From: Acidobacteriota bacterium
Lineage (GTDB): Bacteria > Acidobacteriota > Terriglobia > Bryobacterales > Bryobacteraceae
NCBI GenBank assembly: GCA_026394075.1
Contig: JAPKYX010000072.1
Span: 1 to 64,000, forward strand
Direction of reading: 5' to 3'
DNA: 64,000 nucleotides
Position numbers and translations under genes: made by a program. This document shows positions 1-64,000 of this stretch, piece by piece. Below the pieces are notes generated by a model. The model saw only the letters and a list, made by a program, of their open reading frames with translations. It was not told the origin of the DNA and made no database searches. Positions within the stretch are counted from its first letter, which is position 1. The number at the start of each line of letters is the position of its first letter.

Positions 1-2237
1 CGCTGACTGATGTGAAGCACATGCTGCTGGGGCATTGGGGCACCACACCCGGACAGAACTTTATCTATGCGCACCTCAACCGCGTGATCAAGAAGTACGA
101 TCTCGACATGATCTACGTATCCGGCCCGGGCCATGGCGGTCCGGCGGTCGTGGGCAATACTTACCTGGAAGGCACGTACAGCGAGGTCTATCCTCACATC
201 AGCCAGGACGAGGCGGGGCTCCAGAAGCTCTTCCTGCAGTTCTCTTTCCCGGGCGGGATTCCCAGCCATGCGTCGCCCGAGTGTCCGGGATCCATCCACG
301 AAGGTGGGGAGTTGGGCTACTCGCTCAGCCATGCCTTCGGCGCGGTCTTCGACAACCCGGCGCTGATTGTTGCCTGTGTCGTGGGCGATGGTGAGGCGGA
401 AACCGGCCCCCTGGCCACTGCCTGGCACTCCAATAAGTTCCTCGATCCCGTCACCGACGGCGCCGTGCTGCCCATCCTGCATCTGAATGGCTACAAGATC
501 GCCAACCCCGCCATCCTGGCTCGGATCACTCGCGAGGAGTTGGAGCAGCTATTCCGCGGTTACGGTTGGACGCCCTATTTTGTCGAAGGGCATGAGCCGG
601 ACTTGATGCATGAAGCCATGGCGGCCACACTGGACCTGGCGGTGGAGCAGATCCGTGCCATCCAAGCCGATGCGCGAGCCAACGGCAAGGCCACAAGGCC
701 GCGCTGGCCGATGATCATTCTCAATTCGCCCAAGGGCTGGACGGGGCCGAAGATGGTGGACGGATTGCAGGTGGAGGGCACCTTCCGGTCGCACCAAGTG
801 CCGCTGTCGGACCCGGCCTCACATCCGGAACATCTCAAGTTGCTGGAAGACTGGTTGAGGAGCTACCGTCCCGAGGAGCTCTTTGATGAGCAGGGCCGTT
901 TGTTGGCGGAACTGGCTGAGCTGGCACCGAAGGGTGACCGCCGCATGGGCGCCAACCCTCATGCCAACGGCGGCCTACTGCTGCGCGAACTGATCATGCC
1001 GGAGTTCCGCGACTACGCCGTCGACGTTCCCTCGCCGGGCGCCGGTAGCGTGGGCGATACCCACCGGCTGGGCCGCTTCCTGCGCGATGTGATCAAGCTG
1101 AATGCCGAGCAACAGAACTTCAGAGTGTTTGGGCCGGACGAGACGCTGTCCAATGGGCTGGAGGCTCTCTTTGACGTGACCCAGCGCCAGTGGGAAGCCG
1201 ACATCCGGCCCAATGATGAGTTCCTGGCGCCAACCGGCCGTGTGATGGAGATGTTGAGTGAGCATCAGTGCGAGGGTTGGCTGGAAGGCTACCTGTTGAC
1301 CGGGCGGCACGGGCTGTTCAATTGCTACGAGGCCTTCATTCACATCATCGATTCGATGTTCAATCAGCATGCGAAATGGTTGAAGGTGTCGGCTGGTCTT
1401 GATTGGCGGCCCAAGATTGCCTCACTCAACTACCTGCTGACCTCGCACGTCTGGCGCCAGGATCACAACGGCTTCACCCACCAGGATCCCGGTTTCATTG
1501 GCCTGGTGATCGACAAGAAGGCGGAGATTGTCCGTGTCTATCTGCCGCCTGATGCCAACTGCTTGTTGTCGGTGATGGACCACTGCCTTCGCAGCCGTCA
1601 CTACGTCAACGTCGTGGTGGCCGGTAAACACCCGTCGCCGCAGTGGTTGACGATGGATGCGGCCGTGAAGCACTGCGCGGAAGGCATCGGTGTCTGGCAG
1701 TGGGCCAGCAATGATCAGGGCACCGACCCCGACGTCGTCATGGCCTGCTGCGGTGATGTGCCGACGCTGGAGACACTGGCCGCCGTCTCGATTCTGCGCG
1801 AGCATCTGCCCGGCCTGAAGATCAGGGTGGTGAATGTGGTGGACCTGATGAAGCTCCAGCCTCCATCGGAGCATCCCCACGGTCTGAGTGATGCCACGTT
1901 CGACGACCTATTCACCCGGAACAAGCCAGTGATCTTTGCCTTCCATGCCTATCCCCGGTTGATCCATCAACTCACCTACCGCCGCACCAATCACGACAAC
2001 ATCCACGTGCGCGGCTACAAAGAAGAAGGCACCATCACGACGCCCTTCGACATGACGGTGTTGAATGATCTGGACCGCTTTCATCTGGTGATGGACACCA
2101 TCGATCGCCTGCCTCAGACCGGCGAGAAAGGCTTGTCCCTGAAGCAGCAGCTAAAGGCTAAACTGATCGAGCACAAACAGTACATCGAAAAGAACGGCCA
2201 GGACATGCCGGAGATCCGGAACTGGAAGTGGAGCTAG
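1..2237 (+). CDS. xfp: Phosphoketolase (Xfp family), 5' end cut by window
   Basis: Thiamine-diphosphate enzyme that cleaves xylulose-5-phosphate and/or fructose-6-phosphate with phosphate to give acetyl phosphate plus an aldose phosphate. The frame is open to the window edge: in-frame codons from base 3 read LTDVKH before [10 protein letters not shown], matching the family ([13 protein letters not shown]), so the GTG at 12 is an internal Val and not the start. About 50 N-terminal residues lie outside the window (the family is near 790 residues). Visible motifs, counted from the codon at 12, are GPGHGGPA (38-45), GGIPSH (81-86), [12 protein letters not shown] (92-103) and the TPP/Mg motif [11 protein letters not shown] (125-135). 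It converges on the DUF1501 gene 37 bp downstream. Family assignment is firm; the preferred substrate cannot be read from sequence. Confidence 0.95.
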
Positions 2238-2274
2238 GCGTTCCCCAAACGCAGGGCTGACGGCAGAGCGGCCG

Positions 2275-3696
2275 CTAACCCTGCCAGAGCTCTTTCACCA
2301 TGTGCTCACCGGCCACCATGGTGGGTCGCTCAGCCCGCCCGTTGTGTTGATAGGTGAGGCGCAAGTGATCCAGGCCCATCAGCCACAGGATGGAGGCGTG
2401 GATGTCGTGGACATGGGCGTGCCGTTCAACGGCCCGGAGTCCGATCTCGTCGGTGGCCCCAATGGTTTGGCCACCACGGACACCGCCGCCTGCGAAGAAC
2501 ATCGAGAAGCCCCAGGGATTGTGATCGCGCCCGTCGCCCTTCTCATTGAATGGCGTGCGACCGAACTCGCCGCCCCAGACCACCAGCGTGTCCTGAAGCA
2601 TGCCCCGGCGCTCAAGATCCTCCAGCAACGCAGCCACCGGCTGATCGGATGCCCTGCACCACTTCTTGTGGTTGCCTTCGAGGTTCGTGTGCGCGTCCCA
2701 GCCGCTGCCGGATCCGCAATAGACTTCGACGAACCGGACCCCGCGTTCCACCAGGCGGCGCGCCAACAGGCAGTTGTGCCCGAAGACCGCCGTCTCCGGC
2801 TGATCAAGCCCATAGAGAGCCTTGGTCGCGTCCGTTTCCTTCGATAGGTCCACCACCTCCGGCCCCGACTTCTGGAGCGCATAGGCCATCTCAAAGCTGC
2901 GGATGCGCGCGTCGAGCGTCGAGTCGTCTTCACGCCCCACGCCGTACTCACGGTTCTGCGCCTCAAGGTAAGCCAGCCGGGCCCGCTGCCGCTCATCGGT
3001 CTGATCCGGAGCCAGCTTGGTGTTCAGAATTGGGTTGGGGCCCTGACGGAACAGCGTGCCTTGATAGGAGGCGGGCAGGAAGCCGGAGCCCCAGTTCTTC
3101 GCATTGCCAAACGGTTCACGCTCGTCAATCATGCTGACGAACGTCGGCAGATTCTTGTTCGCGCTGCCCAGGCCATAGTTCACCCAGGCGCCCAGGCTCG
3201 GGCGGCCCGAAAGGATGTCGCCGGTGTTCATCTGGCTGACGCCCCCGGCGTGATTGAGGCCGTCGCACTGGCACGACCGCAACACTGCCAGCTTGTCGGC
3301 ATGCTTGGCGACATGCGGATATAGTTCACTCACCCAGAGTCCGCTCTTGCCGTGACGAGACCACTGCCGCGGACTGCCCATCAGCGTGTTGCCCGCCGTG
3401 CCCATCGCGGTGATGGGGCGGCCAAAGCTTTCGGGCATGGGCTGGCCGCTCATCTCGTTCAGCTTGGGCTTGGGGTCGAACAGATCGATGTGGCTCGGCC
3501 CGCCTTCCATGAACAGGAAGATCACCGATTTCGCCTTGGGCTGGTGGTGGGGCTGGCGCGGCTTCGACGGGTCATGAACGACCGCCGCGGAGGCTGATTC
3601 TTCGGCCAACATCGCGGCCATGGCCATCGCGCCAAGTCCACTGCCGGCGCCTTGCAGTAGCGCTCGCCGGGTGAGGTGTTTTGCGTGGTGGTTCAT
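2275..3696 (-). CDS. DUF1501 secreted protein (copy A)
   Basis: A 473-residue DUF1501 protein, part of the alkaline-phosphatase/sulfatase-like fold group common in Planctomycetes and Acidobacteria. Its biochemical role is not established. The N-terminus has a twin-arginine-type signal (TRRALLQG at 9-16, then an Ala/Met-rich stretch to SASA). Typical motifs are GGPSHIDLFDPKP (65-77), GGEFGRTPFNEKGDGRDHNP in the C-terminal third, and late His residues (RHAHVHDIHA) that could bind metal. It starts 5 nt after the stop of the PSD1 gene upstream, so the two form an operon. Such pairs are usually co-encoded, which suggests a joint exported function. A diverged second pair lies at 6236-10014. Confidence 0.9.
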   Translation of the reverse strand: MNHHAKHLTRRALLQGAGSGLGAMAMAAMLAEESASAAVVHDPSKPRQPHHQPKAKSVIFLFMEGGPSHIDLFDPKPKLNEMSGQPMPESFGRPITAMGTAGNTLMGSPRQWSRHGKSGLWVSELYPHVAKHADKLAVLRSCQCDGLNHAGGVSQMNTGDILSGRPSLGAWVNYGLGSANKNLPTFVSMIDEREPFGNAKNWGSGFLPASYQGTLFRQGPNPILNTKLAPDQTDERQRARLAYLEAQNREYGVGREDDSTLDARIRSFEMAYALQKSGPEVVDLSKETDATKALYGLDQPETAVFGHNCLLARRLVERGVRFVEVYCGSGSGWDAHTNLEGNHKKWCRASDQPVAALLEDLERRGMLQDTLVVWGGEFGRTPFNEKGDGRDHNPWGFSMFFAGGGVRGGQTIGATDEIGLRAVERHAHVHDIHASILWLMGLDHLRLTYQHNGRAERPTMVAGEHMVKELWQG

Positions 3697-3701
3697 GTCG
3701 G

Positions 3702-5882
3702 TTAGTCGATGTAGAGGAACTCGGTGGAACTCAGCAGGGAGAGCGCCAGATCCTCCAGCGCCCCGGCTTGTCCAGCAGCCAGCTTGGCTTGCGACGCCAG
3801 AAACTCACCGCTGCGCTTCAACTCTGTCGCCGAAGGCGAGCGTCCCAAGACCAACTTGAAGGCGCGCTCCACCAGTTCTTGCGGGCTTTGGCCCGAATCA
3901 TTCGCGATGCGCTTGGCCAGCGCGCGCGCGAAGCCAGCCGAGGCTTCGCCGTTCATCAATTCCAGTGCTTGATCCGGAGTGACCGTTTCCTGCCGGCGCC
4001 CGCAGCTTTCCAGCGCCAACGGGGCGTCGAAACTCTGCAGCATCGGGTACCGCACCAGCCGGCGCGCGAAGATGTATACGCTCGCCCGGTACTCATCCTC
4101 CGGCCCGCGCGATTTGCGCCAGTGACGGCCTTCCTGAATTTCAGTACCTTCCGGAACCTTGGGAAACACTCCCGGGCCGCCCATCGTGGGATCGAGAAGT
4201 CCAGAGACGGCCAGCATGGAATCGCGGATCGCCTCCCCTTCCAGGCGGCGGCGCGGATAACGCCACAGCAGCTTGTTGTTCTCGTCGCGTGCCGCGGCAT
4301 CGGCTCGGAAATCAGATGACTGGCGATAGGTGGCGCTCAAGACGATCCGGCGGTGCAGCTTCTTGATGCTCCAGCCATCTGGTCCGGTGAAGGTGGCCGT
4401 CAGCCAGTCCAGCAGTTCGCGATGGCTGAGCCGCTCGCCCATCACGCCAAAGTCGTTAGTGGAGCCCACCAGCCCCCGGCCGAAATGATAATGCCAGACG
4501 CGATTCACGATGACGCGAGTCGCCAGCGGATTGCGGGCATCGGCCAGCCAATTGGCCAGCGCCGTGCGGCGGCCGCTGGATTGCAACTCAGGAAGCGGCT
4601 TCACCGCAGCGGGTTCCGGGTCGAGAATGCTCAGGAAGCCGGGCTGCACTTCTTCCGCTGGAGACTCGATCGATCCTCCACGCAGGACGTAGGTGGCCGG
4701 CGTCGTGATCGCTTGATCGCGCATGATCTGCAGAATGGGCAGCGGCTTGGGAAGTAGCGGCTTGAACGCCTCCAGTTCGGCGGTGAGCGTCTTGTACTTG
4801 GCCTTGCTGGCGGCATCGACATGCTTGGCGAACAGCGTGCTGTCCGGGACCTCCACCTGCGTGATCGCTTTATGGAAGATCTGCCATTCAAGCGGCGTGC
4901 GTTCCGCGGCGGCTTTGCCGATCACGGCCTGGACTTCCTCCGGGAACCGCACGGTGTACTCTTTCCGGTACCGGGCGCGGGGTCCGGCCAGCAACTGGTC
5001 GATCTGGTCGAGCACCGGCTTGGCCGCTTCGCGGTACTTGGCCATCTGCGCCTGATGCGCAGCGATCTCCGGCGCAGAAGCCGACGTGGCCTCGTCGTCG
5101 ATCTTCATGTTGGCGAAGAACGCCTGTAGCCGGTAGTAGTCGCGATGGAGCAGCGGATCGAACTTGTGATCGTGGCAGCGCGCGCAAGCCATGGTGACGC
5201 CGAGAAAGGCAAACGCCGTGTTGTCGGTGACGTCGTTGAGCAGTTCCTGGCGGCGCAGCCGGATGTGCGCCTGGTTGAATTCGTCTTCAAACAGCCGCAG
5301 GTAGCCCAGTCCCGGCAGGGCCTTCTTGTCGCCGGGATAGAGTTCGTCGGCGGCGATCTGCTCGCGGACAAAACGGTCGTAGGGCTTGTCGTTGTTAAAG
5401 CTTTCGATCACCCAGTCCCGGTAGCGCCACATGTTGGGACGCGTGTCGTCCTGCTTGAAACCATCGCTGTCGGCATAGCGGACCACATCCAGCCAGTGGC
5501 GGCCCCAGCGTTCGCCGTAGCGCGGACTAGCCAGCAAACGGTCCACCAGGCGTTCCTCGGCACCCGGTTTGGTGTCGCTCAAGAAGGACTGTGCTTCCTC
5601 GGGAGTCGGCGGCAGCCCGGTGAGATCAAGCGTGACGCGCCGGAGGTAGGTGTGCCGGCCCGCCGCCGGGCCCGGCTGAATGGACTGGGCCTTCAACTTG
5701 TCGTAGACAAAGCTGTCGATCTCATTGCGAACCCACCGCTTTCCAGCTTCGTCCGGAGCCGGAGGCGTGCCGGCCACCACCGGCTGGATGGCCCACCAGC
5801 GGCGCTGCTGCGGCTTGAAACTGGGGGCCTGACCCAGCAGCGGAAGGGCCAGAAGCAAGAGCATGAGGCGGCTGGTATTCAT
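3702..5882 (-). CDS. PSD1-type DUF1549/DUF1553 protein without N-terminal cytochrome domain
   Basis: A 726-residue exported protein. The signal peptide (MNTSRLMLLLLALPLLGQA) leads directly to the DUF1549 region: IDSFVYDKL at 55-63, SPRYGERWGRHWLDVVRYAD at 119-138, and a c-type heme motif CARCH at 233-237 followed by DHKFDPL. The C-terminal DUF1553 part has NPLATRVIVNRVWHYHFGRG, then FGVMGERLSHRELLDWL. Unlike its paralogue at 6236 it lacks the PSCyt1 segment with a first CxxCH, so only one heme site is seen. It is first in an operon with the DUF1501 gene and is divergent from the second pair. Two operator-like palindromes lie upstream. An electron-transfer or oxidative role is plausible from the heme motif but unproven. 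Confidence 0.88.
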   Translation of the reverse strand: MNTSRLMLLLLALPLLGQAPSFKPQQRRWWAIQPVVAGTPPAPDEAGKRWVRNEIDSFVYDKLKAQSIQPGPAAGRHTYLRRVTLDLTGLPPTPEEAQSFLSDTKPGAEERLVDRLLASPRYGERWGRHWLDVVRYADSDGFKQDDTRPNMWRYRDWVIESFNNDKPYDRFVREQIAADELYPGDKKALPGLGYLRLFEDEFNQAHIRLRRQELLNDVTDNTAFAFLGVTMACARCHDHKFDPLLHRDYYRLQAFFANMKIDDEATSASAPEIAAHQAQMAKYREAAKPVLDQIDQLLAGPRARYRKEYTVRFPEEVQAVIGKAAAERTPLEWQIFHKAITQVEVPDSTLFAKHVDAASKAKYKTLTAELEAFKPLLPKPLPILQIMRDQAITTPATYVLRGGSIESPAEEVQPGFLSILDPEPAAVKPLPELQSSGRRTALANWLADARNPLATRVIVNRVWHYHFGRGLVGSTNDFGVMGERLSHRELLDWLTATFTGPDGWSIKKLHRRIVLSATYRQSSDFRADAAARDENNKLLWRYPRRRLEGEAIRDSMLAVSGLLDPTMGGPGVFPKVPEGTEIQEGRHWRKSRGPEDEYRASVYIFARRLVRYPMLQSFDAPLALESCGRRQETVTPDQALELMNGEASAGFARALAKRIANDSGQSPQELVERAFKLVLGRSPSATELKRSGEFLASQAKLAAGQAGALEDLALSLLSSTEFLYID

Positions 5883-5940
5883 GGCGGAGGAAGTGTGTAA
5901 ATGTTTTCACAAGGTTCGGCCGGGTGTCAACCCGGCAGAA

Positions 5941-5950
5941 CAAGCGCTTG
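5941..5950. promoter_or_regulatory. Operator-like palindrome CAAGCGCTTG (site 1)
   Basis: Perfect 10-bp palindrome with central CG, as in LacI/GalR-family operators. It lies 59 bp before the start of the leftward PSD1 gene and 66 bp from an identical core at 6007. The same core recurs next to the LacI-regulator operon (15044, 15112). Binding is inferred. Confidence 0.6.
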
Positions 5951-5971
5951 CATATGGCAAACAGCAATCTC

Positions 5972-6001
5972 TTGACAGTTGAGCTAAAGATCTCCTACAC
6001 T
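5972..6001 (+). promoter_or_regulatory. Sigma70-like promoter for the rightward PSD1/DUF1501 operon
   Basis: TTGACA at 5972-5977 and TACACT at 5996-6001 with an 18-bp spacer. The predicted start point near 6008 falls inside the palindrome at 6005-6018, a layout expected for repression. The first gene starts at 6236, which leaves a leader of about 230 nt. Confidence 0.55.
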
Positions 6002-6004
6002 CCA

Positions 6005-6018
6005 GGCAAGCGCTTGCC
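6005..6018. promoter_or_regulatory. Operator-like 14-bp palindrome GGCAAGCGCTTGCC (site 2)
   Basis: Perfect 14-bp inverted repeat overlapping the predicted transcription start of the rightward operon. Its right half, GCGCTTGCC, is identical to the site at 15115-15123 in front of the ROK kinase gene. It has the form of a LacI/GalR-family operator. The regulator encoded at 10045-11037 is the nearest candidate. Confidence 0.65.
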
Positions 6019-6235
6019 ATGATGCGCCTCACTCTTTATTCGCCGGGCATCAGCCGGGAATGGATCACTACCCTGGAACCCCAATCCCGGCATCCCCGTC
6101 GCGCCGAGGTAACCCTGAGGCCCGACGGCTCGCCTAAAGCTTGGCAGGCATCACCGCGCTCGGCCCGCAGGCGAGGATCGCTACGGTTGACGTTTTGAGG
6201 TTCAGCGTAAGCTAGAGGAGCAAGGCTTAAACACC

Positions 6236-8662
6236 ATGTGGCGCGGTTGGCTGGTCACGATTCTCATCTGTCCGTCTCTGCTCGCGCAGAAGCTGGACGC
6301 TACGCTGTTTGAGTCGAAGATCCGGCCCGTGCTGGCTGGCAAATGCTACGGCTGCCACTCGTCGAAGCTGAAGGCACCCATGGGTGGACTGGTGCTGGAT
6401 ACCAAGGCGGGGCTTTCAGCCGGTGGGTCTGGTGGCAAGGTGATCGTGGCCGGCCAGCCGGACCAGAGCCGATTACTGACCGCCCTACGTTTCACTGATC
6501 CGCACCTGCAGATGCCACCGACCGGCAAGTTGCCCGACGCGGTGATCGACGACTTTGCCAGCTGGATCGCCTCCGGTGCCGTTGATCCACGGACAGCCGC
6601 GCCGTCCAGCGAGACCAGTGCGGCGTTGAAAGGCATGTCGATCGAAGCCGGCCGCCAATGGTGGGCTTTCCAGCCGATTCGTGAAGTGGCGCCGCCAAGG
6701 ATTCGCGACACGGCCTGGTCCCGCAACAAGATCGATCCGTTCGTCCTGGCCCAGCTGGAGGCTAAGCGGTTCACTCCATCCAGCCCCGCTGATAAACGGA
6801 CGCTCGCCCGGCGCGCCTACATTGATCTGGTGGGCTACAAGCCGACGTATCAGGAAGTGGAAGTCTTCGCCGCTGATGCCTCGCCCGATGCCTGGGAAAA
6901 GCTGATCGACCGGCTGCTGGCCTCTCCCCAATACGGCGAGCGCTGGGCGCGGCATTGGATGGACGTTGCCCGCTACGGCGAGGACAACCCGACATCTGAG
7001 GCCACCAATCCCGCCTATCCGTTCGCCTGGCGCTATCGTGACTGGATCATCGAAGCACTGAACCAGGACGTGCCCTATGACCGGTTCGTCAAGCTGCAAC
7101 TCGCAGCCGACCAGATGCCGGGCAGCCGTCGGGAAGACCTGCGGGCCTTGGGATACCTGGGCGCCGCGCTCTTTCACAAGGACCAGCGCCTGTCGGCGGA
7201 TGTGATCAACGGCTTCCTGCACGATGACTGGGATGAGCGGGTGGACGCGGTCTCTCGCGGCTTGCTCGCCATGACGGTGGCGTGCGCGCGCTGCCACGAT
7301 CACAAGTTCGACCCGATTCCCACCAAAGACTATTACGCCCTGGCCGGAGTTTTCGCCTCCACGATGCGGGCGGAGCAGCCACTGTTTGACGTAGACGCCG
7401 CCACGGAGGCTCGCTATCTGGCGGTGCAGCGCCGGTTGATTGACCTGCGCTACTCAGTGGGCTTGTTGACCGGAGAAGCGTCCACCGTTCTCGACAGCGA
7501 AACGAGAGTGGCCCGTTGGCGGGCGGAGATCGAACAGTTGAAAGCCGAGATGCTGGCTTTACAGGAGCGCTATCCCAAGCTGGTGGCCAGCCTGGAGCGC
7601 TACTGGACGATGCCCGCTCCACGTCCACCCGCCGGTGCTGCACCACAACCGCGCCGCCGCCCGGAGCTTACTTCCACCGAACCGTTCCTGAACGCAGTGT
7701 TCGACGCCGCGCAGTATGTCGAGACGGCGGACCCGCACTACACGTTCATCAACTACAAACCCGGCGAGGCTCGCGATCTGGCGGTGCTGCGGAGCGGCAA
7801 CGTGGCGGCCCCGGGCGAGATTGTGCCCCGCCAATTTCTGACGGTCCTGTCGAAGGGCGACAGCCGCTTCCTCAAAGGCTCGGGCCGCTTGGAGCTGGCC
7901 GACAAGATCTTCACCGACGACCGATCGCTTGCTGCCCGGGTGATCGTGAATCGAGTGTGGGACTGGCATTTCGGACGTCCGTTGGCAGCCACACCAAGCG
8001 ACTTCGGCGTGCAGGGTGACAAGCCCACGCATCCGGAACTGCTGGATGATCTGGCCACCCGCTTCGTCGCCCATGGTTGGTCCTTGAAGTGGCTTCACCG
8101 GGAGATCATGACCTCGGCGGCGTACCGGCAATCGAGCAAGCCTCGCCCGGACCTCGTGAAGGCTGACCCGACGAACATGCTGTTCTGGCGGATGCCACCG
8201 CGGCGGATGGACATTGAATCGTACCGGGATACTCTGCTCCGCTCCTCGGGCCGCTTGAACGACGCCATGTATGGGCCATCGGAGGATGTTGAGGCGCCCA
8301 CCAACGTGCGGCGGACCATCTACGGCCGGATCTCCCGGAGCCGCCTGAGCCCGCTGCTGAAGAACTATGACTTTCCCGATCCCCTGCAATCCAGCGGCGG
8401 CCGGGATCTCACCACCACTTCGTTGCAGCAACTGTTCGTGCTGAATAGCGCCTTCATCCGGGAGTCGGCTACTGCGGCCAGCCAAGCTGTGGCCAGCCTG
8501 ACAGCGGACCGTTCGCGGGTCGAGGAGCTCTACCGCCGCCTACTCTCGCGCGACCCCAGCCCAAAGGAGTTGGACATGGCGCTGAGCTTTCTGGCCGGGG
8601 CGACGCTGGAGCAGTTGGCCCAAGTGTTGTTGTCCACCAATGAGGTGATCCTATGGCCGTAA
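6236..8662 (+). CDS. PSCyt1-DUF1549-DUF1553 protein (PSD1 family, full length)
   Basis: An 808-residue exported protein. It has a signal peptide (cleaved near LLAQ), then a PSCyt1-type cytochrome-like segment with CYGCH at 37-41. The DUF1549 region has FVLAQLEAK near 169-177, SPQYGERWARHWMDVARYGE at 230-249 and a second heme motif CARCH at 350-354 followed by DHKFDP. The DUF1553 region has RVIVNRVWDWHFGRPL and SDFGVQGDKPTHPELLDDL. Two CxxCH motifs suggest a diheme or redox-linked protein; the function of the family is unknown. The DUF1501 gene starts inside its end (10-nt overlap). It is paralogous to the shorter protein at 3702-5882. Confidence 0.9.
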   Translation: MWRGWLVTILICPSLLAQKLDATLFESKIRPVLAGKCYGCHSSKLKAPMGGLVLDTKAGLSAGGSGGKVIVAGQPDQSRLLTALRFTDPHLQMPPTGKLPDAVIDDFASWIASGAVDPRTAAPSSETSAALKGMSIEAGRQWWAFQPIREVAPPRIRDTAWSRNKIDPFVLAQLEAKRFTPSSPADKRTLARRAYIDLVGYKPTYQEVEVFAADASPDAWEKLIDRLLASPQYGERWARHWMDVARYGEDNPTSEATNPAYPFAWRYRDWIIEALNQDVPYDRFVKLQLAADQMPGSRREDLRALGYLGAALFHKDQRLSADVINGFLHDDWDERVDAVSRGLLAMTVACARCHDHKFDPIPTKDYYALAGVFASTMRAEQPLFDVDAATEARYLAVQRRLIDLRYSVGLLTGEASTVLDSETRVARWRAEIEQLKAEMLALQERYPKLVASLERYWTMPAPRPPAGAAPQPRRRPELTSTEPFLNAVFDAAQYVETADPHYTFINYKPGEARDLAVLRSGNVAAPGEIVPRQFLTVLSKGDSRFLKGSGRLELADKIFTDDRSLAARVIVNRVWDWHFGRPLAATPSDFGVQGDKPTHPELLDDLATRFVAHGWSLKWLHREIMTSAAYRQSSKPRPDLVKADPTNMLFWRMPPRRMDIESYRDTLLRSSGRLNDAMYGPSEDVEAPTNVRRTIYGRISRSRLSPLLKNYDFPDPLQSSGGRDLTTTSLQQLFVLNSAFIRESATAASQAVASLTADRSRVEELYRRLLSRDPSPKELDMALSFLAGATLEQLAQVLLSTNEVILWP

Positions 8663-10014
8663 GACCTCTGCTAAAGCGCCGCGACCTGATTCAGAGCGCC
8701 TTTGGAGCGCTGGGTACTCTCGGGCTGAGCGCTGCTTTGGGCTCAGGTAACGCGGCCCAGGCGGCTGCCTTGGGCCACTATGCCGGGCAACGGACTTCCG
8801 GCAAAGCCAAGCGCGTCATCAGCCTGTTTCTGCAGGGCGGCCCCTCACAGGTGGACCTGTTCGATCCGAAACCGTTGCTCGTGAAGTTTCAAGGGCAGCG
8901 GCCTGGCTCTGTCGATCTCCGCACTGAACGCCAGACGGGCGGACTGATGCCGTCGCCGTTCCAGTTCGCCAAGCATGGCCGGGGCGGCGTGGACGTGAGT
9001 GAGATGCTGCCCAAGCTAGCGGGCGTGATCGACGAGATCTGCGTGATCCGGTCGATCTATTCGTTCAACCCCACGCATACGCCCAGCGTGAATCTCTATC
9101 ACACGGGGACGATTCTGCCCAACCGGCCTTCGATAGGCTCCTGGGTCTCCTACGGCTTGGGCTCGGAGAATCAGAATCTGCCGTCGTTCATCGCGCTCAG
9201 CTCCGGCGGCTCGGCCACGCGCTCCGGCTTCTTGCCGGCTGCTCATCAAGGCACACCGGTGAACCACACCGAAGTCGATCCCGAGAAGATGATCCCCAAC
9301 CTCCGGAACAAGGAACTGGACCCGGCCGCGCAACGCAAGCAGTTGGACGCCATTCAGGCGCTGAACAAGGAGTTCGGCGCGTCGTTTGGTGCTGACGATT
9401 ATCTGGACGGACGCATCCAATCGATGGAAGCCGCCTACCGGATGCAGTTTGAGGCGATGGACGTCTTCGACATCCGCAAAGAATCCGCCGCCACTCGAGC
9501 GCTCTACGGCGAGACGCCGTTCGGCAATGGCTGCCTGCTCGCGCGCCGTCTGGTGGAAAAAGGCGTCCGGTACGTGAATGTCGGGTCAGGCGACTGGGAC
9601 GATCACAAGGACATCGAAACCGCCTATCGCAAGAAGCTGCCCGCCATGGATCAGGCCGCGGCGGCATTGATTGCGGACTTGAAGCAGCGTGGGATGTTGG
9701 ACGACACCATCGTCATTTGGGGCGGGGAATTCGGCCGGACGCCGGTTTCAGAAAGCGGCACGGGGCGCGACCACAATCCCTACGGGTTCACCATGTGGGT
9801 CGCTGGCGGCGGCTTCAAGGGCGGGCTGGCCTATGGTGCCACCGATGATTTCGGTTTCAAGGCCGTGGAGAACCGGGTCTCCATTCACGACTTCCACGCG
9901 ACCGTGCTCCACGCCTTGGGCATTGAGCATATGCAGCTGACCTACCGCTACGCTGGCCGGGACTTCCGGTTGACGGACGTGTTTGGCAATGCCGTGAAGG
10001 ACATCCTGGCTTAG
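8653..10014 (+). CDS. DUF1501 secreted protein (copy B)
   Basis: A 453-residue DUF1501 protein translated from an ATG that overlaps the PSD1 gene by 10 nt, so the two are likely translationally coupled. The N-terminus has a twin-arginine-like KRRDLIQSAF (9-18) and a hydrophobic Ala/Gly stretch. Conserved motifs are LQGGPSQVDLFDPKP, WGGEFGRTPVSESGTGRDHN and a late HDFHATVLHALG. It is clearly homologous to the protein at 2275-3696 but diverged, so the pairs are not a recent duplication. It converges on the LacI regulator gene 30 bp downstream. Confidence 0.9.
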   Translation: MAVRPLLKRRDLIQSAFGALGTLGLSAALGSGNAAQAAALGHYAGQRTSGKAKRVISLFLQGGPSQVDLFDPKPLLVKFQGQRPGSVDLRTERQTGGLMPSPFQFAKHGRGGVDVSEMLPKLAGVIDEICVIRSIYSFNPTHTPSVNLYHTGTILPNRPSIGSWVSYGLGSENQNLPSFIALSSGGSATRSGFLPAAHQGTPVNHTEVDPEKMIPNLRNKELDPAAQRKQLDAIQALNKEFGASFGADDYLDGRIQSMEAAYRMQFEAMDVFDIRKESAATRALYGETPFGNGCLLARRLVEKGVRYVNVGSGDWDDHKDIETAYRKKLPAMDQAAAALIADLKQRGMLDDTIVIWGGEFGRTPVSESGTGRDHNPYGFTMWVAGGGFKGGLAYGATDDFGFKAVENRVSIHDFHATVLHALGIEHMQLTYRYAGRDFRLTDVFGNAVKDILA

Positions 10015-10044
10015 ACGTGATTCGCCTCGAAACGACGGTGAGAC

Positions 10045-11037
10045 CTAATGCGCGGCCAGCGCCGTAGACTCACGAATCACCAGTTCGGTGGGCAGCACCA
10101 GTTCCGAAGCAGCGTCGCTGTCACGCAGCATGCCCAGCAGTTTCTGGCACGCGAGTTCACCTAATCGCTCATTACCAATCTGCACCGTCGTCAGCGACGG
10201 ATTGGTGAGGGACGCGAACGGAATATCATCGGCGCCCACCACGGAGACATCCGCCGGCACGCGGATTCCGGCGCGGTGAAACGCCCGCAGTGCGCCAATC
10301 GCGGTGAGGTCGTTACTCGCCAGGATCGCTGTCGGCAGCTTGCGGCTGGTCAATAATTTCTGCACCGCCCGCTCTCCACTGGCCACGGAGTTCTCACCGT
10401 CGATCAGCCGCGCCTCGAGGCCCAGTTGTTCCAGCGCCCCCACCACCGCCGACTTGTAAGCCGCATGCGAGGACCTGTTTCCCGGGCCCGCGATAAAGGC
10501 AAAGTCGCGATGCCCCAGATTGTGAAGATACGCCACCGCCTGCTCGGCCCCCTGTGAATACTGGATGCGGATGTTGCTGGTGCGTTCGGCCACCTGACCG
10601 GAGTCCAGAAATATGGAGGCTACATCGTTGCGCTGCAGCACCGACGCGAGACTGGGATCCACGCGCGAAGTCATCACCGCGACTCCGGGAACCTTGTTCT
10701 CGATCATCTTCCGGAACGCCGCCTCAGCGCGGGCCGCATCGTAGTTGGTGGTGCAGAGCAGAATGTCGAATCCGCCGGCGAGAGCGGATGATTCGAAGGA
10801 CTTTATCAGCCCCGGGAAGAAGGGATTCTCGATGTCGGAAATGATGAGTCCTAAAAAGTCACTGTGGCCGCGAGCCAGGCGCCGCGCGTGGGCGTTGCCA
10901 TGGAAGTTCAACTCACTCATGACGCGCAACACTCTCTCGCGGGTCGCCGGTGTGACAAACCGCGTGTTGTTGATCACGTGCGAAACGGTGGATTCCGCCA
11001 CGCCAGCGCGCTCGGCGACATCCTTCATCTTGGCCAT
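10045..11037 (-). CDS. LacI/GalR-family transcriptional regulator
   Basis: A 330-residue regulator. The N-terminal helix-turn-helix is MKDVAERAGVAESTVSHVIN (4-23), followed by a hinge and a periplasmic-binding-protein-like effector domain (from about residue 62: LGLIISDIENPFFPGLIKSF; later AILASNDLTAIGALRAF and DVSVVGADDIPFASLTNPSL). Its ATG follows the permease stop with no gap (TAG then ATG), so it is the last gene of the mannosidase-permease operon. It probably controls this operon and the ROK/SIS operon through the CAAGCG(C/A)TTG-type sites at 15044 and 15112, and possibly the PSD1/DUF1501 promoters. The effector is unknown, perhaps a sugar or sugar phosphate. Confidence 0.92.
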   Translation of the reverse strand: MAKMKDVAERAGVAESTVSHVINNTRFVTPATRERVLRVMSELNFHGNAHARRLARGHSDFLGLIISDIENPFFPGLIKSFESSALAGGFDILLCTTNYDAARAEAAFRKMIENKVPGVAVMTSRVDPSLASVLQRNDVASIFLDSGQVAERTSNIRIQYSQGAEQAVAYLHNLGHRDFAFIAGPGNRSSHAAYKSAVVGALEQLGLEARLIDGENSVASGERAVQKLLTSRKLPTAILASNDLTAIGALRAFHRAGIRVPADVSVVGADDIPFASLTNPSLTTVQIGNERLGELACQKLLGMLRDSDAASELVLPTELVIRESTALAAH

Positions 11038-12372
11038 CTACGAAGACTCCATCATCAGTGTCCTGCGAAATCCGTTCGTTCGCCATGCCCAATAGAGCAG
11101 CCCCGCCAGCAGCCATGCCGCCCCGGCCAGCTTTGCTCCATCCCGCAGGCTCCACCAGATGTACAGGCAGACCACAAAGCCCAGCAACGGCGGCAGCAAA
11201 TTGACTATCACGCTCTTGAAACCACGTGATTCATTGCGCACGTAGTAGTGGACCAGAGCCGCCAGATTGACTCCCATAAAGGCGACGAACGCACCAAAGT
11301 TCAGCAGCTCGGCACCCGTCTGGTAGCTCATCGACAACGCGCCAACGGCGACCAGAACGCCGCAAAGCAGGATGTTGTTGCGTGGGGTATTCCGCACCGG
11401 ATCAAGATAGGCGAAGAACCCGCGCGGGATCACGTTGTCGCGGCCCATGGCATAAAGCAGCCGTCCGGCACCCAGCTGCGCGCCAAGGCTGGAGCCCATG
11501 GTGGCCACCAGCAGCGTGAAGTTCATCAGGTGAAACATCCACGGCCCTCCCGCACGCCCGGCCGCTGAAACGTAGGCCGTGTCGGGGTCAGGGAAGGTCC
11601 GGAAGTCCGGCCAGATGAGCTGGCCAAAGTAAACCTCCAGCGTGCCGAGGACACCCGTGATGACGCAGAGCAGCACCGTCGCCAGCAGCACGTTGCGCCG
11701 CGGATTCTCGACATCTTCGCTCAGCGTACTGATGCTGTCGAAGCCCATATAGGTCAGCACCGCAATGGAGGTGCCGGTGCTCACTAAAGGCCACGAAAAG
11801 CTTTGCGGATCATAGAAAGGTTGCGTGGAGAGAAGCCCACTCCATCCGCTGAGCCGCACCAGATAGCCGGTGGCGACAATGAAGAACGCCACCAGCACCA
11901 CGCCCATGCCCGCCGTCAGCAGTGTGTTGGTTTTGACGTTGGTTTCAATGCCGCGCAGATTCAGCCACGTGAACAGCGCGGCAAACAAGATGACCCACAC
12001 CGCGAACGGGACCGGCAGGATGTTCATGGCGGCCTTGGCGCACCAGATGGTTCCAATGGTGGGATTGAGCACGTAGTCGAGCGCGATGCTCCAGCCGGTC
12101 AGGAATCCGAGATTGGGGTGCAATTCATGGCTGACGTAGCTGTACGCCGACCCGGCTTTCGGATAGGCTGCGGACATGCGTCCATAGCTGACGGCGGTCA
12201 GTACCATGGCCACCATCGCAATCAGCAGCGTGGTGGCGACGTGTCCCTGCGCCACAGTTGCCACCACCCCGAACGAGCCCAGAGGCGCCGTTGGTTGGAT
12301 GACGATGATGCCGTAAAGCAGCAGGTGCCGAAGCTTCAGGACGCGGCGCAACCCGCCTTCGGGCTGGCTCAC
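11038..12372 (-). CDS. APC-superfamily permease
   Basis: An integral membrane protein of 444 residues with about 12 hydrophobic segments and the APC signature GFDSISTLSEDVENPRR. GTG at 12372 is chosen as the start: it overlaps the TGA of the upstream mannosidase gene (GTGA), and SQPEGGLRRVLKLRH then leads straight into the first membrane segment. A longer frame to 12543 would overlap the upstream gene by 175 bp and begins with non-membrane, Arg-rich sequence. APC members mostly carry amino acids or amines with protons. Its place between a glycosidase and a sugar-type regulator is unusual, so the substrate should be left open. Confidence 0.88.
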   Translation of the reverse strand: MSQPEGGLRRVLKLRHLLLYGIIVIQPTAPLGSFGVVATVAQGHVATTLLIAMVAMVLTAVSYGRMSAAYPKAGSAYSYVSHELHPNLGFLTGWSIALDYVLNPTIGTIWCAKAAMNILPVPFAVWVILFAALFTWLNLRGIETNVKTNTLLTAGMGVVLVAFFIVATGYLVRLSGWSGLLSTQPFYDPQSFSWPLVSTGTSIAVLTYMGFDSISTLSEDVENPRRNVLLATVLLCVITGVLGTLEVYFGQLIWPDFRTFPDPDTAYVSAAGRAGGPWMFHLMNFTLLVATMGSSLGAQLGAGRLLYAMGRDNVIPRGFFAYLDPVRNTPRNNILLCGVLVAVGALSMSYQTGAELLNFGAFVAFMGVNLAALVHYYVRNESRGFKSVIVNLLPPLLGFVVCLYIWWSLRDGAKLAGAAWLLAGLLYWAWRTNGFRRTLMMESS

Positions 12373-14972
12373 GGAACCAGCCGCATCGTCTGGATCTGCG
12401 TGGCCGTGGCCTTGTTCTTGACCGCGTTTCCGGTGACGGCCAAAGCTTCGATATCGGTCTCGATATGAGTGACGCGTCGCGCGGACTTTAACCCGCCCGC
12501 CAGCGCCAGTGAGTACTCCTGCGGCTGGCCGGCCACGTTCCAAACTCTCGCAATGATGGCCGGCGTGGCGCCGTCTTCAGCAGGCTTCAACGCCCACAGC
12601 AATACATTCGGATTCGACACCGTCACCATCGAGAAAGACTTTTCCGGATACGCATTGCCGCCATTGCGAATCCAGCCGGCAACGGGCGGGTTCTGGTGCT
12701 CCAGCGAAAATCGCATCGCGGCGGCGGCATCAAAACCGCCATGCGTCTGCAACGAGAACCGCTGCAGGAAATGCTTGTCACCGCCTTGCTTCGGGATGCC
12801 CGCCTGTGGAGAATCGATCTGCCCGCCCGCCAGCACCCTGATCTGAGGCGAGGCGGTGTCAAGCAACGAGACGCCGCGATGGATCTCGCTATTGCCCAGC
12901 GCCATGAACGCGCAGTCCCAATTGGAGAGCGTCACGCCCGCGCCATCGTCGCCGCTCATGTCGGCAAAGTGATTCAGGGTCAGCCACTCCAGACGGGAAA
13001 ACTCTTTCGAGTAGTGGCCGCCGTCCTCCACCAGTTTCGCCCGCACGATCGCGCCCACTTCCTCATGCCGCACATCGGGGGACTTCAGGTTGAAGGTGAA
13101 GTTCCAGGCATGGGTGCCGTCGAAGTTCTCTTCAATGTCATTGCGGATGTCGATGCGGTGCGAATCGCGGTAGAGCGTGATGCGGCTGGTGTGCTTTAAC
13201 GGGCTTTCGCCGCGTGCCTTCAGTGTCACCGACACCGGACCCGCGTTCTCCACTTCCAGCACGCCCGGGTCAAGCCCGAGATCGTTGATGTAGCCGCGGA
13301 TACCTTCGACCCCCGGCAGCGCCCCCGTGCCCATCTGCTTCGCCCCGAACTCGCGATTGCCACGGGTCTTGTCGATCAGGCTGCTGATGGCTCCTCGGCC
13401 TTCCACCTTCAGCTTGTATGCCGCGCTCTCAAAAACGTTGCCGGTCACCGTGGCGGCCGGCGGGAACGTGCGTCCCTTGCCCTTACGGATCTCGAAAACC
13501 TTGTAGCCAACGGGCGGCAGGTCCACGGCGGCGATCCGCAAGTACTGCCGCAGAGTATGGGTCTTTTCTTCCGGCACCATCACCACCTGCGAGGGTGTCT
13601 CCTGACCGGTCGTCAGGTCGACGACATGCACTGCCTCCGGCTCTTCAAACAGCACGTCCGCAAAATCGGAGCGCTGCCAGCCTAGTGGATTGAAGACCGA
13701 GAAGCGCCGGTTCACGCCCGACGTCTTGATCAGTCCGTTCAAGGCGAAGACGCTATCGGCATGCAGGTCGTCGACGTAGCGTTCCACGCCGGCGGTCACG
13801 CGGCGTCCCCAGTCCGCGCGTTCCTGGCGCGAGATCCGCGGGCCATCGGCCGTCCAGTTGTGTTCCCAATAGAGCCCCATGTTCATCCAGGCCTGATCTC
13901 GCGCTGCTTCCCGGCCCTTCAATAGCTCTGGGCGCTTTGTGGTGACCAGTGTCGCCAGCGCCTCGGCGGAGCGCAGCTTCTCCACCGCCCGGCGCATCCG
14001 GCCTGAGACCTCGGTCAGCGAGGCCGAGTAGAGATCCCATTCGTTGCCGAAGCTGGCGGCGAAGTTCGGCAGATCCTTGCCGTGGCTCTTCTCAAAGTCC
14101 ACGAAGAAGTCGTTCATGTTGGAGACGATCACTTTGCGCGCGGCCGTGGTCTTCTCCTTGGCCACCGTGACGAACTCGTCCGTCAGCGTCTTCAGATCAT
14201 CCCAGCCTTTGCCAAAGATGCCGATCACCGGATAGGGATGCGTTGACTGAAACTCCGCGCTCATGTCGGTAAAGTCGATCTCGCGCGCTGGATTCCGCGC
14301 CTCGGCGTAGCCGCCCATCGTCCGCGCGCCGGACGTCCCCACATGCATCGTGTTCCACTTCATCAACACCCGGCTGTCGTCGGAGCCCTTCCACCAATAC
14401 ATGTCGTGCGGCCGGCGGCGCGATTTGTTCAGCCGCGTCAGGCAACCGCAAATGCCCTTCCACGAATACCTGGCTCCCGACCCCGCCCATAACGCACCGA
14501 GGCCATAGGGCAGCGTCTGATTCTCCATCGCAATGGCCATCGGTATCTTCAAGCCGAAGCGCCGCTCCAGCGTTCCGGCGTAGTACATGCCACGCAGCGT
14601 CGCCTCCATCGGAGTTCCGCCATAGGTTGAGACCAGCGCGTTCAACGGCACGCTGATGTGGCCATCGCGGACCCGCTCGATGAGACGCTGGAACTCCTGC
14701 GGACTCTTGTTGCGTTCGTAGGTCCACAGCCAGATCGACCCATCGCAGTGCCACCGGCTTTGGTGTTCCGGCGGATTGTCCTTGGTCTTGTCGGCCAAGT
14801 CGAGGTAGTAGTCGATCATCTCGACAAAGGCTTGGCGGTATTCCTCCTCGTTGCCCGTCCACATGTAGTCCGTGTGGTCGTCGGGGGCCAGGTAGATCCG
14901 CTTCTGCGGTTGAGCGGCCACGCTGAGTGGCAACAGGATGGCAAGCGTCAGTATCGTGTGAGTGCGGGCCAT
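12369..14972 (-). CDS. Secreted GH38-type alpha-mannosidase-like glycosidase
   Basis: An 867-residue protein starting at the ATG at 14972 (MARTHTILTLAILLPLSVAA, a signal peptide) with GGAG placed about 9 nt upstream. An earlier in-frame ATG at 15026 would put 18 residues before the signal peptide. The N-terminal catalytic region has YLAPDDHTDYMW, an analogue of the His/Asp metal site of GH38, then GSIWLWTYERN, AMENQTLPYGLGALWAGSGA and NMGLYWEHNWTADGP. The C-terminal half resembles the beta-rich GH38 C-terminal domain (FSVFNPLGWQRSDFADV). Location is probably periplasmic or extracellular. It heads an operon with a permease and a LacI regulator. Sequence is distant from classical GH38, so mannose specificity is inferred. 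Confidence 0.8.
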   Translation of the reverse strand: MARTHTILTLAILLPLSVAAQPQKRIYLAPDDHTDYMWTGNEEEYRQAFVEMIDYYLDLADKTKDNPPEHQSRWHCDGSIWLWTYERNKSPQEFQRLIERVRDGHISVPLNALVSTYGGTPMEATLRGMYYAGTLERRFGLKIPMAIAMENQTLPYGLGALWAGSGARYSWKGICGCLTRLNKSRRRPHDMYWWKGSDDSRVLMKWNTMHVGTSGARTMGGYAEARNPAREIDFTDMSAEFQSTHPYPVIGIFGKGWDDLKTLTDEFVTVAKEKTTAARKVIVSNMNDFFVDFEKSHGKDLPNFAASFGNEWDLYSASLTEVSGRMRRAVEKLRSAEALATLVTTKRPELLKGREAARDQAWMNMGLYWEHNWTADGPRISRQERADWGRRVTAGVERYVDDLHADSVFALNGLIKTSGVNRRFSVFNPLGWQRSDFADVLFEEPEAVHVVDLTTGQETPSQVVMVPEEKTHTLRQYLRIAAVDLPPVGYKVFEIRKGKGRTFPPAATVTGNVFESAAYKLKVEGRGAISSLIDKTRGNREFGAKQMGTGALPGVEGIRGYINDLGLDPGVLEVENAGPVSVTLKARGESPLKHTSRITLYRDSHRIDIRNDIEENFDGTHAWNFTFNLKSPDVRHEEVGAIVRAKLVEDGGHYSKEFSRLEWLTLNHFADMSGDDGAGVTLSNWDCAFMALGNSEIHRGVSLLDTASPQIRVLAGGQIDSPQAGIPKQGGDKHFLQRFSLQTHGGFDAAAAMRFSLEHQNPPVAGWIRNGGNAYPEKSFSMVTVSNPNVLLWALKPAEDGATPAIIARVWNVAGQPQEYSLALAGGLKSARRVTHIETDIEALAVTGNAVKNKATATQIQTMRLVP

Positions 14973-15038
14973 GTCAGCGGTGCTCCATCTACAGGGTTTG
15001 CGATTCAAAAAGACCGTCGACGGCATAGCCGCCCGGCG

Positions 15039-15058
15039 GTAGACAAGCGATTGTCTAC
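15039..15058. promoter_or_regulatory. Operator-like inverted repeat (site 3), upstream of mannosidase operon
   Basis: Perfect 8-bp arms GTAGACAA and TTGTCTAC around GCGA; the core at 15044-15053 is CAAGCGATTG. It lies 66 bp from the mannosidase start. The core differs by one base from the sites at 5941 and 6007. Auto-regulation of the operon through this site is likely but inferred. Confidence 0.65.
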
Positions 15059-15111
15059 AGATACTACTGCGGGGCCTCAGCTATTGTCAATTGATGCATA
15101 ATTCGCCAAGA

Positions 15112-15125
15112 CAGGCGCTTGCCTG
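15112..15125. promoter_or_regulatory. Operator-like inverted repeat (site 4), upstream of ROK kinase
   Basis: Arms CAGGC and GCCTG around GCTT; the core is CAGGCGCTTG. The right half GCGCTTGCC is identical to the half-site at 6010-6018. It lies 33 bp before the probable ATG of the ROK gene (15159) and is the fourth member of the operator family in this window. Confidence 0.6.
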
Positions 15126-15158
15126 ATGAGGGGTCTTTCCATAGAATGGGGAATGGGA

Positions 15159-16089
15159 ATGATTCGCGCGAGTCTGCCTGGGGGGTCCGCTGGTCGCTGC
15201 TGTTGATATCGGGGGAACGAAGATCTCCATTGCTGGCGTGGATGCAGCCGGACGCTTTCTCGCCCGCACCCGATTCGGGACGCGAGAAAGCAACAGCCCA
15301 CAGGCAACCATCGTCCGCATTATCGAAGCCATCCGAGCCATTGAAGGCGAGACCGCACAGCCCATACAGGCAATCGGTATTGGCTGCACCGGACCGGTGG
15401 ACCCGCTGACCGGTGTGATCGGCGCGGTTGACCTACTTCCCGGATGGCAGGGGACGCCGCTGGTCGAGATCCTGGCCGAGGCTTTCCATGTGCCCGCCGC
15501 CATCGAGAACGATGCCGATGCCGGTGCGTTGGGAGAATGGCAGCTCTGGCGCGATGATCGCTTTCTCTTCGTTTCGGTCGGCACCGGGATCGGCGCGGGG
15601 TTGATCCTCAACGGAACCATCTCCCGTGGTGTCGATGGCTCCCACCCGGAACTGGGCCACCACACGATCGATGCGAGCGGTCCCCCATGCTACTGCGGGG
15701 CCCGCGGATGTTGGGAGTCCTTGGCCAGTGGTACGGCCATGGCCAGACATTTCGGAGAAGGGGCCACGCCTGCGGAGGAGATCTTCGCGCGCGCCCGGCG
15801 TGGAGATGCGGAAGCGCGTCAAGCGGTGGAGCGTCAGGCCTACTATCTCGGCTTGGGGGTCGCGAATCTGATGACGATCCTCTGCCCCGGCCGCATCGTC
15901 CTGGGCGGCGGCGTCCTCGAGAGCGCGGATCTGCTGATGGATGGAATTCAAACCGTGATTCAAAATCAGTGCGGACTGGTCCCCACCCACCGGATGGACG
16001 TGGCGGTATCAAAGCTTGGCTCCGATGCCGTGCTGGCCGGCGCGGCCCGTCTTGCGGTGAACGCCTGGCAGCAACAGGAGGCATCTTGA
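15159..16089 (+). CDS. ROK-family sugar kinase with probable 1-nt frameshift near the start
   Basis: Cytosolic ROK kinase, about 300 residues, probably phosphorylating a hexose or N-acyl hexosamine. Motifs are AVDIGGTKISIAGVDAAG (ATP phosphate site), GCTGPVDP, ENDADAGALGEW, SVGTGIGAGLILNG and the ROK zinc site HTIDASGPPCYCGARGCWES. The kinase frame has no good start before DIGGTK: it is open only from 15163. The first in-frame ATG, 15238, would delete the ATP motif. An ATG at 15159 (MIRASLPGG) enters the kinase frame exactly if one G is removed from the G6 run at 15180-15185, giving MIRASLPGGPLVAAVDIGGTK. So either the assembly has one G too many, the gene is mutated, or a CTG start is used (15178 or 15190). 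It overlaps the SIS gene. Confidence 0.85.
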
Positions 16090-17108
16090 CAACATCAGTG
16101 ATTGAAGGTCCGTATCTGGCGGATCTACTGGAACAACCAGTGGCACTCCGGCGTGCCTGGGATGGGCTGGAAGACCTGCCGCGGCTTCGCCAATTGAACC
16201 CGAAACGCATCGTGCTGACCGGCATGGGGAGTTCGCAGTTCGCGCTCTATCCGCTGTCGTTGCAGCTGATCGCCCATGGCTGGGATGCGTGTGTGGTGGA
16301 GACCGCCGAACTGCTCCACTACCAGCCCGCGCTCCTGCGCGAGGGCACGCTGCTGATCGCGGCTTCACAATCCGGACGCAGCGCGGAGATCGTGAGGCTG
16401 ATGGAGTTCGTCGGCCGTGAAGTTACCGTCGTGGGCGTCACCAATGACCGCACCTCGCCGCTCGCCGTGCGCTCCGATGTTCGGCTTGATCTGAACGCCG
16501 GCCCTGAATCGACCGTTTCCTGCAAGACGTATCTCAACTCGCTCGTGACGCTCGATTGGCTGGGCGCAGTGATGACCGAGGGCGACCTCAAACGCAAGCG
16601 GGCGGAGCTTCAACTTGCCGGGGATACCGTCGCTGAGTACCTCAGTTCGTGGCGGCAGCATGTGGACGAGATGAGCACCTTGATTGAAGGGGTTGAGCGC
16701 ATCTTTGTGACCGGGCGCGGCCCGTCGCTGGCCTCGGCGCAAACGGGCGGGTTGATTCTGAAAGAGTCGACGCGGTTCGCCGCCGAAGGGATGAGTTGTC
16801 CGGCCTTCCGCCATGGCCCGCTGGAGGCGGTCGCGCCCAACGTTCTGGTGATGATTTGCGAGGGCGATCCCAAAACTTCCGCCCTGAATCGCGCCCTCGC
16901 TCACGATGTCGAATCAGGCGGCGGCCGAGTGGCCATCCTTGGGCCGTCATCGATCCAGCCCGCATGCCGTTGGGCCGACGCCCCCTCGCCCATCAGCACC
17001 GTGATGGAGATGCTGCCCATTCAAATGCTGTCGCTGGCGCTGGCCGCCAGCACTGGCCGCGAGGCTGGCCGCTTCGAGAAGGCCTCCAAGATAACCTCCG
17101 CCGAGTGA
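16086..17108 (+). CDS. SIS-domain sugar-phosphate isomerase/deaminase-like protein
   Basis: A 340-residue protein with two SIS domains, like the isomerase half of GlmS and the AgaS/FrlB groups. TTG at 16086 is chosen as start: a strong AGGAGG lies 7 nt upstream and the TTG overlaps the ROK stop (TTGA). First SIS domain: VLTGMGSSQFALYPLS and IAASQSGRSAEIVRL. Second: FVTGRGPSLASAQTGGLILK, then ESTRFAAEGM and FRHGPLEAV, the sugar-phosphate binding pattern. There is no N-terminal glutaminase domain, so it is not a full GlmS. With the ROK kinase it may process a phosphorylated (amino) sugar released by the mannosidase-like enzyme; the exact reaction is inferred. Confidence 0.88.
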   Translation: MTTSVIEGPYLADLLEQPVALRRAWDGLEDLPRLRQLNPKRIVLTGMGSSQFALYPLSLQLIAHGWDACVVETAELLHYQPALLREGTLLIAASQSGRSAEIVRLMEFVGREVTVVGVTNDRTSPLAVRSDVRLDLNAGPESTVSCKTYLNSLVTLDWLGAVMTEGDLKRKRAELQLAGDTVAEYLSSWRQHVDEMSTLIEGVERIFVTGRGPSLASAQTGGLILKESTRFAAEGMSCPAFRHGPLEAVAPNVLVMICEGDPKTSALNRALAHDVESGGGRVAILGPSSIQPACRWADAPSPISTVMEMLPIQMLSLALAASTGREAGRFEKASKITSAE

Positions 17109-17651
17109 CGCGGGGCGGCAGTTCATTTGCTGCCCGCGAGAGCGCATCGCCAACATCTGCGAATCTGTGGGTGGCTGTGTCGGTTCCAGCGGGGCGAACG
17201 ACGAGACGATCAAGGTCCGCGATGGTTGTTTCCGCCACAGCCCGCCCCCCTTGCCTCGAAGTCCAGGAAGCCCACCCCGCCGACATGACTGCCAAGCAGG
17301 TGGCCCAAATCACGACCCGATCTGTTTTCACCGAATAACCCCGCTTGGCCCCGCTACTAGCTGGACCCTCCGCCAGCGCAGGGTCGATCGGCACCGGGCC
17401 GACCGCAGCGGTCGAGGGCGCGCCTGGATTGAGGCCCCGGCGGGGTCGCGCTTAACTCGACCGACCTCTATGGCCTGCGATTCTCGAACGCCGGTGTTGT
17501 CCTCAGGGACTTGACTCTTGCCTCACCCGGCGTCACGTAACCGCGAGCTGCATCACAGCCGTCAAACAATCGCTTGGACGCCAGAGCAAGTGGGCGTTAC
17601 GATCCGCCTCTTCAATTGCCTCAGGAGGCCAGCCGCCATGGAGCGATCTCC
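17109..17651. other. Intergenic stretch without a supported gene
   Basis: 543 bp between the SIS gene and the convergent phosphodiester-glycosidase-like gene. Only short overlapping frames are present, none with a ribosome site or family motif. A 36-codon tail (ending at about 17540, ...GVVLRDLTLASPGVT) looks protein-like and may be a gene remnant. CAATCGCTTG at 17567-17576 equals the operator core in reverse but lies far from any promoter. Confidence 0.5.
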
Positions 17652-18509
17652 TCAATTGAGCGTCTCCGCCCAGACGCCCAAATAGGGCCCCAACGGCCGT
17701 GCGCCTCGAATGCCAGTGAAGCGGGGCAAATCCGCCGCCTCCGGGCCAAGAAGCAGAGAAGTGGACGAACCGCTGTCCATCATTCCACCGAACTTCACCC
17801 CTAACGTGGCGGCCGCCGCGGCCATCATCATTGCGTTGGTTCGCTCAAAAGCGATCAAATAGAGCACTCGTTTTTCGGCATCAAAGCCAAGGAACGAGCG
17901 GGGAATCCAGCGGTCCTTGTGATGAGGGGCCATGGTCTGCGGCCGCACTTGTCCGGCGGCTACCTGGACTGCCTGCAGCCCCACACCCCACCAGGCATCC
18001 TTCCAAAGCTCCGGCCGGGGCGGCTTCTCCGTCTCCAGGTGAGGCTGCCGGGCGCGGTCCAGCCACAGCATGTAAGAATGCGGGTCCACATGGCTCAACC
18101 GGCCGTCCGCCAGCACCGATTCCAGTGCACTCACCGGCATCCCGGGAAAGCTGCGCCAGCGGGCGCCGGGATGATAGAGCGCCGAATTCATGAAGACTGC
18201 CAAACCCCATCGCGACCGCTCATAATCAGCCATGGATAAGCGATACTGCCGCCCCTGGGCGAGTAGTTCCGGGTCCAGGGGGCGCATCATCAACTGCAAC
18301 GTAGGCTCATCCAGATGCAGCCGTATGGCCATCACTCGGCCGGACGATGGAGCCGGCATTTCGGCGGCATAGTAATCCACCCCCCGATAGATCGGCCGCC
18401 AGTCCGACACCGTCGGCCGCAGCGAAAAGCGGACACCCGCAACCGCGACCAAGCCCAGCGCCGCCACCGCGATCCCCGCCCGAAGCCAGACTAGACCACT
18501 TTTCAGCAT
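17652..18509 (-). CDS. Membrane-anchored phosphodiester glycosidase-like protein (NAGPA/DUF2233 type)
   Basis: A 285-residue protein. ATG at 18509 is chosen because MLKSGLVWLRAGIAVAALGL then forms an N-terminal membrane anchor or signal; the longer frame to 18629 adds 40 residues of no recognisable type. The C-terminal part has KFGGMMDSGSSTSLLLG, the pattern of the phosphodiester glycosidase family (GG..LDGGGSS), and the middle has NSALYHPG and HPxSYMLW-like segments. The family is tied to exopolysaccharide or N-acetylglucosamine-1-phosphodiester processing. It is divergent from the nucleotidyltransferase gene, sharing a 182-bp promoter region. Assignment rests mainly on the C-terminal motif. 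Confidence 0.65.
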   Translation of the reverse strand: MLKSGLVWLRAGIAVAALGLVAVAGVRFSLRPTVSDWRPIYRGVDYYAAEMPAPSSGRVMAIRLHLDEPTLQLMMRPLDPELLAQGRQYRLSMADYERSRWGLAVFMNSALYHPGARWRSFPGMPVSALESVLADGRLSHVDPHSYMLWLDRARQPHLETEKPPRPELWKDAWWGVGLQAVQVAAGQVRPQTMAPHHKDRWIPRSFLGFDAEKRVLYLIAFERTNAMMMAAAAATLGVKFGGMMDSGSSTSLLLGPEAADLPRFTGIRGARPLGPYLGVWAETLN

Positions 18510-18536
18510 CTGATCCCAGTTTAGGTGGCTCCCGGA

Positions 18537-18556
18537 GTACACATGGGGCGGTGTAC
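18537..18556. promoter_or_regulatory. Inverted repeat GTACAC-N8-GTGTAC
   Basis: Perfect 6-bp arms at 18537-18542 and 18551-18556, 27 bp upstream of the phosphodiester-glycosidase-like gene in the divergent region. It looks like a dimer binding site; the binding protein is unknown. Confidence 0.4.
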
Positions 18557-18691
18557 AAATGTCTATCAGGTGGAATGCCGGCCGCCGAAGCACTCGACGT
18601 AAGTTGTTAGTGCACTGAAAGCCTCTCACCTCCGATAATGGAGGGAGTTTTGCCGATAGGTTTTGAAAGGCAAGCCAACCAAATCACTTCC

Positions 18692-19542
18692 ATGACTGTC
18701 AAAAAAGGGCTGATTACCGCCGCCGGAGACCGTGAGCGCCGCATTCCGCTCCAAACGCTGGTCGATTCCGACGGTACTGCGCGGACCGTGCTGGCCATGC
18801 TGGTCAATGAGATGGCCGCCGCGGGCATCGAAGACATCGGCATCGTCATACCGGTGGGCCAAAGCGAAGAGTTTCAAGCGGCTGTCACCGCCGCCCCGGC
18901 TCGCGTTCAACTGTTCGAACAGCGTGAAGCCCAAGGTTATGCCGGTGCCCTTTGGACCGCCCGGGATTTTCTCGCGGGCCAACCGTTTCTGCACCTGGTG
19001 GGCGATCACGTCTATGTCCCTGGCCGTGATCAGCACCTGGCGGGGCAATTGGTAGCCATTGCTAATCAACGTCAGTGTTCCGTCTCCGCCGTGCAGCCCA
19101 CGCACGAAAGCCAGCTCACCCGTTTTGGCGTCATCGGCGGCCGTCCGGTGGCCGATCAGATCGGGCTTTATCACATCGATGCGGTCGCTGAAAAGCCTAC
19201 CCCCACTGCCGCCGAACAAAGTCTGATCGTGGGCGGTTTGCGCGCCGGGCACTATCTGGCCTTCTTTGGCATGCACGTCTGGACACCGGCCGTCCTGGAG
19301 CTGCTGGCGGAAACCATGAGCGGCGCGGCGCCGGTTTCGGAAGCCTTGCATCGGCTCAGCGCCCGGGAGCGGTATCTGGCTTGGAATTCCCCCGGCCATC
19401 GCTACGACCTTGGTCCCCGCTACGGCCTGCTCCAAGCGCAGTTGGCGCTCGGCCTGTCGGGCGACGACCGCGAAGAGGTGCTGGCCGCGCTGGTCGGTTT
19501 GATCGCCACTCACGGACACTTCACTTCAGAGCGCCGCCCCTC

Positions 19543-19546
<4 letters not shown>
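18692..19546 (+). CDS. Small NTP-transferase (GalU/RmlA-like nucleotidyltransferase)
   Basis: A 284-residue sugar nucleotidyltransferase-like protein. The first strand and loop are KKGLITAAGDRERRIPLQTL, a variant of the G-x-G-T-R signature in which the usual GxGTR is replaced by GDRER. Later motifs are HLVGDHVYV (metal/NDP-sugar strand) and DAVAEKPTP (the EKP motif of GalU-type enzymes). ATG at 18692 matches where family members begin but has no clear ribosome site; an in-frame TTG at 18650 has GGAGG 5 nt before it and would add 14 residues. The stop overlaps the next gene (ATGA). Substrate nucleotide and sugar are unknown. Confidence 0.75.
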
Positions 19547-22869
<3,323 letters not shown>

Positions 22870-22888
22870 GCGCCGTCCAGCGCCCACC

Positions 22889-25171
22889 TCACCCCAGCTT
22901 GCCCAACAGCTCCCGAATCCGCCCTTCATCATCCTGATCGGGCTTCAACCCCAACGCTTCGGTCAGATTCTTCTTCGCCAGCGCCTTATCGCCCTTCTCC
23001 AGCAGCACTACGGCCAGGTGATAACGGTACAAAGCATTGCCCGGCTCTCCACGAACCGTCTCCTGGAGCAGTGGCAGCGCCTGATCATATTGCTTCGACT
23101 GCGCGTGAATCCAGCCCAGCGTGTGGCGGTAGCGTTTCGTCTGCGGGTTGAGGCGCATGGCGGTTTGGGCGTAACCGGCGGCGGTGGGGAGATCGGCTTT
23201 CATCTCCGCCAACAGGTAAGCGAGATTATTCAGAATCTCCGGGTCCTGCGGGGCGGCGGTACGCGCCTTCTCCAGCGCTGCACGAGCTTCCGGATAGCGT
23301 TTCTGCGTGGCGTAGAGATAACCCAGCATCGCTGTTGGTCCCGGCGACCGGGTGTCGAGCTCTGAGGCTTTCTGATATTGCCGGATGGCCTCTTCTGTGT
23401 TACCGGTCAGGCGGTGCAGTTCGGCGTGGCGGGACCGGACCCGAGCTGACTCTGGTTGGCTAACCACCAACGGTTCATACTCCTTCAGGGCCTCCGCAAA
23501 GCGGCCTAGCCGGGCTGCGGTGCCCGCCAAGAGCTCGCGAACGTCGGCGGAGTTGGGCTGCTTGGCCAAGTCCTGCCGCATCAGATGGAAGGCCGCTTCA
23601 GGGTTATTCTGTGCCAAGCGCACTTCCACCAGGCCGTTCAGCGCTCGAACATCCGCCGCACCCGGCGTATAGACCTTGCGGAAGGATGCGTCGGCTTCGG
23701 AATAAGCCTTACGCGCCAGCGCGAAGTAGCCCGCCTGCAGTTCGGCAGCCGGGTAGTTAGGGAACTCTCGCTGTACCTGCTGAATCTCTGTTTGTGCCGC
23801 GGCCTTACGCCCCAACTCCATCAACACGGCTGAGCGCATCAAACGAACTTCCGGATTGCGTGGATCCACCCGGATCACTCCATCCAACTGCTCCAGAGCA
23901 GGAGTGTACTGCCGCTCTTCAAACAGAAGTTCGGCCATGCCCATGCGCGGCGGCAGATAGCTGGCGCGTAGCTTGGCCGATTCCTCGTAGCGCTTTCGGG
24001 CCAGCGGCCGGTCCCCACGGATTTGCGCGATGCGGCCCAGCTTGAAACGCGACACCGGATCCTTCGGTTCCAAGGTCATAATGGCTTCAAAGTCTTTGCG
24101 GGCGGCGTCCAGATCCTCGGGCTTGGAAGAAGCCATTAAGAGGGACCCGCGCACGGAAAGCGCCTCGGCGTCCTGGGCGTTCTCTTTCAGCAGTTCCTCG
24201 GCAATCGGCCGGACATCGGCAAACTTGCCTTGCGCCACCAGTTGCGACATCTGCTCCTTGCGCCACACCGTACGGCGCTCCGGCGCCTGGGTGAGAGCGG
24301 AATCCATCATCGCAGCGGCCGACTTCCAATCAGCATACCGGGCATAGAAGCGGCTTACGGCCACCGGCCCATCCGGGAACTTGCGGGCATCGGAAACCTG
24401 ATTGAGTACGCCGGCCACTTTGCTGGATTGCTGGGTGTCGTAGTAGTGGCTAGCCAACCGCAAATGAGCTTCAACGCTGCGCGGGTTCGCCGTCACCTGA
24501 TCTTCCAGCAGTTGCTCCGCCGCGTCCGTCTGGCCGATGCTGCGTAGGAGTGCGTAAAGAACCGTATACAACTCCGCCGCGTCAGGATGCTTTGCCAAAC
24601 CCTCGCGGAGAAGTTTCTCGGCCTCCGCAAACCTCTTCTCAATCATGAAAGGCTTGGACATCGCCAGGCTGATCTCGGCATCGCCGGGCCGGGCGGCGAG
24701 CACGTGCTTGAAGTCAGCCATGGCCAGGTCGTACTTACCGTCGGTGAGGTAGATGAACCCACGCACGCGCAGGCCGTCAGGAGACTTGGGGTCCTTCGCC
24801 AGATCCTCGCTGCTCAGCTTCTGCAGGCGGTCAAGAAATGCTTGGGGGTGGCGCGGGTCGCTTAAGTAGAGTGTCAAGACAACGTCAGTGAACCGGCGCC
24901 GATAGGTGGCGTTGCCGGATTGTAACTCCGTGGCTCGTGCCAGCATCGGCAGGCCGCTTCGCCAGTTGTTTTGCTTAAGAAGAGCCTCGCCCAACTGGAA
25001 GTGAGCCTCAGCCTGGTTGGGCTCTTTCTGGATGGCTTTCTGGAAATCGAGAACTGCTTCCGTCCATTCGCCCTGCGTGGCATGCTGCTTGCCGCTATCC
25101 AGATAGTGCTGGGCATTACGGCAGCCAGTAGCAAGCAGGGTGAGCGTGATGATGAAGGTAATGCGAAACAT
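22889..25171 (-). CDS. Large TPR lipoprotein of the PEP-CTERM/exosortase type (PrsT-like), copy A
   Basis: A 760-residue protein with a lipoprotein signal (FIITLTLLATGCRNA; lipobox Cys near 17) followed almost entirely by TPR repeats, for example GEWTEAVLDFQKAIQKEPNQ and the C-terminal NPQTKRYRHTLGWIHAQSKQ. Such long TPR lipoproteins are regularly found with exosortase/EPS loci. They are thought to act in the cell envelope in assembly or export of EPS; the exact role is unproven. It lies 76 bp downstream of a PEP-CTERM gene on the same strand, with a strong hairpin just before its start. A second protein of the same type is at 35531-37846. Confidence 0.82.
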   Translation of the reverse strand: MFRITFIITLTLLATGCRNAQHYLDSGKQHATQGEWTEAVLDFQKAIQKEPNQAEAHFQLGEALLKQNNWRSGLPMLARATELQSGNATYRRRFTDVVLTLYLSDPRHPQAFLDRLQKLSSEDLAKDPKSPDGLRVRGFIYLTDGKYDLAMADFKHVLAARPGDAEISLAMSKPFMIEKRFAEAEKLLREGLAKHPDAAELYTVLYALLRSIGQTDAAEQLLEDQVTANPRSVEAHLRLASHYYDTQQSSKVAGVLNQVSDARKFPDGPVAVSRFYARYADWKSAAAMMDSALTQAPERRTVWRKEQMSQLVAQGKFADVRPIAEELLKENAQDAEALSVRGSLLMASSKPEDLDAARKDFEAIMTLEPKDPVSRFKLGRIAQIRGDRPLARKRYEESAKLRASYLPPRMGMAELLFEERQYTPALEQLDGVIRVDPRNPEVRLMRSAVLMELGRKAAAQTEIQQVQREFPNYPAAELQAGYFALARKAYSEADASFRKVYTPGAADVRALNGLVEVRLAQNNPEAAFHLMRQDLAKQPNSADVRELLAGTAARLGRFAEALKEYEPLVVSQPESARVRSRHAELHRLTGNTEEAIRQYQKASELDTRSPGPTAMLGYLYATQKRYPEARAALEKARTAAPQDPEILNNLAYLLAEMKADLPTAAGYAQTAMRLNPQTKRYRHTLGWIHAQSKQYDQALPLLQETVRGEPGNALYRYHLAVVLLEKGDKALAKKNLTEALGLKPDQDDEGRIRELLGKLG

Positions 25172-25183
25172 GGCCTTAAATGA

Positions 25184-25213
25184 GTATGGTGCCCCATCGC
25201 TGGGACACCATAC
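25184..25213 (-). terminator. Strong hairpin just upstream of the TPR lipoprotein gene
   Basis: Arms GTATGGTG (25184-25191) and CACCATAC (25206-25213) are perfectly complementary; inside, CCCA and TGGG extend the stem to a 4-nt loop TCGC. It sits between the PEP-CTERM gene stop (25248) and the TPR ATG (25171), only 12 nt from the latter. There is no U-tract, so it may be an attenuator, an RNA-stability element or a translation-control hairpin instead of a simple terminator. Confidence 0.5.
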
Positions 25214-25247
25214 AAGGGAGGAATGTACTATCTGTTCTCTGACGAAA

Positions 25248-26108
25248 CTACGAGCGCGACGCCCGGCGGCGGCGCACGGCGAAGACGAGGCCAGTCAAAC
25301 CGAGGCTGAGGGCCCCATAGAAGCCCGGCTCCGGCACCAGCGTTACCTTAAAGATGGCGTCGTTGTAATCCTGATCGCCGCCCGGGAGGTTGGTGTCTTC
25401 AACGCCGATCAACGCGACGAAAGGCGAAGTTTGAGAAGGAACAACTTTGCCGATATTCTCGACAAAAACGGCGAACTGTTGCTGTCCACCGCCCGTGCTC
25501 TTGCTGCTCTCTGAAAAACGTCCAGAGCTCTTGAGCGCGGCCAGAACGGTGCCGGCGGACTGCCCGTCTTGGCTGGAGTCGCCATAGTTAGGCAGCAGCC
25601 AGAAGCCGAAAGTGCCGGCCGGCGAAAAGGCCACCGTGTCACCAACAGTATTTGAACCCTTGAAGATGACACCAAAGTCGGAAGTAGTCAGCGAAGCGAT
25701 GGACTTCGACGAATCGTACCAGCCGATCCAGTTCCGGGGTGCCCAGCCCGCGATCTCCGCCAGCAAGGTCGGGTTCGGAGCTGACGCTGTTCCTTGGAAG
25801 GAAATATTACTGATTGCCGAACCATCATTATTGGCGAGGTAAGCCGCGCCCTGCCAGTTGGGGCTGTTGGCTGGGGAGCCGACGTTGGTCACAAAGCAAC
25901 CCACGTTCCGGCAGGTAGAGCCGTCGTCCGTGTTGTTGTTCCAATAAGATGTCTGATTGCCGGGCGTGCTGACATCTGTATCAACAATCTTCTCGCCAGA
26001 AATGACTACAGAATTTGGAAGAGCCAGCCACGGGCCGGAGGGGAGAGTGAATTGGGCCCACGTGAGTGAGGCCGGGGTGAGAAGCAGCGCTAGGGCGAAT
26101 TTGTTCAT
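25248..26108 (-). CDS. PEP-CTERM secreted protein with DUF4114-like segment (copy 1)
   Basis: A 286-residue exported protein. ATG at 26108 gives a proper signal peptide (MNKFALALLLTPASLTWAQ); the longer frame to 26153 adds 15 residues before it. The C-terminus is VPEPGFYGALSLGLTGLVFA followed by RRRR, a PEP-CTERM sorting signal: motif, membrane helix, basic tail. Just before is VEDTNLPGGDQDYNDAIFKV, the Asp-rich pattern of DUF4114. It is probably exported, cut at the PEP motif by the exosortase at 31817 and delivered to the surface or EPS. It is paralogous to the next gene (same FTLPSGPW...LPN...VSGEKIVD start and same cysteine pair near CRNVGCFV). Confidence 0.88.
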   Translation of the reverse strand: MNKFALALLLTPASLTWAQFTLPSGPWLALPNSVVISGEKIVDTDVSTPGNQTSYWNNNTDDGSTCRNVGCFVTNVGSPANSPNWQGAAYLANNDGSAISNISFQGTASAPNPTLLAEIAGWAPRNWIGWYDSSKSIASLTTSDFGVIFKGSNTVGDTVAFSPAGTFGFWLLPNYGDSSQDGQSAGTVLAALKSSGRFSESSKSTGGGQQQFAVFVENIGKVVPSQTSPFVALIGVEDTNLPGGDQDYNDAIFKVTLVPEPGFYGALSLGLTGLVFAVRRRRASRS

Positions 26109-26299
26109 GATTGGGCTTTCGAAACCTCGTAAACCGTCTATTGGCGAAGTCAACGCTCACCAATAGGTCTATGTTACTGGACAAAGATGCCCTTGAATAG
26201 TACCAAAGGTGTTTACATGTCACTGGACGATGCAGGGTACGCATAGTACCCTCGAAGCGGTCAGCCACTGATACCAGATGACCTGGGGTGGGTTGGCGG

Positions 26300-27166
26300 T
26301 TATCGGGCAGCGCGGCGGCGAATGGCCGCCATGAGAGCGCCCAGGCACAGTGCCAGTGCCCCGTAAAGGCCCGGTTCCGGCACAAACGTCACCCGGAAGA
26401 TGGTGTCGTTGTAGTCCATGTCACCGCGAATCGTATCTTCGGCGGAAATCAACAAGTTGAGCGTGGATGCGTTGACGGCGGCTAGGTTCTCCGCAAAATA
26501 GGTGAAGTATTGCGTAGTCTGGCCAGCCCCCGCGGTGTTCTTGGAGCTTTGGGTAAAGCGGGCTGTGTCGGTCTTCAGAGCAGCGGAGAGCTCCGTGGAG
26601 GTCTTGTCCGTATTCGAGAAGCCGGCCAAATACCAAAAGCCAAACTGGTTGGTGGGAGAGAAGTTGGCCTGCTTACCAACACTGTCAGAGCCCTTAAAGA
26701 TCACACCCCACTTCGTGCCGAAATTGGCGGAGGTGAGTTCCGAAGTCGGCAAAGTGGCGTCATACCAGCCCACCCAACTCCTGGCCTTGAGGGAGGTGAT
26801 TTCGCCATTCAGCACAGCCGGACCAGAGACACTGCCCTGAAAGTATACATTCGTCACCGCCGTACCATCGGTATTGGCGATGTAAGCAGCGTCCCTCCAG
26901 ATGGCGTTGGTCAATGGATCAGAAGCCGTGGAGGCCACCCGGCCGGTGACAATGCATCCAATGTTCTTGCACGTCGTGCCGTCAGCGGTATTGTTGTTCC
27001 AGTAGGCTGTCTGATTGCCCGCGATGTTGCGGTTGGCATCGACAATCCTTTCGCCGGAAACTGCCAGCGGATTGGGCAACTGCTGCCAGGGACCGGCAGG
27101 CACCGTGAACCCCGCCCAAACCGATGCGGCTGTCACAAACAGAAAAACTGTCGAAAAGCGCATCAT
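26300..27166 (-). CDS. PEP-CTERM secreted protein with DUF4114-like segment (copy 2)
   Basis: A 288-residue paralogue of the neighbouring gene. The first of two adjacent ATGs (27166) is chosen, giving MMRFSTVFLFVTAASVWAG as signal peptide; a longer frame starts at 27199. Shared features are FTVPAGPWQQLPNPLAVSGE, NQTAYWNNNTADGTTCKNIG, SWVGWYD and EDTIRGDMDYNDTIFRV before the sorting signal VPEPGLYGALALCLGALMAA with a basic tail IRRRAAR. Tandem duplication with the upstream copy is evident at the protein level. Both are preceded by AGTACCAAA (26199-26207 and 27224-27232). The role of the mature domain is unknown. Confidence 0.88.
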   Translation of the reverse strand: MMRFSTVFLFVTAASVWAGFTVPAGPWQQLPNPLAVSGERIVDANRNIAGNQTAYWNNNTADGTTCKNIGCIVTGRVASTASDPLTNAIWRDAAYIANTDGTAVTNVYFQGSVSGPAVLNGEITSLKARSWVGWYDATLPTSELTSANFGTKWGVIFKGSDSVGKQANFSPTNQFGFWYLAGFSNTDKTSTELSAALKTDTARFTQSSKNTAGAGQTTQYFTYFAENLAAVNASTLNLLISAEDTIRGDMDYNDTIFRVTFVPEPGLYGALALCLGALMAAIRRRAAR

Positions 27167-27330
27167 GGTGGAGAAGTGGCACATCGCGATATCTAACACT
27201 ATCAGTGGGTGCCAAGTATGACAAGTACCAAACGCGTTGAGTAGTTTAGTAGGACCAATAGTACTGCGATCAGCCAGCTGTATTCTGTTTGCGCTCTGTC
27301 TTCGCGTTGGGTCAGCCGTAAGGCTGGGCG

Positions 27331-29520
27331 TTACTGGATGGCCACTTGCAGCGTGTTCGAGGGGCCCAGATCGCTGACCGCCCGAACCGTGACGCTCTTC
27401 AGCCGTGCCGTGATGTCGGTGGTGGGAGTCGAGGTGCCACCATCCAGGCGCAGTGTGAAGGGTACATCGACGGTGAACTGTCCCCCCAGTGATTGGCTGG
27501 CGGCGCTCTGGAACCAGATCAGGGCCTCGGCGCTGACGCTGACGGTAAACTTTGCCGTGCCCAGGGTGGTGGTCTCATCGCCCTTGAATTCAAACTCCAG
27601 GCTGGTCAGCGATCGTCCGGTGGCGTAACCGGTCACGTTGATCGACAACCCGGTGGCGGAGCGCGTCGAAACCCGGGCTGCCAGCAGCACAGGGGCCGTG
27701 CGCGGGATGTTCAGGCTGAGCCGCGTGGGCGTTGGGGGTGTCAGATCGGTGCCATTCTCCGTAACGAAGGTTGGCTCAATCACAATGGCGCCCGCCACGG
27801 TACCGGTCTGCAATTGAAGGCGGTTTGCACCGCTGGGGAAGACGGCCTCCCGCGTGTTGGCGGGAATGGTAAAGGCCACCGTCCGGCCGCCGGTAGAGAA
27901 TTGCACGGCGGGATCGGTGACGAAGTTATCGGGGGTGATGCTCAGCGTCAGGACGCCGCGCAGCGCCTGCGGATAGGTCGTGTTCAGCGACAAACCAAAC
28001 GAGGGCTGCTGGAAGGGCTGCTGCACGCCCGAAGCACCCGTAAACTGGTAGCTCGGCAGTGGTGGCGGTGCAGCGGAGAAGCCATTCAGCACAAAACCAG
28101 TGCCATCAATGACCAGCGTCGTCGTGGCTTGCCCCGCCACCAGCGGCGTGAAGTCGACCAGGAATGTAAAGCGGCCGTCGGGGTCCACCGTGGCCGGTAG
28201 AGCCGGTAGGGAGCGCAAGCGGAACACGCCGCGGGTATCCAGCACGCCCACGCTCACCACTGATCCGGCAGCGGTGCCGCGGTTGGAAACCGTGAACGCC
28301 ACCGAAGCCGTCTGTCCGGTAGAGAGCGGTGGAAATGAAACACTGTTGGTGGTGATGGGGACATCCACGCCGCCTACGGCATAGGAATAGCGGAGTTGGG
28401 CGCCCATTCCGCGCCCAGTGACCGTAAAGTTATCGTTGCCGATCAACAATCGCACCGTTGATGTCACCGGCTCCACTGGCACATAGTTCAGCGTAAAGGT
28501 CCGCACTTCCTGCGGCTGCAGGGTGAGCGGGACAAAGGGGCCTTCGGTGATGGAGAAACCAGTGCCGCCCAGCAGGATGTTATTGATCACCGCGGGCAAG
28601 GTCGCCACGTTGCGGAACTGGATCACCAGCGAACTGCGCTCGCCCACCCGCACATCACCAAACGCCACCAGGCCGTTCAAGGCCAGTGGAGCGGCCACGC
28701 CATCCCGCAATAGCTCGTAGGTAAATGCGCTCAGGAGCGCACTGCCCTGAATCGTGGTGGTGTGTTCGGTCTTGTCGAGCGTGATCTTCAGCGAAGCCGT
28801 CGCCGCGCCCGGAGTGCGGGGTGTAAAGCGGACGCCAAAACGCAACTCCGACCCGGATGTCAGTGTGAATGGCAGCAACGGGACGGCTAGCAATTGAAAG
28901 CCAGTGCCTGTTAAGTTGATGGCGTTGACTTGGCCTGAGCCGCTGCCGCGATTAGTAATCGATATGGTGACATCGGCGTTGGAGTTCACCAGCGTCTCCG
29001 GCAGCGTCACCGTGGCCCCTGAGGCGAGCGGCGTCGCATTGGCGTCGGCCAGCGTCGAACTGACCACCAAACTGGGTGCGGTCCCGGTGAGGGTGAAGGC
29101 CACAGCGCCGCTGATGGCGGGCCCGGTGGTGCCTTCGCGGGGCTCCTCGGTGTAGGTCCAGGTAAATTGCCCCACCGCCGCTTCCGTGGTCGTGGGTGTG
29201 TAACGCAGGGTGAAGGTCAGTGTCTCCAGTGGCTGCAGCGGAATGCTGGTCCGGAGTGACACCGGCTCCAAAGCTGACGTGGAAAAATCCTTTGAACCGA
29301 TCAGTTGGGGGATGGAGGCGAAGGTGGCCCGTGTCTGACCCAAATAGGTCACCCGCACCACGGCGCTTGAGGTCTGGCCAACGCCAGTGGAGTTGAACCC
29401 CAGCACGGACCCATTGCTGGAGGTGAAGGCTTGCCCATTCTGCTCCACGCGAACGAGAAACTGCGCCGGGGCCACCATGGCGCCCAGCACAGCGAGCAGG
29501 AGGAGGCGTTGTATCGGCAT
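27331..29520 (-). CDS. Secreted choice-of-anchor-D type beta-sandwich repeat protein
   Basis: A 729-residue protein with a signal peptide (MPIQRLLLLAVLGAMVAPAQ) and repeated Ig-like beta-sandwich units of the choice-of-anchor D/ASPM-SPD-2-Hydin kind. Examples are VTISITNRGSGSGQVNAINL with FGVRFTPRTPGAATASLKIT, and VAFTVSNRGTAAGSVVSVGV with FLVDFTPLVAGQATTTLVID. No membrane anchor or PEP motif is seen at the C-terminus, so it is probably released or held by other proteins. It is the last gene of the exosortase operon, starting 3 nt after the preceding stop. A structural or adhesive surface role is a guess from the fold. Confidence 0.8.
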   Translation of the reverse strand: MPIQRLLLLAVLGAMVAPAQFLVRVEQNGQAFTSSNGSVLGFNSTGVGQTSSAVVRVTYLGQTRATFASIPQLIGSKDFSTSALEPVSLRTSIPLQPLETLTFTLRYTPTTTEAAVGQFTWTYTEEPREGTTGPAISGAVAFTLTGTAPSLVVSSTLADANATPLASGATVTLPETLVNSNADVTISITNRGSGSGQVNAINLTGTGFQLLAVPLLPFTLTSGSELRFGVRFTPRTPGAATASLKITLDKTEHTTTIQGSALLSAFTYELLRDGVAAPLALNGLVAFGDVRVGERSSLVIQFRNVATLPAVINNILLGGTGFSITEGPFVPLTLQPQEVRTFTLNYVPVEPVTSTVRLLIGNDNFTVTGRGMGAQLRYSYAVGGVDVPITTNSVSFPPLSTGQTASVAFTVSNRGTAAGSVVSVGVLDTRGVFRLRSLPALPATVDPDGRFTFLVDFTPLVAGQATTTLVIDGTGFVLNGFSAAPPPLPSYQFTGASGVQQPFQQPSFGLSLNTTYPQALRGVLTLSITPDNFVTDPAVQFSTGGRTVAFTIPANTREAVFPSGANRLQLQTGTVAGAIVIEPTFVTENGTDLTPPTPTRLSLNIPRTAPVLLAARVSTRSATGLSINVTGYATGRSLTSLEFEFKGDETTTLGTAKFTVSVSAEALIWFQSAASQSLGGQFTVDVPFTLRLDGGTSTPTTDITARLKSVTVRAVSDLGPSNTLQVAIQ

Positions 29521-29523
29521 CCG

Positions 29524-30483
29524 TTACTCTCCCGCCGGGACGAACGAGATCTGGCCTTGGTTGGTATCCAGGAAAAACAGCGGCTGCGCGGCCCGTTCGC
29601 GAACATTCAGCAGGAACCGCCCGGGGGCGGCCGGAGTGAATTCACACGGGGCAAACTCCAATGGGAGTTCCGCCAATGCTTCACCCGTCGTGGCGTTCAA
29701 CACACGGATCAACTTGGCCGTGCGATCCGCCACAAACAAGCGCGCCGCATCCGGCGAGAGCGTGATGGCCACCGGATCACCCGCCTCCGCGCTCAAGCCA
29801 AAAAGCGCGGCCGTCTCGGGGGTAGTGTTGAGTGCGGCCAGGCGGAAGATCTGCCGCGAGGCCGCGTCGGCCACCAGCGCGGTATCCGAAGCCGCCAGAA
29901 ACACCGCCGCCGTGGGACGGCCCAGGAATTCAAGCTTTACGGGTCGGCCTTTCCGCGAAGCCAGCCATAACGTCCGCTGCTCGCCCTCATCCCGGGTGAG
30001 CAGTACGCGCTGAGCGCCGCTGTCGGCGGCGAGAATCATCCACCGGCCTTCACCGTCCAGATTCCAGCGGGAGTCGAGCAACGGCGCGGTATCGGATTGG
30101 ACCAGCCAGACTAACTCCTCCGCGGTCATGAGCACGGCAGAGGCCGAATCCGTCGCCCAGCGTGCCTCCCTGACCACGGGCAGCCGATCGAGCGCTTCCA
30201 GACGATCCGGTGAGCGCAGATCCCTGGCCCACCACATCGCCCCGTCACGCTCAATGATCGCGGTCTGTTGATTGGGAGCAAAACTGGACCGCGTCACCTG
30301 TTCGAGCACCGGTGCTCCCAGATAGGCGGCTCCCACAAAACCGAGTACCGGCCGGATGGCACCCGTCAGGGTGTCATGCACGAAGCCGCTCGAAGGGGCC
30401 GACCACGTGGCCGTCTGGGCGTGTCCCGCCAAACCAGAGGCGATCAGGATCAAGGCAGTCAGGCGCGAAGGCGTCATAGACAT
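29524..30483 (-). CDS. Secreted protein with beta-propeller-like repeats, exosortase operon
   Basis: A 319-residue exported protein (signal LTALILIASGLAGHAQ). The rest is made of short beta-strand segments in a propeller-like rhythm, such as AVFLAASDTALVADAASRQI and AITLSPDAARLFVADRTAKL followed by IRVLNATTGEALAELPL, resembling YncE/NHL-type surface proteins. The ATG directly follows the TAG of the upstream gene and the downstream gene starts 3 nt after its stop, so it is locked into the exosortase operon. No known function; the constant company of exosortase and EpsI points to an envelope or EPS-linked job. Confidence 0.72.
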   Translation of the reverse strand: MSMTPSRLTALILIASGLAGHAQTATWSAPSSGFVHDTLTGAIRPVLGFVGAAYLGAPVLEQVTRSSFAPNQQTAIIERDGAMWWARDLRSPDRLEALDRLPVVREARWATDSASAVLMTAEELVWLVQSDTAPLLDSRWNLDGEGRWMILAADSGAQRVLLTRDEGEQRTLWLASRKGRPVKLEFLGRPTAAVFLAASDTALVADAASRQIFRLAALNTTPETAALFGLSAEAGDPVAITLSPDAARLFVADRTAKLIRVLNATTGEALAELPLEFAPCEFTPAAPGRFLLNVRERAAQPLFFLDTNQGQISFVPAGE

Positions 30484-31155
30484 CTAACGGCCGAAAACCG
30501 GTCCTCCAGGAGTCAACACCAGTGTCGGACTTGCGGAACTGGTTCCGCTGGTGAGCCGCCAGGACAGGATGCCACCTCCCGCCGCGCCACCGATCAGGAT
30601 CCAGGTGAGCTTCTTCTTGTACCAGGGCGTAGCCGCGATCATCGGGCCAATGTAGGCACCATTGGTATTGGTCTGCGTAATGGTGGCTTCGCCCTTGCGG
30701 CCGGAAGATGTGGCCGTTACTTTGATCTCGAACCGGCCAAGGACACCATTGATCAGGAACGGTGCCGTGGCCTGACCTTGCGAAGTGGTGCGCGTTGTCA
30801 GGGTCGTCTGATTGCCGGGAAATGTGCCCCCGGGGCCAGTCTCGGGCAGAACAAACACCACGGTGGCGCCTTCCACGGGAAAGTCATTCGCGTCCCGGAC
30901 TTCCACCACGGGAGGCACCGCTCGCCCCAATGGAATCGAATTCATGACGTTGCCGCCCTCCAGCACCAGGATGCGTAGAGCGGTCGGTACCGTTTGTGCG
31001 GTCGCTGCCTGGGCGGTCGCTGCCTGGGCGGTCGCCTGAGCCGCAGGCGTGCGGGGCGGTGCCGCCGGAGGTGCCTGGGCCTGCACACCCAGCACCAACA
31101 GCAGATTCACGGCCAGCCAACGAATGGGCCCAGTGCGCAGTTTCGTCGGTCTCAT
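30484..31155 (-). CDS. Secreted protein with Ig-like (Big-1-type) domain, exosortase operon
   Basis: A 223-residue protein: signal peptide (WLAVNLLLVLGVQAQA), a low-complexity linker (AAQATAQAATAQAATAQ, partly encoded by two perfect 15-bp copies at 31001-31030), and an Ig-like domain (PPVVEVRDANDFPVEGATVV, then GQATAPFLINGVLGRFEIKV). Then follow YKKK, a Gly-rich membrane segment (LTWILIGGAAGGGILSWRL) and a short tail ending TPGGPVFGR. It overlaps the EpsI gene by 4 nt (ATGA). The C-terminal helix may anchor it in the membrane; it lacks a PEP motif. Function unknown. Confidence 0.72.
   Translation of the reverse strand: MRPTKLRTGPIRWLAVNLLLVLGVQAQAPPAAPPRTPAAQATAQAATAQAATAQTVPTALRILVLEGGNVMNSIPLGRAVPPVVEVRDANDFPVEGATVVFVLPETGPGGTFPGNQTTLTTRTTSQGQATAPFLINGVLGRFEIKVTATSSGRKGEATITQTNTNGAYIGPMIAATPWYKKKLTWILIGGAAGGGILSWRLTSGTSSASPTLVLTPGGPVFGR
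31001..31030 (-). repeat. Tandem 15-bp repeat in the linker of the Ig-like protein gene
   Basis: Two perfect direct copies of GTCGCTGCCTGGGCG (plus-strand reading) at 31001-31015 and 31016-31030, with a third partial copy. They encode the AQAAT linker and could expand or contract by slippage without shifting the frame. Confidence 0.8.
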
Positions 31156-31820
31156 CGATCCTTTTTCTCTGGAGCAGGGAAGTAGGGGCGCATCTCAGGA
31201 TAAATCAGGGTAGCCAGATCGACGGCACGGCGGTCCGCCAACTCTACTCCTTTTTCATCGACTGGCATGACGATCCTCACTAGGGCCATATCGGTCCGAT
31301 TCTCGCGAATCGCACTCCATACCCGGTGCGCCCGCAGTTGCTGCTCAAAGACCAGTGCCTGATCATGAGTCTGGAACCAGTAGAGAACTACCGCCTCCGC
31401 GTCTCCTTTGGCGATCCGGTAGTAGTTAACGGGAAAGGTGGAGCCATCTGGCAAGCGCACATCCATCACCCGGGAAACGCGCGGATTCCAGCCCGAGCCC
31501 GGGAGGCAAACCTTGGGGTCGTGCGCGTTCTTGGCCCGCAACTGCGTCTTGTAGTGGCTGACAAACAGGCTGGAGCGGGTAGCGGAACCGGCTAGCTGAA
31601 ACTCGCGGGTCAGTGCATCATCCGGCCCCAACATCTCCAGCACTTCCGGTTCAATCACGCCATCCTGCGTGAAGGACCACTCTCCCAGCCGCAGGGGCAG
31701 GCTGGCCAATGGCGGTGTGACCGGCAGATAGGGCTTCCGCTCCAGCGTGTACGAAGCCGCCGCCTGCGCGGCCAGGATGGCCACGCCCCCCCACAGCAGC
31801 CAGATTCGCCTGTCGATCAT
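31152..31820 (-). CDS. epsI: EpsI-domain protein (exosortase-associated)
   Basis: A 222-residue protein beginning at the ATG at 31820, which overlaps the exosortase stop (ATGA); a longer frame to 31916 runs inside the exosortase gene. An N-terminal membrane helix (IWLLWGGVAILAAQAAASYTL) is followed by the EpsI domain: LPLRLGEWSFTQDG, FVSHYKTQLRAKNAHDPKVC with LPGSGW, VNYYRIAKGDAEAVVLYWFQ. EpsI domains occur next to or fused with exosortases and take part in EPS production; the mechanism is unknown. Here it is a separate polypeptide in the same operon, probably in the periplasm attached to the inner membrane. Confidence 0.92.
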   Translation of the reverse strand: MIDRRIWLLWGGVAILAAQAAASYTLERKPYLPVTPPLASLPLRLGEWSFTQDGVIEPEVLEMLGPDDALTREFQLAGSATRSSLFVSHYKTQLRAKNAHDPKVCLPGSGWNPRVSRVMDVRLPDGSTFPVNYYRIAKGDAEAVVLYWFQTHDQALVFEQQLRAHRVWSAIRENRTDMALVRIVMPVDEKGVELADRRAVDLATLIYPEMRPYFPAPEKKDR

Positions 31821-32716
31821 TGCGCTGCCACCGGCGCGGCGTGCGGTTTGATCAGCTTGTTCAACATCCAATGGCATAGAGCGACCAACGCAAAACCCAC
31901 AAAAAAGCCTGACCATCCCAGCATGTCATGATACGTGCCCTTCGTCCAAGCAGGATTGTACTTGCCCAGGACGCCGGTGGAAGTAATGCGTAAGACGTTC
32001 ACGAAGATCGCCGCCGGGATGGCCAAAGCCACCACCACGCCACGCACCCACCCGCGCGGCTCCATGAAGTAAGCGTAAACTATGCAGAAAAACGTCAGCG
32101 TGATCAACGAACGGAGTCCGCTACAGGCTTCCACGACGTTCAACCGCATGTGTGCCAATTGCAAGATGTTGCCGTCGCGCATTACGCCAAAGCCGATCAA
32201 CTCAAACGCCAGCTCTGAAAGACTGCTGGCCAGCAGCTGAAGTGGTTGCGTAATCTGCCCGTAGAGAACTTCGGGCACCGGGAATGTAAACAGCAGTAAG
32301 AACAGCGGGAAAGAGAGCCGGCGGAGCAAGTTGAAGCCGCCAAACAACAACGCGCAACCGGCCAGCGAGATCAAGAAGGCGAACCTTGAGAAAGTGGACG
32401 AATTGGCCACGGTGGACAAGACTCCCAACAAAGCGGCCAAGGTCAAAGCCGTTCCCCCCCACCAACTCGGCCGAACGGAGGGTCTGAGAATCTGCTCCCG
32501 CAATTCCCACACCAGATAGAGCGATACCAGCGGCGCGAACAAGCCGTGGGCCATGTCTTCGCTCGAGACCAGAATGACACCCGTCATACGGAGCATGGGC
32601 CAGTAGCACAGCACCAGCAGTGCCGCGAATATCCCCAGCAAGAAGGGTGGGAAAGTGGCCGTTGCCGGGACAGGTAGCGGATGCGAACTGGCGACTGGGC
32701 CTGTTAGGATCTTCAT
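31817..32716 (-). CDS. Exosortase (transmembrane PEP-CTERM sorting peptidase)
   Basis: A 299-residue polytopic membrane protein with about eight hydrophobic helices. The catalytic triad of the exosortase/archaeosortase family is visible: Cys198 in VVEACSGLRSL, Arg243 in NVLRITSTG and His263 in TYHDMLGW. It should cleave after the PEP motif of exported substrates; three such proteins are encoded nearby (25248, 26300, 34316). It is first gene of a five-gene operon with EpsI and three secreted proteins. The start is only 21 bp from a divergent gene for a Cys-repeat protein, so the promoters must overlap coding ends. I do not assign an exosortase subtype. Confidence 0.94.
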   Translation of the reverse strand: MKILTGPVASSHPLPVPATATFPPFLLGIFAALLVLCYWPMLRMTGVILVSSEDMAHGLFAPLVSLYLVWELREQILRPSVRPSWWGGTALTLAALLGVLSTVANSSTFSRFAFLISLAGCALLFGGFNLLRRLSFPLFLLLFTFPVPEVLYGQITQPLQLLASSLSELAFELIGFGVMRDGNILQLAHMRLNVVEACSGLRSLITLTFFCIVYAYFMEPRGWVRGVVVALAIPAAIFVNVLRITSTGVLGKYNPAWTKGTYHDMLGWSGFFVGFALVALCHWMLNKLIKPHAAPVAAQ

Positions 32717-32737
32717 GAGGAGCTTCTCTTAGTTGTA

Positions 32738-33667
32738 ATGCAACCGGGCCCTTGTTTGCACGCTATTTCGTACCATAACTGTCAAATTGGCTCCGCGGCC
32801 AAACTTTTTGGCCTCGGTTTGGCCTTGGCCCTGTCCCTTGGCGGACAATCCCGACCGATTACGCCCGATTCCAACCTGGACCGCTGCCTGAAGGGTCTTC
32901 CAGGCTGTGATGTCAGTAGTTTACGCCCGGATGAGATCGCCCAAGTTGCGGAGGTCAGCCGCCGGCGCAACAGCGAATCGTGCCGCAGCGGTGCCCCCGG
33001 TTGTGACCCCACCGCGCTATCGCACGAAGACCAGTTGGCGGCACAGTCTTTTTTCCGCCGCCGCAATTTGGAGCGATGCCTGGCTGGGTCGGCCAATTGT
33101 GAGCCGGTGGTGTTGACGCAGGAGGAGGCTAAGCGAGTGGCCGGTGAGCGCCGGAAGCGGAATCTCCAGAACTGCCTGGAAGGTACTGCGCAGTGTGACC
33201 CGGTCCTGCTGAATCAGTCCGAATCGGAGGCGGTGAACAAAGCGCGGCAAGTCCGGAACTTTGAGCTCTGTAGTAATGTCTCTCCCAAGTGTGACCCACT
33301 TCTGTTGAGCGCGACGGAGAAGACCACGGTGGCCACCGGCCGGCAGCGCCGTAACGTCGAGTTCTGCCTCAACGGCCAGCCCCAATGCGACCCGTCCGCC
33401 CTAGCGCCATCTGATGCGGTGCAAGTGGCCAATGGAAGCCGCAAGCGGAACTACGACCGCTGCCTGAGTGGCTCAAACAACTGTGACCCGATCGTGCTGA
33501 CGCCGGAAGAAGCGAAAGCCGTCGCTGCCGGGCGGAAGCGCCGTAACGTGGAAAACTGCGTCGCCGGGTACTTTGGCAAGTGCGACCTATCGGTCCTCAA
33601 TGCCCCGGAGCTGGCCAACGTCAGCGCCGCCCAACGCCAGCGTGCCGCCACCCAGAAGAGTCGTTGA
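32738..33667 (+). CDS. Secreted protein of eight 32-residue, two-cysteine tandem repeats
   Basis: 309 residues. A hydrophobic stretch (LFGLGLALALSLGG, 23-36) acts as signal peptide or anchor. Residues 46-302 are eight tandem repeats, seven of exactly 32 residues and the last of 33. The pattern is N-x-(D/E)-x-C-x6-C-(D/E)-P-x-x-L, then about 12 helix-prone residues, then basic RRR/RKR before the next N. Examples are NLERCLAGSANCEPVVL and NYDRCLSGSNNCDPIVL. All sixteen repeat cysteines are kept (the last pair is spaced x7). The repeat starts fall at residues 46, 78, 110, 142, 174, 206, 238 and 270. I do not recognise the family. It is divergent from the exosortase and is followed 13 bp later by a NusG paralogue. 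The start is uncertain; a TTG at 32756 is possible. Confidence 0.85.
   Translation: MQPGPCLHAISYHNCQIGSAAKLFGLGLALALSLGGQSRPITPDSNLDRCLKGLPGCDVSSLRPDEIAQVAEVSRRRNSESCRSGAPGCDPTALSHEDQLAAQSFFRRRNLERCLAGSANCEPVVLTQEEAKRVAGERRKRNLQNCLEGTAQCDPVLLNQSESEAVNKARQVRNFELCSNVSPKCDPLLLSATEKTTVATGRQRRNVEFCLNGQPQCDPSALAPSDAVQVANGSRKRNYDRCLSGSNNCDPIVLTPEEAKAVAAGRKRRNVENCVAGYFGKCDLSVLNAPELANVSAAQRQRAATQKSR
32873..33643 (+). repeat. Coding tandem repeat, eight units of about 96 bp
   Basis: Encodes the eight 32/33-residue Cys-repeats. Units share short DNA blocks such as CGCCGTAACGT (two copies near 33350 and 33540) but are mostly diverged at third positions, so the expansion is old and kept by selection on the protein. 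Confidence 0.8.
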
Positions 33668-33680
33668 GGATTGACGGACC

Positions 33681-34229
33681 ATGAACCATGAATCGAACAG
33701 CGGGGAGGTGGCGTTGTCTCCCGAATCTTCAGCGCTCGTGGCCCCTTGGTACGCCCTGCGCGTCCGTTCCAATTTCGAGAAAAAGGCCAGTGGCGCACTC
33801 GCGCTGAGAGGGTTGGAGTGCTTTCTGCCCTCGTACAAGATCCGCCGCAACTGGACGGACCGGGTAAAGGTGGTTGATCAGCCCTTGTTCCCCGGTTACG
33901 TCTTCGCCCGCTTTCAGCATCCGCGCGATTGGCTCATGGTGATGCAGACCCCTGGGGTCGTGCAGATCGTCGGCCAGGGCCAAGAACCCACCATCGTCGA
34001 CGAAGCCGAAATCGAAACCCTGCGTAAACTCGTGAACTCCACCGTCCCGTTGTTCCCGCGCGCCTTCCTGAAGGTGGGCCAGAAAGTACGCATCGAACAC
34101 GGCCCGCTGGCCGGCACGGAAGGGATACTTGAGAAGTTCCAGAAAGACTACCGGCTGGTGGTCTCCATCAGCCTGCTGCAACGCTCGGTTGCGGCGGAGA
34201 TGGACGCGGATTGGGTGAAAGGCGTCTAG
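33681..34229 (+). CDS. Specialised NusG paralogue (UpxY/RfaH-like antiterminator)
   Basis: A 182-residue protein with an NGN domain (PWYALRVRSNFEKKASGAL, then GLECFLPSYKIRRNWTDR and DQPLFPGYVFARF, TPGVVQIVG) and a C-terminal KOW domain (KVGQKVRIEHGPLAGTEGIL followed by EKFQKDYRLVVSI). Its length and location beside surface-polysaccharide genes mark it as a specialised NusG that lets RNA polymerase read through long operons. The EPS operon from 64 kb to 46.6 kb or the exosortase operon are the natural targets. It follows the Cys-repeat gene by 13 bp and ends at a bidirectional terminator. Confidence 0.9.
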   Translation: MNHESNSGEVALSPESSALVAPWYALRVRSNFEKKASGALALRGLECFLPSYKIRRNWTDRVKVVDQPLFPGYVFARFQHPRDWLMVMQTPGVVQIVGQGQEPTIVDEAEIETLRKLVNSTVPLFPRAFLKVGQKVRIEHGPLAGTEGILEKFQKDYRLVVSISLLQRSVAAEMDADWVKGV

Positions 34230-34251
34230 TAAAGCCCTGAGCAAAAAATGA

Positions 34252-34277
34252 AAACGCCCGGATTGCTCCGGGCGTTT
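34252..34277. terminator. Bidirectional intrinsic terminator
   Basis: Perfect 11-bp stem AAACGCCCGGA / TCCGGGCGTTT with loop TTGC. On the left lies an A-rich run (AAAAAATGAAAA), which gives a U-tract for transcripts from the minus strand; on the right TTT ends the stem for plus-strand transcripts. It separates the convergent NusG and PEP-CTERM genes. Confidence 0.9.
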
Positions 34278-34315
34278 CTGCTCCGATACTGCTTTTACTG
34301 CTTTTGCTGTTTTGC

Positions 34316-35182
34316 CTACGCCTTGGTGTTGCGACGGCGAACCGCCACCACCAAGCCACTCAGGCCCAGCGCCAGCGCGCCGTAGAAGCCCGGCTCGGGC
34401 ACAACCTGAACCAGGAAGGTCTGCTTGTCCGCGCTATCCGGATTGGTTTCCAGGATTCCGCCGTCCGCGATCCAGCTCACCACGGCCCACCTGGTCATAT
34501 CGACAGTGGCGTAGTTCGCAACGGCCTGTTGGCGCCAGTAATCACTCTTCGCCTGCTGCAAAGCGAGTGTATTGTCTGCACCCGTCACGAGATCGAACGT
34601 GCTGGTGCCACCGGCCGGCGAAACATTGTTATGCATAATCGCCCAAATGGCCTTCTGGAGGGCGTCATTCTTGGCGGTGCCGGTCATGGCAACCGGGTTC
34701 GAGGAGAAGCCGTCGTACTGCGACACCAGGTAGGCCGCCATCCGGAACCGCTCAGTGGCGGACACCAAACCGGCAGCGGCGCCATTGACGTCGTTGGTCC
34801 AACCCGGAGCGGTCGGTGCCAGGGCGCTGATCTCCTGATACCGGACGGTGTTGGCGGCAGCGCCGGCAACCTGGTCCAACCGGGTGATGTTGGCCTTCAA
34901 ATTCTGTTCGTTCGTATTGAAGAACAGTTGAGAGTCAACACACCAAAACGTGGTCTCCAGGTTTCCTAACACGTTCGCCGGGTTGGGAGTGACCGTACCG
35001 GCAAAAGCGCCGCCGCCGCCGCCGGCGGCAGAGCCGACGCGACCGCTAAAGGACACTGTTTTCGGGTTGGGTAACCCCACATAAGCGGAGTTGTCGGGCA
35101 GCGGAGCCCGGGCCGCTGACGCGAGGCCGGCGGTAATGACCGCAAACGACGCGATTCGAAGGGCGAGATTCGTAGATTTCAT
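34316..35182 (-). CDS. PEP-CTERM secreted protein (copy 3, distinct family)
   Basis: A 288-residue exported protein. ATG at 35182 gives MKSTNLALRIASFAVITAGL as signal peptide, with AAAGGA about 16 nt upstream; a longer frame starts at 35224. The body has FSGRVGSAAGGGGGAFAGTV, ETTFWCVDSQLFF and ALQKAIWAIMHNN, features common to thioester-less PEP-CTERM surface proteins with a single Cys. The sorting signal is VPEPGFYGALALGLSGLVVA followed by VRRRNTKA. It differs from copies 1 and 2 in its mature part but shares the same extended signal. It ends at the bidirectional terminator. Surface display or EPS attachment via the exosortase is inferred. Confidence 0.87.
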   Translation of the reverse strand: MKSTNLALRIASFAVITAGLASAARAPLPDNSAYVGLPNPKTVSFSGRVGSAAGGGGGAFAGTVTPNPANVLGNLETTFWCVDSQLFFNTNEQNLKANITRLDQVAGAAANTVRYQEISALAPTAPGWTNDVNGAAAGLVSATERFRMAAYLVSQYDGFSSNPVAMTGTAKNDALQKAIWAIMHNNVSPAGGTSTFDLVTGADNTLALQQAKSDYWRQQAVANYATVDMTRWAVVSWIADGGILETNPDSADKQTFLVQVVPEPGFYGALALGLSGLVVAVRRRNTKA

Positions 35183-35530
35183 TTCGAAATGTTGTTTTCC
35201 TTTCTCAATCTTCCTCAAGATCAACCTGAGAGATAAGTAAGTATAGACAGCTAGAGAGAGCTAAGTCAAAGTAAAATGCACGGGAATAGGCGGTAATGCA
35301 AGTGTCTGTTGCTAGTGGTACTAGTAGTAACAATGGCCCGAATCGGGCCATGAATAGGCAGCGGCAGAGCTCCAACCATCGAGAGCATCGTTGGAACCCC
35401 TGATAATAAAGCCGTTCAAGTAGACGATGAGGCGGCTTCAATGGTACTGTGTCGCCCGGTACTGGCGCACTTGCGGCACGCTACGCCGTGACAGTATTCA
35501 TGACGGTACTGGAGGTTATAGAACTTATCG
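35183..35530. other. Regulatory-looking intergenic region before PEP-CTERM gene 3
   Basis: 348 bp without a gene. It is AT-richer than its surroundings and contains four GGTACT hexamers (35317, 35443, 35458, 35505) and a 19-bp inverted repeat (35333-35351). No clear sigma70 promoter was picked out; the region should hold the promoter of the PEP-CTERM gene and the end of the TPR transcript. Confidence 0.5.
35333..35351. promoter_or_regulatory. 19-bp inverted repeat ATGGCCCGA-A-TCGGGCCAT
   Basis: Perfect 9-bp arms with one central base. It lies 151 bp upstream of the PEP-CTERM gene start. The 9-mer TCGGGCCAT recurs at 39506-39514, in the promoter region of the Ig-repeat protein, each time next to a GTACT. 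Operator function is inferred. Confidence 0.45.
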
Positions 35531-37846
35531 TTAGCGCAGCGCGGCGTCGATTTCCTTTAGCTCTGTCTCGCTGGGTTTGTTCTTCCGGGCAGACTCCAGC
35601 AGATCCCGGGCTTCCTGCTGCTGTCCCAACGCCTTGTGCGTGAGGGCGGCGTGGAGCTGAAAGGTGGGGTTCTTGGGGTACTTGCGCAGCAATGAGCGGA
35701 GCAACTGCAGGGCACTGTCCGCCTTGCCGGACTTCAGGTAGATCATGCCCAGCGTATCGGTAAACAGCGGGTTTTCCGGTTCCTTCTTGACTGCTGTCTG
35801 GGACAACGTCAGTGCTTCATCCAGCTTCGTGTTAGCCAGCATCAGGTTCCAGGCGAGATTATTCATGATGGACGCGGTGTTGGGGCTGGCCTGAAGGGCG
35901 CGCCGGAACGCCGCTACTGCGTCGGAATAGCGGCCAGACAGTTCCAGTGCTTCACCCAGCAAGGCCGGTGCGACGTGATCTGCCGGGCTCAGTGATTCAG
36001 CCTTCTGAAAAGCTACGATCGCGTCCGCTAACCGGTCTTGGCCTTGATGTACTTGGCCCAACCGGATCCAATGGGGGGCATGAGCGGGAAAGTCCACGGT
36101 CAGCTTCTGGGCGGTCGTTAGCGCCAGCTCCGGCTGCCGGGCCTCAATGGCCGCAGTGACCAATACTTCCCGTGTCTCGACATTGTTGGTCCGCTGAATG
36201 TCTTGCGTCAGCAGAGCAACCCCCTGTTGCGCCTGGCCTTGGCGAATACGGAGGCTGGCCAGCGCCCGGACGGCGCGGGGATCGTTGTTCTTGACTAGGC
36301 CCGTCAGCGTCCGCTCTGCCTCTGGAAACTTCTGCTCGGCCATGTTCAGCAAGCCCAGTTGGAGGGTCACCTCGGATAGGCGCGGATACTCAGACTCCAG
36401 GCGCCGCAGTTCTGCCCGGGTTTCGCCAAAGCGCTGCTGCTGCGCCCAGGCGGACGTACGAATCAACCGGGTCCGGGCATTGGTGGGTGCCAAAGCCAGG
36501 GCGCGGTCAGCGAACTGGAGTGCCTCGGCGGGATTGCGGTCACGTAGCGCGAGATCCGCCAACTCTTGGAGTGCCTCCGCGCTGCGCGGTGAACGCGTCA
36601 GCACCTCTTGGAAGATAGTGCGGGCAGCGCGCTCGTCTCCCAGCTGACGTTGCGCCCGGCCCAAGGCAGTGCGATAGCTGGCGTCGTCGGGATACTTAGC
36701 CACCAAGGCAGTGAGGTCGGCCAATGCCAGCTTGTTGTCAGCCGGCTGGTTGCTGGACAGCCGCAGGGCGGCCCGGGCAAACAGGGTACCGGGATCGTCG
36801 GGTGACTCCTTCAGCATTGCCTCCAGTGAGGCCGCTGCTTCGGCTGTCTTGCCGGAAGCCAACTGCAGCCGCACGATCCTCTGTTGGTAGGTGGCCCGCT
36901 GGGTTTTGTCGGACTGGGCCGCTAGGCCCTTCTGGTAGATGGCGAGCGCTTCACTCACTCGGCCGGAGCGGGCATAAAAATCGCCGCCCTCCAAGGGCGC
37001 CTCGGGATGCTGAGCCGTGTTGGCCACAAAGGCGCCCAGAAGAGCATCCGCCTCGGCAGTCTTCTTCTGGCTCACCAGGTGGTCGGCCAATTGGATCACC
37101 GCGAAGGCATTCTTCGGGTCGCGATCGATCTTGGTCCGCAAAAGACGCTCGGCCTCATCCGGCCGCCGGGCTTCAATCAGATGGGCGTAGAGCAGGTCGT
37201 AGAGTGGGCCATACTGCTTCAGGGCTCCGGAAAGATACTTCTGTGCGAACGCCTCGGCCTGTTCCGGTTGGCGGTCCTGCAACAGTGCCTGAACACGGCT
37301 GGTGACGACATCGGGTTGGTCCGGCTTTGCGGCAAGCGCCTTCTCAAAGAGTGCCGCTGCTTCGCCCGGCTTGGAATCCAGCAGCGACAGATACGCCCTC
37401 AGCCGCAGTCCTTCAAATGAAGTGGCGTTAGCGGCCAACAACTGATCCGCCATGCGGGTGGCGGTTTCATAAAGAACCGGCGGACGCTGCGGCAGGGCCA
37501 GCAAGCCATCCAGGGCCAGACGCCCCAGAACTACCTTGGCTTCTTCTGAGGCGGGCAGCAATTGCTGGGCCCGTTGCAGAATCAAGAGTGCATCATTCCC
37601 CTTGCCCTGCTGTTGCAGAACTTGGCCCAGCGCCAAATAGGCTTCACCGAAGTTGGTGTCCTTCTGGATCGCCTTACGGACCTCGAGAGCTGCGTCATCC
37701 AACTTGCCTTGCTTCAGGAACTCCTGGCCCCGCCGGAGAAAATCCTCCTTTGAGGATGAGCCGCAACCAGTGATGGTGAACAACACTGCGGCAGTTAGGC
37801 AGGCCCAAAAGCCACGTAGGGACCGGGAGGAGGAAAGCGGAGTCAT
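35531..37846 (-). CDS. Large TPR lipoprotein of the PEP-CTERM/exosortase type (PrsT-like), copy B
   Basis: A 771-residue protein from ATG at 37846 (a TTG at 37861 would add five residues). The lipoprotein signal is FWACLTAAVLFTITGCGSSS, then TPR repeats run to the end, for example KLDDAALEVRKAIQKDTNFG and SGRYSDAVAAFRRALQASPN. It shares architecture and parts of sequence with the protein at 22889 (such as ALEVRKAIQK/VLDFQKAIQK and the C-terminal NNLAWNLML/NNLAYLLAE), so the locus carries two PrsT-like proteins. It is 88 bp downstream of the WecA-type gene on the same strand and probably co-transcribed. Predicted location is an envelope membrane; the role in EPS secretion is inferred from family context. 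Confidence 0.83.
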   Translation of the reverse strand: MTPLSSSRSLRGFWACLTAAVLFTITGCGSSSKEDFLRRGQEFLKQGKLDDAALEVRKAIQKDTNFGEAYLALGQVLQQQGKGNDALLILQRAQQLLPASEEAKVVLGRLALDGLLALPQRPPVLYETATRMADQLLAANATSFEGLRLRAYLSLLDSKPGEAAALFEKALAAKPDQPDVVTSRVQALLQDRQPEQAEAFAQKYLSGALKQYGPLYDLLYAHLIEARRPDEAERLLRTKIDRDPKNAFAVIQLADHLVSQKKTAEADALLGAFVANTAQHPEAPLEGGDFYARSGRVSEALAIYQKGLAAQSDKTQRATYQQRIVRLQLASGKTAEAAASLEAMLKESPDDPGTLFARAALRLSSNQPADNKLALADLTALVAKYPDDASYRTALGRAQRQLGDERAARTIFQEVLTRSPRSAEALQELADLALRDRNPAEALQFADRALALAPTNARTRLIRTSAWAQQQRFGETRAELRRLESEYPRLSEVTLQLGLLNMAEQKFPEAERTLTGLVKNNDPRAVRALASLRIRQGQAQQGVALLTQDIQRTNNVETREVLVTAAIEARQPELALTTAQKLTVDFPAHAPHWIRLGQVHQGQDRLADAIVAFQKAESLSPADHVAPALLGEALELSGRYSDAVAAFRRALQASPNTASIMNNLAWNLMLANTKLDEALTLSQTAVKKEPENPLFTDTLGMIYLKSGKADSALQLLRSLLRKYPKNPTFQLHAALTHKALGQQQEARDLLESARKNKPSETELKEIDAALR

Positions 37847-37934
37847 ATATTGCTCGTTCAATTTTACGATGATTATCGGCGAGTGCGAACCAAGGCACTA
37901 GCAGGACAAGTCGAGACGGCAACGCAACGTCAAA

Positions 37935-39383
37935 CTACACCGTTTCAATGGCGTGCGCGTCTTGCGGGCGGACTAAGGCAGGCGAGTTGGAAAACTTCCC
38001 GTTCTTGAAATAGCGTTCCAATAGTACCGGAAAGGTGGAAAATAGTACCGGATGAATCGAACGCTGCGGATCATAGTATAGGTTGAGGAACTGCTCATCC
38101 GGCAGAGGCACGCGAACCTGCCAAAGGCCGGCCGCCGTCACCTCAGGTACAGATAGAGAATCATAAACCTGGCCCCCCCAACGCATCCGCGCCCCCATCC
38201 ATCCCAGCTCTTGACCGGTTTCCGAGATGGCCTGCCAAGCCTCATCAAACGAAACGAACTTCTCCAACTCCCGCTCAAACTGCTGCAAGAGCATTTGTGC
38301 CTTTACCATGTCACGAAACGCACCCCGGAAAATCATGCGGCTGGTGACCCCAAATTCGGCATACCCCAGGTGCTGGATTCCCAGCCAGGCGCCGGCACAG
38401 AACAGAATGATGATTAAACCACCAAACCGTTCATTCGTCATGTCTTGCAGTAACGCGAGTGCGGCCGCCACGCCACAACCGGCATAGAGCAGCAGCGCTG
38501 CCCGCCGGGGCGTGAACCCTTGATCGAGTAGGCGGTGATGGATATGGGCCCGGTCCGCCGACATGATCGGCTGCCGCCGCAGAAAGCGCCGCACCACGGC
38601 CAGTCCGGTATCGAGCAACGGCATCGCCATGGCGATCAAGGGGGCCGTCATGCCCAGAACGGTGGCGGACTTGTGGCTCCAGAGGGCTCCAAAACAGCCC
38701 AGCAGAAAGCCAATCAAGAGACTGCCGCAATCCCCCAGAAAGATGGAAGCCGGATTGAAGTTATACCGCAGAAAGCCCAGCAGCGCCCCTACCAGCGGAG
38801 CCGTCACAATGGCCAGTTCTACGCTGCCATGAACTAAGGCGGCCACCAGCGAGGTCATGGTCGCAAAAATGCCGACGCCAGCTGCTAGGCCATCCATTCC
38901 ATCAATTAGATTGAGAGCATTGGAGCAGCCAATCAACCAAACAACAGTGATCAATACTGAGGCCCACTCTCCTAATGGCTGCCCACGAAAAACCTGAACC
39001 CCGAATCCGGCCGAATAGGCCAACAAGGCCGCCACCACTTGACCGGCCAACTTCTGCCAGGGCCGCAAACCCCAAAGGTCGTCAGCCAATCCGGTGAAAA
39101 AGACCACCCCGGCCGCCGGGGCCAAAGCTAGCGAAGCCGCGATGCCGCGCGGCAGGTCGATCGTGAGATTCCGATAAGGGGCAAACGCTATGAAAGCAAT
39201 GGCGATAACGTACGCCACGACCACACCGATACCACCCACACGCGGAATCGGATGCTCATGCGTCTTGCGCACGTTATCTGGCTTGTCCACCAAGCCGAGT
39301 GCAATCGCGCGATCACGGACCAGCGGCGTCAGCAGCAGGGCCAAAAGGAAGGCGATCGCGCTAATATCAAAAACGACCAGCAT
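37935..39383 (-). CDS. WecA/TagO-type polyprenyl-phosphate sugar-phosphotransferase
   Basis: 482 residues; the first 340 or so form the glycosyltransferase family 4 membrane core with about 11 helices and motifs KTHEHPIPRVGGIGV, FFTGLADDLWGLRPWQK, NLIDGMDGLAAGVG, FLRYNFNPASIFLGDCGSLL and the HIHHRLLDQG segment. It transfers a sugar-1-phosphate to undecaprenyl phosphate and so starts EPS or O-unit synthesis at the inner membrane. An additional cytosolic tail of about 120 residues (from about MVKAQMLLQQFERELEKF) is not part of the minimal enzyme; related tails occur in Acidobacteria and cyanobacteria and may be regulatory. The likely partner is the EPS operon at 46.6-64 kb. Confidence 0.9.
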   Translation of the reverse strand: MLVVFDISAIAFLLALLLTPLVRDRAIALGLVDKPDNVRKTHEHPIPRVGGIGVVVAYVIAIAFIAFAPYRNLTIDLPRGIAASLALAPAAGVVFFTGLADDLWGLRPWQKLAGQVVAALLAYSAGFGVQVFRGQPLGEWASVLITVVWLIGCSNALNLIDGMDGLAAGVGIFATMTSLVAALVHGSVELAIVTAPLVGALLGFLRYNFNPASIFLGDCGSLLIGFLLGCFGALWSHKSATVLGMTAPLIAMAMPLLDTGLAVVRRFLRRQPIMSADRAHIHHRLLDQGFTPRRAALLLYAGCGVAAALALLQDMTNERFGGLIIILFCAGAWLGIQHLGYAEFGVTSRMIFRGAFRDMVKAQMLLQQFERELEKFVSFDEAWQAISETGQELGWMGARMRWGGQVYDSLSVPEVTAAGLWQVRVPLPDEQFLNLYYDPQRSIHPVLFSTFPVLLERYFKNGKFSNSPALVRPQDAHAIETV

Positions 39384-39645
39384 CTGCGAGGAAAGGCGGT
39401 TGCGCCACAGCTCAATGCTCTAGTTTAGTGCAGATTTTCCAGACTGAGTGATGTCTGGGGCCAACTATTTGCGCTACATGCACAGTCGCCGTTTACAAGT
39501 ACTACTCGGGCCATAGGGCGAAATGGGGCATTGAATTCAGGTAGCAGCGACATTGGTGAACCCGATAACTAGTCTCATAGCAACGCACTGCAGGGTGCGA
39601 AGCCATTCACTCGCCCCGCATCAGACCGAAGGGAAGGACTAGTTC

Positions 39646-42600
39646 ATGCCTACAGTCATACTAGAGGTACCAGTATTTAATCGGCGCCGGGTAGCCCGCG
39701 CGACCGCTCTATTCGCCCTTGCTGCGAGCCTTGGTCTCAGCGCAAACGCTCAGATAACCGTCCGCGTCGCGGCAACCGCATCGAGCATAACGGCCGGCAG
39801 TACCTTGCAGATGCTGGCGGTGGTCACCGGAACCACACAAACGTCAGTGACTTGGTCGCTTAGCGCTCCGCTTGGCTCCATATCAACCACCGGCCTCTAC
39901 ACTACACAGGCGACTGTTCCGACAGGGTATGCGGTTGTGGTCACGGCCCGAAGCATGGACGACCCGACGAAGTTTGGCACGCGGACGATTACCGTCTACC
40001 CGGACCTCGCCATTACCCTGGCTCCACGAAATGCGAACCTCAGCGCGGCGCAGAAGCAGCAGTTCACCGCTACGGTAACGGGCAATACGGATACGCGCGT
40101 CACTTGGTCCCTCAGTGGGACGAACCGTGGGACGATCTCGAGCGCCGGTCTATACACCGCCCCGTCCACGATCACATCACCGCAAACGGTGACTGTCATG
40201 GCTCGCAGTCTCGTGAATCCCCTCCGGACGGCAACCGCCACGGTCAACCTAATCGCACCGGCGCCGATTAGCGTCACGATCAACCCCGCCACCTCTATCC
40301 TGACGCCATCACAGACTCAAGCACTCGCGGCGACCGTTACGGGTTCCACCAGCACCGCAGCCGTCAATTGGAGCATGAGCCCCGCCGTCGGCATCCTCGT
40401 CCCCAATGGGACAACGGCGGTCTATACCGCTCCTTCCGCGGTGACTGCTGAACAGACGGTTGACATTGTCGCGCGCAGCGCGCAGGATTCCACCCGCTTC
40501 GCCAGTACCAGGATCACTCTTAAACCGCAACCGGTAACGATCTCTTTAACCCCGGCTTCTGCCACGCTCAATGCATCCCAAACGCAAGCCCTAACAGCCA
40601 CCGTCACCGGGTCCATGAATACAAACGTAACGTGGTCAATGAGCCCCGCAGTTGGTACAATCTCGACCAGCGGTAACACGGCAGTCTACACGGCGCCGAG
40701 TGTGCTGGAGACACCGCAAACGGTCGAGGTGGTGGCAACAAGTATGGCAATGTCTAGCGCGACGGCGAAGGCGATCCTAACCCTGGTTCCGATCATCAGC
40801 GTCACCATGACGCCACCCAGCGCCAAACTGAAGGCAGGCCAATCGCAACAGTTCACGGCGACAGTGGCGGGTACGCCAAATAAGGGGGTGACGTGGTCCC
40901 TCTCGCCGACTGTTGGTAGCGTTAGCGCAACGGGTATCTATACAGCACCGGCCACCATCAAGACTCCGCAGAAAGTGGTCGTCATAGCCACAAGCGCCGC
41001 CATTCCCCTGAAGACCGCCGAGGCAACGGCGCAACTCGAAACGTCCGATCTGGAGTTTAGCCTTGACGAGAACGGGTTATCCACTCTCAGCTACCAGGGA
41101 ACATCCTTCTACGCCAAGCCAGCTTCTGGCAGCAATCACATTCTAAAGGGCGGCATCTTCCGGGCTCCCGATGGGACGGAAACGCAAATAGGATGGCGAA
41201 CACCCAGCGGTGCAAGCCGTAGTAGCGGCTCAGATTGGGTTCAACATATATACAACGCCAATCAACCACAACAATTTACAATCCGATGGGACTGTGCTGC
41301 CGTCGATGCTCGAACGTTCCGAGTGGACACTACTATCCGGAATGATGACCCCACATCCACTCTCGCGCAGATCAACCTCACCTTCGCTCCACTAACATTG
41401 CCATCGCCCATCGTGGGCCGCACTTTGCATTACGGGATTTCGATCAATCCGACTACGGCTGACGGACTGACAGTTGGGCTTTTGAAAGGAACATGGGGGA
41501 GTGTCGCACTGTGGCAGCAATTACCTTCCTCCGGTACCCTTGGATCGTACTACAACGAAATCAATCAATTGTATTTTCCCTTCACATTGAGTAATCAGAC
41601 AGCCCGCTCATTTGAGAGTAGTGCGAAGCAAAAGGTCAACGAGGATCCTATTCCGCCAAGATCTAGCCGTACGTATAGCTACTTCATCCGCTTCGGACCA
41701 GCAGAGGCCACGGCACAGTCGCTAGCCCCAGAAGCCTTTGATAACTATCGGGCCGTATTTCCGTCGCTACTCAACTGGCCAGATCGTCGCCCTATCGGCA
41801 ATTGGTTTATTTCTGAGGGATCTAAACGCAGCCGAACGAACCCCCGAGGCTACGCCTGGGATCCGCTCCTCAACGTTTCAGACCCAGCAACGTTCCGGTC
41901 GACAATGCTGAGCCAAGCCAACGGAGTCATTAGCCGCATGAACGCAGTCAATCCAAGACCACAGGGCCTCATCGTCTGGGATCTCGAGGGACAGGAGTTT
42001 GATCATGCGTTTACGTATGTTGGAGCCCCTGAGACGCTGCCGGCAATCGCCCCGGAGATGGATGCGATTGCAGATGACTTCTTTGCGCTGTTCCGAAACG
42101 CTGGCTACCGTGTTGGCATTACATTGCGTCCCATGAAGTTTGGAGTGGGCAATATCCCTCCTAAGGACTGTCGGGCTGAGAGCAGTAATTACCCATTCTC
42201 TGATAAATTCATTAAACTGGATGCTCCATATCCTCTTCGGGGCTATGTCTGTAGTGCCCCCCATACGTGGACACAGGCAAATCTCTATGATCAAACCCGG
42301 ACCGACCAAGATGAAGAATTGTTCAACCTGCTAAAGAAACGCATATCTTATGCCGCAACGCGTTGGGGTGTCACTCTCTTCTATATCGATAGTAATATCT
42401 GGGGAGGAGGTGGTCCACTTGCGCACACCATGTTCAGGGCTTTGCAGCAAGAGTTTCCCAATGTCTTGATGATTCCGGAATGGGAGAATGCGCAGTACTA
42501 TGGCGCTACAGCGCCGTACAATCAAGCCAATATGGATGTCTTGCGAACCAACGATAGTATCCGGGAACTCTACCCGGATGCGTTCTCTGTCATAAATATT

Positions 42601-42771
42601 GCCGACGGTAGATTGGAAGATGTTGCTCGGCGGGCAGCCGTAGTGGAGGGTGTGAAGAATGGCGACATTCTTCTCTATCGAGCTTGGTGGCCAGCACCTG
42701 AAGTTTCCTTGATGCAATCGATCTACGCCGATGCAGCGGTCCTGAAGGCTGCATCAACTCCCGTAAAATAG
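39646..42771 (+). CDS. Secreted five-Ig-repeat protein with barrel-like C-terminal domain of unknown family
   Basis: 1041 residues. It has a signal peptide (RATALFALAASLGLSANAQ) and then five Ig-like (Big-2-like) repeats of about 85-90 residues, at roughly 36-118, 119-203, 204-294, 295-382 and 383-466. Each has a VTWSLS...G-(T/S)-(I/V)-S...YTAP core. Residues 467-1041 form a second part: beta-rich up to about 700, then a segment with IVWDLEGQEFDH, VGITLRPMKFG, TLFYIDSNIWGGGGP and VLMIPEWENAQYY. Acidic residues at strand ends recall TIM-barrel glycoside hydrolases. I cannot name the family. AAGGA lies 8 nt before the ATG. The GC content drops visibly from about 41.2 kb on, in the C-terminal part. 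Confidence 0.8.
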   Translation: MPTVILEVPVFNRRRVARATALFALAASLGLSANAQITVRVAATASSITAGSTLQMLAVVTGTTQTSVTWSLSAPLGSISTTGLYTTQATVPTGYAVVVTARSMDDPTKFGTRTITVYPDLAITLAPRNANLSAAQKQQFTATVTGNTDTRVTWSLSGTNRGTISSAGLYTAPSTITSPQTVTVMARSLVNPLRTATATVNLIAPAPISVTINPATSILTPSQTQALAATVTGSTSTAAVNWSMSPAVGILVPNGTTAVYTAPSAVTAEQTVDIVARSAQDSTRFASTRITLKPQPVTISLTPASATLNASQTQALTATVTGSMNTNVTWSMSPAVGTISTSGNTAVYTAPSVLETPQTVEVVATSMAMSSATAKAILTLVPIISVTMTPPSAKLKAGQSQQFTATVAGTPNKGVTWSLSPTVGSVSATGIYTAPATIKTPQKVVVIATSAAIPLKTAEATAQLETSDLEFSLDENGLSTLSYQGTSFYAKPASGSNHILKGGIFRAPDGTETQIGWRTPSGASRSSGSDWVQHIYNANQPQQFTIRWDCAAVDARTFRVDTTIRNDDPTSTLAQINLTFAPLTLPSPIVGRTLHYGISINPTTADGLTVGLLKGTWGSVALWQQLPSSGTLGSYYNEINQLYFPFTLSNQTARSFESSAKQKVNEDPIPPRSSRTYSYFIRFGPAEATAQSLAPEAFDNYRAVFPSLLNWPDRRPIGNWFISEGSKRSRTNPRGYAWDPLLNVSDPATFRSTMLSQANGVISRMNAVNPRPQGLIVWDLEGQEFDHAFTYVGAPETLPAIAPEMDAIADDFFALFRNAGYRVGITLRPMKFGVGNIPPKDCRAESSNYPFSDKFIKLDAPYPLRGYVCSAPHTWTQANLYDQTRTDQDEELFNLLKKRISYAATRWGVTLFYIDSNIWGGGGPLAHTMFRALQQEFPNVLMIPEWENAQYYGATAPYNQANMDVLRTNDSIRELYPDAFSVINIADGRLEDVARRAAVVEGVKNGDILLYRAWWPAPEVSLMQSIYADAAVLKAASTPVK

Positions 42772-42998
42772 GCTGCGGTGATCAAGCCAATGGCGGGGCG
42801 TCTACGGATGCTACACCGGCTTAGCGACGCTCCCACATAGTGCAGCAATCCCTTAACGCCGGTGGGCAGAGATGTTTCAGGCGACCTTGTGGCTCGGGCA
42901 GTGCGGTGTTAATAGTTACGATTATCGATCCGAAGACATGTCTTTGTCCGGAGGTAACGAGTTGGGTGCCTCACAACCTGTAGTTGTAACCCTGACCA

Positions 42999-43830
42999 AT
43001 GAGCCAGACTGGAGACCCGACTCCGAGCCCGGAGCGAGGCGCTGAGGATGATCGAGCGCTGCTGCATCGTGCTGCTCGCGGGCCAAAGCTGGAAGAACAA
43101 GCAGATTGTCGAGGAGTTCCAGATCACCGAGGCCAAGGCGCCGAGTGGGCGCGAACGGAAGACTGCCGGCATTGGCCAAGGACACACCACGGCGGGGGCG
43201 GAAGCCGAACATCACTTCGGCCATGATGGAGTCGGTCATCGAGGAGACGCTGCGGGAAAGCGAACAATGCGACCGAATGGAGCACGCGGAAGAAGGCCGC
43301 GGCCGCAGGGGTTTCAGCGAGCGTCCCGTGGGCGGAATCTGGAAACGGCACGGACTCAAACAGCAGCGGCCACTTTGCTCCAGCTAAGGATTCAAGTCCT
43401 GGACCGGACTCAACCGTGCCCTCCTTGAAGCCGTGTCCCAGCGGCACCCTGACCCACGATTACAAACGCAACGGGGTCGCCGATGGCCAAGTGATCAGTA
43501 TGTGCGATGGCCGCCACCCGTCATCAGAAAGGGCTGACGTGTCTCAGCGTCAGCCGACCACGTTACGCCAGTCGAAACCGAGGCATATCTTATCTGCAAC
43601 AACGCTTCCACGCAGAAGCACCTCAAAGTGCGTGGTTGGTTGGATCGTAATCCCCGATGCCTTACCGCCACCAGCAGTTCCCGGCTTAATATGGTCGAAC
43701 GCTCCTTTCGCGAAATCACCGAGAACCGTATTCGTCACGGCCCTTCCTCGATGTCTCAAATCTCATCACCGGCCAAGGCATATGGATTCAATACGTGTCG
43801 CTCGCTGTAGCTTCAACAAGCCTTCGTCTC
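42999..43830 (+). pseudogene. IS630-type transposase relic, several frameshifts and deletions
   Basis: Pieces in changing frames follow the IS630 transposase in order. These are TRLRARSEALRMIERCCIVL and LAGQSWKNKQIVEEF (about 43021-43130), RRGRKPNITSAMMESVIEET with LRESEQC (43190-43272), RRIWKR-like GGIWKRHGLKQQ (43330-43365), LDRTQPC and GTLTHDYKRNGVADGQVISM (43395-43505), then LKVRGWLDRNP, SSRLNMVERSFREITENRIR (43610-43740) and a C-terminal DVSNLI..IWIQY (43750-43800). The central DDE region is partly deleted. At least three frame changes rule out a functional enzyme. Terminal repeats were not identified. Confidence 0.8.
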
Positions 43831-43853
43831 GGATTCGCCGGGACGCTTCTCAA

Positions 43854-44600
43854 TCAGTTGGAGTGTTTTGTCAAAGATTCTCTGATGTCCGATACTTTCC
43901 ATAGACCCAACGACTTGTCGCCAAACGCCCCATCACCTTCTGTGCATTCCTCATCTATTAGTATGAGTGGCGGCGGAAATGAAAAAGGGGCAACTTGTAA
44001 ATTGAGAGTCCGCCACGCACCTGTTACGATGTCGGAATTATGCTGACGACTCGTAAAGGTTGTTGTAAAAAGATATGTGGAATCACTGCCGCATATGTTA
44101 TGCAGCGCGATGAGAACATCCTTAAAAGACAAATGCACAAGGCAATCGCGGCAGAACACTACATCAACTTTCGGGAGCTTATCCTCTAATAAGTTCAGCT
44201 TGCAGAAGTGAACATTGGGCGATTGGTGCTGTTGGCTGTTCCGCCTGACTAGATCCATGACAAGATCCGCACCGGTGTAATCTATGCTCTCCAAATCAAC
44301 ATGCTTCATCCAGTGAAAATCACCACAAGGAATATCCAGCATTGAGTGGGCCGAAAACGTTCGCAAAACAGATGGAAGTGTTTCTCTAACTATCCGAGTT
44401 TGGAATAGATCTGATCCTCCTCCAGAAACCGATTCGGTTCCGCCCCATCTATTTCCACGACAAATATCTGTAAACACTTCCTCAGAAGTGCTCATTCTCA
44501 ATCTTGCCATCTTGTACTGAAAGATAGCAGACTCGAAAAGGTACCTAATAAAATGATAAGCAGGTCGTAAGCCTGGTACTCTTTTCAGTATTTGTTTCAT
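43854..44600 (-). CDS. SAM-dependent methyltransferase (class I)
   Basis: 248 residues from the ATG at 44600 (a longer frame starts at 44615). The Rossmann motif I is SMLDIPCGDFHWM and the following strand ends at DYTGADLV; then VDVVFCRDCLVHLSFKDVLI corresponds to motif IV and its helix. The N-terminus (KQILKRVPGLRPAYHFIRYL) resembles methyltransferases in glycosyltransferase clusters. Base composition is clearly lower in GC than in the EPS operon, and an IS630 relic lies directly downstream, which suggests acquisition by transfer. The substrate is unknown, possibly a sugar or cell-surface glycan. Confidence 0.8.
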   Translation of the reverse strand: MKQILKRVPGLRPAYHFIRYLFESAIFQYKMARLRMSTSEEVFTDICRGNRWGGTESVSGGGSDLFQTRIVRETLPSVLRTFSAHSMLDIPCGDFHWMKHVDLESIDYTGADLVMDLVRRNSQQHQSPNVHFCKLNLLEDKLPKVDVVFCRDCLVHLSFKDVLIALHNICGSDSTYLFTTTFTSRQHNSDIVTGAWRTLNLQVAPFSFPPPLILIDEECTEGDGAFGDKSLGLWKVSDIRESLTKHSN

Positions 44601-44615
44601 CTGCCGCACCTCCAC

Positions 44616-45163
44616 GAATATTCTCTATCGTGCTCTGCTCCACCCAAAACGAAGTGGGACGCGATAATCGCCTACCAACCGACAGCATAGTCTAATGCAA
44701 CGCTGGTGCGCGAATCGCTAGGAGCTTGTTGACAAACTCGATTTGATGCCCCCGCGACACTCTTTCGAGGGGTCTTGAAGCGCATCCACTGCGCGTGTTG
44801 GCCCGTTGTGGCTCAATCTGGGAGCCAGGTGCTTATCGCCGGGTGAGCGAACGGTCGCAGGGGATTCGACTTCAAGAGGCTCCTCGTCTAGAGCGGGTCT
44901 CTGCAATCGTGATTTCCGATATGTAGATTCGCCACCCTTCGTCTTTGCCGGAGATTCGCTTCACGCACTCGACTCATTGCTGAAGCGGGAGCCTTGAAGG
45001 CGGCATCAGCCCCCTGGGTTAGGGATAGTGTGGTTGTGTGCGTGAGCAGTTCGTTTTGAGGATGGCCATCGTGTAACCAATCCTGAATCGGCCGAAGAAC
45101 TGCGCTGCGGAGGAAATGAACGTCGTGTTGATGGGCTCGAAGGGAGGGGTAAACCTGCGAGTA
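44616..45163. other. Gene-poor stretch, possibly decayed mobile DNA
   Basis: 548 bp with only short frames on both strands (for example 44718-44906 and 44806-44997) that match no family I know. Its position between an IS relic, a transferred-looking methyltransferase and a glycosyltransferase suggests leftover insertion-sequence DNA, but no end repeats or transposase motif could be shown. Confidence 0.4.
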
Positions 45164-46054
45164 TCAGCGGTGTTTCCACAGCCGTTTGCTGGCAATGTAA
45201 GCGGATCTAAAAAGTAAGAAGGTCAGGAGCCGAGCAGTCTGAGACGTGAAAGCAACTACCTCCCTGAAGGTCATTGCCCAGGGATTGCGGAAGACGCCAA
45301 GTCCATCAACGTACCCTGAGTAATCTCCTAATGCCCGGGTATTGAAGGCTAGCCCGATAGTCCGAGCTCGGGAAAAGTCGTGATTATGTACGCTGAACAC
45401 TTTCTCCCCAACTACACGTGTAAAGCTAGCGGGAATATAGTGATATTCTGGGGGCAAAACAGAAAACTTTATATTTGTCAAGAAAAGGGCACGCCGGAAT
45501 GATGGCTGATCTTCCTTAATGCCATGAGTCTTCAATAAAAGGCGGTATTCATCGACCCAGCAGCTCATGAGCTTCTGGAAGGCATCGGACTTCCTGTAAA
45601 CTATCATGCCGCTGCTGAGTTCGGGGAATGAGGGGGGGATGTTGGCGAGTTTGCTGAGGGGCCCCAGTCCGAGGGACGCTTCATGGCTTGCCAATAAGTC
45701 GGCTCCGCAAAGACCGTCAAACACTTCATCCATACAGTGGAACAATGAGACATCAGAGTCAAGATAGACCGTCTCATCAAATGGCGTGTTGCCGAGGTAA
45801 TGAACTTTGTCGAAGTACGAGAAATGCGGATCTATGATGCGAACTTCAAATTCGCATCCCAAGCCGAGAGGCACTTCAGATGCGATGCAAATAGGCAGTG
45901 TCGTGTGTTGTCGCAAGAGTGCGAAAGACAATCGTAACTCATCATGATAATGTTTCCCGGTAACAATGAAATAGTAGCCTCGTGTTTGCGGAGTCATAGA
46001 CGATGGCGCGAGCGATGTAGGTGTGAGCATTGCAAGTAGGCGAGAAAAGAACAT
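45164..46054 (-). CDS. Nucleotide-diphospho-sugar glycosyltransferase-like protein (GT-A fold)
   Basis: 296 residues, possibly starting later at M20 (45997: MTPQTRGYYFIVTGK), which is where the fold begins. YLDSDVSLF is a DxD-type metal/nucleotide-sugar motif as in GT8-like proteins, preceded by FDKVHYLGNTPFDETV and followed by SSGMIVYRKSDAFQKLMSCW, EDQPSFRRALF and VLPPEYHYIPA. This order (DxD, then acceptor-side strands, then EDQ) fits sugar transferases of the GT-A fold. It lies outside the tight EPS operon, in the lower-GC segment. Acceptor and sugar are unknown. Confidence 0.72.
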   Translation of the reverse strand: MFFSRLLAMLTPTSLAPSSMTPQTRGYYFIVTGKHYHDELRLSFALLRQHTTLPICIASEVPLGLGCEFEVRIIDPHFSYFDKVHYLGNTPFDETVYLDSDVSLFHCMDEVFDGLCGADLLASHEASLGLGPLSKLANIPPSFPELSSGMIVYRKSDAFQKLMSCWVDEYRLLLKTHGIKEDQPSFRRALFLTNIKFSVLPPEYHYIPASFTRVVGEKVFSVHNHDFSRARTIGLAFNTRALGDYSGYVDGLGVFRNPWAMTFREVVAFTSQTARLLTFLLFRSAYIASKRLWKHR

Positions 46055-46629
46055 GCCCGAAGAATGGCAACCGCTTCAGAGGGCTTCGGGCGGACTTAGC
46101 GGACGTGAGGCAGCGTATTACCTGACGTGTACTAGACCAGCGATCATAAGGGCGGTTGAGGCTGACAGTCAAGGGACGTGTGGGCTTCTGTGTACGATAT
46201 GAGTAGATGGTTGCAAAAGGGTGCGCTCTTTGGCTGCGCAAGGGTGGCCACATGATAAGTGCGGTGACGCCGCGGTGGCGTATCGTGGTTGGCGGGGTGT
46301 AGGATCGGAGGCGGTTGCCCGGGTGACCTCAGTGTGGCGGGAATGGATTGGCGCAGGTTCGGTCTGTACTAGTGCTGTTGGAGTTGTGCGGGTGCAAGGG
46401 GCGGATGGCGAAGTAGGTGGTCGGACTCAGAGTGGACTCCAAAGTCATTCGGTACGTTAAGTGATCTAGCACCCAAGAGAACGCTTCCTCCGTGGCGGCG
46501 CCGCGGGTAATGATCTGCCTGCCCGTAGTAGTGCTTGATGGTGAAGGATCATAATTGTAGTAGTAAAGTCAAAGTGTGAGGGAGCAGCGGGTGACCATGT
46601 CGATGTGGTTGTTTGAGTACTGGCTATGG
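46055..46629. other. Gene-poor stretch between glycosyltransferase and EPS operon end
   Basis: 575 bp with no supported gene. Short frames (45942-46253 minus, 46221-46460 plus) lack ribosome sites and family motifs. Composition changes from low GC on the left to a G-rich plus strand around 46250-46450. It probably holds the end of the EPS transcript; no clear terminator hairpin was found. Confidence 0.45.
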
Positions 46630-47202
46630 TCACGGATTTGGATGATGGGCTTCAGGCCGTATAAGCCTCGTCTTCACTTTGGTGGCGGGATTGCCAGCAT
46701 AGATGCCCATCGCGTCGAGCGTCCCGGTTGCTACACTTCCTGCGGTAACGATTGCGCCCTCTTGAAGAGTAGTGTTTGGGCAGATTACGCTTTGTGCGCC
46801 CACCCAGGCCCCGGGCTGAAGAGTGATAGCTCCGACGATCAGGCCAAATGCCGGGTCCGTCCAATCGTGATTTCCGGTGCACAGGTAGGCACCTTGTGAG
46901 ATACAGACATCTCGCCCAATCGTGACCTGCGCGAGATTGTCGATCCAGGCGTCCTCGCCAATCCAGGCATGATCACCAATATCGAGCAGCCAAGGATACT
47001 TGACCCGCACCCCGGGCTTGATCACCACTCCGGCACCCACGCGGGCGCCAAACAGCCGCAACAAGCCGCGGCGCAACTGGGAGGACGGATTCCACGCGGC
47101 CCGCAGCAGTGGCAGACCCAAGAAGAACCACAAGGCTTGCACTAGGAAGGGCCGTCCGGGAGAATACCAGGAGTTATCGAAGCGGGATAAGCGAACAGGC
47201 AT
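46630..47202 (-). CDS. WcaF-like hexapeptide-repeat acetyltransferase
   Basis: 190 residues of the left-handed beta-helix acyltransferase type. Hexapeptide rhythm is visible from about residue 54 (VGAGVVIKPGVRVKYP, IGDHAWIGEDAWIDNLAQVT) and ends with the typical IYAGNPATKVKTR. GNHDWTDPAFGL carries the His of the active site in this WcaF/colanic-acid group. It likely O-acetylates an EPS sugar using acetyl-CoA. It is the last gene of the EPS operon, 12 bp after the upstream glycosyltransferase stop. A second, different acetyltransferase is at 54041. Confidence 0.88.
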   Translation of the reverse strand: MPVRLSRFDNSWYSPGRPFLVQALWFFLGLPLLRAAWNPSSQLRRGLLRLFGARVGAGVVIKPGVRVKYPWLLDIGDHAWIGEDAWIDNLAQVTIGRDVCISQGAYLCTGNHDWTDPAFGLIVGAITLQPGAWVGAQSVICPNTTLQEGAIVTAGSVATGTLDAMGIYAGNPATKVKTRLIRPEAHHPNP

Positions 47203-47214
47203 GCGTCGGTCCGG

Positions 47215-48372
47215 CTAAGGAATGTCGATAGCACAGGAAGTGGGCCGGGACCCGCCGCCCACCCAGTCATAGACGTCGGCCATCTGTGTGGCTACTCTTT
47301 CCCAGGTGTATTGCTGAGCTAGAGCCAGTGCCCGGTGCCCTGCAATCTTCAACGCCTCTTCACCCGCGTGGAGGGCGTGCACCAGCGCCGCGGCAATCGC
47401 GGACGGGGTCACTTCCGTCAGCCAGCCGGCTCCCACGTGTGCCACTTCATCGAAGTAGCAGCCGGGCGAAATCAGAGCCGGGGTGCCGGTTCCCAAAGCT
47501 TCCAACAAGGCTACGCTGAAGCCTTCTGAATACGATGGCAGCGCGAACAGTGAGGAGGCCGCAAAGGCGCTCCATTTCTCATCACCCACCAAAATCCCGG
47601 TGAGTGTCACCGAACTTTCCAGCTTGCGGGCGCGGATCTGTTGCTCCAGTGCCGCCTCCGTACCGGCGTCATCCGGCCCGGCGATTACCAGGTGCGCGCC
47701 GGTATGCGGCCCCACGTCCGGCCAGGCCTGCAGCAGCGGGAAGAGACCTTTCTTTGGATGCAGCCGGCCCAGGAACAGCACTAGCGGCCTGTCCCGCAAA
47801 GCCGGGAAGCGGGTGAGAAACAGTTCGGGAGTTACCCTTGGCGGCAGCGAGATTCCGTTGGGGATCACCGCCACGGGGTTGGTCAGCCCCAGGGCCCGGT
47901 AGTTGTCCAATTCGGCCCTGGTGACGGCTCGCAGACACGCCGCCCGCTGCAGTGTCGCGCGTTCCGTCAGCCACAAATAGAGCGTCTTCTTCAGCGCCTT
48001 TTGCCGGAGTGACCACTCATCCAGCATGCCGTGTGCCGAGACGAGATAGGGCTGGTTCAAACGGAGGGCTGCCTGCGCGCTCACGCGGCAATGTGCTTCC
48101 CAGATGCCATGAATGTGCACCACACTTGCTTCTGACAGGCGGTGGCCGTATTGCGCTTGTAAGGCTGGCTGGCGCCACCATGCGCCATGGGCATAAGGCC
48201 AGCAGGTCAGATGCGGCGCGGACTTCTCCTCACCGGGACGGCAGAAAGCGGCGCGATGGGTAATATACCGGCCCCCGGCATCCATAGCCGCGCCAAAGTG
48301 AGGTAGCGACGACACGATGCCCCCGTACTTAGGGTCGACATGCGAACAAACATCAAGACAGATCTTGCTCAC
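47215..48372 (-). CDS. Group 1 (GT4-like) glycosyltransferase
   Basis: 385 residues, GT-B fold. N-terminal domain: HIHGIWEAHCRVSAQAAL and VSAHGMLDEWSLRQKALKK, typical of EPS GT4 enzymes. C-terminal domain: AVIPNGISLPP, LVLFLGRLHPKKGLFPLLQA and the E-x7-E type SEGFSVALLEALGTGTPALI. It adds a sugar from a nucleotide donor to the growing lipid-linked unit at the cytosolic side. The ATG overlaps the upstream stop by 4 nt (ATGA). Confidence 0.92.
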   Translation of the reverse strand: MSKICLDVCSHVDPKYGGIVSSLPHFGAAMDAGGRYITHRAAFCRPGEEKSAPHLTCWPYAHGAWWRQPALQAQYGHRLSEASVVHIHGIWEAHCRVSAQAALRLNQPYLVSAHGMLDEWSLRQKALKKTLYLWLTERATLQRAACLRAVTRAELDNYRALGLTNPVAVIPNGISLPPRVTPELFLTRFPALRDRPLVLFLGRLHPKKGLFPLLQAWPDVGPHTGAHLVIAGPDDAGTEAALEQQIRARKLESSVTLTGILVGDEKWSAFAASSLFALPSYSEGFSVALLEALGTGTPALISPGCYFDEVAHVGAGWLTEVTPSAIAAALVHALHAGEEALKIAGHRALALAQQYTWERVATQMADVYDWVGGGSRPTSCAIDIP

Positions 48373-49559
48373 CGGGCGGCTCCTTCCGGTATAGCCAACC
48401 CGGCCTGTCGCAAAGCCCGCCGGAGGCCTGTTACCGGATCATTGGCTTGACGCCAGGCATCAAACAACGCCGGTACGGCCTCCGTCATCCGGGCTAGCCG
48501 CGCCGGGGTCATCACGTCGCGTAGGCATTCCGTCAATGAAGCTAGATCACCTGCCCGAAACAGCCGCCCATTCTCGCCATCCCGCACGACATCCAGCGCG
48601 GAGCCGACCACGGAGCTGGCGACCACCGGCATCCGCGTGGCCGCTTCAGTGACGGCGACACCCCAGGGTTCATAGTCACTCGGCAGCACGGCGGCGCTGG
48701 CGTGACCGTACAGTGCGGCCAGATCGTCAAAGGCATTCACAAAGCCTGTCCAGTGCACCCGGGCGGAAACCGGGGCGGCCAGCGCAGCTAGAGCAGCTTG
48801 ATCCGGTCCGGAGCCGACAACCAGTAGATCCCAGCCGGGGAACTCCTCTGCCAGCTGCACAAAAGCCTTCAGCAGAAGATCGACGCGCTTTTCCGGCGCC
48901 AAACGGCCTGCGTAGATCAGATACCGGCGGTCGGGGTCCAGGCCAAACCGTTGACCCGCGGACCGGGCCCGCTCCGGCGCCAAGTAGCGGATGGCGTCAT
49001 AGTCAGTGTCATAAGGGACACGGAAGATCCGCTCCGGCGGCACGCCGTACTGTTGAAAGTAGGCCTCACCCGCACTTCCGCAGCACAGCACTCCGGTAAA
49101 CCAGCTCAGTATTCGCGACAATAGCCGCTGCTTCAACCAGCCGCGGTATCCGGCGGCCCGGCCGGCATGGACATTACTATCGCCGAACAGAAAGCAGGGC
49201 ACGCCATGGCTGCGGCACCACCGCGCGATGCGCAAGCGGCCCAGATCGTTATAGCCACCGAGAATGACGGCCTGAATGTCATGGGTCTCCAGCCACTGGA
49301 TGACGCGCCCCGCCTTGCGCCACTCTTTTGGCTGCGCCCCCCAGTGGTCGGCGCCCTGGCTGTCCTGGTGAGCGCCAAACTCCACCGGCCGGATCTGCTC
49401 CGGCATGTTCAACTGCCAGTGGGCGTTGCTGATGGCATGCGTGAACACGCTCCAGCATTCGACGTCCACCAGTTCCCGGGCCAGCCGCTCATGGAAGTAG
49501 ACCCGGTAAGGCGTCGGGGCGTTGTTGATCAGCGCCACCCGGTGCCGGGCGCCGGTCAT
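48369..49559 (-). CDS. Group 1 (GT4-like) glycosyltransferase
   Basis: 396 residues, GT-B fold. ALINNAPTPYRVYFHERLAR forms the N-terminal strand and helix; the C-terminal domain has LIYAGRLAPEKRVDLLLKAF, LLVVGSGPDQAALAALA and SDYEPWGVAVTEAATRMPVV as the donor-site E-x7-E region. It overlaps its neighbours on both sides by 4 nt, so translation is coupled within the EPS operon. The donor sugar cannot be told. Confidence 0.92.
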   Translation of the reverse strand: MTGARHRVALINNAPTPYRVYFHERLARELVDVECWSVFTHAISNAHWQLNMPEQIRPVEFGAHQDSQGADHWGAQPKEWRKAGRVIQWLETHDIQAVILGGYNDLGRLRIARWCRSHGVPCFLFGDSNVHAGRAAGYRGWLKQRLLSRILSWFTGVLCCGSAGEAYFQQYGVPPERIFRVPYDTDYDAIRYLAPERARSAGQRFGLDPDRRYLIYAGRLAPEKRVDLLLKAFVQLAEEFPGWDLLVVGSGPDQAALAALAAPVSARVHWTGFVNAFDDLAALYGHASAAVLPSDYEPWGVAVTEAATRMPVVASSVVGSALDVVRDGENGRLFRAGDLASLTECLRDVMTPARLARMTEAVPALFDAWRQANDPVTGLRRALRQAGLAIPEGAAR

Positions 49560-50896
49560 GCGTAGCCCTCCGGGCGGACCGTCTCCTGCGGCAAGTTTCC
49601 ACCCAGGCTTTGCAAAACGCCTTGCCGTTCACTCCGGTTCCAGATCCATTGCACGGGCAGCGAAAGAATGATCAGACGGAAAAGCACGGCTTCCAGGCTT
49701 TGTGTGATCAGGTAGACCGACAGCAGCAGGAGAATGACGTACTGTGTAATCCAACGTGCGCCATCAACGGTCGCCCGCCGCCAGAAATAGCCGTAGACCC
49801 AACCGCATAAATAGGCAAACGGGATGCAGCCCCAAGCGAATTCGACCCACGTGTCGGCCACCATCGCTGCGGCCGCTCCCGGTACTTCCTTCCAGCCCAT
49901 CACTGCCTGCATACCTTCGCCCGCCACACCGGCGTTCTGTTCCAACTCCGGCACCGTGTCGGCATACTTGGTCGGCCAGATAGCGCGTGGAATGGGCCGG
50001 ACAAAGATCTGTGCCAGGACCCGTTTGCCCCAGAAGAACTTTCCCGTCTGGTCCGCCGTAATGATGCAACCCGTTCCGAAGATGTATTCGTTGGACTCCG
50101 CCGCGTTGGCAATGTCGGCCATCTTGTCGGTAGACAACTCCTCGTTACTGCCAATATAGATGGCACCACGGTTGGCGACCAGGAAAAGCATGAACAGCCC
50201 CAGGGCTACGCCGGCCCCGGCCGCCACCGCCAATCGAGGTCTTTCGTTTCGGGCCATGTACCAAGAAACGCCTACTCCTACGGCCAGCACGAAGGTGGGG
50301 CCCCGCCGGGCACCGAGCACCGCCTGGATCAACCAGGGTGTTGCGAACGTGATCACTGCTCCCCACCAGAGCATACTCTTTGGCGCGGAGAGTGAAGGCG
50401 AAAGCAACAACAGCAGCGCAGCGAGCAGAAGATAGACTGAATCCCGGACGTAGCCTAGTTCAATAGCGTAGAGGCCTCCGTACCCGGAACCAAATGCATT
50501 CGCGAGTCCACCGGCGGCGCTCACCATAAAAAGCCAGGCCACCATCCCCACCGCACCCATTCCCAGTGCCCCGCGTCGCAAGGTTTCGGCGTCGGGCTGC
50601 GGGAAGGAAAGCCGTGGTCCAATTGCCGACGGCGCGTGCGTCCCGCTCAGGCAGCCCCAACTGAAGGCGATCAGGACCGCCAGTGCCAACGATTGGCCAA
50701 AGACGGCTTGGTCTTCACTGACGTATGAAAACAGCTCACCTGATTCGATCAAACTCATCGGCATGTAGCCATAGATGAAGACAAACATCGGTAGCGTGCA
50801 GACGAGTGGATGAAAGACGTCACCTGTGCTGAAATAGGCATACAACAGCCCCGCCACAGCCACGGCAATGGTCAGCCAGACCAGCGTAGTCAGCAT
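49556..50896 (-). CDS. Wzy-like oligosaccharide repeat-unit polymerase
   Basis: A 446-residue membrane protein with at least ten hydrophobic segments and one large non-membrane loop containing FGTGCIITADQTGKFFWGKR and VRPIPRAIWPTKYADTVPEL. The R-P-I-P-R-x-I-W-P-x-K motif is typical of O-antigen/EPS polymerases of this group. It joins lipid-linked repeat units in the periplasm. The start overlaps the upstream glycosyltransferase gene (ATGCTGA, 7 nt) and its stop overlaps the next start. Its presence implies a Wzy-dependent route for this EPS. Confidence 0.86.
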   Translation of the reverse strand: MLTTLVWLTIAVAVAGLLYAYFSTGDVFHPLVCTLPMFVFIYGYMPMSLIESGELFSYVSEDQAVFGQSLALAVLIAFSWGCLSGTHAPSAIGPRLSFPQPDAETLRRGALGMGAVGMVAWLFMVSAAGGLANAFGSGYGGLYAIELGYVRDSVYLLLAALLLLLSPSLSAPKSMLWWGAVITFATPWLIQAVLGARRGPTFVLAVGVGVSWYMARNERPRLAVAAGAGVALGLFMLFLVANRGAIYIGSNEELSTDKMADIANAAESNEYIFGTGCIITADQTGKFFWGKRVLAQIFVRPIPRAIWPTKYADTVPELEQNAGVAGEGMQAVMGWKEVPGAAAAMVADTWVEFAWGCIPFAYLCGWVYGYFWRRATVDGARWITQYVILLLLSVYLITQSLEAVLFRLIILSLPVQWIWNRSERQGVLQSLGGNLPQETVRPEGYA

Positions 50897-52113
50897 TCGC
50901 GGTTCATTCCGGCCCGCACCGCCGCGGTCAAACGGTCTGCCAATCCATCTATTGTTTGATGAGGAAGAAGCCGAGAGCCAGCAGCCAAGCTAGGAAGCAA
51001 CGCCGGTTCCCGCAAGAGCCGCTGGAGCAGTGCTGCTGTATTCTCCGCGGTCAACGGGTCAATGAACAGGCCATTCTGGCCCTCGCGCACGACGTCGCCA
51101 CAGTAGCGTGACGCCAGCACCGGCAGCTTCCAGGCCTGCGCCTCCAATTGAGTCAGTCCGAAGCCATCGGAAAACGTCGGAAACAAAAACACGTCGGCGC
51201 TCTGGTACTGCGCCGCCACCGCCGAACGCGGCACCGCGCCATGCCAACGCAGCACGGGGTGTTTGATCATCGCTTCGGTCCTCTCCACTTGGACGGGACC
51301 CACCACGTGAATTTCCACCGGCTCACCTTTCAGTAAATCGGCCGCTCGCATTACCAGATGAATCCCCTTGCGAAGCCCGGCTTGCCCGAGGAATAGCACA
51401 CGCAGCGGGCGGCCCGGAAAAAATGAGGCCGGGTAGTGACGCGCAAACTCCGCCGCCCCCAGCGGCGGTGCCAGCACCAGCGGCACTACCTGAAGTTTGG
51501 CAGAAGGCACGCCTTCCACCACCAGGGCTTGTCGCGCGAATTCGGAATTCACCATCACCGTGTCTGCCAGTGCGCATTCTTTCTGCCAGCTCTCCCAATA
51601 TGTGAGCGGCGCGGGTTCCCAGTGTCCGGTGCCCCAGTCCTCTCGTGCGCGCAACGACGCTACGATCCGTTCCTCTTCCGGTCCCGGATCGATCTGGCCG
51701 AGCACGGTTCGCCAACCCAGCTCCCGCGCAAAGTGGAGCAGTTCGCGCGCGGCGTAGCTGTATGCAAATACCACTGGCTCCGCTGGCCGCAGCCGCCGCG
51801 AACGCCACCTCTGGAGCACCCAGTCTTGAAACTGTTCGTTGTAGCCGATAATCCGCGACCACCCCGACCGCCGCCTCATCGCGGTATAGGCTTGATAAGT
51901 GAGCGAGCTCCAGTTGCGGGCCTCGACGTGGGCGGTGGACAGGCTGGCCTCATAGCGGCCCGCCAAGCGACGGTTCAACCCGGCCGGACGACCATGGGGC
52001 GGCCACCACAAGTCCGTGTACAAAGAATCGAGCAGACCCGCCTGGTGGAGTGATCGCGGAATCGCGTAGTGCTCCCGGGCCCCGATTTGGCAACAAATCC
52101 AACGCTCGCTCAT
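50890..52113 (-). CDS. Group 1 (GT4-like) glycosyltransferase
   Basis: 407 residues from ATG at 52113 (MSERWICCQIGAREHYAIPR); a longer frame to 52188 is upstream-gene shadow, since the upstream stop overlaps this ATG (ATGA). GT-B C-terminal motifs are RVLFLGQAGLRKGIHLVMRA, IHVVGPVQVE and SDGFGLTQLEAQAWKLPVLA. A role in EPS unit assembly is inferred from the operon. Confidence 0.9.
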   Translation of the reverse strand: MSERWICCQIGAREHYAIPRSLHQAGLLDSLYTDLWWPPHGRPAGLNRRLAGRYEASLSTAHVEARNWSSLTYQAYTAMRRRSGWSRIIGYNEQFQDWVLQRWRSRRLRPAEPVVFAYSYAARELLHFARELGWRTVLGQIDPGPEEERIVASLRAREDWGTGHWEPAPLTYWESWQKECALADTVMVNSEFARQALVVEGVPSAKLQVVPLVLAPPLGAAEFARHYPASFFPGRPLRVLFLGQAGLRKGIHLVMRAADLLKGEPVEIHVVGPVQVERTEAMIKHPVLRWHGAVPRSAVAAQYQSADVFLFPTFSDGFGLTQLEAQAWKLPVLASRYCGDVVREGQNGLFIDPLTAENTAALLQRLLREPALLPSLAAGSRLLPHQTIDGLADRLTAAVRAGMNREC

Positions 52114-53261
52114 GCGGAACCAAACATCTGCCGCGTGACCAGCACAGCGTTCCGCTCCCAGGAATTGTCGCGCACGTAGCCTTCCCAATCTGGCGCCGGA
52201 ATGCCCTGGAGCCAGCGCGCCAGCCCGTCTTTGATGGCAGCCGCGCTATCGGGTTCCACGCGGATGCCCAGGCCGTAGCGCTCTGTCAGCGACCACAACG
52301 CGCCGGGGCCGGAGGATACCAGACAGGGCCGGCGGAACTGGACGGCGGTATTTAGCACACCACTGGCCGAGCGGAAATGGCGGCTATAGGTTAACAAAAT
52401 CAAATCAGCAACTTCAAAATAGGGCGCAACTTCACCGGCAGGCACAAACCCCGGCAGGAACCGGCAGCGTTCCGCCACGCCCAACTGGGTCGCCAATGCC
52501 TGATACTCAGGAACGAGCGCCGCCCCAGCGCTGGCCTCCTGCCCCACCACTAGCAGCCACAGACTGGGATGATGGGCCATCGCCTCCAGAACCAGCGGCA
52601 GGTTCTTGCCCGCGCGGATCTGCCCAAACGACAACATTACGTGCGCGTCCTCCGGAATGCCCCATTGCTCGCGCAGCGCGGCGCTCGTGGGACCGCCCCG
52701 GCCCGCGGGAAACTCATACGGCCCATGCGGCACCACGGTAACCGCGACCGAGGCAGGGATCCGCGCTTCTTCGCGAGATACGGCCTCATGCACAAAGACA
52801 TCGCTCAAATAGGAATAGCCGCTGCGGACGGACCAATCATGAAACCACCGCGGACCCACCACGTAATCGCGGACCGGGTCATGCAGTATCGCGGCAAAGC
52901 GGACACCCCGTGCAGCCAGCAACCGCAGGGCGGGCGCCCAGCCAGGTGAGCCATATTCGCTATAGGTAGCCATCAGCACGTGCCGGTAATTACGCTGCTG
53001 GATGTAGCGTCGCAGCGTGTCCAGATTGCCGATAATGCGCACGGCGCTATGAGCTGCCCGTTGCCAACGCGCTCCACCGGTACCGAATTCAGGGTGAAGG
53101 CTCGCCTCGCGCCGAACTTTTGGGCTACTGCCAGGCACGCTCGAATCCGCCGCCAGCAGCGTCACTTCCACACCCTGCGCAGCCAGAGCTTCGGTCTGCT
53201 TCAACGCATAGTCGTAAATGCCGCCCAAGGCCACCGGACAATAGACCAGTAAACGACGCAC
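52110..53261 (-). CDS. Glycosyltransferase, GT-B fold
   Basis: 383 residues. GTG at 53261 is chosen as start: it gives VRRLLVYCPVALGGIYDYAL, the usual first strand, and overlaps the TAG of the broken upstream gene by 1 nt. The frame before it (to 53345) is a shadow. Further motifs are GIPEDAHVMLSFGQIRAGKN, LLVVGQEASAG and LPGFVPAGEVAPYFEVADLI. A related early part, FAAILHDPVRDYVVGPRWFH, is typical of polysaccharide GT-B enzymes. It is part of the EPS operon. Confidence 0.88.
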   Translation of the reverse strand: MRRLLVYCPVALGGIYDYALKQTEALAAQGVEVTLLAADSSVPGSSPKVRREASLHPEFGTGGARWQRAAHSAVRIIGNLDTLRRYIQQRNYRHVLMATYSEYGSPGWAPALRLLAARGVRFAAILHDPVRDYVVGPRWFHDWSVRSGYSYLSDVFVHEAVSREEARIPASVAVTVVPHGPYEFPAGRGGPTSAALREQWGIPEDAHVMLSFGQIRAGKNLPLVLEAMAHHPSLWLLVVGQEASAGAALVPEYQALATQLGVAERCRFLPGFVPAGEVAPYFEVADLILLTYSRHFRSASGVLNTAVQFRRPCLVSSGPGALWSLTERYGLGIRVEPDSAAAIKDGLARWLQGIPAPDWEGYVRDNSWERNAVLVTRQMFGSA

Positions 53262-54028
53262 TAGAATTGCTCCGCCCGCCGCGGGTCGGCCTGGCCGGGC
53301 AGGACATCGCACAGCGCCTCCGCGTTGCCCGCCAACCGGCCCCACCGGTCAATTGGATCACTCAGCCGCGCACCTTTCAGATTGCTAGCCAAGCTTTTCA
53401 ACCAATGCGTCAGCAGCACTTCAGGGAACGCCGACATTTCCCCCTTGCGGTAGAGATAGTTGGGGTTCATCACCTGCGCATAGCCAAACCGCCGGCCGGA
53501 ACCTCGGCTGCGGCAAGTTCTCATCAAACTCCGTTTGACACATCGCAGCTGCGCGGGCGCTCATGTTATAGCCATACAGCGGGCGTTGATCCACCAATAT
53601 GCAGGGACGCTGGTCCAGGGGCCGCCCGCACAACATCCCGGGCATCCGCCCGTGAAACATACTCCTTCAGCACGTTCTCGCCCAGCGCGACCACCTCAGG
53701 GCGGTCCGAGAAAAGCCGCTGCGTGAGCTCCAGAAAGTCCGAGACCAGCTCCACATCATCATCAAGGAACGAGATCAGCTCGATTTCAGGCAACACCCGG
53801 GCCACAGCCCGATTCCGCTGCATGCACAGGCCTCGCGGGCCAGTCACCACTTGTACATCACCGCGCTGCTCCAGCCCGGAGGGCACATCATCGAGACTGG
53901 ACGCCGAGACGATAATCTGTGCAGGCCGCACTGTCTGCCGCCTGATCGAATCCAGGGTGTCGGTCAAACACCGGGGCCCGGCCCAACGTGGGAATCATGA
54001 TCGCCAGTGATGGAGACAGTTGCGGCAC
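53261..54028 (-). pseudogene. Broken family 2 glycosyltransferase gene in the EPS operon
   Basis: Homology to GT2 enzymes runs through three frames. It starts near a GTG at 54028 (VPQLSPSLAIMIPTLGRAPV), shifts near 53970 where one T too many in GTGTTTGACC breaks PVLTDTLDS, and goes on as DTLDSIRRQTVRPAQIIVSA and LISFLDDDVELVSDFLELTQ. It shifts again near 53580 (LYGYNMSARAAAMCQTEFDE) and a third time near 53510 with loss of roughly 40 residues, ending SRGSGRRFGYAQVMNPNYLY...RAEQF. The DDD donor motif is kept but the acceptor region is partly gone. At least three lesions make it a pseudogene unless the assembly is poor here. Operon spacing on both sides is preserved. Confidence 0.82.
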
Positions 54029-54040
54029 AGTGAGGCCATG

Positions 54041-54589
54041 CTATCCGAGAAACGCCTTGAAGTTCAGACGATACGTGAGGTCGCGGCGGCGCTCCCCAAT
54101 AGGCCGGGCCGGGTTGCCGGCGACGATCGTGAAGGGGGCTACATCCTTGGTGACCACCGCGCCCGCAGCCACCACCGCCCCTTCGCCAATGGTCACACCC
54201 GGTAAGACCAGCGCCCGGTAGCCGATCCAGGCATGGTCGCCAATCACCACCGGCCCGCCGCGATCAGCAAAGGTAGCCGAATGCGGATCGTGGCCCAGCG
54301 TCAAGATGGAGGCCTCCGGACCAATTGAGACATCGGAACCAGTCCGGATCTCATAAGTCCGGCCATCTAGCAGACAGCCAAAGTTGATCACATTGCGGCT
54401 GCCGAGATGGATCTTGCGCCCCTGCAAAAACCGGCAGTTCATCAGGACATTGGTTCCGTCGCCGATCCTGGCCAACCACCTCCGCAGGTACGCGTTCCTG
54501 AGGTGCTGCGAAGGGAAAGACTTCACCCACTGGTTGTACCCATAGGCCAGGATTGAACCGGCCAATAGTCGTTCATTCACGGCTGACAC
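54041..54589 (-). CDS. Hexapeptide-repeat acyltransferase (LbH type)
   Basis: 182 residues. Left-handed beta-helix repeats run from about residue 42 (IGDGTNVLMNCRFLQGRKIH) to VVIGDHAWIGYRALVLPGVT and IGEGAVVAAGAVVTKDVAPF, ending IVAGNPARPIGERR. ILTLGHDPHSATF contains the active-site His. It is likely an O-acetyltransferase acting on an EPS sugar in the cytosol. The start overlaps the upstream glycosyltransferase gene by 13 nt; the stop is 12 nt before the broken GT2 gene. Confidence 0.9.
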   Translation of the reverse strand: MSAVNERLLAGSILAYGYNQWVKSFPSQHLRNAYLRRWLARIGDGTNVLMNCRFLQGRKIHLGSRNVINFGCLLDGRTYEIRTGSDVSIGPEASILTLGHDPHSATFADRGGPVVIGDHAWIGYRALVLPGVTIGEGAVVAAGAVVTKDVAPFTIVAGNPARPIGERRRDLTYRLNFKAFLG

Positions 54590-55776
54590 AGTAGTTGGCG
54601 GAAATTGCGAACTGAGAAATGGTCGCGTGCCAACGGCATTCTGGAAAGAGCCAACTGGCGAAGTGATTCGTACTGCACATCCGCTTGGTGTATCGCCTCG
54701 ACCAGGCTTTCCACATCGCCATCCCTGGAGAAGACAGCCGCCCCCAGTTGCCCGGCTTGACTGGCCAAGGTGGTGCCGCTGGTGATCACCATCGGAACTC
54801 CATTCACCATCGCCTCCACCGCGACCCGAGACACTCGCAAGCCATAGGAGCTTCGCCGGTAGGGCAACAAGAGAAGTTGCGTGGCCCGCAAGTACGTAGC
54901 GTACTCGCCTTCCTCAAAGTAGCGATTGATGAGAGTTACCTGGGGGCGGCCTTCCAGAACCCGCCAATCCGCCGCTTGCCCGCCGATGTTCTGCAAGACG
55001 AAACGGGCGCGCGAACCGGGATAGCGCGCCAGGTAACGATCCACCGCCGTGATCAAGACATCAACACCCTTCTCATGGCGGGCGCCGCCATAGGAAGCCA
55101 TCACTAGGCCACCCTCGGGCGCGGAAGACGGCCCGCTGAAGACGGGCTCCACGGGATGCGGAGCATAACGCACTTGCAGCCCTGTCAACTGGGCAAGCGC
55201 CGTGCTCATCTGCTCGGTCTCCGCCGCCAGCACCACGCGCCCCGCCTGGATCTCCGGCTTCAGCAAGCGGAGCAACTGGCGAAAGAGGCGGGCGCTGGCG
55301 GCCGCGTCCCAGGCTGCGGCACCGGTGGTGGGCTCGGCGGTAATCGGAGCCGAGGGGAAGAACAAAATCGCCCGGCTGCGTTTCCCTGCCAGCGGCCCCT
55401 TCAACAAGGCTACCCAGCCCAATAGATGATGCACCAGCACTGTGGGCACGAAGATGACGTTCTGGTCCGGCTGGCCCTTTAGCCAGTGAGCCACGCGCTG
55501 GTAGGTCTGCCAGCCGTGGGAGGGCACCCGCCAGTAGCGCGTAAGCGCGGGCGCTCCATCGCTCATTCGGTGCCAGATGGAGGCCGGCAGCACAGGCTGC
55601 GCGGGCAAGCCTTCCACGATGAACGGCTGCGCGGTGCTTTCGGCCAGCACCGTCACCGGATCCCCCAACCCCGCCAGCGCCTGGGTGAAGGTGCGGACGT
55701 ACTCAAACCAATGTCCCGTGCGGTCGCGGAGTGCGTCCTCGACGATCAGCCATCGCAAAGCGCTTATGATTGCCAC
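54577..55776 (-). CDS. Glycosyltransferase, GT-B fold
   Basis: 399 residues. The N-terminus WLIVEDALRDRTGHWFEYVR (from residue 9) and the C-terminal LVMASYGGARHEKGVDVLIT, LRATQLLLLPYRRSSYGLRV and AVEAMVNGVPMVITSGTTLA follow the group 1 pattern, with a weak E-x7-E region. It overlaps the upstream GT2 gene by 13 nt and the downstream acetyltransferase gene by 13 nt. Substrate unknown. Confidence 0.86.
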   Translation of the reverse strand: MAIISALRWLIVEDALRDRTGHWFEYVRTFTQALAGLGDPVTVLAESTAQPFIVEGLPAQPVLPASIWHRMSDGAPALTRYWRVPSHGWQTYQRVAHWLKGQPDQNVIFVPTVLVHHLLGWVALLKGPLAGKRSRAILFFPSAPITAEPTTGAAAWDAAASARLFRQLLRLLKPEIQAGRVVLAAETEQMSTALAQLTGLQVRYAPHPVEPVFSGPSSAPEGGLVMASYGGARHEKGVDVLITAVDRYLARYPGSRARFVLQNIGGQAADWRVLEGRPQVTLINRYFEEGEYATYLRATQLLLLPYRRSSYGLRVSRVAVEAMVNGVPMVITSGTTLASQAGQLGAAVFSRDGDVESLVEAIHQADVQYESLRQLALSRMPLARDHFSVRNFRQLLCQP

Positions 55777-56798
55777 CGCTCCCGCCGCCCTGCCGGCCGG
55801 TAGCCCAACTGGCCCAGCAGTGCCACCTGTCCGGGCTGCATGGGCCCGGCCTGAAACGAAGAATGGGCCCGTCCGCCGGTGAGCCTCGATTGCAGACCTC
55901 CGCCCCAGCGTTCCAGTTGGCGATGCCAGCGGTAGGCCCGCGTGGACGGTTGCTCAGAGACAACGGCCCGCAACTGCCGGGCGATTTCTGGATCACCACC
56001 CGGAAGCGGCTTGAGATCCTCGGCGGCCTCCCAAAGCCTCCGCCGGTACCCGAACCACTGTAGTGGCTCCACACCATGCGCCAGGCAGGCGGTCCGCGCC
56101 GACAACAGAAACCGGGCCCAGTTCTCAATCCGCTGCCTCGCCCACGCAGGTGATTCGGTCATCTTGCCGCCTTCACCGAGGCGGTAGAACTCGATGGTCC
56201 CGCGCGTATGGACTACGCGGGCCCCAGCCAGCAGACAGTTCAGAAACATCGCCTGATCTTCGGCAATCACGAACTCCTCGGGAAAGCCCAGCGCTTTCTC
56301 GACAATGGTGCGGCGGAACAGCCCGGCATGCGGCACGATGGACCAGTACGTCAGCAGTGTCTCCACCAAGCGCTCGGGCGGCGGCAGGCCGCCTTGTTGG
56401 AACACGTGGTTGTCCGGGAGAAATCGATCACCCTCGAAGTGGCCCTTCACCCATGGGCCATAAGCGATATCGGCGCCACTGGCTTCAAGCGCCCCCACTT
56501 GGATTTCCTGCTTGTTGGCGGCCGCCAGGTCATCGCTATCAAAGAAATGGACAAACTGACCGCGGGACTCGCTGAAGCCTTTGTTGCGAGCTGCCGCTGG
56601 GCCCCGGTTGGTTTGGCGGATCACACGCACAGGCGGCCCGAAAGCGGCCGCCGCCGCTGCGGTGTCGTCCGTAGAGCCATCGTCGACGACGATGATCTCA
56701 TCGGCCGCCAGCGTTTGCGCCATCAGGCTCCGCAACGTCTCACCGATCAGCGCCGCCCGGTTGTAGGCCGGGATCACGACCGATAGCCGGATGCTCAA
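55764..56798 (-). CDS. Family 2 glycosyltransferase
   Basis: 344 residues from TTG at 56798, which overlaps the upstream stop (TTGA) and begins SIRLSVVIPAYNRAALIGET, the canonical GT2 first strand; the longer frame to 56903 is a shadow of the upstream gene. DEIIVVDDGSTDDT and FVHFFDSDDLAA are the nucleotide and DxD metal motifs; VIAEDQAMFLNCLLAGARVV holds the ED base region. An inverting GT-A enzyme in EPS assembly; sugar unknown. Confidence 0.92.
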   Translation of the reverse strand: MSIRLSVVIPAYNRAALIGETLRSLMAQTLAADEIIVVDDGSTDDTAAAAAAFGPPVRVIRQTNRGPAAARNKGFSESRGQFVHFFDSDDLAAANKQEIQVGALEASGADIAYGPWVKGHFEGDRFLPDNHVFQQGGLPPPERLVETLLTYWSIVPHAGLFRRTIVEKALGFPEEFVIAEDQAMFLNCLLAGARVVHTRGTIEFYRLGEGGKMTESPAWARQRIENWARFLLSARTACLAHGVEPLQWFGYRRRLWEAAEDLKPLPGGDPEIARQLRAVVSEQPSTRAYRWHRQLERWGGGLQSRLTGGRAHSSFQAGPMQPGQVALLGQLGYRPAGRRERWQS

Positions 56799-57919
56799 CT
56801 GCGCACGCCCGCCTGTTTCCAAAGCGCCAGCAGTTGCTGAGTGGGATCCAGTCGGGCCATCTGCATTACGCGCACATGCGCCCGCTGTCCCATGGCCGGC
56901 CATTGCTCCCGGACGTGCCAGGCCCGCTCCAAGGCCTGATGGAAGGAATAGGCTGTTGAGCCTTCGGCAATGAAGCCAGTATCGCCCTCATCGATCAACT
57001 CGCGATTCCCACCCACGTCGGTGGCAACTACCGGCCGACCCAGCATCATCGCCTCCAGCGCGGCCAGCGGCAGGCCTTCTCCATGCGAAGGCAAGACCAG
57101 CACGTGATTGTCGCGCCAGATCTCTTCCAAGCCATTGACGAACCCGGCGAAGCTTACGCGGTCCTGCAGTTGGAACAGGCTGACCAATCGCTCGAGATCC
57201 TCACGGTCCGGGCCGCTTCCATAAAAGGTCAGGTGCCAGGCGCGTTCGCGCCATACCGGCTGCCGCAGGATGTCCAACAGGATGTCCTGGCCCTTCCAGA
57301 GCATCTCGAAGCGGGCCACCGAGGCCCAGCGGACGCCGCCCTCCATAGCGGGCCAGGCCAAGGGCCGGGCGCTGTTCTCCCGTACCGGATTGGGCAGCAG
57401 CCAGCCTTGCGGAGGCTCCACGGCAAACTGGCGCCGGGCTTCGTCGAGATTGCGTTGCGAGAGAAAAATGCATCCCGCACTCTTGGCCATTACTTTCCGT
57501 ACGGCCACGCGCTCACCGGGCGTCACGGGAAGGTGGGCAGAGTTGAACTGGCAAAAGAGTATGTAAGGAGTCCGTGTCTGGGTGAGGCTTTCCACCAAAC
57601 CAGGCACGTAACACATGGCTGGGAGGGACCCCAGCGAGACAAGGATGGCGTCAAACTGATCTAGCTCGGAAACCGGGAAGGTGGCGCGCAATGCCTCTTT
57701 CCAGGGCTGCAGGCGGGCCAATCGCAGTACATTCCACTGCTTCACAACCCCGCCCCGCGCGACCAATTCCTTGATCGGGGCCGCAGCGGCGATATCCGGA
57801 TGCAGGAAGGCCGTTACCTGCTGGCCTTCCTCAAGACCCCGCATCGCGGCCAAATGCCATACCGTCTCGCTGCCGGCCCAGGAGCAGCCTCGCATGTTGG
57901 AAATGATGGCTAGCTTCAT
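56795..57919 (-). CDS. Group 1 (GT4-like) glycosyltransferase
   Basis: 374 residues from ATG at 57919 (MKLAIISNMRGCSWAGSETV), overlapping the upstream stop by 4 nt; a frame from 57937 is six residues longer. Motifs are RWASVARFEMLWKGQDILLD, LTFYGSGPDREDLERLVSLF and SHGEGLPLAALEAMMLGRPV (E-x7-E donor site) then VVATDVGGNRELI. Typical retaining GT4 enzyme of EPS clusters. Confidence 0.93.
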   Translation of the reverse strand: MKLAIISNMRGCSWAGSETVWHLAAMRGLEEGQQVTAFLHPDIAAAAPIKELVARGGVVKQWNVLRLARLQPWKEALRATFPVSELDQFDAILVSLGSLPAMCYVPGLVESLTQTRTPYILFCQFNSAHLPVTPGERVAVRKVMAKSAGCIFLSQRNLDEARRQFAVEPPQGWLLPNPVRENSARPLAWPAMEGGVRWASVARFEMLWKGQDILLDILRQPVWRERAWHLTFYGSGPDREDLERLVSLFQLQDRVSFAGFVNGLEEIWRDNHVLVLPSHGEGLPLAALEAMMLGRPVVATDVGGNRELIDEGDTGFIAEGSTAYSFHQALERAWHVREQWPAMGQRAHVRVMQMARLDPTQQLLALWKQAGVRS

Positions 57920-59103
57920 GATTGCGGCCCGCCACACAACCGCCGCATCTTCTCCACCAGTCCGCCGTGGATCGTGTCTGGGTGAAACCGGTCCTCATAC
58001 ATCCGCCGGGCGTTCTGGATAAGTTGGGCTCGGCGGCTGGGGTCCGCCGCCAGACGGCTGATCCGCTCGGCACAGGCTGTGGGAGCCGGATCGGTGACAC
58101 ACTCGGCGGAATCGTACTCGCGGGCCACGCGCACGGCTGATGAGTATTCCGGGGCCCAGATGAGAATGGGGCGGCGGAAGGATAGGTAGTCCAGAAACTT
58201 GGTCTTGAAGCTGGTCCGCTCTACATGAGCACAGTCGGCGTCAAAGCCCATGGGCAGTAGCAAGAGATCACTGCGACCGGCTTCAACTGCCAACTGGTCA
58301 AACGGTAGCCGTCCGCCAAACACCTTCGCCGCTGTGGCCCAGGCATCAAACTCGCCGCTCCAGCTCTGGAGGCTGCCAAAGATGCGAAAGCGGATGGCAT
58401 CCTGCTGGGAACCGTAGTCCCGGATATGGGTTACGAGCGATTCAATCATCGGTCCGTACCAATCGCCCAAGCTGCCGCCAAAAAAGATCGTGAAGGGCTG
58501 GTACTCACTCCGTGGTGGTGCCGGGTCCTCGAGGGCCATACGCGCACCTGTGGGGTAGAGCACATGGGCATTGGGATGATCACCCAATGCTTCCTTCATC
58601 CCGTCGCTGGTACACAACGCCAGATCCGCTTCACGGTAAAACTGCAGGAAGCGGGCTTCAACGCGCGGACGGAATGGCTCTGCCGCGAGAAAGGCCCCAT
58701 AGTCAAACCAGTCATTGAAACTAGCCACCAACGGCACACTCAAACGTCGTGCCAGTTGCTGGGCCGCCAGTGCTGTCCAATCCCATGACCCTGCCATGGT
58801 GAAGACCGCGTCTGGGCGGAATCTCTCCGCCGCTTGTGTCACGATCGATGGCAGCAAATGTCGGCCGTGCAGATACTCGGCTCCGTAGACCCAAGGCGCC
58901 AGACGGGTCCTCGTCAGACGCCGCCACAGCGCCGGAACCTGGAACAAGAGCGGACGGTAAGTGATGGTGTACTGATGAACCTGATCGCTATTGGTGGCGA
59001 CGAAGGTCTCAAAATCCGGTCGCTCCACGAAGTGCCGGTAGAAGGTCATCGCACTGCCCCAGGAAGGAAGTGGCGGCGTATAGCTGAGGAAGAAAATGCG
59101 CAT
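57916..59103 (-). CDS. Glycosyltransferase-like protein, GT-B fold
   Basis: 395 residues. MRIFFLSYTPPLPSWGSAMT is a usual GT-B start; later FTIFFGGSLGDWYGPMIESL, RFRIFGSLQSWSGEFDAWAT and KTKFLDYLSFRRPILIWAPE fit the C-terminal domain of poorly characterised EPS glycosyltransferases. The donor-site Glu pair is not obvious, so activity is less certain than for its neighbours. A 110-bp gap separates it from the epimerase gene upstream, one of two larger gaps in the operon. Confidence 0.82.
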   Translation of the reverse strand: MRIFFLSYTPPLPSWGSAMTFYRHFVERPDFETFVATNSDQVHQYTITYRPLLFQVPALWRRLTRTRLAPWVYGAEYLHGRHLLPSIVTQAAERFRPDAVFTMAGSWDWTALAAQQLARRLSVPLVASFNDWFDYGAFLAAEPFRPRVEARFLQFYREADLALCTSDGMKEALGDHPNAHVLYPTGARMALEDPAPPRSEYQPFTIFFGGSLGDWYGPMIESLVTHIRDYGSQQDAIRFRIFGSLQSWSGEFDAWATAAKVFGGRLPFDQLAVEAGRSDLLLLPMGFDADCAHVERTSFKTKFLDYLSFRRPILIWAPEYSSAVRVAREYDSAECVTDPAPTACAERISRLAADPSRRAQLIQNARRMYEDRFHPDTIHGGLVEKMRRLCGGPQS

Positions 59104-59213
59104 CGCTGGGCCGGGCGGCGGAACTGCCCGTGGTGGACGTTATTCGTTAGGTGGAATGAGCGTGCCGCGGCCGTCAAGAGTCAGTATCACGCGGAAGCTC
59201 TTATCACCAACGG

Positions 59214-60281
59214 TCAGGCCCGGCTTAGAGTGAGCCAATCAGGGTGCCGGTGCGCATGCTCGGCGATCCCCTCGAGTATTTGCTCCAGCGGCATTTCCAG
59301 CCGCCAGTTGAAATCACGGGCCGCCTCGGTGCTGTCCATCGCCATCCAAGGGATGTCGTACATGCGAGGTTGGGGATCGGATGCCGGTTGGTAGACGCCG
59401 AATTTCTTGTCACACCAGGCCGTCAATTGAGCCAACGACATCGCATTGGCGGGTCCGCCCCCAGCGGTATAGATCCGCTGCCCGTCACGGCGGACCGTCC
59501 GGGTTTGGGCGATGAGCAAAGCGGCCAAATCACGAGGATGAAACGCGTCGCGGGTCTGGTGGCCCAGTCCATCAAAACCGATGTATCGCAGCGGCCGGCG
59601 CCGCAGGTGAGCATTCAGCCAGAACGCGAAGATTCCCTGGGCCGCCGTGCCAAACTGCCCGGCTCCCGCCAGGACGCCGCAGCGCGTAACCCACACCGGA
59701 AAATCAAAGGCAGCACCATATTCAACCGCCATGATCTCCGACGCCAGTTTGGTGGCGCCGTACAGTGAAGTGGGGGCGGTGGTGGAAAAGCCGGCCCCAA
59801 TGCCGTCCACCGTCAGGCCCGCGGGCAGCGCCGCCGCGCTGTCGACCACGAAAGCGTGATCCTGCGCGCGCAGCGGAATCGAGATCAGCGCTGGAATCGA
59901 ATAGACACGGCTGCTGCTCAGCAGTAGGATACCTGCCTGATGCTGCCGGCAGTACTCCAGCACATTGCCCAATGCCGCCAAGTTGTGTTCGAACAACTGG
60001 CGGCTGCTGCCTGACCCCGCCACACCCGCCAGCACGCTGGGATTGGCGGCGGCGTCAATCACCCAATCGCAGGGCGGCAGAGCATCCACGTCACTGGCAC
60101 AGCGGAGATCGCCATGATAGAACTCGACCCCCTTCCTCTGCAGGCCGGCCCGGTTGGTTTCCGCGCCGGTCCGCATCAGGTTGTCAATGCCCACGAGATG
60201 CAGGCCTTCCACGCGTTCCAGTAGGCATTCGGCCAGCGCGTTGCCCACAAAGCCACAAATGCCGGTAATCAGAATCCGCAT
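59214..60281 (-). CDS. NAD-dependent nucleotide-sugar epimerase/dehydratase (extended SDR)
   Basis: 355 residues. ILITGICGFVGNALAECLLE is the GxxGxxG NAD-binding motif; LLLSSSRVYSIPAL and SLYGATKLASEIMAVEYGAA give the Ser and YxxxK catalytic residues. The order of motifs fits UDP-glucose-4-epimerase/CDP-tyvelose-epimerase relatives. It starts 3 nt after the stop of the neighbouring CDP-paratose-2-epimerase-like gene; the two probably make an unusual (deoxy)sugar donor for the EPS. Exact substrate unknown. Confidence 0.88.
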   Translation of the reverse strand: MRILITGICGFVGNALAECLLERVEGLHLVGIDNLMRTGAETNRAGLQRKGVEFYHGDLRCASDVDALPPCDWVIDAAANPSVLAGVAGSGSSRQLFEHNLAALGNVLEYCRQHQAGILLLSSSRVYSIPALISIPLRAQDHAFVVDSAAALPAGLTVDGIGAGFSTTAPTSLYGATKLASEIMAVEYGAAFDFPVWVTRCGVLAGAGQFGTAAQGIFAFWLNAHLRRRPLRYIGFDGLGHQTRDAFHPRDLAALLIAQTRTVRRDGQRIYTAGGGPANAMSLAQLTAWCDKKFGVYQPASDPQPRMYDIPWMAMDSTEAARDFNWRLEMPLEQILEGIAEHAHRHPDWLTLSRA

Positions 60282-60284
60282 GGA

Positions 60285-61355
60285 CTATACCGCGACACCC
60301 AGCCGCTTGTTCCAACTGACGGCGATCTCCTGGAAGATCACCGGCAAGCTCTTGGTAATGCTCCAGGCCGGGTAGTGCTGCTGCATCTTGCGCAGATCGC
60401 TGTAGTAGCAGATGTGATCGCCAATCCGGTTCTCGTCGACATAGCGCCAAGCCATTTTCTTGCCGGTCACCTCTTCGGCCATGGAAAAGGCTTCGACGAT
60501 CGAGCAGGAGTTAGCCTTGCCTCCGCCCAGGTTGTAGACTTCCGCCACGCGCGGTGCTTTCCAGAACTCGTACATGAAGTTGGCGACATCCTCGGAATGA
60601 ATGTTGTCGCGGACCTGCTTACCTTTGTAGCCGAAGACCCGGTACTCACGGCCTTCCACATTGCACTTGACTAGGTAGCTGAGGAAGCCGTGGAGTTCGA
60701 CACCGGCATGATTGGGCCCGGTGAGACAGCCGCCGCGCAGGCAGCAGGTAGGCATGTTGAAGTAACGGCCATACTCCTGGACCATGACATCGGCGGCCAC
60801 CTTGGAAGCCCCGAAAATAGAGTGCTTGCTCTGGTCGATAGAGAACTCTTCCGCGATACCGTGTTCGTAGGCCGGATCGGCATAGTCCCAACGGGTCTCG
60901 TGCTCGGCCAGTGCCAGCGTATTAGGCCGGTCGCCGTAAACCTTATTGGTGGACATGTGGATGAACGGCGAATCCGGGCAGAACTGCCGAGCGGCTTCCA
61001 GCAGGTGCAAGGTGCCAAGCGCATTGACCTCGAAATCGAGAAACGGTATGGCCGCCGCCCGGTCATGCGATGGCTGCGCCGCCGTGTGGATGATCAGGTC
61101 CGGCCGAAGTTGCTCCATCAGTGTCAACACGGCCGCGCGGTCACGGATGTCAAGGCTGTCATGCCGGTAGCCGGGGATCTCTTGTTGCAGTTGGCCCAAA
61201 ACCCAACTGGTGTCGCCATCGGGACCAAAAAATACGGCCCGGTGGTTGCTGTCGATTCCGGACACGGCAAAACCTAGGCGCGCAAAGGAGCGGGCCACTT
61301 CGGATCCGATTAAGCCACAGGATCCGGTCACCAATACTAACGGTTGTTGTTTCAC
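60285..61355 (-). CDS. CDP-paratose 2-epimerase-like SDR (NAD-dependent)
   Basis: 356 residues. [20 protein letters not shown] is the NAD-binding GxxGxx[72 protein letters not shown] and [16 protein letters not shown] are strongly characteristic of the group annotated as CDP-paratose/tyvelose 2-epimerases. The expected YxxxK reads FGASK ([12 protein letters not shown]), so the catalytic Tyr is Phe here, which questions classical 4-keto chemistry. No CDP-glucose cytidylyltransferase or dehydratase gene is in the window, so the true substrate may differ. It is upstream of a second epimerase by 3 nt. Confidence 0.86.
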
Positions 61356-61459
61356 TTGTGAGACCTCTCTAAACGCATCGGCGCTGTTCGCCGTTCGGAA
61401 GCGTCCGTTCTCGCCCGGAGCCGCCGCGCCCGTCAGGGATTTGCCGCTATGAAGCCGGG

Positions 61460-63328
61460 CTAATCCGCTCCTACTTGAGCCAGACCACCAGCTATCGGCT
61501 GGTCCAATGCTTCCACTGCCTGTTGGCCTGGCACGATATGGCCGCCGGAAATGGTGTACACACAGTCGTAGTTCTGAATTGAGGAGAGCCGGTGCGTCAC
61601 CACCAGCATCGTCAATGATCCCCGAAGCGCGGCCAGTGCCTCCAGAAGGCTGGTTTCAGTGGCGTGATCTAGCGCGCTGGTGGCCTCATCGAGAACCAGA
61701 ATCTGGGGCTTGCCGTACAAGGCTCGAGCCAGTCCAATGCGTTGGCGCTGCCCGCCCGACAAGCGCGTGCCTCGTTCTCCCACGATGGTGAACAAGCCGT
61801 CGGGCAGTTCGGCGGTGACAAAGCCGTGGAGCTGGGCCATGGCACAAACCTGTTCGAGCCACGCGTAGTCGATTTGGTCTTTGGGAACGCCCAGGGCAAT
61901 GTTGGCCGCGATGGTGTCGTCGATCAGGAAGATGTCCTGGGGCACATAGCCAATGGCCGCCAGCCAAGCCGGGATCAACGCCGGCGTCAAAGGTTCCCCA
62001 TCCACGAAAATAGCGCCCGCGGTAGGCTTGTGGAGGCCGAGAATGATATCCAGAAGCGTGGACTTGCCGCATCCGCTGCGGCCAACGAAAGCCACCGAGG
62101 AGTTTTTGGCAATCGTCAGAGTAGCGTCTTCAATGACGGGCCGGGCCCCGTCGTGATATCCAAAGGCGACGTGCTCCAGGCGCAGCGAATGCTTCCACTG
62201 CAGCGGATCCGCGGTCGGGAATGACGGAGTAGAAGCATCGGGATCTACCGAGGCAAACTCGTCATAGATCTCATCGAGATTGTGCGTCATGGCCCGAAGC
62301 TGGGCAATCTGCCCATAGAGCAATTGCAGCGTGGGGATCAGGCGGTAACCGGCCAAAGCTATCACGCCCAAGGTCGGCAGAATGGCGGTGAGGCTGCGGC
62401 CCTGGGCGGCCATAAACAACACTGCGGCCACCAGTCCGCCGAAGGCCAGGGGTTCGATCAAATAACGGGGGCCGTTGGAGTAAACAGGCAGCCAAATCAT
62501 CAACCGCGCCTGATCGAGAGAGTGCTGGGCAAACCGGTTGATGAAAAACTCTTCGGCCCGCTGTACCTTGACCGGCTTGATACCCCCCAGCAGTTGGCCC
62601 GCTTCATGCCAGGACCAGCGCTCGGCTTCCTTCAGTCCGTCAGAGGTCGTCGTCAGACGGCGATTGACATAGCGGAAAGCAATCAGGTAAAAGCCGCCCA
62701 AACTTCCGCCCGCGACCGCCGCGATCAGCGGATCAACCCAGCAGACGACAACCAGCAGCAACAGTATGCTCAACAGCCGGGCGATACTGTCGAGCAGCGG
62801 CAGCAATACTCCTTGGACGTAGGAAATTACATTGCCCGCCACTTTCTTCAGCAGTAGGCTGGAGTTGTTGGCCAGGAAGAAGGAGTATGGCTGTGAGGCG
62901 AGGTGCCGCAATAAGCGGAGACGAAGCCAGTGGCCAAACTCATGCCCGTAACGGACCCGGGCTACCTCGCTCATTAGATTGATCACATTACTTGAAAGTA
63001 ACAATCCGATGGCAGCAACACCAGCGGCGAAGAGCAAGGCTGTATTGTCCATCACCGGCAGGACGGCGAGCCATCGCTTGCCGAATTCGGAATGCCGGAC
63101 TTGCTCTGGATCAGCGGCGAGAGCCAGGAAAGGGAAGATCGATGTGACCCCGGCAACTTGTGCAATGCCCTGCGAGAGGATCCAAAGAAATACGGCAAGG
63201 AGCTTTCGGCGCCCATACGGGCGGGCTAACGCATAAGTGCGTTGGATAAGCTCGGTGGTGGGAGAGTCGTGGATCAAGTTGGGACTGGGTCCGTCAGATA
63301 GGAAGTTCTCAGGCGGGCGGCGCCGCAT
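61460..63328 (-). CDS. ABC transporter with fused membrane and ATPase domains (EPS flippase/exporter, PglK/MsbA-like)
   Basis: 622 residues from ATG at 63328 ([20 protein letters not shown]), which overlaps the kinase gene by 20 nt; a much longer frame to 63499 lies within that gene. The N-terminal part has about six membrane helices ([40 protein letters not shown] and others). The ATPase has Walker [10 protein letters not shown], signature [15 protein letters not shown], Walker [13 protein letters not shown] and the H-loop VVTHRLSS. In the absence of a Wzx flippase in the window, it may move the lipid-linked unit across the inner membrane, as PglK does; this is an inference. Confidence 0.9.
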
Positions 63329-64000
63329 TGCGACGATCTTTTCCAGGTGCGCTGGTCGCATAGTAATCCTGATACGTGGGTGCTCCCGCCTGTGGAATCC
63401 AGTCATTGAGTATGGTTCCGAGAACCGGTATCCCGTCTTCCTGGAAGCGGCCGCAGATTGCCTGGGCAGATTCACGGGTGGTAACGCCGGACCGGACAAC
63501 TAGAACGACACCATCGGCGCTCTTGCCAATCAGCCGTGAGTCAGGGAAGGGGAGTGCGGGGGCCGTATCGATTAGGACGAAGTCGAACTGTTCGCGTAGT
63601 GAAGCGATGATCTTCTCTAGGCGCTTGGAGAAGAAAAGTACGGCGGGCGAGGGCGTATCCGCCAGTCCATGAGTCATCACCTTCAGATCGCTGGAGGGCA
63701 GGGAAGCGTAGTAATCGGCGAACGATGTGCCGTCTACCGGAGTGCCATCAGTAAGCAGGTCACTGAGGCCCTGTGTCTCGGGAAGTCCGAGGAAGCGATG
63801 AAGCCGGGCCCGCCGGAGATCGGCGTCGACGAGCAGAACCGAATGGCCGCTCTCGGCCATGGCCATCGCCAAGTTTGCGCTGAGCGTTGTTTTTCCTTCG
63901 CCGGGTCCCACGCTGGTGATGACGTAGACCGCGCTGTGGCCCGCCGGCTTCGACCGGAGGATCGATGTAAAGGCGTGGCGAAATGATTCGGTCAGGGCGG
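63309..64000 (-). CDS. BY-kinase (CpsD/Wzc-type tyrosine autokinase), cut by window end
   Basis: The frame continues past the window edge: before the Walker A motif the translation reads LTESFRHAFTSILRSKPAGH then VYVITSVGPGEGKTT, the usual start of the kinase domain of CpsD/CapB/Wzc proteins. The GTG at 63911 is only the Val of SVGPGEGKT. Walker A' is SVLLVDADLRRARLH and Walker B is FDFVLIDTAPALPF. The C-terminal tail has clustered tyrosines (TYQDYYATSAPG) for autophosphorylation. It controls EPS chain length or export. A Wzz-like part may be upstream outside the window. Confidence 0.92.
   Translation of the reverse strand, partial: ALTESFRHAFTSILRSKPAGHSAVYVITSVGPGEGKTTLSANLAMAMAESGHSVLLVDADLRRARLHRFLGLPETQGLSDLLTDGTPVDGTSFADYYASLPSSDLKVMTHGLADTPSPAVLFFSKRLEKIIASLREQFDFVLIDTAPALPFPDSRLIGKSADGVVLVVRSGVTTRESAQAICGRFQEDGIPVLGTILNDWIPQAGAPTYQDYYATSAPGKDRRNAAPPA

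Follow-up and report, generated by a model that had tools for sequence, protein, structure and literature searches.

We find that a gene divergent from an exosortase in a Bryobacteraceae genome encodes a member of a new family of tandem repeat proteins, here called REP, in which the repeat unit is well defined and its two cysteines are near-invariant. REP genes occur in two types of genomic context: particular exosortase/EPS loci inside the family to which the analysed genome belongs, and stress- or envelope-related neighbourhoods elsewhere. We propose, with a probability of about 0.5, that REP is a disulfide-stapled scaffold of the envelope or extracellular matrix and that particular exosortase/EPS loci of one family have taken it up. 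Throughout, the window denotes the whole 64,000-nucleotide stretch of DNA that was analysed, and G000 the genome from which it comes.

The repeat gene and its locus

The first cysteines of the eight REP units fall at residues 50, 82, 114, 146, 178, 210, 242 and 274, giving seven spacings of exactly 32 residues, with a last unit of 33. A second cysteine follows in every unit, as C-x6-C in units 1-7 and as C-x7-C in unit 8, so that 16 cysteines lie in the repeats and two more in the N-terminal region ahead of the array (Table 1). The eight-unit, paired-cysteine architecture given in a preliminary description of this DNA is thereby confirmed, while the finer consensus proposed there needs some loosening: the motif N-x-(D/E)-x-C-x6-C-(D/E)-P does not hold throughout, unit 4 having Q in place of D/E and the P being absent from units 1 and 8. 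The basic RRR/RKR unit end is missing from unit 4, which ends in ...KARQV rather than in a basic triplet.

At the DNA level, units 1-7 share a mean pairwise identity of 49% and the array escapes detection by Tandem Repeats Finder, so the 32-residue period is kept at the level of the protein; the earlier claim that the repeat DNA had drifted around retained cysteines thus stands. Furthermore, comparison with the 95% identical ortholog of a sister genome (L002) yields a dN/dS of ~0.15, like that of the adjacent exosortase (0.15; EpsI 0.17 and NusG 0.09 for the same genome pair). Judged against this one ortholog, REP is under purifying selection, as had been suggested from the repeat pattern itself.

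Beyond the array, REP terminates in ...AQRQRAATQKSR, without a hydrophobic segment. A reading of REP as an exosortase substrate was rejected, as no C-terminal PEP tail is seen by eye and no NCBIfam model matches, and inspection by eye likewise led us to reject a lipoprotein. Three other proteins encoded in the window (25248-26153, 26300-27199 and 34316-35224) end in VPEPGxYGALxLxLxxL...RRR and look PEP-CTERM-like by eye, with no NCBIfam match; the first of them carries a DUF4114 domain.

Table 1. REP and neighbouring features in the window
Feature	Coordinates	Strand	Remarks
REP gene	32738..33667	+	309 aa, ORF confirmed; exported-looking two-Cys 32-residue repeat protein
Signal-peptide-like N-terminal segment of REP, residues 1-38	32738..32851	+	By eye; hydrophobic stretch LFGLGLALALSLGG
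Eight-unit tandem array of REP, residues 45-301	32870..33640	+	Cys spacing; one predicted helix per unit
REP units 1-4	32870-32965, 32966-33061, 33062-33157, 33158-33253	+	
REP units 5-8	33254-33349, 33350-33445, 33446-33541, 33542-33640	+	
Gap between divergent called starts of REP and exosortase	32717..32737	.	21 bp; 20 bp in G871
Exosortase	31817..32716	-	PF09721 216 bits; TIGR02602 166 bits, cut-off 105.55
EpsI / DUF3485 exosortase-associated protein	31152..31916	-	Family match
UpxY-type NusG paralogue, directly downstream of REP	33681..34229	+	NF033644 120.3 bits, cut-off 100; 13 bp gap
Protein ending VPEP + hydrophobic + RRR	34316..35224	-	No NCBIfam or Pfam match; taken by us, by eye, to be a PEP-CTERM protein
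TPR protein like PrsT	35531..37861	-	TIGR02917 271 bits, under cut-off 312.2
WecA/MraY-type glycosyl transferase of EPS locus	37935..39383	-	PF00953

The called ORFs bear out both the 21 bp that had been given between the divergent REP and exosortase starts and the NusG paralogue after REP, which is of the UpxY family and follows after a 13 bp gap. The window exosortase is one of three exosortase-family matches in G000.

Distribution and conservation of the repeat family

Relatives of REP were found in eight of 396 phylum genomes with a single-protein search that included its own genome, while a two-unit profile recovered them from 36 of the 399 genomes sampled for the class. E-values of this profile went down to 2e-24 in a genome, G922, that had no part in building it. 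Recovery of the unit by this profile in dozens of genomes confirms that the repeat is real beyond chance. Carriers number 20 of 237 genomes in the window's own family, and, in the families that we label f40, f91 and f2, 5/14, 10/89 and 32 of 230 sampled, respectively; a weak match of the single-protein search, in G376 (E 7e-4, two internal stops), was excluded from later counts. Whole-genome searches for REP covered the phylum Acidobacteriota only. Among other collections, a scan of genome contigs with six REP peptide patterns returned four relatives, all labelled Acidobacteria or Bryobacteraceae, and the plasmid search returned one record with a relative, from Janthinobacterium. Phage records gave no REP match, and viral contigs searched with the L004 relative gave nine stretches with no relative among them.

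The family members that we read are mostly standalone proteins of 3-12 units with a hydrophobic N-terminal region. Across 306 HMM-located units from 41 proteins, the first cysteine (unit position 6) is kept in all 306 and the second (position 13) in 303, the remaining three (in G753, G265 and G698) having a cysteine one residue earlier; the unit HMM was trained on units holding both cysteines, and what it finds leans towards two-cysteine units. N2, G9, D14, L18 and V26 are the other strong positions, and REP itself conforms to the resulting 32-residue-period pattern of N2, C6, G9, C13, D14, L18 and V26. Other properties vary. Position 31 is His in 37% of units outside the window's family and mainly Arg inside it, and a pI above 8 is found in 13 of the 20 own-family members and in one of the 21 others. 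We had considered a conserved basic face and rejected it, as net charge is not conserved among members. In a REP tree built from 37 of the 41 proteins together with eight of 20 loci, 19 of the 20 own-family proteins group together, with G757 outside the group.

Several relatives have features of their own. The G755 repeat protein (L102) ends, unlike the window protein, in a hydrophobic stretch followed by basic residues, so a clear absence of an anchor is not universal in the family. G715, of family f2, has repeat matches at five places on four contigs (C63, C107, C209 and C279). The Janthinobacterium gene (L046, 9941-10975) encodes seven units and is missing from the PLSDB gene table; its product and that of L059 (G217), both distant members, share an extra C-terminal stretch of the type ENGS.YG...GY...GTYV.G.YRS, which no listed Pfam model covers.

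We could place the unit in no known repeat family, in agreement with the preliminary description: the window protein matches nothing above cut-off in Pfam or NCBIfam and has no match among PDB sequences. Two Pfam families came nearest. DUF7739 (PF24881) aligns with a 37-residue stretch of REP at 21.4 bits, under its curated cut-off of 27, and with the G840 and G871 proteins at 20-21 bits; it is below cut-off in every full protein listed and is listed for only one of 31 two-unit tiles. The whole-protein cut-off of aRib (PF18938; 27 bits) is exceeded in two of 16 relatives, L003 (36.8) and L004 (33.1), when short matches are added up, none of which passes by itself. A statement that no Pfam family passes in any relative would thus be too wide; the other 14 of the 16 pass no Pfam family. 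These short matches, of 23-28 residues in several members, cover at best about positions 8-37 of the 71 in the profile and do not span the domain length. They recur in seven of the 31 tiles, with E-values up to 1.4e-4, the window protein having no listed match. Rib domains are beta-rich, whereas REP is predicted to be all-helical. Sel1 and TPR profiles gave no match to E 1 in the window protein, nor to E 0.1 in the 31 two-unit tiles and 16 relatives. In PHROGs, searched with four proteins, the only match was a 14-residue stretch of the window protein at 20 bits. Finally, a literature search by title and abstract opening found neither a name for the repeat family nor papers joining exosortase, Acidobacteria and PEP-CTERM.

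Genomic contexts inside and outside the window's family

Inside the window's family, the proposed link between REP and exosortase/EPS genes holds well beyond the window: 14 of the 20 carriers have an exosortase within ~11 kb of REP and on the contig that holds it (G000, G546, G637, G648, G663, G755, G840, G843, G855, G856, G857, G865, G870 and G871), representing nine of 11 genera, where random placement would give ~0.19 linked carriers by rough densities. In the unlinked G531, G751, G753, G757 and G800, the contig that carries REP is short or ends close to the gene, and in G513, rated 100% complete, REP is present with no exosortase match. Two layouts recur among the linked loci. In the first, the exosortase is divergent from REP and a NusG paralogue adjoins REP downstream (G000, G546, G840 and G871, with the NusG domain checked in the last two); G755 has a divergent exosortase, cut by the contig end, and no NusG. 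In the second, a run of GT, EpsI, exosortase and Wzc-like genes is divergent from REP (G663, G855, G856, G857, G865 and G870), these families having been annotated in one or two representatives. One REP neighbour in G531 is a Poly_export (Wza-type) gene.

The linked exosortases are themselves a particular subset. In a tree of 51 of the 53 matched ORFs (a duplicate and one truncated at a contig end, from G755, being left out), 13 linked exosortases fall into two groups, the second with a support of 94, apart from the other exosortases of the same genomes. The only other members of the two groups come from G531, G751, G753 and G800, carriers whose REP gene and exosortase lie on different contigs. 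G865 has no exosortase match besides the linked one, which is hence not an extra copy there. When exosortases are defined by score, eight of the 237 genomes have clade-i members (at least 280 bits; next 246), and seven of these eight carry REP; six genomes have core clade-ii members (at least 290 bits; next 230), all of them REP carriers; below the clade-ii threshold come G870 (230, a carrier) and G480 (228) and G720 (211), both without REP. The pooled association between REP and the score-defined exosortases has a Fisher p of ~1e-15 with phylogeny ignored. G831 has two clade-i exosortases (C681 and C123; L160 and L161) and no REP in the pieces read, one of these genes lying ~310 bp from a contig start and the other standing without REP.

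Exosortases among EPS genes were described in 2006 in a paper that also names EpsI and a TPR lipoprotein (PMC1569441); the passages of it covered here contain no such repeat protein and call the periplasmic acceptor in exosortase sorting unknown. Compared with this PEP-CTERM/EpsH system (TIGR02602, TIGR02914, PrsT), REP is found in such a locus in its own family, yet by eye it has no PEP-CTERM tail, and it was not found near exosortases outside that family. The strongest form of a functional link, in which REP would be the dedicated partner of an exosortase subclass, a secreted, disulfide-stapled rod serving as scaffold or acceptor for its PEP-CTERM products and EPS with a fold not in the PDB, is in our view very improbable.

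Exosortase adjacency as a general rule is not supported beyond the family. We examined 32 outside carriers, of which 29 belong to the class sample and three to the phylum sample; many of the assemblies are fragmented, with contig breaks that may hide links. In none of them does a contig place an exosortase within 11 kb of REP, the smallest distance being ~37 kb, in G547, and for 11 of the 32 no exosortase was matched anywhere. Likewise, three exosortases used as queries found nothing in 40 outside neighbourhoods, with a median of ~7.8 kb on each side and some with much less, or in the plasmid locus.

These results bear on whether the exosortase link in the family could reflect hitchhiking in an accessory EPS island, with REP acting independently. 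The patchy presence of REP, with a single site in each own-family carrier genome, the lack of a detected exosortase link in the outside loci and the occurrence of REP in G513 with no exosortase match are all consistent with such a scenario. We nevertheless regard it as rather unlikely, given that linkage extends over nine of 11 genera and at least two local gene orders, and that, within the four genera compared, no member has REP or a score-defined exosortase without the other: both occur in G000 and G546 of g1, in four genomes of g240, in G865 of g363 and in G871 of g241, and neither occurs in G675 (g1), G858 (g240), G864 and G866 (g363) or the seven others listed for g241.

Outside the family, REP loci share other neighbours. 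Among 28 f2 loci from 28 genomes, chosen for score and usable contigs, 20 have a Crp-type regulator, 12 have Ysc84/SYLF, seven a zinc phospholipase C-like protein, seven a response regulator, five HSP20 and five OmpA, whereas none of the six occurs in 20 control windows from five f2 genomes (E 1e-15, with one response regulator at 1e-6). Fisher p values are 2e-7 for Crp, 4e-4 for Ysc84, 0.016 for the phospholipase C-like gene and 0.057 for HSP20, for neighbours that were picked after they had been seen to recur and with queries that were likewise taken from REP loci, the GroEL query from an f40 locus. Loci with this recurring island include L058, L064, L065 and L178-L194. In f40, groES or groEL lies within 2.7 kb of REP in four of five carriers (G066, G341, G885 and G890, not G889), and in G511 of f91 only 14 bp separate the end of groEL from the called start of REP; both chaperonin genes were named by reading the sequence rather than by a family call. 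They stand near REP in differing order in the two families (L061, L062, L175, L177 and L056), and in L062 the ORFs called for REP and groES have 4 bp in common.

The chaperonin neighbours, together with HSP20 and the Crp regulator, raise the idea that REP is secreted to act in the stress response as a redox or chaperone factor, either a disulfide buffer or a holdase. We judge this decidedly improbable: the argument is one of neighbourhood only, it would place an exported-looking protein beside cytosolic chaperones, HSP20 enrichment taken alone reaches p 0.06, and groEL, when searched for in the 28 f2 loci, was not found.

A further context is provided by the conjugative plasmid of Janthinobacterium J1-1, where the repeat gene lies amid copC, a CopD family gene, a copper oxidase, cueR and a CusA/CzcA-type RND system. 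A periplasmic protein that binds or buffers metal, in particular copper, through cysteine pairs acting on soft metals would suit both this copper-resistance setting and the near-invariance of two cysteines per unit. The plasmid is a single instance, however; His-31, a candidate ligand, is frequent outside the window's family (37%) but position 31 is mainly Arg inside it, and no metal-related family is found among the annotated own-family neighbours, most single neighbours lacking annotation. We therefore consider a role in metal binding quite unlikely, and of the functions guessed at from the window, a metal-binding array retains this one supporting context, whereas a disulfide-linked rod fits the data.

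Predicted structure and possible role

An AlphaFold2 model of full-length REP, based on five aligned sequences, has a pLDDT of 82.3 and a pTM of 0.48, the latter leaving the overall shape uncertain; 142 residues reach a pLDDT of at least 90, residues 1-40 remain under 50 and blocks from residue 51 range over 80-94. A three-unit stretch, modelled from eight in-register rows, gives a pLDDT of 92.6 and a pTM of 0.71. Each predicted unit consists of one ~20-residue helix that crosses the unit border (from positions ~20 to 7 of the next), followed by a loop with a three-residue turn, which agrees with the helix-prone stretch and two cysteines per repeat read from the sequence at the outset. In the models, Cys-6 occupies the last helical turn and Cys-13 the loop, an arrangement that makes a disulfide within each unit plausible. 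Presence of VKOR, one disulfide-forming enzyme, differs between the two groups of carriers: it was detected in all nine carriers tested outside the family and not found in eight of 11 tested within it, G000 and G546 included, and we count its scarcity there against the disulfide reading.

Our PDB searches found no close match to the predicted fold: Foldseek returned no match below E 0.19 for full REP or 1.4 for three units, and the highest VIA-align Z scores were 4.2 and 3.8, respectively, with the SLR-type entries 4bwr and 3e4b at only 3.0 and 3.4. The unit is a candidate for a new fold, of which absence is not proof. The same searches bear on whether REP could help to assemble the EPS/exosortase machine in the periplasm, as an adaptor of the TPR/SLR-like kind that keeps export or sorting components together, rather than be a component of the matrix. 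AlgK plays such a part in alginate secretion, and the best Foldseek match was a chain of the AlgKX complex (E 0.19), AlgK itself (3e4b) scoring Z 3.4 over 45 residues; moreover, an exported-looking helical repeat protein heads loci of the exosortase-EpsI-Wzc-like-GT or exosortase-EpsI-PrsT-like kind. On the other hand, these fold matches are within noise, no exosortase was found near the gene outside the family (0/32 carriers; 0/40 neighbourhoods), and G513 carries REP with no exosortase match, so that we hold an assembly factor to be unlikely.

Among known arrangements, two come nearest. Sel1-like repeat proteins such as the Helicobacter cysteine-rich (Hcp) proteins are secreted helical repeats with cysteine pairs, in which each repeat of ~36 residues forms two antiparallel helices. 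REP has Cys-paired helical repeats in common with them and differs in its one long predicted helix per 32-residue unit and in having no Sel1 match. The middle repeat region of CagY, from the Cag type IV secretion system of Helicobacter pylori, is described in parts of two papers (PMC2581425, PMC10706595) as exported tandem alpha-helical modules with two cysteines each and intrachain disulfides that are proposed to stabilise them. REP resembles it in having two cysteines per helical module; as described there, however, CagY modules combine a short (10 aa) and a long (17 aa) helix within a very large secretion-channel protein, while REP is standalone, with exact 32-residue units and one predicted ~20-residue helix. 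No CagY family was listed in Pfam scans of the window protein, the 31 tiles and the 16 relatives. REP may work like these two systems by analogy, membership in either not being established.

We favour a structural scaffold, since what the loci have in common is an exported-looking, Cys-paired helical array in stress or envelope-polysaccharide neighbourhoods. REP would be exported as an array of ~20-residue helices, each carrying Cys-6 in its last turn before a Gly turn, and the loop with Cys-13 would continue by way of the Asp to the following helix, which begins with Leu-Thr/Ser-x-x-Glu. A disulfide between Cys-6 and Cys-13 would presumably form in each unit outside the cytoplasm, and these staples could make the array a stiff, stress-resistant rod with no membrane anchor. 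Its job would most likely be structural, as an envelope or matrix scaffold possibly made under stress. In the window's own family of Bryobacteraceae-like Acidobacteriota, REP would have been recruited to particular exosortase/EPS loci, often divergent from the exosortase or from a Wzc-like/EPS operon, and there it probably works on or in a surface layer of polysaccharide and PEP-CTERM proteins, perhaps by binding to EPS or the cell surface. It is unlikely that REP generally serves exosortase products alone, because the contexts elsewhere are stress or envelope islands and groES/groEL loci.

The spread of the repeat family over several acidobacterial families offers a handle on the envelope and matrix biology of an abundant and poorly cultured soil phylum, and its regular, Cys-paired single-helix unit is a candidate for a new repeat fold. 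The co-occurrence of REP with particular exosortases bears on whether some of these enzymes have dedicated non-substrate partners; were REP such a partner, PEP-CTERM products and EPS might be assembled on it as their scaffold or acceptor.
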